From: Acidobacteriaceae bacterium
GTDB lineage: Bacteria; Acidobacteriota; Terriglobia; Terriglobales; Acidobacteriaceae
Assembly (NCBI GenBank): GCA_027452245.1
Contig: DAIDGW010000222.1
Location: 1-32,679, forward strand
Direction: 5' to 3'
DNA length: 32,679 nucleotides
Both the position numbers and the translations under genes were made by a program. Below the pieces are notes generated by a model. It was not told the DNA's origin. It made no database searches and saw only the letters and a list, made by a program, of their open reading frames with translations. This document shows positions 1 to 32,679 of the stretch, piece after piece; within the stretch, counting starts at the first letter, position 1; each line of letters opens with the position of its first letter.

Positions 1-2288
1 CAAGTGACAAGCCCGCTCGGGCTCGAGCAACTGAACGTCACCGTTCCCGTGAAGCCCGTTTTGGGAGTAATCGTCAGGATCGTGCTGCTGTCACTAACCC
101 CTGCTGTAAGGTTCAGGGTGCTATTCGAACTGGCAACGGTAAAACCAGCTGTTGTGCCGGCCCAGGCCTGCGCCAGATTGAAGAGATCGACGGAACCCAA
201 GCCAGCGACAAGATTGTAGCCCGTTGCCGCATCGTAGTCCCCAGCCTGATATCCGAAGAACCCCGTACCCGGACACTGGATCGAAGCCGGCTGTCCGGCA
301 GGAGTGCCGGGAGCGCAATAAACAACATTGCTACTCGTCGTGACCTGGTGGAAATAGTTGTTCGAGGGCACCTGGGCCAATGAGTACAGCGCGGGATTCA
401 CATTACCAAGTCCACTGGTCTTCAGATAGTCATTCAACAGAACGACCATGCCCGCGAAAATCGGAGCGGAGGCAGAGGTCCCGCCGATGATCGAGTTGTA
501 GGTTGAGAGGGAGGAAGAAATTCCGCCCTGGCAACTGCTGCCTGTACCCGTGCCGCCCAATTCTGAAATTTCCGTGCAAAGGATATACCCGGGAAAATTC
601 GGCGATGCCATGAACGAAACGTCGGGAACAAAGCGCGCTGCAGGCTGATTCGGTACATTCACGGTTTGCCAGGCAGGCTGCGGAAATCCGCTGACGCACT
701 GTCCACTTGCGTCCACAGTCCAGCAGTTGCTGGCACCGCCTCCGGAGGATGCAATTCCAATATCGCTCTGCGCGCTGGCTGCATCCGTGATTGGAACCCA
801 TCCGGTCTGCGCTGTGCTTCCTCCTTGTGTGCAGAATTGATTATTTGGCTGGCCTGACCCGCCAGTCTGGGCACAGAGTTCTGCGAACTCCGACATATCG
901 TTCCATGCAATCTCGGGGATGTAGGACAGCGCCGAACCGCCAGTGGACCCATTTGTACTGCCCCAATAGGTCGGGCTGAAACTTGAAAGGTCGATTGCCG
1001 TTCCACCCACCGCAGTCACATATTGGCTGCTCGCGGGATAGCTTACAGAAAGCCCGTTGACTGCCGGGGTGGTCTCGCTGTTGGGATCACATCCTGCCGA
1101 ACCCGTGTCGCCGGATGAGTTTACGATCGTGATTCCATACGAGTTTCCGAGTTCCCATTCCGCATCATCAGCCGCCGGGGATCCCTGGGTAACCTCATCG
1201 AACTCGCAGGTTCCATAGCTCATGCTGATGACCGGGGCGAGTTTGGCACTAATCGCGTAGTAAACCGAATTGAAAACGTGTTGCGGGGAATTGACATAGA
1301 TGATCTGCGCATTCTGGGCCACGGCGCCGGACCACTCCAAATCCAGATCGGCCTCACTCAGGTCCCCGGATGAAGCCTGATTAGAATCGGTGCCATTCAG
1401 AACATACTGCAGGACCGAATTGCTGTTGCAGCTAGTGATCAGCCCGCTGGAACCGGTAGTGCAATTCGGCGCTGACAAGCCAAAGCCCGAGCGGAAGTCG
1501 GCGATGTCGGAAAGATAAATATCTGTCTGACCCGCAATGACCATTTTCTGGCCGGTGCCCGTGTAGCCGGCGTTGTACACTCCCGCGACGTCATAAATTG
1601 TGGCAATGTCTCCGGGGGCGAGGAAGTCATATGAATTGCCGTTCAAAGTCAGGACATAATTCGGATCCTTGAAACGGGAATTCAGGTGCGTGAGCATCGG
1701 CTTCGGCTTGAAATCATTCAAGCCACGGACGCCTGTCACAATGCCGGAGAGCGCTGAAGGAATGGCAATCGGAACCGCGTTCGAGAAATGCATCACACCG
1801 TTCAAGTTGTACTGATGGATCTGGGTGCCAAAGGCAGCCTGTACCTGCCCGGCCGTTCCTGAGAAAGCGATCCAATTGCGCGCGCTGGCGGTCTGCAGCA
1901 CCGTAAATCCCTGGCCCTTCAGCCACGCTGTCAGTTTCTGAATATCGTTGCTGCTGAGACCGAATCGATCCGCAGACTCCTCCGGCGTGATCCACTTGTG
2001 ATAGTTCGCCGACGCCGGATTCTGCTGCTCTGCCACCAGTTGATCCAATGCCGCCTTCTGGCTCTTCGAGGGCACAGTCAGCAGCATCATGTAGTTGAGC
2101 TTGAACGACGGCGCCACCGCACCCACGTCCTGCTGAGGATTCGCTTTGCGGGGCACGGTATTGGTCAAGACGACCCGGTTGGCGGTGCTGATCGTTCCCG
2201 TAATCCGGTCTGATTGAGCTACAAGTGGGAGGCTGGAGAGAAGAACACTAATGGCGCAAAACGACAATAACGCCCTGCATGGTCGCAT
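1..2288 (-). CDS. Sedolisin (S53) protease precursor, partial
   Basis: Secreted serine-carboxyl peptidase of the sedolisin/kumamolisin family, which degrades proteins at acidic pH outside the cytoplasm. The ATG at 2288 starts a signal peptide (RPCRALLSFCAISVLLSS, cut near VAQ-S). A pro-kumamolisin activation domain follows (NYHKWITPEES, AAFGTQIHQY). The catalytic domain is complete: the Glu/Asp pair in SEADLDLEW, the oxyanion Asp in SSGDTGSAGCD and the nucleophile Ser in GGTSASAP (codon 476-474, in frame with the start). The C-terminal calcium-site region DYDAATGYN is also present. An Ig-like segment then begins (TVASSNSTLNLTAG...) and continues past the left edge, so the C-terminus is missing. 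The gene is separated from the glucan synthase by 231 bp with its own candidate promoter, so it is probably transcribed alone. The family is certain; the substrate is unknown. Confidence 0.95.
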   Translation of the reverse strand, partial: MRPCRALLSFCAISVLLSSLPLVAQSDRITGTISTANRVVLTNTVPRKANPQQDVGAVAPSFKLNYMMLLTVPSKSQKAALDQLVAEQQNPASANYHKWITPEESADRFGLSSNDIQKLTAWLKGQGFTVLQTASARNWIAFSGTAGQVQAAFGTQIHQYNLNGVMHFSNAVPIAIPSALSGIVTGVRGLNDFKPKPMLTHLNSRFKDPNYVLTLNGNSYDFLAPGDIATIYDVAGVYNAGYTGTGQKMVIAGQTDIYLSDIADFRSGFGLSAPNCTTGSSGLITSCNSNSVLQYVLNGTDSNQASSGDLSEADLDLEWSGAVAQNAQIIYVNSPQHVFNSVYYAISAKLAPVISMSYGTCEFDEVTQGSPAADDAEWELGNSYGITIVNSSGDTGSAGCDPNSETTPAVNGLSVSYPASSQYVTAVGGTAIDLSSFSPTYWGSTNGSTGGSALSYIPEIAWNDMSEFAELCAQTGGSGQPNNQFCTQGGSTAQTGWVPITDAASAQSDIGIASSGGGASNCWTVDASGQCVSGFPQPAWQTVNVPNQPAARFVPDVSFMASPNFPGYILCTEISELGGTGTGSSCQGGISSSLSTYNSIIGGTSASAPIFAGMVVLLNDYLKTSGLGNVNPALYSLAQVPSNNYFHQVTTSSNVVYCAPGTPAGQPASIQCPGTGFFGYQAGDYDAATGYNLVAGLGSVDLFNLAQAWAGTTAGFTVASSNSTLNLTAGVSDSSTILTITPKTGFTGTVTFSCSSPSGLVT

Positions 2289-2333
2289 TCGGCACTCCGA
2301 AACGGAACGCTAGATTGTGGAGCTAGTACTATG

Positions 2334-2363
2334 TATATAAGGCTTCTCAGGTACTCTGATCAA
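2334..2363 (-). promoter_or_regulatory. Candidate sigma70-type promoter of the sedolisin gene
   Basis: On the minus strand, TTGATC (2363-2358) stands 18 nt before TATATA (2339-2334), or 17 nt before TTATAT. This leaves a leader of about 40 nt before the ATG at 2288. Both boxes match consensus at about 4 of 6 positions. This is a reading of the sequence only. The rest of the 2289-2519 gap holds no recognisable gene. Confidence 0.4.
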
Positions 2364-2519
2364 GCTTTCCCCGTAGAAAGTTGTCCGTCGGTAACGCAAA
2401 TTGTAATCTCGGGCAGGAATTACCGCAAAAAGTTGCAGTTTGAGCAATGTGGGATAAACCGGCTGGCACCGACCTCTCGAAAAAATGCCCCTGTTCACCG
2501 CCTTGCTAAAGATGCCATC

Positions 2520-5500
2520 CTAAGCCCGGTTTCGCTCGGCGTAGGGCATATCCGAGGACCGCAAGTGGGCAATCGGCTTCTCGTGGAGCAGTAATTCCGT
2601 GGCTTGGACGCGGCGGTCGCAGTGGAACCAGCGCTGCACGACGTCCCCGCACAGGAAATTGCCAATCGCGAGCATGCTCATGCCCTGGTGATGGGCCATC
2701 CATAGGCGCACGACCTCAGCCCGCGACCAGCGGAATTTGCCCCGGCATCCCGAATAGTCCGCCGCCTCATAGAATCCGCACGGCCCAAACCAGCCCAGCG
2801 AATACATCCGGCGCAAGTTACTCAATGCGCCCGGCGGATCGACGCTGAGCGCCAGGAACGTCGAGTACGGAGAGATCACCAGCATGTCGGCTTCGCCTTT
2901 CATCATGGCCAGGTGCGGTACGCCGAAGGCGCGGTAATGATAATTTCCAGCCTCATCCAGCTTGGCAAACGATGATTCAGAAATCCCCCAGGGCACTCCG
3001 CGGCTTTGTGCGTAGGCCTGCTGCGACTTGACCGCAGCCAGGCGGCTCCGCTCCAGCATGGTGTTCGAGTACACCCGCATCCACAACGATGGCATCAGGT
3101 ACTCGAACATCGTTCCCGTCCAGGAAACCAGCACCAGGCGTCCCTGGTCGAGCGTGTGCGGACGCCCCATGTTGAACCAGCAGTCTTGCGGAATGTCCTC
3201 TTTCAGGATGGCTCCGAAGGTCGCCATTCGAGCTTCGCTGGCCAAGAGGTCGTAACAGGCGGTATGCAGCTGATTCGCTTCGACATCGAAACCGATCGAA
3301 AGCAGCTTGCGTCGGGGGTCGAGCAGGAAACTGAAATCCATGTCGTTGCCCATCTTGCCTGCCAGCGTGGCACATCTCTTGAGGCTATCAATGAGGCGCA
3401 CCGCATTCGCACGCACCATGGGAAGCCTCTTGAGCAAGCGGTCCGCAAGATCGCCCGGGCTCTGCACGGAGTGGCCGAGCTGCTCTTTCAACCCGTCGAC
3501 AAACGCTGGAAGCAGCTGCAACGACAGATGCTCTGCGGTCTTTCCGGCAAAGGCAGTGTCCTCGCGCAGTGGCTCAAATTCCGGCAACCACCACGGGGCA
3601 TACAGCTGCACCAGTTCACGGATACTCTCCAGCCGCTGCCGGGCTTCCTTCTGGAACCATTCGATATCTGCAAGGCGCGCCGCTTTCCCACCCAGCTGTG
3701 CCTGCGTAAAGAACGATTCCGGAAGCGCCAGCAATGCGTGCAGCCAGTCTTTGGAGTGAAGGTCGGTCTGGCACTTTGCCAGTTCCTTGCGCGGAAATGC
3801 CCGCAGTTCCACCAAAGTCTCCATGCAGTCGAGCACACCCTGCGCAAGCGATGGATCAAGCAGGGGCTGCCGCAACCGGTCGAGCAGTCCGTGCTGCACC
3901 GTCCACAGTGAGGCCAGCAGGTTTCCGTTATCTACCGAGGAAATAAAGCGAGGTTTCAGCGGCTCCAGTGTCCTTGTGTTGTACCAGTTGAGTAGGTGCC
4001 CATGCGTCTTGGGCAGGCCATCGAGTGTGTCAAGCGTCAAACCAGTGAGCCGCACCAGTTCCGGAAGCGTCAGATAACCGAGTTCGCAGGCGATCTGCCG
4101 GGCATTCAACAGCAAGCCCACATTCGTCGTGGATACGCGCCCTGCGATCGCCGGAGGCTCTTCCTGCACGTTGTCGGGGATCAGCCAATGATGTTCGGCG
4201 GTGCTGTATTGTGCGAAATATCTCCAGATATGCAATGACGACTTCCGCAGGAATTGCACCTCTCGCCTGGAAAGTTCATTGCCCAGCGGGATGGGAGACT
4301 CGTTGAGCCAAACCGAGACCAACTGGCTGCACGCCCACAGAACCAAAATCGGAGTGGCTGCATAGAGCGAGGACGGGCGTACCAGCCAGATGACCGCACC
4401 CACCGCGATCGCCAGAAGCGGCATGAGTTCCAGATACCGGTCCAGCGGCGTGCGCCGTTCGCGCCCTAATTCCGCCTGCTCCGCCGTCTCCCACTCCAGC
4501 AAGCGTTCGCGTGTCACCATGCGGCGAACCAGGGCACGGACCACCGCGTCAAGTGAAAGCAGCGTCTGGTATGCGAGAAAGACCAGGGTCAGCAGTCCGG
4601 TAAAGTTGCCCGCATAAAAAGTATTCACCGCATCGCGGGCGACGGTCATTTTCTTTTCGAAGATTGCCTTTATCAGCCCGGCAAACAGCTGAAACCACAC
4701 TGGAATGAAAAGAATAAAGATGGTCGCGAAGGTCCAACGGATCGGATGCCCCGTCGGCACCAGCCAGCCAAACAGCAGCAATACAAAAGTCGCGGGCTCG
4801 ACCAGGCTCCGCCGCAGATTGTCGAGAATCTTCCACCGCGAAACCAGTGAAATCGGGTTGGGGACGCGCGCGCCTGATTCGTCCGGAACGCTTGATGTCA
4901 GCCATTGCGTGATCTGCCAATCCCCCCGCAACCAACGGTGCTTGCGCCGGTTGTAGGCGCTGTAATGTGACGGATAGTCCTCCACCACTTCGATATCGCT
5001 GACCAGGCCCGAACGCGCGTACGCTCCTTCGATCAAATCGTGGCTGAGCAGCGCATTCCGCGGAAAACGCCGATCGAGAACCTGAAGCACGGTATCGACT
5101 TCGTAGATTCCCTTTCCCGTGAAACTGCCTTCGCCAAACAGATCCTGGTATGCATCGGAGACCGCTCGCGTGTAGATATCAAATCCCGTTTCGCCGGCGT
5201 AGATCGCAGCCAGCCGGGATTTCGCGGTGCTCTGAACACTAACTCCGACTCGTGGCTGCAGAATGCCGTATCCCGCCACCACAACATTCTTGTCGGGATC
5301 GATAATGGCCCGATTCAACGGATGCGCCAATGTTCCAATCAGCCGCTGCGCCGCCCCTCGCGGCAGTTCCGTATCCGAGTCGAGAGTGATTACAAATTTC
5401 ACCCTCGGCAGAACCGACAAGTCGCCTTCCTTCACCGGGAAGCTGTCGTATTGCCCGCGCAGCAATTTATTCAGGTCCATCAGCTTGCCGCGCTTGCGTT

Positions 5501-7049
5501 CCCAACCCATCCATCCTTTTTCCCGCGGATTGTAGACGCGATGGCGATGAAGCAGCAGGAAGGATCCCATTTTTTCCGCGCCGTAGCGTTCATTCAATTC
5601 GCGGATAAGTCCAGCACAGAGATCGATGAGCGGATTGTCCTCCGGACTGGGCTGATCGGAATCGGGCAGGTCGCTCAACAGCGCGAAATGAATATTGGGA
5701 TCGTGATTACCCAAAAAACGCACTTCCAGGTTCTCCACCAGCGCCCGTACCTGCTTTTCATTGAGCAGCAGCGTAGGAATCGCCACCAGGGTGGCAAACT
5801 CGCCGGGAACCTCCTCGCTGAAATCCAGTTTCGGAACAATCTCTGCGGGAAGCAGCGCCGTCACCAGATAATTCATCACCTGCACTGCACTTTGGGAACT
5901 GGGCAGCAGCAGAATGAGCATGGAGAACAACACGATGGCCGGTGAAGTATACGGAGGCGTGAGCCACAGCAGAATTCCCGTGACGATGGCAAATGTGAGG
6001 ATCGCGATACCCGGCATAAAGAACTCATCCGGATGCCGACGCAGCAATCCTCGCAGCCCCTGGATAAAGTCCTGCTTGCATCCCACGCGGCGGCACAACT
6101 CGGGCACGCCATCGCCCGTGATGTAGAAGCCTACGTGCGCCTCGCGCGATGCAATACGCGGGTTTGTATAGATTCGGGCTTTGGCCGCGCGAGCCAGTGC
6201 GATGGCTTCCCGCGCCACTTCAATCTCGGTGCAATCGGAACGTCGTGCCAATTTCGCGAGTTTGTCACGGTACAGGTTCCGGCTTTCAAAGTCCATCGCC
6301 GGATAAACACCGGTCGGATCCTGCCGCAGAATCCGCTCGAATAGAATCAGCGGTTCGAGAATTTCTTTCCACGGGCTTTGCGTGACATCGCGCAGACTTC
6401 CAATGCACGTGCTGATTCCTTGCGACGCGCCATCACTCGCCCTAAGCGCTTTTTGTGCCCGAAGTGCAATTTGCTCCAGCAGTGCCAGCTTCAGGCCAGG
6501 GGCCAGGGCCCACAATTCGCGAAGTTCAAAAGGCGTGTTCTCCTGGAATCCCTCGCAAAACGCCGTAAACGATTTTTCGCTGAATTCATCGCCCGTCGCC
6601 TCCAGATATAACTCCGCCACGGCCAACGCTCGCGGAACAACTTCATTCCGCTGATTACGAACGTGCGGCAGCTTGCGGAGAATTTTCACTTCTCCCGGAA
6701 GTCCGCCGGCTTGGCCATGGACCAGGTGTGTATGATCGCGCAACCAGCGAAGATCATCCGACAGTTCGGATTTTGCAAACTTGATTTCAACACTACGGAA
6801 CACTGTTTTCAGCAATGCGCGAACCCGGCGAGCCCGGTCCACAAATGCATTCGAGGACTTGGTGCCGGGCAACCACCCCACGCGCTGGGATGCCTGAGCG
6901 CCAGCAACCTGCATGGGATCCGGGGTAACAGGCCTTTTCGGCATTTCCGGCTCCGCTGGCGTCTCCGGCTGCTCCGGCATCTCCGCACGTGCCTCGTGCT
7001 GGCGCTCTTCTTCGGCGAGAACGTTCTCCAGATTGGAATTCTGTGTCAT
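2520..7049 (-). CDS. Cyclic beta-1,2-glucan synthase-like protein (GT84 plus cyclisation-type domain) lacking GH94
   Basis: Inner-membrane glycosyltransferase of 1509 aa resembling the N-terminal half of NdvB/Cgs, which polymerises UDP-glucose into beta-1,2-glucan. After a Pro/Glu-rich N-terminus there are membrane segments near residues 350-405. The GT84 domain follows, with LDSDTELP near 556, GEGSFTGKGIY, LLSHDLIEGAY and RRKHRWLRGDWQ near 705. More membrane segments come next. A glucoamylase-like (PF10091) domain at about 1290-1490 shows PWGISESSF, GFYEAADYS and WMAHHQGMSM. In characterised synthases this region is the cyclisation domain (GH189). Known Cgs proteins are about 2800 aa and end in a GH94 phosphorylase domain that controls chain length. 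Here a TAG follows VQATELLLHEKPI by about 20 residues, and the downstream DNA holds no GH94 remnant. The start is supported by AGGA overlapping the upstream ABC stop codon, 8 bp away. The product is probably a beta-1,2-glucan, cyclic or linear. Confidence 0.88.
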   Translation of the reverse strand: MTQNSNLENVLAEEERQHEARAEMPEQPETPAEPEMPKRPVTPDPMQVAGAQASQRVGWLPGTKSSNAFVDRARRVRALLKTVFRSVEIKFAKSELSDDLRWLRDHTHLVHGQAGGLPGEVKILRKLPHVRNQRNEVVPRALAVAELYLEATGDEFSEKSFTAFCEGFQENTPFELRELWALAPGLKLALLEQIALRAQKALRASDGASQGISTCIGSLRDVTQSPWKEILEPLILFERILRQDPTGVYPAMDFESRNLYRDKLAKLARRSDCTEIEVAREAIALARAAKARIYTNPRIASREAHVGFYITGDGVPELCRRVGCKQDFIQGLRGLLRRHPDEFFMPGIAILTFAIVTGILLWLTPPYTSPAIVLFSMLILLLPSSQSAVQVMNYLVTALLPAEIVPKLDFSEEVPGEFATLVAIPTLLLNEKQVRALVENLEVRFLGNHDPNIHFALLSDLPDSDQPSPEDNPLIDLCAGLIRELNERYGAEKMGSFLLLHRHRVYNPREKGWMGWERKRGKLMDLNKLLRGQYDSFPVKEGDLSVLPRVKFVITLDSDTELPRGAAQRLIGTLAHPLNRAIIDPDKNVVVAGYGILQPRVGVSVQSTAKSRLAAIYAGETGFDIYTRAVSDAYQDLFGEGSFTGKGIYEVDTVLQVLDRRFPRNALLSHDLIEGAYARSGLVSDIEVVEDYPSHYSAYNRRKHRWLRGDWQITQWLTSSVPDESGARVPNPISLVSRWKILDNLRRSLVEPATFVLLLFGWLVPTGHPIRWTFATIFILFIPVWFQLFAGLIKAIFEKKMTVARDAVNTFYAGNFTGLLTLVFLAYQTLLSLDAVVRALVRRMVTRERLLEWETAEQAELGRERRTPLDRYLELMPLLAIAVGAVIWLVRPSSLYAATPILVLWACSQLVSVWLNESPIPLGNELSRREVQFLRKSSLHIWRYFAQYSTAEHHWLIPDNVQEEPPAIAGRVSTTNVGLLLNARQIACELGYLTLPELVRLTGLTLDTLDGLPKTHGHLLNWYNTRTLEPLKPRFISSVDNGNLLASLWTVQHGLLDRLRQPLLDPSLAQGVLDCMETLVELRAFPRKELAKCQTDLHSKDWLHALLALPESFFTQAQLGGKAARLADIEWFQKEARQRLESIRELVQLYAPWWLPEFEPLREDTAFAGKTAEHLSLQLLPAFVDGLKEQLGHSVQSPGDLADRLLKRLPMVRANAVRLIDSLKRCATLAGKMGNDMDFSFLLDPRRKLLSIGFDVEANQLHTACYDLLASEARMATFGAILKEDIPQDCWFNMGRPHTLDQGRLVLVSWTGTMFEYLMPSLWMRVYSNTMLERSRLAAVKSQQAYAQSRGVPWGISESSFAKLDEAGNYHYRAFGVPHLAMMKGEADMLVISPYSTFLALSVDPPGALSNLRRMYSLGWFGPCGFYEAADYSGCRGKFRWSRAEVVRLWMAHHQGMSMLAIGNFLCGDVVQRWFHCDRRVQATELLLHEKPIAHLRSSDMPYAERNRA

Positions 7050-7057
7050 GGATATCC

Positions 7058-8878
7058 TCAGCGGTAACTGGCAGCCTGCAACTCGAACATCTCGGCGTAG
7101 CGGCCGCCGAGCTGTGTCAACTCGTCATGGCTACCTTCTTCCGCAATTTGTCCGTTCTCAAGCACCACAATACGATCTGCCATTCGCACGGTCGAAAATC
7201 GGTGCGAAATGAACAGCGCCATCTTTTCGGCGGTCAACTCCGCAAATCTCTGGAACACTTCGTACTCACTGCGCGCGTCCAGAGCTGCCGTTGGCTCGTC
7301 TAGAATCAGCACCTGAGCGTCGCGCAGGTAAGCCCGGGCCAATGCAATCTTCTGCCACTCTCCTCCCGAAAGATCGACGCCGCCTTCAAAGCGGCGCCCC
7401 AGCATTTGTTCGTACTCATGGTCCAGCTTTCGTACCACATCATCGGCCATGCTCTTTTGCGCTGCCACATGCAGCAGGGGTGCGTTGTTGAGTTCCTCAA
7501 TCCGACCCACGCCGATGTTCTCCCGTGCCGTCATTTCGTAGCGCATGAAGTCCTGAAAGATGACTCCGATTTCGCGATAAAGATCCTCCATGTCGTATTC
7601 GCGAAGATCCACCCCATCCAGCAGGACTTGACCCTCGATCGGGTCGTATAAACGCGTCATCAGCTTCACGATGGTGGTCTTTCCCTGCCCGTTTTCTCCG
7701 ATGAGAGCCACGCGCTCGCCCGGGTGCAAGTGAAAGTTCAGCTTGTTCAGCACCAAACGTGAGCTTCCCGGGTACGCAAAGGAAACGTTGCGGAACTCAA
7801 ATCCCCGCCGGATCGGCCGCGGCGCCGGAAGCGCATTCGGTTTGGAACGGATCGTTGGCTGCATTTCGAAAAATGCGATCAGATCCGTCAGAAAGAGCGC
7901 CTGGTCGGCAATGCCCGACAAGGTGGAGAACATCTGCTGGATGTTGGCGCTCGCCTGCTGAATCGATGTCGTCAGGAATGTCAGCGTGCCGATGCTGTAC
8001 ACGCCCAGGACCGTCCGCCAAATGACGAACACATAGGCTGAGTAATAGCCGCCCGTCCCAATAATGGACAGCAATAACCCCGCGATCGTACGCCGACGAG
8101 CCAGGGCGATATCCTCCTGGTAAATCTGCTCTGCCAAAACGCTAAAACGTCCTACCAGAAAATCGCGCAGGCCAAAGAGTTTTAACTCCTTCGCCGCCTC
8201 CTTGCTGCCGCCAAGCACGCGCAGATAATCAAGCTGGCGGCGGACCGGGGTTTGCCGGAAATTCTTGGCATATCCCAGGAATGCAAAGTGGCTTTCTCCC
8301 AGGAACGCCGGCACCACGCCGGCGACCAGCATCAGCAAGAGCCACGGAGAGAACAAGACGATCGCCACCGACAACGTAATGACGGTAATGAACTGCTGCA
8401 ACAACCGCCCCATGGACTGAATCATTACGAGGCGGTCGGTCGCCTGCACCCTCGCTCTTTCCAGCCTGTCGTAAAACACCGGATCTTCGTATGCCAGCAG
8501 ATCCAGTTCCGCCGCGTGCTTCATCACCAGCACGCTGACATAGCGGGTATATCGGTCGGCCAGCAACATATCGGTGTAATCAATCAGACGACCGAGGAAC
8601 CCGATGAGCAGAGCCAGCCCGAACTCGGCCGCTACCAACCACCAGAGCCGATGGGCGGACGGCTGGTGAGTTTCCACCGTACGAACGACAATATCGATGA
8701 TCAGCTTGGTGACCCAATACAGGCCCAAGGGTAGAAATGAGACAATAATCCGGAGCACTATGCCCGAAACCACTACTACCCGCCCGGACTGCCACAAAAT
8801 GCGCAGCACTGCGGGCACGTTCCGGAGCGCCGATAGCCTTTCTTGCCAGGCCTGAGCGAAGTTTTGGTGTCCGGCCAT
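7058..8878 (-). CDS. ABC half-exporter (fused membrane and ATPase domains), possible glucan exporter
   Basis: A 606-aa half-transporter that would act as a homodimer in the inner membrane. Six membrane helices occupy about residues 30-330. The ATPase domain shows Walker A GENGQGKTT near 393, Q-loop VIFQDF, signature LSGGEWQ near 502, Walker B VLILDEPTAALD near 523 and H-loop ISHRFST. The ATG is preceded by GAGG at a good distance. The length matches NdvA/Cgt-type cyclic glucan exporters. Its stop lies 8 bp before the GT84 synthase start, so the two are surely co-transcribed. Export of the neighbour's glucan is therefore the best guess, but the domain alone cannot distinguish glucan, lipid or peptide substrates. 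Confidence 0.9.
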   Translation of the reverse strand: MAGHQNFAQAWQERLSALRNVPAVLRILWQSGRVVVVSGIVLRIIVSFLPLGLYWVTKLIIDIVVRTVETHQPSAHRLWWLVAAEFGLALLIGFLGRLIDYTDMLLADRYTRYVSVLVMKHAAELDLLAYEDPVFYDRLERARVQATDRLVMIQSMGRLLQQFITVITLSVAIVLFSPWLLLMLVAGVVPAFLGESHFAFLGYAKNFRQTPVRRQLDYLRVLGGSKEAAKELKLFGLRDFLVGRFSVLAEQIYQEDIALARRRTIAGLLLSIIGTGGYYSAYVFVIWRTVLGVYSIGTLTFLTTSIQQASANIQQMFSTLSGIADQALFLTDLIAFFEMQPTIRSKPNALPAPRPIRRGFEFRNVSFAYPGSSRLVLNKLNFHLHPGERVALIGENGQGKTTIVKLMTRLYDPIEGQVLLDGVDLREYDMEDLYREIGVIFQDFMRYEMTARENIGVGRIEELNNAPLLHVAAQKSMADDVVRKLDHEYEQMLGRRFEGGVDLSGGEWQKIALARAYLRDAQVLILDEPTAALDARSEYEVFQRFAELTAEKMALFISHRFSTVRMADRIVVLENGQIAEEGSHDELTQLGGRYAEMFELQAASYR

Positions 8879-9057
8879 CTTGGCCTCGAGTCCAAGTTTT
8901 GATGCGAAACGATCGGCAGTGCACAGCCAGAGCAGCGGGTGGCGTCTGACCTCAAAACGGAAACCGTCCTTCTTCCAGAACAGATCCGGCCTGCGTCTCT
9001 GCTCTCCTAACCTGCCAGAAGGAAAGCCCTATTTCGATGAGTTAAGGATATCTCATG

Positions 9058-9082
9058 GTTGCCGTTATGCGAACATAGCAAC
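9058..9082 (-). terminator. Hairpin after the GH144-like gene, weak terminator candidate
   Basis: About 20 nt downstream of the GH144-like stop, the minus strand reads GTTGC-TATG-TTCG-CATA-ACG-GCAAC. This is a stem with a TTCG tetraloop and one 3-nt bulge. No U-tract follows, so it may be a weak terminator, an mRNA-stabilising hairpin or chance. The remainder of 8879-9102 holds no gene that I can support. Confidence 0.3.
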
Positions 9083-9102
9083 TGAGCAACGGTAATCGCG
9101 CC

Positions 9103-10464
9103 TCATTCCTTTCGGAATCCGGCAAGTTCCATGCCCCGTTGCGCTTCCGCCGTCTTCATGAACGTGTTCCACACGAACGAAGTGCGCAGGTTTTCGGCCA
9201 TGAGCATCGTGATACCGGTATCAATCCCGATAACGTCGGTGTCATACCAGTTCTTCAACGGATTAAAGGCGTTCACGAACCCGTATTTTGACCAGGCATT
9301 GCCGTAGTGTTGCCGGACATTCTTCAGCACTCGCAGGGTTGCCTGGGGAAGAAACGTCAAAGAGCCTCCCGGGGCACTGGGAACAACGGTTCCATCAATC
9401 GGACCAAACTGGGGAGGCCCTCCCCAAACCACGTAGCCGTGCTGTGAATCCGATGCGGTGATGCCCCACAGATCATCGCTGTAATCTGGAAACTGCTTGT
9501 TCAACTCCAGGCAAAAACGGCGGTGCACTTCGGTAGCAACAACGGAATTCTCGAAGTAGTTGGCGTATGCGTCCCGTTTGTCACGAAAATCGAACCAAGC
9601 CTGCGAATATTGGTTCACGAACAAGGGCGCGAACGAGCCGATATAGCGTAATCCGTCGTATTCGAAGAGCAAGCGCTTCCATGCAGTCCACGTCGTCTTG
9701 GGAAGAGGATGCATGGACGATCCCATGCCCAACAGATAGATCATCATCAGTTCGCTGTAATAATCCCAGCGGTAGGGCAAGAATCCGAATTCCGGGGTCC
9801 AGCCATGCGGCAGCAAAGATGTGTCTTCGGATAGCCAACTCCAATCCACCCGGTTGAAGATCAGATCCACCAACTTTGCCACGTCGGGATGCCGGAAGTA
9901 TTCGCGGCAGGTCAAAATTCCACAAAGCAGAATCGCGGTGTCGACCGACGATACCTCCGAATCCCATACCCGCTCGCCCGTGTCGATGTTCGCGAAGTGG
10001 TAAAAAAATCCGCGATGATTCGGAACCTTCCTCCATAGGAACCGCAGCGCGATGAACAGCCGCACCAGCGCGTCTTGTTGAGGGACGAATCCTCGTTTCG
10101 CGCCAATGCAGAGCGCTGTGAGCCCGAAACCGGTCGCCGCTACGCTGGCGACAATCCCTTTGTCCTCAGTCTTCACGCTGGCGCGGTCCTTCACCAGCCC
10201 GGTCTTGTCGCTCATCTGTTCCCAGAAAAACTGGAAGTGGGCACGTTCTACTTCGTCCAGAAACTGGTCGTCTTCAGGGCTCAATGTGAACGGAGGCAGC
10301 TGAAGGTGCGAAAGGTCGAGATTCTGCGGCTGCTGTGCCTCTGCCAAGGGCGGCAACAAACCAGCCAGCGGTGCAGCCACGCCAGCGGCCGTCAACTGCC
10401 ATAAGAAACTGCGGCGCGACGTCAGGCGCAGTCGATTATTTTTCATCCATTTTCTTGCAGTCAT
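9103..10464 (-). CDS. Tat-exported glucoamylase-like protein, GH144-type (putative endo-beta-1,2-glucanase)
   Basis: A 453-aa protein of the PF10091/COG5368 'putative glucoamylase' fold. Characterised stand-alone members of this fold (GH144) are endo-beta-1,2-glucanases. The N-terminus carries a twin-arginine signal (TSRRSFLWQL, then a hydrophobic run ending AEAQ), so it should be exported folded. Family blocks seen are VSSVDTAILLCGIL, GFLPYRWDYYSELM, WGITASDSQHGY, DGTVVPSAPGGS, KYGFVNAFNP and VIGIDTGITMLMAENLRT. It precedes the ABC exporter and the glucan synthase on the same strand, 224 bp away. Hydrolysing or trimming a periplasmic or external beta-1,2-glucan fits that context. The ATG at 10464 follows GAGG with almost no spacing, so the in-frame ATG at 10446 is an alternative. 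The fold is clear; the exact activity is inferred. Confidence 0.85.
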   Translation of the reverse strand: MTARKWMKNNRLRLTSRRSFLWQLTAAGVAAPLAGLLPPLAEAQQPQNLDLSHLQLPPFTLSPEDDQFLDEVERAHFQFFWEQMSDKTGLVKDRASVKTEDKGIVASVAATGFGLTALCIGAKRGFVPQQDALVRLFIALRFLWRKVPNHRGFFYHFANIDTGERVWDSEVSSVDTAILLCGILTCREYFRHPDVAKLVDLIFNRVDWSWLSEDTSLLPHGWTPEFGFLPYRWDYYSELMMIYLLGMGSSMHPLPKTTWTAWKRLLFEYDGLRYIGSFAPLFVNQYSQAWFDFRDKRDAYANYFENSVVATEVHRRFCLELNKQFPDYSDDLWGITASDSQHGYVVWGGPPQFGPIDGTVVPSAPGGSLTFLPQATLRVLKNVRQHYGNAWSKYGFVNAFNPLKNWYDTDVIGIDTGITMLMAENLRTSFVWNTFMKTAEAQRGMELAGFRKE

Positions 10465-10488
10465 CCTCAGTCAAAAGCCGCTCAAACC

Positions 10489-10520
10489 AACATCATTTTA
10501 TTATTTCAGATGTTTTCATC
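10489..10520. promoter_or_regulatory. Inverted repeats between divergent genes, possible operator
   Basis: AACATC (10489-10494) and GATGTT (10509-10514) form an inverted repeat with 14 AT-rich bases between them. GATG-TTTT-CATC (10509-10520) overlaps its right arm. The position between divergently transcribed genes suits a regulator site, but no family-specific motif is recognised. Confidence 0.25.
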
Positions 10521-10594
10521 GGATGGACCGGGCAAATTCCGCTTAAGCCGGTAGACTTGGGTTCTGCAAGCAAGCTAAAAATAGATAAGGAAGG

Positions 10595-11584
10595 ATGACC
10601 CGAAAGCACAAAATTGAGCTCTGCATCGCTTTGCTTGCCGGCATGGCACTGGCTACTGCCGGATTCTTCATTGCGAACCGGCGCAGCCAACGATCAGTCA
10701 CACTGCAGGGCGCAATCACCGCAAGAGACAAAGATCCGCGTAAGCAGCGCCCTGTCTCCGACGTAGAAATCTTCGCTGAAGACGACATGGCCAGCGGCAC
10801 CGCCCGTTCCGACGAGAACGGATACTTTCGTCTCACCCTTCCCAAGGGCGTTCGTCGTGGACATCCCATCACCATGCACTTCCGCCGCGAAGGGTACGAC
10901 CCTCTCGATGTCAACGACTTTGTTGGAGACAAGCTCTACATCGAGGAAATGAAGGCGATTCCGGAAAAGTCCCAAACCGTTCCCGGCCAGCCAGAGATCA
11001 AAGTCGGCAATCTTCGCATCCGCTATTCAGTCAAGAGTCATACCGATGCCAACGTAGGAAGCGCCGTTCAGACTTTCGAGGTCACGAACACAGGGAATGT
11101 ACCTTGCAAAGGTCAACACCCCTGCTCGCCCGACGGCAAATGGAAAGCCGCAATCGGATCCACTTCGCTCGATGCCGGCGGCGGCAACTTCTTCCGCGAA
11201 GTCCGTGTCTCCTGTATCGCTGGCCCCTGCCCGTTCACGCAGATCCAGGGCGAGAATTATTCCAACGGAGGCCAGATTATGACGGTCTCAGCCCGCAACT
11301 GGTCTGACACGACAACGTTCCTGGTCGAAGCTGAAGTCTTTCATCCTATGTCTGCCGACATGGTTCACGAATCTTATCCCGTGATCTTCGGGCGGACCTT
11401 GAATTTCACTCTGCCTTACTCCGCTGAGGGCGTCAGTATCGAAGCCGATCTCGCGGCTCAGAGCATCATTTTTCCCCTCGGGCCTGACCTGTATCTCAAC
11501 TGGGCAGCCTGCACAACTCGACTTAACGCGGACGAAACACGCGTATACCGTTGTGAACTCAAGCCCGGTTACAGCTTTCAGTAA
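10595..11584 (+). CDS. Membrane-anchored carboxypeptidase-regulatory-like domain protein
   Basis: A 329-aa protein with one N-terminal hydrophobic segment (IELCIALLAGMALATAGFF) that anchors it or acts as a signal peptide. The next ~90 residues (VTLQGAITA ... PVSDVEIFAEDD ... TARSDENGYFRLTLP) match the beta-sandwich carboxypeptidase-regulatory-like fold (PF13620-like), common in acidobacterial envelope proteins. The remaining ~200 residues are beta-rich with paired Cys (CKGQHPC, CIAGPC), suggesting disulfides and an extracytoplasmic location. I do not recognise the C-terminal domain. The start is well supported by AAGGAAGG directly upstream. It is transcribed divergently from the GH144-like gene. 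The role is unknown. Confidence 0.8.
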   Translation: MTRKHKIELCIALLAGMALATAGFFIANRRSQRSVTLQGAITARDKDPRKQRPVSDVEIFAEDDMASGTARSDENGYFRLTLPKGVRRGHPITMHFRREGYDPLDVNDFVGDKLYIEEMKAIPEKSQTVPGQPEIKVGNLRIRYSVKSHTDANVGSAVQTFEVTNTGNVPCKGQHPCSPDGKWKAAIGSTSLDAGGGNFFREVRVSCIAGPCPFTQIQGENYSNGGQIMTVSARNWSDTTTFLVEAEVFHPMSADMVHESYPVIFGRTLNFTLPYSAEGVSIEADLAAQSIIFPLGPDLYLNWAACTTRLNADETRVYRCELKPGYSFQ

Positions 11585-11615
11585 GACTCTCCTGATTGTT
11601 GAGTACTTCGCTGTA

Positions 11616-11644
11616 TTGCCGCTCTCGCCCGCGCCGACTATATA
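11616..11644 (+). promoter_or_regulatory. Candidate promoter of the trehalose operon
   Basis: TTGCCG (11616-11621) and TATATA (11639-11644) are spaced by exactly 17 nt. This predicts a transcript start near 11651 and a leader of about 50 nt before treZ. Each box matches the sigma70 consensus at about 4 of 6 positions. No other convincing promoter was seen between 11585 and 11701. Confidence 0.45.
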
Positions 11645-11701
11645 AACTAATGAGGAGTTGAAATCGTCTGATCTGTTTGCCCGTGCCCACATCCGCCATC
11701 C

Positions 11702-13561
11702 ATGACAACCGCTCTGTCCCTCGACTTATTTCACACACCTATCGGCGCAACGCGACTCCCTGGCGGAGAGTGGCAGTTTCTGGTCTGGGCACCTCTTGTC
11801 CACCAGGTTGCAGTTCATCTTCTCGAACCTAAAGAGCGGATCATCGAGATGGAGCGCGGCGAGCGCGGTTATTTCTCCACCACAATCGAAGATCTTCCAC
11901 CCGGTACTCGGTACTTTTATCGGCTCGACAACTCCCGCGACCTACCCGACCCCGCTTCGCGCTACCAACCGGGGAGCGTTCACGGACCATCTGCGCTCGT
12001 GGATCTCTCATCCTTTCACTGGTCGGACAAAGCTTTTACTCCGCCATCCCTTGAACGCAGCATCTTCTATGAGCTTCATGTCGGAACCTTCACTCCCGAA
12101 GGGACGTTCGATGCAGTCATAGAACGGATGGACGGTCTGGTCGATCTCGGCATCACGACGCTGGAAATCATGCCCGTTGCACAATTCCCCGGCAGTCGCA
12201 ATTGGGGCTATGACGGCGTTTTCCCGTTTGCTCCTCAAAATTCCTATGGCGGCCCCCAAGGACTGCAACGCCTCATCACCGCCGCTCACGAGCGCGGGCT
12301 CGCCGTCGCCCTCGACGTTGTCTATAACCATCTCGGCCCAGAAGGAAATTATCTCGGCGCTTACGGAAACTACTTCACCAGCCGATACCACACGCCGTGG
12401 GGAGACGCAATCAACTATGACGGCGCAGGCAGCGATGAAGTCCGCCGCTTCTTCATTGAAAACGCGCTCTACTGGATTCGTGACTACCATTTCGATGTCC
12501 TGCGCCTTGACGCTGTCCATGGCATTTTCGACTTCAGCGCGCGCCATTTTCTCGAAGAACTGAAAGTCTCCACCGATCAGCTATCCGCCCAAGTGGGCCG
12601 ACGTATTTTTCTAATTGCGGAAAGCGATCTGAACGATTCGAGGATGCTTCTGCCGCGCAATCGCGGCGGCTATCACCTCGATGCGGAGTGGAGCGACGAT
12701 TTCCATCATTCCGTCCACACCCTCCTCACTGGCGAAAAAACCGGTTATTACCAGGACTTCGGCAGGGTATCGGATTTCGCGCTCGTTCTCGATTCCGGCT
12801 GGTGCTACACCGGACAGTACTCCCAATTTCGCCAGCGTCATCATGGCAACTCGCCTCATGGCATTTCCGCTGATCACTTCGTCGTCTGCAATCAAAATCA
12901 TGATCAGATCGGAAATCGCGCCTCAGGGGAGCGGCTCGGCCAACTCGTCGATTTCGAATCGCTCAAGCTGGCCGCGGGAATTACTTTGCTCTCTCCTTTC
13001 GTTCCTCTTCTTTTTATGGGCGAAGAATACGGAGAACAGGCTCCTTTTCAATACTTCACGAGCCACCTGGATCACGACCTGGTGGAAGCCGTCCGCCGCG
13101 GCCGCCACCAAGAATTCGCGGCCTTCGGGTGGCAGGACTCTGTTCCCGATCCCCAGGATTCCGGCACCTTCAAGCGCTCGAAATTACAAGCGGAACTGAA
13201 AAACGTGGAGCCGCACGCCACGCTACTGCGCCTATACCGCGAACTGATTCGCTTGCGGAAGACTTATCACCTGGGCGGCGACGCTGTCCGTTACATTTCA
13301 CAAGTCGGCGAGGGCTGCCTCGCGCTGCTCCGCGAAGATATTCGCAGCCGATTGCTCATCCTTTTCAATTTCTCGGCTTCGCTATCCCCTGTGGATTTGT
13401 CGCCCTGGCCGGGAACTTGGCGAACATTGATCGACTCGGCGAGTCCCGAGTGGAGCAGACCCGCCAAGCAATGCCACCAATTATCTACTCAACCAACTTC
13501 AACGAAATTGCATCCACATTCGTTTATCGTCCTTGAAGCAAATGCTCAACCCGGAGCCTGA
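11702..13561 (+). CDS. treZ: Malto-oligosyltrehalose trehalohydrolase
   Basis: A 619-aa GH13 enzyme that releases trehalose from maltooligosyl-trehalose, the second step of the TreY-TreZ pathway from glycogen or maltodextrin. The N-terminal beta-sandwich (WAPLVHQVAVHLL) is followed by the (beta/alpha)8 barrel with family-typical blocks GYDGVFPFAP and DVVYNHLGPEGNY. The GH13 triad is visible: D270 in LRLDAVHGIFD, E307 in FLIAESD and D401 in QNHDQIGN. Length is normal for TreZ. The ATG at 11702 is the first possible start after an in-frame TGA at 11669, although no strong ribosome-binding site precedes it. The stop TGA abuts the ATG of the GH57 gene (TGAATG), so translation is probably coupled. 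Confidence 0.96.
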   Translation: MTTALSLDLFHTPIGATRLPGGEWQFLVWAPLVHQVAVHLLEPKERIIEMERGERGYFSTTIEDLPPGTRYFYRLDNSRDLPDPASRYQPGSVHGPSALVDLSSFHWSDKAFTPPSLERSIFYELHVGTFTPEGTFDAVIERMDGLVDLGITTLEIMPVAQFPGSRNWGYDGVFPFAPQNSYGGPQGLQRLITAAHERGLAVALDVVYNHLGPEGNYLGAYGNYFTSRYHTPWGDAINYDGAGSDEVRRFFIENALYWIRDYHFDVLRLDAVHGIFDFSARHFLEELKVSTDQLSAQVGRRIFLIAESDLNDSRMLLPRNRGGYHLDAEWSDDFHHSVHTLLTGEKTGYYQDFGRVSDFALVLDSGWCYTGQYSQFRQRHHGNSPHGISADHFVVCNQNHDQIGNRASGERLGQLVDFESLKLAAGITLLSPFVPLLFMGEEYGEQAPFQYFTSHLDHDLVEAVRRGRHQEFAAFGWQDSVPDPQDSGTFKRSKLQAELKNVEPHATLLRLYRELIRLRKTYHLGGDAVRYISQVGEGCLALLREDIRSRLLILFNFSASLSPVDLSPWPGTWRTLIDSASPEWSRPAKQCHQLSTQPTSTKLHPHSFIVLEANAQPGA

Positions 13562-15997
13562 ATGAGATACATATGCGTGCATGGCCATTTTTATCAACCT
13601 CCGCGCGAAAATCCCTCGCTCGAAGCCGTCGAACTTCAGGACTCGGCTTATCCCTATCACGACTGGAACGAGCGCATCACGGCAGAGTGTTATGCACCCA
13701 ATGCGGCTTCACGCGTTCTTGACGGGGAAAACCGCATCGTAAAGCTGGTCAACAACTACTCGCAGATCAGCTTCAACTTCGGCCCTACACTGCTTTCCTG
13801 GCTCAAATCTGAGGCTCCCAAAGTGTACGAGGCAATTCTCGAAGCAGATCGAATCAGCCTGGAACGTTTTGCCGGTCATGGTTCTGCCATCGCGCAGGGC
13901 TACAACCACATGATTCTTCCTCTGGCCAATCGCCGCGACAAGGTTACACAGGTGGTCTGGGGAATTCTTGATTTCGAATCGCGTTTCGGACGTAAACCGG
14001 AGGGGATGTGGCTGCCCGAAACCGCCGTGGATACAGAAACGCTTGAAGTACTCGCCGGGCACGGCATCAAATTTACGATCTTGGCGCCGCGACAGGCTAA
14101 GCGCGTGCGCGCTCTCAACAAGACTCATTGGGAAGACGTCACCGCAAGCCGCATCGATCCTAGCCACCCGTACCTGGCTGAACTGCCCTCGAAAAAAAAG
14201 ATCAATCTGTTCTTCTATGATGGTCCCATTTCCCAGGCTGTCGCGTTCGAAGGATTGCTGAACGACGGCAAGCGCTTCGCCGAGCGGCTGCTCAGCGGAT
14301 TCTCCGACTCCCGCCAGGGTGCGCAACTCGTCCACATCGCTACCGACGGGGAAAGCTATGGTCATCACCATCACTACGGAGAAATGGCTCTCAGCTACGC
14401 CCTGGAATACATCGAGCAGTCCAAACTCGCCAAGCTCACAAATTACGGCGAGTTCCTGGAGAAGAATCCGCCAAAGTATCGTGTCGAGATTATCGATAAC
14501 AGTTCGTGGAGCTGCGTCCACGGCATCGAACGCTGGCGTTCCGACTGCGGATGCAACTCTGGCGGCCATCCCTGGAATCAGCAATGGCGCGCTCCTCTTC
14601 GTGCAGCGCTCGATTGGCTGCGTGATCGTCTTGTTCCCCTGTTCGAACAGGAAGGCAGCCAGTTGCTGAAAGATCCGTGGCAGGCGCGCAACGATTACAT
14701 TCGCGTGATCCTCGACCGCTCCGAGGAATCTCGCACCTTGTTCTTCGCCGACCATTGCACCCACCCCCTCAACGAAGAAGAGCAGGTTCGCGCTCTTCGC
14801 CTTCTCGAAATGCAACGTCATGCATTGCTCATGTACACCAGCTGCGGATGGTTCTTCGATGAGATCTCAGGCCTCGAAACGGTCCAAGTGATCCACTACG
14901 CCGGGCGCGCTCTGCAACTCGCCCAGCAGTGCTGCTCGGCAAATCTCGAATCCGAGTTCCTGCAGCAGCTGTCAAAGGCGAAGAGCAACCTGCCTGAACA
15001 TGGCGATGCCGCCCGCATTTACGAGAAGTGGGTGAAACCTGGCTTGGTTGATATTGATCGTGTCGCCGGCCACTATGCCGTCAGTTCTTTGTTCGAGAAT
15101 TACGGCGATTCCACTCGGATCTACTGTTATGAAGTAGAACGCGATAACTATTCCGTCGAGGCCGAAGGCAAAATGCGCCTGGCCACCGGATCGGCACGCT
15201 TGCGCTCGGAGATTACCCAGGAAGCGGCCGATCTGGCCTTTGCCGTTCTGCACCTTGGCGATCACAACATCACCGCCGGCGTGAAGCCGAAAAATTCCGC
15301 GGGCAACGGCGCCTTTCACAACAAGCTCGTCAGCGCTTTTTCCCAGGCCGACACAACCGAGGTCATTCGCCTTCTTGATCAAGCCTTCGGTCAAAAAACC
15401 TTCAACCTTCGGCTCCTCTTCCGGGATGAGCAAAGAAAGATCACCAACAGCATCTTGAACGACTCCCTTTCATCCGCGGGCGCGGTATACCGTACGATCT
15501 TCGAAAGCCATGGGGCGTTGATCCGCTTCCTGACCGCCATCTCCGTCCCAGTGCCGCGCGCCCTGATGGCGGCCGCTGAGATCGCTCTCAACAACGAACT
15601 CAAAGAACGATTTCATGCTCCCGATCTCGATGTCGAAAGTATCCATGGACTGCTGAAAGAAGCTGCTGCCAGCAAGATTCAGCTCGATGAGCCGACGCTC
15701 GAGTACACCGTGCGACGAAGGCTCGAAGCCGATGCAAATGATTTCGCCATGGATCCTGGAGTCCCCGCTCTGCTGGACCGGCTCCGAAGATCTCTGGATC
15801 TGCTTCCCACCCTTCCTTTCAATGTGACCATCTGGGAAGTGCAGAACATCTGCTACGGACCAATCGTGAAGATGTTCGAGGAGGGCCAAGCTGAGACCGG
15901 GGAAAATGGTTCACGTCAGCATCTTGAGAATCTGTCGAGTCTGGCGGCGCAGCTGCAGATTCGTACACCCCAACCGGAGCTTCAGTTCCAATCGTAG
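13562..15997 (+). CDS. GH57 family glycoside hydrolase with DUF3536 domain
   Basis: An 811-aa protein with an N-terminal GH57 catalytic domain and a C-terminal DUF3536-type region. GH57 blocks seen: HGHFYQPPRE (residues 7-16), GYNHMILPL (113-121), GMWLPE with the likely nucleophile E153, and TDGESYGHHHH with the likely acid/base D262. GH57 enzymes act on alpha-glucans (amylases, amylopullulanases, 4-alpha-glucanotransferases, branching enzymes). The specificity of the DUF3536 subgroup is not known to me. It lies between treZ and treY with no gap on the left and 6 bp on the right. It may therefore prepare or reshape maltodextrin for TreY, perhaps partly replacing the debranching enzyme TreX, which is not in this window. 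That role is inference. Confidence 0.9.
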   Translation: MRYICVHGHFYQPPRENPSLEAVELQDSAYPYHDWNERITAECYAPNAASRVLDGENRIVKLVNNYSQISFNFGPTLLSWLKSEAPKVYEAILEADRISLERFAGHGSAIAQGYNHMILPLANRRDKVTQVVWGILDFESRFGRKPEGMWLPETAVDTETLEVLAGHGIKFTILAPRQAKRVRALNKTHWEDVTASRIDPSHPYLAELPSKKKINLFFYDGPISQAVAFEGLLNDGKRFAERLLSGFSDSRQGAQLVHIATDGESYGHHHHYGEMALSYALEYIEQSKLAKLTNYGEFLEKNPPKYRVEIIDNSSWSCVHGIERWRSDCGCNSGGHPWNQQWRAPLRAALDWLRDRLVPLFEQEGSQLLKDPWQARNDYIRVILDRSEESRTLFFADHCTHPLNEEEQVRALRLLEMQRHALLMYTSCGWFFDEISGLETVQVIHYAGRALQLAQQCCSANLESEFLQQLSKAKSNLPEHGDAARIYEKWVKPGLVDIDRVAGHYAVSSLFENYGDSTRIYCYEVERDNYSVEAEGKMRLATGSARLRSEITQEAADLAFAVLHLGDHNITAGVKPKNSAGNGAFHNKLVSAFSQADTTEVIRLLDQAFGQKTFNLRLLFRDEQRKITNSILNDSLSSAGAVYRTIFESHGALIRFLTAISVPVPRALMAAAEIALNNELKERFHAPDLDVESIHGLLKEAAASKIQLDEPTLEYTVRRRLEADANDFAMDPGVPALLDRLRRSLDLLPTLPFNVTIWEVQNICYGPIVKMFEEGQAETGENGSRQHLENLSSLAAQLQIRTPQPELQFQS

Positions 15998-16003
15998 ATA
16001 GAA

Positions 16004-18847
16004 ATGGCACCCACACGCATTCCTGCCGCGACATATCGACTGCAGCTGAATAGCGATTTCCGCTTCCCTGACGCGAGCCGGATTCTCGACTATCTCAACT
16101 CGCTGGGTATTTCCGATATTTATCTCTCACCCATTATGGGTGCCCGAGCCGGCAGCGGACACGGCTACGACGTCACCGACCCCACCCGGATCAATCCTGA
16201 TCTCGGTTCTACGGAAGAGTTTGAAGGCTTTCAGAACGAAGTTCAAAAGCGAGCCATGGGACTGCTTATCGACATCGTCCCCAACCACATGGCCGCCAGC
16301 AGCGAAAATCCCTGGTGGATGGACGTGCTGGAAAACGGTTCACAGTCCGCGTACGCAGCTTTTTTTGATATCGACTGGCACCCCTCGGCATCCGGTCTGG
16401 AAAGCCGGATTCTGTTGCCCGTTCTCGGACGCCCCTTCGGCGAAGCCCTCGACTCCGGCGAACTGAAGCTGACTTTTCAGGACGGACGCATCTACGTTCA
16501 ATATTTTGAATCGCTGTTCCCGCTGGCTCCACGCAGCTATTTCGACATTCTGAATCGCCGCCTTGATCGTTTGAAACAGAAGATTGGAGAAGATAATCCG
16601 GCATTTCACGAGTACTCCGGCATTTTGGCCTCTCTTCAGGAACTTGCCCGTTCCGACCGGCGTGGCGGCGAAAGTGCCGCCGATCGCCGCCTTCGCTTTG
16701 AAGGCGCCCGCGACCGCCTTTGGTCGTTGCTGCGTTCCAATGCGGCGATCGCTGATTTCGTGGCCGAAAAGCTTCAGAATCTCAACGGAAAAGAAAACGA
16801 CCCTGCCAGCGTTGGCGATCTCCAGCGCCTTCTCGCCGACCAGAATTACAAGCTGGCGTATTGGCAAAATGTGAACGAGAGCATCAACTACCGCCGCTTC
16901 TTCACCATTGCCGATCTGGTTGGCGTGCGCGTGGAAGATCCCGTTGTTTTCGAAGCGATTCATGGAAACCTGCTCCGTCTGGTATCACGCGTTCCGCTCA
17001 CGGGACTTCGCGTCGATCACATCGACGGCCTCCGCGACCCCTATGCTTATCTCGTTCGCTTACAGGAACATCTCAGCCCGAAGGACACTCCGCCGCCCCC
17101 TTCCGATGGATATCTGCTGGTGGAAAAAATCCTCGAACATCGCGAGTGGCTGCCGGAAGAATGGCCGGTCAGCGGCACCACCGGATACGAATACCTCAAC
17201 CAGGCAAACTCAGTTGCCGTCTATCCCGAAGGCGCCCGTCGACTGGAGCAGATCTATTCCGAGTTCATCGGCCGCCAGCAGAACTTTTCGGACGTTCTCT
17301 ACCAGAAAAAAAAGCTAATCATGAGCACCCTGCTGGGTGTGGAAATGCGCTCTCTAGGACGCCAGTTCTCCGAACTCGCCGGCCTGGACCGTTACGCCCG
17401 CGAACTTCCCCGCCAGCAGTTGTTCGATGCTCTTGTCGAAGTTACCGCCAGCCTTTCGGTATATCGGACTTACATCCGCAACATGGAGATCCCTGAGCAT
17501 GCCGCGAAGTACATCAACGAGGCGATTGTTTCGGCCCGCAGCCGTGCTCCACACATTCCGGATTCGTCGTTTGTTTTTTTGCGTGAAGTGCTTTTGCTCG
17601 AAAACCCTCCTCACGTTCTTCCCGGGCAACGGGAAGTACGCCTTGCCTTCGTAATGCGTTGGCAGCAATTTACCGGCCCGATCCTCGCCAAGGGCATGGA
17701 GGACACAGCCCTCTACATCTATCACCCGTTGCTGTCGCTGAACGAAGTTGGAGGTGACCCCGATCCCGCCGCCCTTACTTCGTGCGAAGAATTTCTTTCC
17801 TTCCTCAAAAAGCGCTGCCAGAAATGGCCGCACAGCCTCAACGCCAGTACAACCCACGACACCAAACGCAGCGAAGGCGTGCGTGCGCGCATTAATGTGA
17901 TTTCTGAATTTGCGGACGAATGGCGAGACCATCTCCATGCATGGGCGCAACTCAATCTGCCACACAAGCAGCAACTCAATGGCCGCGCAGTACCCGATCG
18001 CAACGAAGAATATTTCCTGTATCAGACCTTGCTCGGGGTATGGCCGCTGGACCGCCATGCCTGCGAAACCCTCGTTCAGAGAGTGCAGGAGTATCTCATC
18101 AAAGCCACGCGCGAGGCCATGGTCCACACGCGCTGGACACGCCCGAACCAGCCTCATGAAGATGCGCTGCGCCAATTCGTCGCCCGGATCATGTCTCCCG
18201 AGGCCGTTGACTTTCAGCATGCATTCCGCCCCTTTCAACGCAAAATCGCCTATTTCGGCATGATTAACAGCCTGGCGCAAGTGCTCCTCAAAATCACAAC
18301 TCCCGGCGTGCCGGATTTCTATCAAGGCTCCGAGTTGTGGGACTTTCGCCTGGTCGACCCCGACAATCGCCAACCCGTCGATTTTGATCGTCGGATGGCA
18401 ATGCTCAATAAACTCGAATGCGACTGCGCCAGTCCTTCCGCAGCGTTCGCTGGTGAACTGCTGGAGCACTGGACCGACGGGCGTATCAAGCTCTATCTCA
18501 CACGCCAGGCGCTCCGCTACCGCCGCGATCACGCCGCGCTATTCCATCTCGGCGAGTTCCTTCCGCTCGCTGTCTGCGGTACGCATACCTCAAACGTGAT
18601 TGCATTTCAGCGGCGTCACCAATCGCAGCAAGCGCTCGTCATCGTTCCGCGCTGGCTGTCCCAGTTATCTTCTGCGGATCGCTTCGAGACCGACTGGGCC
18701 GACACACAGATTTCTCTTCCCACAGATTCTCCGCGACAATGGCGCAATCTCTTCACCGCAGAAACTCTGGGCACGAGCGCGAATTCTCTACCCCTTGCGA
18801 ACGCCCTCAAGCATTTTCCTGTCGCTCTTCTTATCGCGTCCTCCTGA
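16004..18847 (+). CDS. treY: Malto-oligosyltrehalose synthase
   Basis: A 947-aa GH13 enzyme that isomerises the reducing-end alpha-1,4 bond of maltooligosaccharides to alpha-1,1, making maltooligosyl-trehalose for TreZ. Diagnostic blocks: PAATYRLQLNSDF at the N-terminus, SPIMGARAGSGHGYDV, DIVPNHMAA, GLRVDHIDGL (D338), LLVEKILEHREWLPEEW (E374), TTHDTKRSE (D619) and PGVPDFYQGSELWDF. Length is in the upper part of the usual TreY range and all domains are present. The ATG lies 6 bp after the GH57 stop; no strong Shine-Dalgarno is seen, consistent with translation coupled to the preceding gene. The tre operon appears to end here; 115 bp separates it from the Omp85 gene. Confidence 0.96.
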   Translation: MAPTRIPAATYRLQLNSDFRFPDASRILDYLNSLGISDIYLSPIMGARAGSGHGYDVTDPTRINPDLGSTEEFEGFQNEVQKRAMGLLIDIVPNHMAASSENPWWMDVLENGSQSAYAAFFDIDWHPSASGLESRILLPVLGRPFGEALDSGELKLTFQDGRIYVQYFESLFPLAPRSYFDILNRRLDRLKQKIGEDNPAFHEYSGILASLQELARSDRRGGESAADRRLRFEGARDRLWSLLRSNAAIADFVAEKLQNLNGKENDPASVGDLQRLLADQNYKLAYWQNVNESINYRRFFTIADLVGVRVEDPVVFEAIHGNLLRLVSRVPLTGLRVDHIDGLRDPYAYLVRLQEHLSPKDTPPPPSDGYLLVEKILEHREWLPEEWPVSGTTGYEYLNQANSVAVYPEGARRLEQIYSEFIGRQQNFSDVLYQKKKLIMSTLLGVEMRSLGRQFSELAGLDRYARELPRQQLFDALVEVTASLSVYRTYIRNMEIPEHAAKYINEAIVSARSRAPHIPDSSFVFLREVLLLENPPHVLPGQREVRLAFVMRWQQFTGPILAKGMEDTALYIYHPLLSLNEVGGDPDPAALTSCEEFLSFLKKRCQKWPHSLNASTTHDTKRSEGVRARINVISEFADEWRDHLHAWAQLNLPHKQQLNGRAVPDRNEEYFLYQTLLGVWPLDRHACETLVQRVQEYLIKATREAMVHTRWTRPNQPHEDALRQFVARIMSPEAVDFQHAFRPFQRKIAYFGMINSLAQVLLKITTPGVPDFYQGSELWDFRLVDPDNRQPVDFDRRMAMLNKLECDCASPSAAFAGELLEHWTDGRIKLYLTRQALRYRRDHAALFHLGEFLPLAVCGTHTSNVIAFQRRHQSQQALVIVPRWLSQLSSADRFETDWADTQISLPTDSPRQWRNLFTAETLGTSANSLPLANALKHFPVALLIASS

Positions 18848-18962
18848 AGGACAACATCCCGCAAGCGGACGGCATCACACTTCGCTATTGAAATTTCTGC
18901 GAGCTTTCCGTCGATCCGAGGAGGGCCGCAGATCGGTACTCGTGAGTAAAACCCCGCACCGT

Positions 18963-21905
18963 ATGCGCCTGATCGGACCGCTCCTGTTTCTGGCACTCGC
19001 CGCCTCCACCTGGGCTCAGCTCACGATCCAGGGTCCGCAGTCCACTTACGATGGCCAGAATGTCGCCGCCGTCGATCTCATTGCCAATCCTCACCGGCAC
19101 GTCGAACCGCTCCGCTCGCTGGTTGTTCAGAAAGCCGGAACTCCCTATTCCCAGTCCGCTGTCGAAGCCAGCATTGCCGCACTCCGAAATGCAGGCAAAT
19201 TTCCGGATGTGCGCGTCAGCATTATTCCCGATCCTTCAGGCTTACGCCTCGATTTCCTGCTTGAGCCTGCCTACTACATTGGCATTATCGAATTTCCGGG
19301 ATTGACCGGGAAATTCTCATATACCCGTCTGCTGCAGGTCGTCGACCTTCCTGACCAGGATCCCTATGACAAAGAGCGTCTTCCTCTTTCCGAGAAAAAC
19401 CTGCAACGCTTTCTCAAACGCAACGGCTACTACCAGGCCACGGTTCACACCGCTTCGCAGATCGATGATGCCCACCAGATCGTGAATGTTACCTTTGCGG
19501 CGAAGCTTGGCAGGCAGGCCCGCGTGGGAACAGTCTCCTTCATCGGCCCGACGCACGCTGAAGACAAACAACTCCTGCACTCCGTTCGCTCTCTGCGCGC
19601 GCGCTTCACCGGCGCATTGCTCAAACCCGGCAAGCCTTACACCGCAAGCCGCATCAAGAACGCCACTTCCGCCGTCCACCGCACTCTTTCCGGCCAGCAC
19701 CGTCTCGCCAGCAAAGTCGACGTGCTTCCTCCTCGCTATGAGCCAGACGCCAACCGGCTCGATGTGGCTTTCAAGGTGGAACTCGGCCCCACAGTCATCG
19801 TGCGCGTCACCGGCGCGCGCATCAGCTGGATTCCCTTCATGTCGGGACGTGAATTAAAGAAACTCATCCCCATCTATTCTGAAGGGACTATTGACCGCGA
19901 CCTCGTCGAAGAAGGACAAGCCAACCTCGTCGATTACTTTCAGAAAAAGGGTTACTTCGACGCCAAGGTAGTGACTGATTTTCAGCGGCAGCCCGACAAG
20001 ATTCTTCTGACCTACGACATCAGGAAAGGAAAGGAGCATAAAGTCGCGCACATATACTTTCGCGGTAACACCGCCCTCTCTGCAAAAACGCTGCTCTCAA
20101 ATATTGATTTGAAGAAGGCACACTTCTGGTTCTGGTCTCACGGTGCGATCAGCCAGGCCCTGCTCAGCCAAAGCGAACGCAACATGCAGGCTCTTTACCG
20201 CGATCACGGCTATGAAGACGCGAAGGTCACTGCATCTACCGTCGATCACGAGCCGAATGTCGATGTCACTTTCGACATTACCGAAGGCCCCCAGACCATC
20301 GTCAAGGATGTTCAAGTCACCGGCAATACAGGTCTCAGCAATCAACAACTGACTGCTCCCGTGGGATTTCAACTGAAGGCTGGAAAACCCTTTTCGCCGC
20401 GCGCCTTGGTCAACGATCGCAATCGGATCTCCGCCAATTACCAGGACCGCGGCTATCTCAACGCCGAAGTCAAAGCCACCATCCACCGGGACTCCGCCGA
20501 TTCCCATTTGGTCAACGTTCTGTATCACATCAGTGAGCACCAGATGGTTCGCACTGGCGAGGTGGTCTACCTTGGGCAGGAGCACACCCAGCTCTCGCTC
20601 ATTCGCAGGACGGCAAAAGTTCAGCCGGAGCAGCCCATGCGACGCACTCAACTGCTCAGCGCCGAAAGCAACCTCTATGACTTAAACATTTTCGATTGGG
20701 CGAGCGTCGGCCCTCGAAAACCCATTACCACTCAGGCGCAGGAAGATGCGCTCGTCAAGGTTCATGAAGCCAAACGCACCGAGATCATCTACGGATTCGG
20801 CTTCGAAGTTTCACACCGCGGCGGAAATGTTCCCACCGGAACGGTCGCTGTTCCCGGATTACCTACGATTGAGCTTGGTAAATACCAGATCGCTCCCAGC
20901 CAATCCACCTTTGCCAGTCCCAGCGGATCCATTGAAGTGGACCGCCGCAATATGCGCGGCTTGGGAGAAACCCTCAGCGCGTCCATCCTCGCTTATCAAC
21001 TCGACCAGCATCTGTTAGGCAGTTACACCCAGCCCCACTTTTTCGGAACGCAATGGAGTACCCTGACCAGCCTCTCCCTCGAGCGCAACACCGAAAATCC
21101 TCTGTTCGCCGCCACCCTCGGCGATGCTTCATACCAACTCGAGCACGTCATCAGTCATAAGTCCAACATGCTTCTCCAGCTTCGTTACGACTTCAACCGG
21201 ACCGTGCTCTCGCATTTGCTGGTTCCCGACTTGGTTCTTCCAGAAGATCGTAACGTGAATCTGTCCACCTTCTCCGGCACTCTCATTCGTGATACCCGCG
21301 ACCATCCGCTCGATGCCCATCATGGCAGCTTCACGACGTTAAACCTTGGGATCACTCCGGCAACGCTCGGTTCCAGCGCCAGCTTTGCAAAACTCTTCGG
21401 CCAATATGCTTTTTATAAGCCGGTCCACTCGGTAGTCTTCGCCGACAGCTTTCGTCTCGGCCTGGCCAAGGCTTACTCCGGCAGCTTCGTGCCTACAAGT
21501 CAGCTCTTCTTCTCTGGCGGCGGCACCTCGCTTCGGGGATTCCCCATCGATGAAGCCGGCCCGCAACGCGTCGTTCCCTTCTGCAACGTCCTGCAAGGCC
21601 AGAAGGGATGCGTCAACGTCACCGTGCCGGTCGGCGGACGTCAGTTATTCATCTTCAATTCCGAAGCGCGTTTTCCCCTCGGTCTCATGAAACCGCTGGG
21701 TGGAGTCGTCTTCTATGACGGCGGCAATGTTTATAGCGCCATCAACTTCAACAATTTCGTCAACAACTACACCAATACTGTGGGACTCGGCCTGCGCTAC
21801 GAAACTCCCATCGGCCCGATCCGCATTGATGTAGGGAAAAATCTGAACCCGATCCCCGGCATCAGTTCGATTCAGTACTTCATAACTCTGGGGCAGGCTT
21901 TTTAG
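18963..21905 (+). CDS. Omp85-family outer membrane protein, TamA-like (POTRA repeats plus beta-barrel)
   Basis: About 980 aa with a signal peptide (MRLIGPLLFLALAASTWAQ), several POTRA domains over about residues 40-600, and a C-terminal Omp85 barrel. POTRA-like repeats include KRNGYYQATVHTASQ, KKGYFDAKVVTDF, DHGYEDAKVTAST and DRGYLNAEVKATI. The barrel carries SLRGFPIDEAG near residue 855, the analogue of the conserved loop-6 (V/L)RGF motif, and ends in a terminal Phe as expected for a beta-signal. Immediate pairing with a TamB-like gene argues for TamA rather than BamA, although the number of POTRA domains is larger than the three of classical TamA. The start is uncertain: ATG 18963 gives a clean signal peptide, while GTG 18942 lies about 16 nt after GAGGAGGG. 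A longer open frame reaches back into treY and is not likely to be used. Confidence 0.9.
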   Translation: MRLIGPLLFLALAASTWAQLTIQGPQSTYDGQNVAAVDLIANPHRHVEPLRSLVVQKAGTPYSQSAVEASIAALRNAGKFPDVRVSIIPDPSGLRLDFLLEPAYYIGIIEFPGLTGKFSYTRLLQVVDLPDQDPYDKERLPLSEKNLQRFLKRNGYYQATVHTASQIDDAHQIVNVTFAAKLGRQARVGTVSFIGPTHAEDKQLLHSVRSLRARFTGALLKPGKPYTASRIKNATSAVHRTLSGQHRLASKVDVLPPRYEPDANRLDVAFKVELGPTVIVRVTGARISWIPFMSGRELKKLIPIYSEGTIDRDLVEEGQANLVDYFQKKGYFDAKVVTDFQRQPDKILLTYDIRKGKEHKVAHIYFRGNTALSAKTLLSNIDLKKAHFWFWSHGAISQALLSQSERNMQALYRDHGYEDAKVTASTVDHEPNVDVTFDITEGPQTIVKDVQVTGNTGLSNQQLTAPVGFQLKAGKPFSPRALVNDRNRISANYQDRGYLNAEVKATIHRDSADSHLVNVLYHISEHQMVRTGEVVYLGQEHTQLSLIRRTAKVQPEQPMRRTQLLSAESNLYDLNIFDWASVGPRKPITTQAQEDALVKVHEAKRTEIIYGFGFEVSHRGGNVPTGTVAVPGLPTIELGKYQIAPSQSTFASPSGSIEVDRRNMRGLGETLSASILAYQLDQHLLGSYTQPHFFGTQWSTLTSLSLERNTENPLFAATLGDASYQLEHVISHKSNMLLQLRYDFNRTVLSHLLVPDLVLPEDRNVNLSTFSGTLIRDTRDHPLDAHHGSFTTLNLGITPATLGSSASFAKLFGQYAFYKPVHSVVFADSFRLGLAKAYSGSFVPTSQLFFSGGGTSLRGFPIDEAGPQRVVPFCNVLQGQKGCVNVTVPVGGRQLFIFNSEARFPLGLMKPLGGVVFYDGGNVYSAINFNNFVNNYTNTVGLGLRYETPIGPIRIDVGKNLNPIPGISSIQYFITLGQAF

Positions 21906-21913
21906 GAGTTCTT

Positions 21914-24900
21914 ATGCACTGGAAGAAGATCATCGGATGGACGTTCGCGGTACTCGGACTTCTTCTCGTCGTTGCCGTGGCCGCCGGATACTTATTTCTT
22001 CAGACCAACACTTTCCACCGTCTCGCCATTCGCAAGATCGAAGATCAGGCGTATCAATCCACCGGCGCTCGAGCCCAGATCGGCTCACTCAAGCTCGACC
22101 TTTCTACCCTCACCGTTCACCTCTATAACATCGTTCTCCATGGGACCGAACCCTCCACCGCTCCTCCCCTGCTGCGCATCAGGCAATTGACTGTAGGAGT
22201 GGAATTTCACCCCTTGCTTCATCGCGAAATTCATCTCAGCGAACTCCTGATTGACCGTCCTCTTGCAAGCCTGTTGGTGAACGATGCCGGCAGCAGCAAT
22301 CTTCCTCAGCCGCCACCGAATCAAAAGACCTCGCACACCAATGTTTTCAATCTCGCAATCGCGCACTTCTCCCTCGCGAACGGAGAAGTACGTTACGCCG
22401 ACAAAAAAACTCCCCTCGACGCCAACCTCTACGATCTTCATTCCAATGTGACCTTCGATTCCGCCGCCTCGCGGTATAGCGGCACCATTTCTTATGACAA
22501 CGGCCAACTGCGCTATGCGCAATACGCGCCGCTGCCTCACAGCTTCAGCGCCCGCTTCAGCGTGACGCCATCGCTGTTCGCGCTGAAAGCAGCGACTCTT
22601 AAGGTTGCTGGGTCCACTGCCTCATTGAACGCCGAAGTTATCAACTTCTCCGACCCTCTCGTTAACGCCCACTACGATATCCGCCTTCACACCCAGGACT
22701 TCGCCGCGCTGTCACGCAGCGTTCAACCTGCGGGCGACATCTCCACAACTGGACAAATCCATTATCAGAAAAATGGCAACCAGCCCTTGCTCCGCTGTAT
22801 CGCGGTCACCGGCGAAATCTTCAGCGACGGACTCTCTGCCGCATCTACCAGCGCGAATCTCCGCATCGATCGTCTTCGCGCCGACTACCACCTTGCAGAC
22901 GGAACTTTACGCGTGCAAAAACTCTCAGTCGACACTCTCGGCGGACTCATCACTGCTGATCTCGACGTGCGCAATCTCGACCGAACGCCAGTCTCGCACC
23001 TGAACGCCGCCCTGCGCGGCATCTCCCTGCTCGCCCTTCAACACTCCTTGCGCGAAAAGCAGGTCAGCCAAATCTCTCTCGCCGGAACTCTCAACGGCTC
23101 CGCCAAAGCCTCCTGGTCCGGCAGTCTCCATAACCTCCGGGCCCGTTCAGACTTGAACGTTCGCGGCACGGCCAAAGAGCAGGGCAATCCTTCTACGAAC
23201 GTGCCCGTGAACGCCGCGGTCCACGCCGCCTACAATGCGGTAAGTGACGCCGTTACGATTCGCCAGACCAGCATTCATATTCCTTCCATGACGCTCACCG
23301 CCAATGGGGAAATCAGCAGTCGTGCCAGTCTCCAGATTCAGGCTCAAGCCAGCGACCTTCATCAACTCATCGCGTTGGCATCCTCGTTCGAGAAGAATCC
23401 ATCCGCGACTCCGCCTCTTTCCGGATCCGCGTCGCTCAACGCCACCGTCCGCGGATCGATCCATAATCCCCAACTCTCGGGCCAACTCACCGCACAGAAT
23501 GTTTCATATGAAGGCAGCGATTGGAATTCCGCTGCTCTCAACTTCGCCGCCAGTTCGTCTCAAGTCAGCATCACCAGCGGATCGCTGATCAATGCCAATC
23601 ATGGGCGCGCATCGTTCGAAGCTCGCGTCGCGCTCAGGAATTGGAAATATCCGCCCAGCAATCGCATCCATGCCCGCCTCGCTGTGCAGCAGATGCCTGT
23701 CACGGATCTACAACATCTCGCGAACGTTTCCTATCCGGTCAGCGGAAATCTTTTTGCCAAAGTGTCACTCGATGGATCGGAGCTCAATCCCGCGGGTTCC
23801 GGGACGGCGAACATCGCGAACGCAGTCGCCTACAATCAGCCGCTTCAGAATCTCACATTGAAATTTCAGGCTGCGAACGGTTCCATCAATTCCACTCTGA
23901 ATCTCGCCGCCACCGCCGGTTCGGCGCAAACCACACTGGCCTACACACCCAAAACAAAAGCGTACAAGATCAATTTCGACGCGCCCTCCATCACCCTCCA
24001 AAAACTCCAGCTTCTGCAGCAGAAAAATCTCCCCCTTCAGGGAACTCTGTTTGCCTCCGCCAGTGGACAGGGCACGGTCGAGAACCCGCAACTGACCGCC
24101 AGCATCCAGATTCCCAAGCTCGAGTTGCGGGGCAAATCTGTCGACAATCTCCGCGCCGACCTCAATGTCGCGAACAAACGCGCCACTCTTTCTGTGAATA
24201 CGGAGGCCGAGAAAACCTTCCTTCGCACCCGAGTTCAGGTCGGCCTCACCGGCGACTACCCCGCCAACGCTTCCATCGACACCAGTTCGATCCCGCTCGG
24301 AGCCATCCTCGCGAGCCTTTCCACCAGCGTCCCTGAAGGCCTGCAGGGACAAACCGAACTTCACGCCACACTTCACGGGCCGCTGAAAGATCCGGCCCGT
24401 CTCGAAGCTCACATTACGATCCCGACGCTGAATGCGAGCTACCAGCAATTGCAGATAGCCGCCGCCGCTCCTATTCGTGCCGACTACGCAAACCGCGTAC
24501 TCACTCTGCAGCCCGCCGATATTCGCGGAACTGACACTTCCCTACATATCCAGGGCTCCTACCCTTTCGGTGGAACGGCCACGCCCACCTTGACGGCCGA
24601 CGGCAAGGTTGACGTTCGCATCGCTCGCATCTTCGATCCGAACCTGCACACTTCTGGCATTGTCACCATGAACGTACAAGTCTCGGGATCCCCGAAGAGT
24701 CCATCCATCCATGGCCAGGTTCAGTTGCAGAACGTCAATGCCATTACCGTAGGAGCTCCCATGGGAGTTGAAAAATTGAACGGGACGCTCCATCTCGTGA
24801 ACGATCGTTTAGAGATCTCGACCATGACCGCTCAGGTTGGCGGAGGCCAGGTCTCCCTGGGAGGCGCGATTATCTACCGTCCTAAACTGCGTTTCACCTT

Positions 24901-25837
24901 GGCGATGACAGGCAAAGACGTCCGCCTTCGCTACCCCGAAGGCCTGCGCACGGTGCTCGACAGCAGTCTCGCCTACAGCGGCACCCTGCAATCCTCAACC
25001 CTCTCCGGACGTGTACTCATTGACAGTCTCACGTTCACTCCTGCCTTCGATCTGACCTCGTTCGGCAATCAATTCGGGGGAAATGCAACGATCCCCTCCG
25101 GACCCGGTTTCGAAGATACGGTCAAGGTCGCCGTCTCGTTGCAATCGAAAGAAAGTTTGAGCGCTACCAGTTCACAAGTCACAATTGAGGGAAGCGTCGA
25201 TCTCAACGTGATCGGGACGCTGGCCAATCCCGTCATCACCGGACGTACCGACCTGACCTCAGGAGAAGTTTTCTATCGCGGCAATCGCTATCAGCTACAG
25301 CGCGGAGTTATCTCCTTCGCCAATCCCACGCAAACCACTCCCGACCTCAACGTTTCTGTCTCGACAGTTGTCGAGCAGTACAGCCTCACCATCAATCTTC
25401 GCGGCCCTCTGGATCGTCTCACCAGTTCTTACGTTTCTGATCCCCCGCTCGCCACCGCCGACATTATCCACTTGATCGCCTTTGGCAATACCACCGCCGA
25501 AGCCTCTGCCGCCACCAGCAGTGAAAGCACCGATGCCATGGTCGCCTCCAGCGTGCTCGGCACGGGCCTCACCAGCGGCATTCAGAAACTCGCCGGATTC
25601 TCCAGCCTGCAGATCGATCCTCTTCTGGGGGGCAGCAATCAGGATCCGACGGCCCGCATCGCTCTGCAGCAACGGGTTACAAAGAATTTCCTGTTCACTT
25701 TTTCCACCGACGTCGCCCAACCCGGGCAGGAGTTGATCCAGGGCGATTACCAGGTCAACAAACGCTGGTCGGTCAACGTGACCCGGGATGAAGTCGGCGG
25801 CATTTCGGTCAATGGACGTTATCACACGCATTTCTGA
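21914..25837 (+). CDS. TamB-like translocation/assembly module protein (DUF490)
   Basis: A 1307-aa protein anchored in the inner membrane by one N-terminal helix (IIGWTFAVLGLLLVVAVAAGY), followed by an AsmA-like start and a very long beta-rich periplasmic part. The last ~350 residues match the TamB/DUF490 C-terminal domain (DLTSGEVFYRGNRYQLQRG, ISFANPTQTTPDLNV, DPTARIALQQRVTKNFLF). TamB-type proteins bridge the periplasm and are linked to outer-membrane protein insertion and phospholipid transport to the outer membrane. AGGAG overlaps the upstream TAG, and only 8 bp separate the genes, so it is co-translated with the Omp85 partner. Length is typical. Confidence 0.92.
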   Translation: MHWKKIIGWTFAVLGLLLVVAVAAGYLFLQTNTFHRLAIRKIEDQAYQSTGARAQIGSLKLDLSTLTVHLYNIVLHGTEPSTAPPLLRIRQLTVGVEFHPLLHREIHLSELLIDRPLASLLVNDAGSSNLPQPPPNQKTSHTNVFNLAIAHFSLANGEVRYADKKTPLDANLYDLHSNVTFDSAASRYSGTISYDNGQLRYAQYAPLPHSFSARFSVTPSLFALKAATLKVAGSTASLNAEVINFSDPLVNAHYDIRLHTQDFAALSRSVQPAGDISTTGQIHYQKNGNQPLLRCIAVTGEIFSDGLSAASTSANLRIDRLRADYHLADGTLRVQKLSVDTLGGLITADLDVRNLDRTPVSHLNAALRGISLLALQHSLREKQVSQISLAGTLNGSAKASWSGSLHNLRARSDLNVRGTAKEQGNPSTNVPVNAAVHAAYNAVSDAVTIRQTSIHIPSMTLTANGEISSRASLQIQAQASDLHQLIALASSFEKNPSATPPLSGSASLNATVRGSIHNPQLSGQLTAQNVSYEGSDWNSAALNFAASSSQVSITSGSLINANHGRASFEARVALRNWKYPPSNRIHARLAVQQMPVTDLQHLANVSYPVSGNLFAKVSLDGSELNPAGSGTANIANAVAYNQPLQNLTLKFQAANGSINSTLNLAATAGSAQTTLAYTPKTKAYKINFDAPSITLQKLQLLQQKNLPLQGTLFASASGQGTVENPQLTASIQIPKLELRGKSVDNLRADLNVANKRATLSVNTEAEKTFLRTRVQVGLTGDYPANASIDTSSIPLGAILASLSTSVPEGLQGQTELHATLHGPLKDPARLEAHITIPTLNASYQQLQIAAAAPIRADYANRVLTLQPADIRGTDTSLHIQGSYPFGGTATPTLTADGKVDVRIARIFDPNLHTSGIVTMNVQVSGSPKSPSIHGQVQLQNVNAITVGAPMGVEKLNGTLHLVNDRLEISTMTAQVGGGQVSLGGAIIYRPKLRFTLAMTGKDVRLRYPEGLRTVLDSSLAYSGTLQSSTLSGRVLIDSLTFTPAFDLTSFGNQFGGNATIPSGPGFEDTVKVAVSLQSKESLSATSSQVTIEGSVDLNVIGTLANPVITGRTDLTSGEVFYRGNRYQLQRGVISFANPTQTTPDLNVSVSTVVEQYSLTINLRGPLDRLTSSYVSDPPLATADIIHLIAFGNTTAEASAATSSESTDAMVASSVLGTGLTSGIQKLAGFSSLQIDPLLGGSNQDPTARIALQQRVTKNFLFTFSTDVAQPGQELIQGDYQVNKRWSVNVTRDEVGGISVNGRYHTHF

Positions 25838-25850
25838 TGCCAGTGCGTGT
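25824..25850. terminator. Hairpin between convergent tamB-like and yihY-like genes
   Basis: ACACGCA (25824-25830) pairs perfectly with TGCGTGT (25844-25850) around a 13-nt loop that contains the tamB-like stop codon. It lies at the meeting point of two convergent genes, so it could end transcription on both strands. The absence of a clear U-tract keeps confidence low. Confidence 0.35.
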
Positions 25851-25859
25851 AAATGAGAA

Positions 25860-26747
25860 TCAGGCGGCGCGCTTCAGCTGTTCCGGTTCCGGATCATTCT
25901 GCTTGCCTGGAATCGGGCCTTTCTTGCTCTGCTTCGCCAGTTCCGCATTCAGTTCCGCCCCAACCAGCAGCGCAAACGCGTTCCAATAGAACCAGGTCAT
26001 CAGCGCGATGAATCCGCTCAAGGTTCCGTAGATTCGGTTGTAAGTCCCAAAATGGCGGAAGTAATATCCCAATCCCCACGAGAGCGCCAGCCATGATCCC
26101 ACCGCCAGGATGGCCCCCGGCAATGTCGCCCGGAAGCGCTGCTTCACATTCGGAGCCAGAAAGTAAATCGCCTCCACTGACATGATCGTGAAAGCCACCG
26201 CCACCAGCCAGTGCACCGGCATCCACAGCACAACGAACACATTTGACAGATCGATTCGGCTCGCCAGCCACTCGCCAAACCGTGGACCCAGAATCATGAT
26301 GATGAGTGCAATCGTCAACAGAAGTCCCGTCATCAGTCCCAGTCCGATCGCAATCAGCCGCGTCTTCCAGAACGGACGTTCATCGACCACGTCATAGGCC
26401 ATGTCCAGCGCTTCGATCAGCGCATCGAATGCGGCCGAAAGTACCCAGATCAGCCCCAGTGCTCCAGCCGACAGCCACGCCCCGTGATTCGCCTGCAATA
26501 CGCTCCGTATCACCGGCCGTACCATCGACATCGAGTTCTGCGGCAGTAACCGTGTCATCAGTCTGATCACGTGGCCGAACAAGTGTGGCACCGGTACTAG
26601 CCCCATCACTGCCGACAAAACAATTAGTCCGGGGAATACCGCCAGGATGAAGTAATAGGAGAGAGCCGCCGCGGCTTGGAAGACATGGTGCCGGACGATG
26701 TCGTCATAGGACGAATTGATCGCCTGCTTGAAATGCGCGCGGGTCAC
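25860..26747 (-). CDS. YihY/BrkB-family inner membrane protein
   Basis: A 295-aa polytopic membrane protein of the YihY/virulence-factor-BrkB family (once misnamed ribonuclease BN). Family blocks: AAALSYYFILAVFPGLIVLSA, then several further helices, GYYFRHFGTYNRIYGTLSG and LMTWFYWNAFALLVGAELNAEL near the C-terminus. The tail is short and charged. The biochemical function of the family is not settled. The reading frame begins with GTG at 26747, directly after an in-frame TAA and next to GAGG with very tight spacing. It converges on the tamB-like gene and diverges from the radical SAM gene across 120 bp that must hold both promoters. Confidence 0.93.
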   Translation of the reverse strand: MTRAHFKQAINSSYDDIVRHHVFQAAAALSYYFILAVFPGLIVLSAVMGLVPVPHLFGHVIRLMTRLLPQNSMSMVRPVIRSVLQANHGAWLSAGALGLIWVLSAAFDALIEALDMAYDVVDERPFWKTRLIAIGLGLMTGLLLTIALIIMILGPRFGEWLASRIDLSNVFVVLWMPVHWLVAVAFTIMSVEAIYFLAPNVKQRFRATLPGAILAVGSWLALSWGLGYYFRHFGTYNRIYGTLSGFIALMTWFYWNAFALLVGAELNAELAKQSKKGPIPGKQNDPEPEQLKRAA

Positions 26748-26867
26748 CTCAACTTAGATGGCCATTCTTTCTCATTAAGGTTGCGCGCGAAACCGGGAAC
26801 CTGCTGCTTTCCCAAATTCTCCTCCGCTTGTGCAATCGCAGACAACCTTCCTGCATCTAATCGAAAC

Positions 26868-27959
26868 ATGTCGGTCTCTGTACGTCCCAGTCTTACAACC
26901 AGGCACATAACCAAAGCGTGGTGGCAGGTTCTGAGCGGGCACGTTCCCATGCTCTCCATCGAGATTACTCGCGAGTGTCCTCTCAGCTGTCCCGGATGTT
27001 ACGCCTATGGCGATTCCCATCTCGGAGGCGACACGACTCTGCGGGAACTCAGCGACTTCCGTGGGGATGCCTTGGTAAACGGCATTCTCGACCTCGTCCG
27101 TCGTCATCGTCCCATGCATGTCAGTCTGGTCGGCGGCGAGCCCATGATCCGCCACCGCGAACTTGATCGCATCCTTCCCGCTTTGAGCAACATGGAAATC
27201 TTCTCCATGGTTGTCACCAGCGGCGTCATTCCGATTCCGGAACATTGGATGGACATTCCTCAGTTTCGTGTCGCCGTTTCCGTCGACGGCCTTCCCGAGC
27301 ACCATGACGAACGCCGCAAGCCCGCAACCTATGAACGCATTCTCAAAAATATCGCTGGGCGTAAAGTGAACGTCCACTGGGTCATCACTCGCCCCATGCT
27401 TGCGCGTCCGCCTTACCTTGAAGAATACGTCTCGTTTTGGAGCCAGCGTCCCGAAGTCGATCACATCTGGGTTAGCCTCTACAGCCCGCAAGTCGGCGAG
27501 AACACTCCTGAGTGCCTCACCCCAGACGACCGTCGGCGCCTCGCTCGCGAGCTGCCCGAACTCTCGCACCGTTATCCAAAGTTGCTCGTTCCTCAGGGTA
27601 TGGCGCGCGCCTTCGTCACTCCTCCCCGGAGTCCCGACGATTGCCTGTTCTCCAAGATGTCATTGAATTTTTCCGCCGATCTCCAGACGCGCGTTGAACC
27701 CTGCGTCTTTGGCGGAACGCCTGACTGCTCGCAATGCGGCTGCAGCATCAGCAGCGCCCTGCACTGGATTCACAACGTCAAACTCGCAGGTCCTGTCAAG
27801 GTTGGACATCTGGTTCGCTCTTCGCTCGCCGTCGGATCCGCCATCAGCAAGCTTCGCGGCGATCACAGCCGTCCGGACCGCTGGCAGACCGGACGCACCT
27901 TCACCGGAGATCGTTCTCCGCTCGTGCAGATTCAATCCCCCGAGCGCGAAACCCGCTAG
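26868..27959 (+). CDS. Radical SAM protein with extra C-terminal cysteine cluster
   Basis: A 363-aa protein. The radical SAM [4Fe-4S] motif is CPLSCPGC (C37, C41, C44), followed by family-typical strands (MHVSLVGGEPMIR, VTSGVIPI, RVAVSVDGLPEHHDERR, HVPMLSIEITREC). A second group, C279, C287, C290 and C292 (CVFGG...DCSQCGC), suggests an additional iron-sulfur cluster of a twitch/SPASM-like kind. It could act in peptide or small-molecule modification; the substrate is not recognisable. I chose the ATG at 26868 because the upstream extension of the frame overlaps the divergent yihY-like gene and shows no conserved features. The candidate selenocysteine rhodanese follows 85 bp downstream on the same strand, so an operon is possible. 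Confidence 0.88.
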   Translation: MSVSVRPSLTTRHITKAWWQVLSGHVPMLSIEITRECPLSCPGCYAYGDSHLGGDTTLRELSDFRGDALVNGILDLVRRHRPMHVSLVGGEPMIRHRELDRILPALSNMEIFSMVVTSGVIPIPEHWMDIPQFRVAVSVDGLPEHHDERRKPATYERILKNIAGRKVNVHWVITRPMLARPPYLEEYVSFWSQRPEVDHIWVSLYSPQVGENTPECLTPDDRRRLARELPELSHRYPKLLVPQGMARAFVTPPRSPDDCLFSKMSLNFSADLQTRVEPCVFGGTPDCSQCGCSISSALHWIHNVKLAGPVKVGHLVRSSLAVGSAISKLRGDHSRPDRWQTGRTFTGDRSPLVQIQSPERETR

Positions 27960-28044
27960 CTTTCCGGTCATCAAACCGCATTTACAGGTGTTTGCTGTAT
28001 GGCGCAGCGGTCCGGATTGTGTCATTCGGTATAGAGAGGAATCT

Positions 28045-28392
28045 ATGTCTGATGCCCTTCGAATTTCTATTGAAGAACTGCGTCGCCGTATGGATGCCGG
28101 CCAAGATTTCACCTTGATCGACTCCCGTAATCCTCATGCTTGGGTGGAGTCGCATGAAAAATTGCCCGCCGCCATCCGCGTGCCCGCCGATGCTCTCGAT
28201 CAGCATCTTTCCGAAATCCCGAAAGACAAGCCGATTGTCATTTACTGCACGTGACCGCATGAGGCCTCAAGCGCCAGTTTGGCGCAACAACTTCGCGACC
28301 GGGGATTCAAAAATGTCTGGGCGCTGCAGGACGGATTCCACGCCTGGAAAGATGCCGGGCTGCCGCTCGAACAGAAACGCGCAGCCGCCTAG
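28045..28392 (+). CDS. Candidate selenocysteine-containing rhodanese (in-frame TGA at the active site)
   Basis: Single-domain rhodanese of 115 aa if the TGA at 28252-28254 is read as selenocysteine (U70). ATG 28045 follows AGAGAGGA at good spacing. The first half is a normal rhodanese start (FTLIDSRNPHAW, KLPAAIRVPAD, KPIVIYCT). The TGA follows, then PHEASSASLAQQLRDRGF and GFHAWKDAGLPLE up to a TAG at 28390. Relatives carry the pattern Y-C-x-C-P-x-E-A at this place, so the TGA replaces the second Cys exactly and gives C68-T-U70-P. Rhodaneses transfer sulfur, or use a redox-active Cys. A Sec there would be catalytic or redox-active. The frame after the TGA is open and conserved. Alternatives are a recent nonsense mutation or a base-call error. 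If UGA is a stop, the product is a 69-aa fragment without an active site. Confidence 0.7.
28252..28254 (+). other. In-frame TGA, candidate Sec codon
   Basis: The codon falls between ACG (Thr69) and CCG (Pro71) of the rhodanese active-site loop. A single base change from TGC or TGT (Cys) would give it. It is the only stop in the 115-codon frame before the TAG at 28390. Confidence 0.65.
28271..28285 (+). promoter_or_regulatory. Candidate bacterial SECIS hairpin
   Basis: GCGCCA (28271-28276) and TGGCGC (28280-28285) form a perfect 6-bp stem with loop GUU (28277-28279). The loop opens 22 nt after the TGA. Bacterial SECIS elements lie inside the coding region just after UGA, with a small apical loop carrying G in its first positions; the E. 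coli fdhF loop starts about 17 nt after its UGA. A weaker lower stem (GAGG with CUUC) can be drawn around an internal loop. The hairpin is seen in the sequence; its function is inferred. GC-rich coding DNA can form such stems by chance. Confidence 0.5.
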
Positions 28393-28472
28393 CGTGAAAA
28401 ATAGGCGAGGGCCTACACGAGGAACTTCGCGCCTCTCATGCCGTATACTGCCCTTTTGCGCTCTTGCCGGGC

Positions 28473-29612
28473 ATGAAGTCCAATCCTGCTGCTAAACCCC
28501 GTCTCGCGTACATCGACTGGATGCGCGGGCTCGCCTGCGTCCTCATGTTTCAGACGCACTGCTATGACTCCTGGCTCGGAGGCTCCGCCCGCCAGGGCAA
28601 ATTCCTCATGTATTCCCAGCTCGGCGGGACTTTTCCTGCCCCGCTGTTTCTCTTTCTCGCCGGCATTTCATTCGCGTTGGTCACCGAGAAGCTCTGGCGC
28701 AAAACGCTTTCTCCGCATCAGGTCGCGGCCTTCACCATCCGCCGCGGCGCTGAAATCTTCGGCTTTGGCTTGCTCTTTCGCTTGCAGGAATACGTCATCG
28801 CCTGGGGATGGGCGCCTTACACCGACCTGCTCCGCGTCGATGTTCTCAACATCATCGGCCTCTCCATGATGTTCATGGGCCTTGTTTGCTGGATCGTGCT
28901 CGCCCTCCACCGCCAGACCTATTCTCGCCTCGCTCTGGTTCTATCCGGATGCGGAACAGCACTTCTGATTTCGCTTGCCACGCCGCCACTTTGGACCACC
29001 CACCGCCCCAACTGGCTTCCCTGGCCGCTTGAATCCTACATCAATGGAGTGCACAACCTCGGCACGCCGCAAGCCTGGCTCTTTCCCATCTTTCCCTGGA
29101 CCGCCTTCGCCTTTGCCGGGCTCGCAGTCGGTTTCCTCCTGCAAAGTCCACGCCTGCAGGCACTCGGATCGCGCACTTTCTTTTCCTTCGGCGCAGCCGG
29201 CATTCTGCTCATCGCCTTCGCACGATGGCTCGACTCGCAGCCTCATCGACTCTATGCCGTGTACGATTTTTGGCACACCAGTCCCGAATTCTTCCTCCTT
29301 CGGCTCGGAATGCTGTTGATGATTCTCTGCGGAAGTTATCTATGGTGCCGCTGGGGGGCAGGCCAACTCGGATTCAGCCCCCTCATCGTCCTCGGACAGG
29401 CTTCCCTGCTCGTCTATTGGGTTCATCTGGAATTCGTCTACGGGCGCGTGTCCATCCTTCCTAAGCACGCGGTCGGGGTCCGCGCCGCATCCTTCGGGCT
29501 GTTGACCATCACACTCGCCATGCTCGCACTTGCTTATTTCCGCATCCGTACCAAGGGCAGCTTTCCTGAATTCCTCAGTCGGCTCTCGTTGCGTCCGGCT
29601 AGCGCTCGTTGA
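28473..29612 (+). CDS. DUF1624/HGSNAT-like multi-pass membrane acyltransferase
   Basis: About 379 aa with roughly ten membrane helices. The N-terminal YIDWMRGLACVLMFQTHCYDSW and the following EIFGFGLLFRLQEYV ... LLRVDVLNIIGLSMM match the heparan-alpha-glucosaminide N-acetyltransferase-like catalytic family (PF07786/DUF1624). These proteins are thought to move acyl groups across the membrane to sugars or other acceptors. The acceptor here is unknown. ATG 28473 and TTG 28464 are both possible starts; ATG is preferred, though no good ribosome-binding site precedes either. The gene converges on the YheT-like hydrolase with only 3 bp between the stop codons. Confidence 0.8.
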   Translation: MKSNPAAKPRLAYIDWMRGLACVLMFQTHCYDSWLGGSARQGKFLMYSQLGGTFPAPLFLFLAGISFALVTEKLWRKTLSPHQVAAFTIRRGAEIFGFGLLFRLQEYVIAWGWAPYTDLLRVDVLNIIGLSMMFMGLVCWIVLALHRQTYSRLALVLSGCGTALLISLATPPLWTTHRPNWLPWPLESYINGVHNLGTPQAWLFPIFPWTAFAFAGLAVGFLLQSPRLQALGSRTFFSFGAAGILLIAFARWLDSQPHRLYAVYDFWHTSPEFFLLRLGMLLMILCGSYLWCRWGAGQLGFSPLIVLGQASLLVYWVHLEFVYGRVSILPKHAVGVRAASFGLLTITLAMLALAYFRIRTKGSFPEFLSRLSLRPASAR

Positions 29613-29620
29613 ATATCAAC
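29608..29620. other. Palindrome holding both stop codons of convergent genes
   Basis: GTTGA-ATA-TCAAC is a perfect 5-bp inverted repeat. It contains the TGA of the membrane acyltransferase (29610-29612) and the TGA of the minus-strand hydrolase (29618-29616). It is short and lacks a U-tract, so termination activity is doubtful. Confidence 0.3.
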
Positions 29621-30626
29621 TTGCCACACGCCTTAGAAATTCCACAGCTTCCCGCTCGGCCCAGTAACCATCGTCTCCGGGCACGCCATTTTTCGCACCC
29701 AGGAATGCGCAATGCCCGCCATCCTCAGTCTCAATGAATGTGATATTCGGATTCTGCAAAATCTTTTCCCGCGTCTCCGGCAACAACCTTATGAACGGAT
29801 CGTTCTCCGCATGAATAATCAATGCCGGAACCGTTATCCGCTCGACCACATTCGCCGCCGCCGCCCGCGCGTAGTAATCGGTTGCTCCCGTAAATCCGCA
29901 GTAGTACGCCGTAATCTTGTCATCGAAGATCCGTAAGCTCGAAATCCCGCGCCAGCGCGACATCTCAAAATGCTGTGGGAACATCTTCACCTTCCGCCGA
30001 AACCTCCGCAGCAAACTCACCAGGAAGTAATACTCATAGACCCGATTCGCCGGCTCGTGCAGGGCATCCGCCGACGCTGCCAGATCCATCGCCGGGCAAA
30101 CCGCCGCCACCGCCTTGAATTCCCGCGGACCCTCGCTGCCCCATTCCCCCGCCAACTTCAGCACCAGGTTGCCGCCCATCGAAAATCCGGCGAGTACAAA
30201 TCTGGAAATCCCGTCCTGATCCACCACATGCTTCGCGACCGCCGCCACATCCCGCGACAAGCTCGAGTTGTATAGCGTCGGCGCACAGTCATCCATGCCG
30301 CCGCAGTTGCGCTGGTTCATCAGCACAACGTTCATGCCGGCATTTAACCCATGCCGGGCCATGCCGCGCATATACTGCGACTCCGTCGACCCTTCCAGTC
30401 CATGGACCGCGATCAGCGTCAGCGCTTCCTCTCGATTCGCCTGCCAGTAGCAGAAACATCGCACCTGCACTCCCGGCTCGACTTCGATCAGACGTTCGTT
30501 CGTAGCCGGCAGGGATATCCTGCGCCGCAACAAAAAGCTCGCCAACGTCTGCACGTGGCCGCCTCGCAGCCAGCGATGCGGACGAAACGGACGCACCTCA
30601 TGTTCGGTTTTGCTTGTGAACTCCAT
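29616..30626 (-). CDS. YheT-family alpha/beta hydrolase
   Basis: A 336-aa cytoplasmic alpha/beta-fold hydrolase of the YheT/Eht1-EMB8-like group, probably an esterase or lipase-like enzyme. It starts with the group-typical RPHRWLRGGHVQTLAS, has AVHGLEGS, the nucleophile elbow GFSMGGN, the acid in HAENDPFI and the catalytic His in GGHCAFLG. The frame is open upstream to 30743, but that extension is low-complexity and shares DNA with a strong palindrome. The ATG at 30626, just before EFTSKTEHEVRPFRPHRW, is therefore chosen. The natural substrate is unknown. Confidence 0.9.
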   Translation of the reverse strand: MEFTSKTEHEVRPFRPHRWLRGGHVQTLASFLLRRRISLPATNERLIEVEPGVQVRCFCYWQANREEALTLIAVHGLEGSTESQYMRGMARHGLNAGMNVVLMNQRNCGGMDDCAPTLYNSSLSRDVAAVAKHVVDQDGISRFVLAGFSMGGNLVLKLAGEWGSEGPREFKAVAAVCPAMDLAASADALHEPANRVYEYYFLVSLLRRFRRKVKMFPQHFEMSRWRGISSLRIFDDKITAYYCGFTGATDYYARAAAANVVERITVPALIIHAENDPFIRLLPETREKILQNPNITFIETEDGGHCAFLGAKNGVPGDDGYWAEREAVEFLRRVAS

Positions 30627-30670
30627 CCCTAACCTGTGGAGTGATTCAACCCGGAAAACCAGAGCGGTTG

Positions 30671-30704
30671 CCCGCCCCTTCCCGCACTTTTGCGGGAGGG
30701 CGGG
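30671..30704. repeat. REP-like GC-rich palindrome
   Basis: CCCGCCC (30671-30677) and TCCCGCA (30680-30686) pair with TGCGGGA (30691-30697) and GGGCGGG (30698-30704). This gives 14 base pairs, one 2-nt bulge and a CTTT loop. It lies between two divergent genes, about 45 nt upstream of the hydrolase start. No U-tract follows on either strand, so a dispersed REP-type element fits better than a terminator. Only one copy was noticed in this window. Confidence 0.5.
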
Positions 30705-30809
30705 ACTTCCCCTTGGATCGCTTCCCTTCCAACGGACCCGCAAATATCCAACCGATTGCGAACTCCACCAAAATTGATTCTAATAGACACTGTCACATTG
30801 GAGCTTATC

Positions 30810-31043
30810 GTGCCCATCTTTGAATACGTTTGCCAGAAGTGCCAGCACCAGTTCGAGGCCCTCGTTTACGGAAAAGAAAAAGCCGAATGCCCGAAGTGCC
30901 ACGGCACCAAACTCAATCCCAAGCTCTCGGTCTTCGCAGTCTCGACGAAAAGTGCGTCCACCTCATCCGCACCCGCTGGTCCCTGCGGCTCCTGCGGAGA
31001 TCCGCGCGGTCCCGGCGCTTGCTCTCTCCGCGACATGAATTAG
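30810..31043 (+). CDS. FmdB-family zinc-ribbon regulatory-type protein
   Basis: A 77-aa protein with the FmdB/CxxC_CXXC_SSSS signature at its N-terminus (PIFEYVCQKCQHQFE ... KAECPKCHG). The two CxxC pairs would bind one zinc ion. The C-terminal part is Ser/Ala/Gly/Cys-rich (GPCGSCGDPRGPGAC). The start is GTG 30810, with GGAG six bases upstream. Members are often annotated as putative regulators, but a definite function is not established. It is divergent from the YheT-like gene. Confidence 0.88.
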   Translation: MPIFEYVCQKCQHQFEALVYGKEKAECPKCHGTKLNPKLSVFAVSTKSASTSSAPAGPCGSCGDPRGPGACSLRDMN

Positions 31044-31116
31044 GACGTTGGCTCCAAATCGCTCAACCGCCCAATCGCCTGCGAATCCAATCCCGTAACT
31101 CCCGTTACTCGCCCGT

Positions 31117-31140
31117 GGTGACCCCGGTTACCTTTGCTTT
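31117..31140 (+). terminator. Possible terminator after the FmdB-type gene
   Basis: GGTGA and TTACC (31117-31132) pair with one G-U around CCCCGG and are followed by TTTGCTTT. A smaller perfect hairpin, GTAAC-TCCC-GTTAC, lies just upstream (31095-31108). Together they could end the fmdB-like transcript, but both stems are short. Confidence 0.35.
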
Positions 31141-31180
31141 CCGCATCCTCCTGCCTAATCTGCTCCCGGGAGGATTCACC

Positions 31181-31510
31181 ATGGATCGTCGTCGCCAGTC
31201 CCGCGTTTTCGTGGATATTCCGGTGCACATCTGGGGCATGGACGCCAATTCCCGTCCCTTTTCCGCTCCCGCCAGCCTGCGCACCATCAGCGGACGCGGC
31301 GCCACCCTCCAGGGCGTCGACGTACAACTCAAACCCGGCGAACTCCTCGACCTGCAATATCAGGGAAGCAAGGCGCAATTTCGGATTGTCTGGCTGGGTA
31401 AACCCGGCACCGAAATGCAAGGCGAAGTCGGATTGGAAAGTCTCGCTTCCGAACTGCGCCTCTGGGACATCGATCCTCTCCGCTGCGCCGCCGCTGTCGG
31501 CCGAGGATAG
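31181..31510 (+). CDS. PilZ-like domain protein
   Basis: A 109-aa single-domain protein. It begins DRRRQSRVFVDIPVHIWG, the Arg-rich RxxxR start of PilZ domains that bind cyclic di-GMP, and continues with beta-strands typical of the acidobacterial PilZ-like group (LKPGELLDLQY, FRIVWLG, EVGLESL). The second ligand motif, usually (D/N)xSxxG, is TISGRG here, so the acidic/amide residue is Thr. Binding of c-di-GMP may be weak or lost. ATG 31181 has GGGAGGA six bases upstream. The frame is open further upstream, but the ribosome-binding site and the conserved domain start favour 31181. Confidence 0.8.
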   Translation: MDRRRQSRVFVDIPVHIWGMDANSRPFSAPASLRTISGRGATLQGVDVQLKPGELLDLQYQGSKAQFRIVWLGKPGTEMQGEVGLESLASELRLWDIDPLRCAAAVGRG

Positions 31511-31591
31511 GCAATAGCGCCCATCGTCACTTGTAAGACTCAGGCCGAATGCGCTCCATTCTGGGACACGCGGCGCCGTGCGAACGGATAA

Positions 31592-32311
31592 TCAGTCCGC
31601 ACCGGAGGAGGCGGCGCGAGTGCGCTGGGAGATGTGCTTCTCCGAGGTTGCTCCCTTCTTGCGCTTCGGATCAGATGCGGTCTGAGCTAAAGATCCGTAG
31701 GCAGTCTCGGGCCCGAAACTCAGGCGCGGAGTTTGCGGCACGGCGGCCGGAGCTTTGCTGGAGACAATTTCGGTCTCCGGCTGCGGAGCGAGATCGGCGC
31801 TTTCAGTGAAGCGGTCCTGGGGTTGGGGCTTGGCAAACTGGGGCTTGAGGCCTTGCACGGCCTCGTCCAGGTAGCGGCGGCGGCCCGACTGTACGGCGTC
31901 ACGGTGATTGAAGGTGGCGTCTTGGGCGTCGGCTATGGCCTCGGCGGCCTGGCCGGGACCGACGTCGCCGTAGTCGGGCACTTCGCGCACCATCTGCGAG
32001 TTGGGGTTGAAGCGGGCACGGCGAACGTTTTTCACCGCGATGTGCAGGGCGCGGATGATCAGGTCGGCGCGGCGGTAGTCGATGGTATTGCGGATGAGGG
32101 CGTTGACGACTTCCATCAGCGAGGCCTGGATGGATTCTTCGTCTTCGAGCATGGCGGCGGGGTGGATGCGGGAACGGAACGGGGTGCGCACGCCGCGAAT
32201 CATGCGCTGGTGGAAGTAGCAGAACTGCTCGCCGCGAAGGGCGGGGGATCCGCACTGGGTTCCGTTGACTTTGAGGTGGCGGCATTGTTTGGCGTTGGGA
32301 TGTATGGGCAT
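31592..32311 (-). CDS. Cys/His-motif protein of unknown function
   Basis: A 239-aa protein. The N-terminus has a C-x9-C-x10-C-x2-H motif (KQCRHLKVNGTQCGSPAL ... FCYFH) that could hold a zinc ion. A helical part follows (SLMEVVNALIRNTIDYRRADL, IIRALHIAVKNVRRARF), then a polar, probably disordered tail rich in Pro, Ala and Gln that ends in a basic stretch. I recall similar short proteins recurring in acidobacterial genomes, without known function. The spacing resembles the HGGxSTG-type knuckle of some phage-linked proteins, but the HGG part is absent. The frame is open to an ATG at 32512. I chose ATG 32311 because the conserved motif starts there and the extension is not protein-like. Codon use is markedly more GC-rich than upstream DNA. 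Confidence 0.65.
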   Translation of the reverse strand: MPIHPNAKQCRHLKVNGTQCGSPALRGEQFCYFHQRMIRGVRTPFRSRIHPAAMLEDEESIQASLMEVVNALIRNTIDYRRADLIIRALHIAVKNVRRARFNPNSQMVREVPDYGDVGPGQAAEAIADAQDATFNHRDAVQSGRRRYLDEAVQGLKPQFAKPQPQDRFTESADLAPQPETEIVSSKAPAAVPQTPRLSFGPETAYGSLAQTASDPKRKKGATSEKHISQRTRAASSGAD

Positions 32312-32679
32312 AAAACGAGAAAAAGGATACCTTTCAGTTAAATTCTTGACCGCCGGGAGGTTACGAAGATCGGGGTCGAGGAATATCCGGCAAATCTTTG
32401 AATAGAAAGAGTTTCTTGGCAAAATCCTCAAAACATTGAAGTTAACGTCGGCGGCGAGCGTGTCTTTGGGCGCAGACTGCCGACGAGGGATTCGCTTTCG
32501 GCTATGGGCCATAGATCCATTGTAGAAATTTGAGGGGGGAAAACGGGGTTTGGGAGGGTTTTCAAAAAAGTTTATTTGGGTTGGATTCAGTGAGATGAGC
32601 GGGTATGTGACGCATGTACTTGACTGGGGTGGGGCTGTGGAAAAAAAGGAGACGATCGTCCCTGGGGGCTGAAGCCGCG
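32312..32679. other. Gene-free right end with G-rich upstream region
   Basis: No convincing gene is seen here. It is the upstream region of the Cys/His-motif gene. On the minus strand TACAAT near 32521-32516 could be a -10 box, giving a leader of about 200 nt, but no good -35 box is present. The left part holds the doubtful N-terminal extension of that gene. Confidence 0.5.
32534..32558 (+). other. Potential G-quadruplex motif
   Basis: Four G-runs (6, 4, 3 and 3 G) are separated by 5, 3 and 1 bases on the plus strand. This fits the G3+N1-7 rule. It lies about 220 bp upstream of the chosen start of the minus-strand gene, on the non-transcribed-product side. Function is unproven. Confidence 0.4.

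Follow-up and report, generated by a model that had tools for sequence, protein, structure and literature searches.

A candidate selenocysteine rhodanese with a C-x-U loop and a SECIS-like hairpin in an Acidobacteriaceae genome

The window analysed here, a stretch of 32,679 nucleotides from an Acidobacteriaceae bacterium (assembly GCA_027452245.1, contig DAIDGW010000222.1; home genome 6.23 Mb in size and 97.6% complete), carries a short rhodanese gene with one in-frame TGA (Table 1). Read through this TGA, the frame matches the Pfam Rhodanese family (PF00581) over residues 9–103 (57 bits against a gathering cut-off of 22.2; E-value 2.8e-15). An AlphaFold2 model, for which the 22-row alignment described below served as input, shows the rhodanese fold with good confidence (mean pLDDT 87.4) and has a strand (64–67), the CTU loop, a helix (71–85), a second strand (91–94) and a second helix (97–103). 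Foldseek relates the model to solved rhodaneses (best E-value 1.3e-8). The original prediction of a complete 115-codon rhodanese frame with a single TGA is thus borne out by the sequence, by Pfam and by the structural model. The loop reads Y-C-T-U-P-H-E, continuing as CTUPHEASS; as was also predicted, the TGA lies at the second place of the C-x-C/U pair, and the first Cys (C68) is kept.

Table 1 Features of the selenocysteine rhodanese locus in the window.
Feature	Position	Strand	Basis and remarks
Upstream neighbour, radical SAM protein (PF04055)	26676..27959	+	Pfam
Shine-Dalgarno-like GAGAGG	28034..28039	+	Read directly in the sequence; ATG 5 bases further on
Candidate Sec rhodanese gene: ATG start, 115 codons, one in-frame TGA, TAG end	28045..28392	+	Frame reading, Pfam, 22-row alignment
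Cys68 codon TGC, first chalcogen of the C-x-U pair	28246..28248	+	Invariant in the 22-row alignment
Putative Sec70 codon TGA (codon 70)	28252..28254	+	TGA in 22/22 alignment rows, window included
SECIS-like hairpin GCGCC-AGTTT-GGCGC within the coding sequence, codons 76–80	28271..28285	+	Loop G at 28277, 23 nt past the TGA
Downstream neighbour, HGSNAT_cat-like protein (PF07786)	28464..29612	+	Pfam

The genes on either side are not conserved around the rhodanese and are uninformative on its function. We compared the window with 38 loci out of the 49 from named genomes, many of which have little flanking sequence: no neighbour beyond the gene itself and overlapping frames was common to more than three loci, and the window was syntenic with only one of the 38 (L060). 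No functional link of the radical SAM or HGSNAT-like neighbour to the rhodanese is in evidence, and the neighbourhood lends no support to a pathway. At three loci (L076, L078 and L084), a methyltransferase-like gene lies directly 3′ of the Sec rhodanese.

Viewed in one genome on its own, a rhodanese pseudogene decaying after a nonsense mutation would show the same lone stop, as would a misread base at 28254, and one relative (L093) does appear to be broken by frameshifts. Homologues make decay or error highly improbable, and we reject both. Among the matches listed for 200 genomes of the family, each of the 23 copies of at least 53% identity, the window included, has exactly one TGA. All 22 copies that can be aligned at full length (the window and 21 homologues, leaving out L050, whose 5′ end is out of frame) share it at codon 70. 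Residues C68, T69, P71, E73, S75, S76 and S78 are invariant in these 22 rows. A paralogue in the home genome (L002) also has a TGA, at the loop position equal to that of the window rhodanese. The claim that the TGA is not a random nonsense mutation therefore holds. A partial match of 77 residues in a further genome (G126; 44% identity) again has one TGA.

In a scan of named genomes, the TGA-containing motif YCTU was found at 38 of 49 loci, with C-x-C at 10 and a frameshift at one. The YCTU carriers are mainly Acidobacteriota (including gp1, gp4, Pyrinomonadaceae and Luteitalea), joined by one Planctomycetota and one Dehalococcoidia metagenome-assembled genome (MAG). The compact Sec rhodaneses of these last two (L091 and L092) may reflect either gene transfer or mis-binned contigs. 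Across the phylum sample, 98 of 396 genomes have a match at an E-value of at most 1e-20, with Sec copies, Cys copies and fusions pooled. A match was found in 203 plasmid records, every one below 60% identity, and a search of phage records with the rhodanese gave none.

The sequence past the TGA evolves as coding sequence, much as the 5′ part does. Over codons 82–110, differences between the window and 19 homologues at the first, second and third codon positions amount to 0.276, 0.174 and 0.555, compared with 0.298, 0.192 and 0.623 over codons 4–67. The 3′ halves of the homologues are conserved and not decayed, in keeping with the predicted frame that stays open and protein-like to the usual end of the family. 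This bears on a second alternative, in which the UGA is a true stop, a 69-residue N-terminal piece is made and the downstream sequence is kept for some other reason, such as reinitiation or an RNA element. UGA is certainly used as a terminator here: it ends 9 of the 14 long open reading frames of the window, and is the terminal stop of the rhodanese gene itself in 6 of 19 homologues. However, the region downstream of codon 70 is conserved as protein and includes the second strand and both helices that follow the loop in the model. Moreover, the TGA aligns with Cys in several homologues (L110, L053, L054 and L057), as for a redox residue. In one of these, a compact copy (L110, G380:C10), the Sec codon is TGT, the frame is unchanged and the hairpin is lost; the protein shares 85% identity with L084, the Sec copy that is its sister (tree support 100/96), and its genome retains selB and tRNA-Sec. 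At codon 70, then, homologues have TGA or, rarely, Cys, and conservation continues after it, as the proposed homologue check anticipated. We consider a genuine stop very improbable and reject it as an explanation of this TGA.

The home genome encodes the complete selenocysteine machinery, the presence of which had been put forward as a check. SelA (549 bits), SelB (371 bits) and SelD (365 bits) all score over their curated cut-offs, and tRNA-Sec (selC), with anticodon TCA, scores 68.8 bits, in agreement with ARAGORN. The selD gene (L024, G000:C108) itself has one in-frame TGA, reading AAG-U, so SelD of this genome is probably a selenoprotein too.

The rhodanese tends to co-occur with the machinery, although not strictly. 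Among the matches listed for the 200 family genomes, in which about 108–109 genomes in total have selB over cut-off, the compact gene is accompanied by selB in 19 of its 23 genomes, compared with 89 of 177 others (Fisher p = 0.0035). Of the four remaining compact-gene genomes, G092 and G073 have tRNA-Sec but no selB over cut-off, and G024 and G057 (75 and 85% complete) have neither at the thresholds used. Relatives of the DedA type, described below, show a stronger association: genomes with selB hold 37 of 42 Sec copies compared with 15 of 47 Cys copies (p = 4.9e-8; 89 genomes, made up of 80 places plus 9 others, about 40 lower-ranked stop-free places being left out). Both selB and tRNA-Sec are present in all 15 further genomes of the phylum, five of which were picked for Cys copies. 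Cys rhodanese copies occur beside selB and tRNA-Sec in G380, G445, G257, G246 and G518, and such copies in genomes with full machinery speak against a simple rule linking Sec to machinery. Two genomes (G380 and G438) have two strong tRNA-Sec matches apiece.

Bacterial SECIS elements are stem-loops located shortly downstream of the UGA and have a G near the start of their apical loop. The window hairpin has this position and this G, and it spans nucleotides 17–31 downstream of the TGA, a place that is fixed among copies. Because the folding energy of longer stretches is unexceptional (z = 0.26 for 71 nt and −1.06 for 44 nt), and the 27-nt stretch with a z of −3.5 was picked after the hairpin had been seen, the case for the hairpin rests on comparison. 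We pooled compact, DedA-fused and other CxU/CxC relatives and chose distinct copies by loop motif. All five pairs are formed in 97 of 105 Sec copies and at least four in 104, and a G is found at loop position 2 in all 105. Among 61 Cys copies, 7 form the five pairs and 13 have the loop G. The full hairpin together with the loop G occurs in 97/105 distinct Sec copies versus 3/61 distinct Cys copies. Compensatory double changes are seen at pair 2 (C-G to T-A, in 6 copies) and pair 3 (G-C to A-T, in 1). Codons 76–80, which form the hairpin, are nearly invariant even at synonymous sites: across 28 Sec genes they are AGC (28/28), GCC (27/27), AGT (28/28), TTG (26/28) and GCG (26/26), whereas background use of these codons is 5, 28, 5, 22 and 34%, respectively, AGC and AGT each making up about 5% of the 57 background serine codons in the Sec genes compared. 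One DedA-type copy (L193, G153:C8) has a Cys codon yet an intact hairpin with the loop G, and has the look of a gene that changed from Sec to Cys recently and left a fossil SECIS behind.

The hairpin also bears on a third alternative, namely that a suppressor tRNA or an altered genetic code makes the UGA specify some other residue, such as Cys or Trp. That relatives exist in a Cys form is compatible with such a reading. Nevertheless, the genome has the complete Sec machinery, the hairpin with its loop G accompanies TGA copies and is rare in Cys copies, and TGA terminates other frames. There is hardly any probability left for this alternative, and a changed code was rejected.

By computational standards, 28045–28392 is a genuine selenoprotein gene, a reading to which we assign a probability of roughly 0.92; this figure covers the selenoprotein reading and not enzyme activity. 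Comparison establishes the open frame and its conservation, the hairpin and the presence of the machinery; selenocysteine insertion itself is what we infer. The original proposal of a candidate selenoprotein is in this respect supported by the machinery, the homologues and their conserved 3′ halves. SelB and tRNA-Sec would insert selenocysteine at the UGA of codon 70, as directed by the bacterial SECIS hairpin inside the coding sequence, and the product would be a 115-residue, single-domain selenoprotein with a rhodanese fold.

Rhodanese domains of this kind are also found fused to membrane domains. The home-genome paralogue L002 (G000:C105, loop at about 1690) combines a VTT (DedA) membrane domain with a Sec rhodanese (YCT-U-AREA), and its hairpin, GCGCC-CGGGT-GGCGC, is of the same type as that of the window. 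DedA (VTT)–rhodanese fusions have been reported (in the passage available of PMC10127716). They resemble the window rhodanese in having a C-x-U or C-x-C loop and, when they contain Sec, the same hairpin, but differ in their N-terminal VTT membrane domain (as in L002 and L052) and in often having Cys (47 of 89 genomes checked). In a further fusion, L133 (G222:C21, 136–1836), the partner of the Sec rhodanese (YCA-U-PNE) is an Na+/H+ exchanger domain, and the hairpin is present. Another home-genome locus, L003, was rejected as a Sec candidate because its loop has Cys and its TGA precedes the likely start.

Selenocysteine rhodaneses as such are not new. In the parts available of a 2026 review (PMC13188914), five forms are distinguished, of which form 3 is listed with the motif CxU and under the model NF041203, and the entry 'Rhodanese-like domain-containing protein form 3' is referenced to Zhang and Gladyshev 2005. 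NF041203 (rhodanese_LYCAU, 'rhodanese-related (seleno)protein') is also the best NCBIfam match of the window rhodanese (104.6 bits, E-value 2.8e-30), just under its cut-off of 115. Eight other compact Sec copies score 83.4–110.9, and the scores of two Cys relatives are 69.4 and 86.6; among 297 phylum genomes, a single place passes the cut-off (G278, L145, which is the same as L115). In our tree, which has few columns and 32 open forks of 82, and from which L093 (frameshifts) and L104 (poor alignment) were removed beforehand, this place is separated from the window's side by a starred branch (98/95). The likeness to form 3 lies in the single rhodanese domain and the C-x-U in the loop (C68-T69-U70 in the window); the differences are the loop itself, YCTUP as opposed to LYCAU, and a score below the curated cut-off. 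Given that score and the separate clade on the tree, we treat the window rhodanese as part of a sister clade of the known CxU kind and not as a filed member of NF041203. An 'undescribed subgroup', as first proposed, is therefore apt for the clade, which is separate and just below the cut-off, but not for the kind, which both publications and NCBIfam already cover.

Other rhodanese-like families are more distant. The fold is shared with GlpE-type sulfurtransferases (1gmx; E-value 5.2e-6 by Foldseek and 5.9e-10 by profile), but the window rhodanese scores only 48.4 bits against the NCBIfam GlpE cut-off of 102. The short loop of GlpE-type enzymes holds a single catalytic Cys and lacks C-x-U. The window loop, CTUPHEASS, also differs from the short catalytic loop with basic residues of classical GlpE-type enzymes. 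Forms 1, 2, 4 and 5 are likewise rhodanese-like selenoproteins, but they have other Sec motifs according to Table 1 of PMC13188914, which gives UxxS and UxxG for forms 1, 2 and 4 and describes form 5, TsoB, as rhodanese/DsbD fusion-like. Against the TsoB model, with a cut-off of 805, the window rhodanese scores 27.8 bits. In the portions available of the full-text literature, mostly outside subscription journals, we found no report of the acidobacterial YCTUP clade or of Sec in DedA–rhodanese fusions. Acidobacteria are credited with 3 selenoprotein families and 4 proteins in a passage of PMC1794560, and Occallatibacter riparius with 3 selenoprotein genes in a passage of PMC12013277. As the families are not named in these passages, some of these published selenoproteins may be of the CxU rhodanese kind.

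The chemistry of the loop is less certain than its selenocysteine. In alignments without gaps to 6mxv and to domain 2 of 1yt8 (sequence/profile), U70 falls on the catalytic Cys, whereas a gapped alignment to 3tp9 places C68 there. In the original statement that the active-site Cys is replaced, the replacement at the second loop chalcogen is supported, but either U70 or C68 may be the classical catalytic residue. The first Cys is kept in all 89 DedA-type relatives, which were chosen by homology, with Sec and with Cys at the second place alike. This retention, with the invariance of C68 in the 22-row alignment, suggests a working part for both chalcogens. Neither Arg nor Lys is conserved in the loop, C-T-U-P-x-E-x-S-S, of these 22 rows. 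Classical thiosulfate sulfurtransferases have the loop CRxGxR, with basic residues. Classical thiosulfate:cyanide sulfur transfer is therefore less likely for the window rhodanese, judged from its loop.

Given the conservation of both chalcogens and the lack of a conserved basic residue in the loop, we lean, at somewhat less than even odds, towards a redox or persulfide-reducing role of C68 and U70 over classical sulfur transfer. C68-x-U70 would form a thiol/selenol redox centre, in which sulfane sulfur (from a persulfide or polysulfide) would be taken up on one chalcogen and resolved by the other. Sulfide would be set free, and the resulting selenenylsulfide would be reduced by thioredoxin or a low-molecular thiol. 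Alternatively, U70 (or C68) of the same selenoprotein could serve as a classical rhodanese nucleophile, passing sulfane sulfur (or selenium) on to an acceptor. The ungapped alignments of U70 to the catalytic Cys of 6mxv and 1yt8 domain 2 favour this possibility, which has perhaps one chance in three, but the conserved first Cys, both in the 22 rows and in the DedA-type relatives, and the loop without conserved basic residues argue against it. To extend the redox reading to the acidobacterial YCTUP rhodaneses at large, free or fused to DedA or Na+/H+ antiporter domains, is more speculative still: these could form a large uncharacterised subfamily with a C-x-U selenenylsulfide centre that reduces persulfides or polysulfides and does not transfer sulfur, a proposal we regard as rather unlikely.

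Gene callers that take TGA as a stop would truncate the protein at residue 69. Together with a score just under the cut-off of the model meant for its relatives, this means that the clade may be mis-annotated in databases. The clade adds a well-sampled branch of selenoproteins, with natural Sec/Cys swaps and SECIS hairpins kept or lost, that suits testing why selenocysteine is retained. If the proposed mechanism is true, Acidobacteriota would have a selenium-dependent sulfur chemistry, and if the persulfide-reducing YCTUP subfamily is true as well, the handling of sulfane sulfur would be selenium-dependent in many soil acidobacteria.
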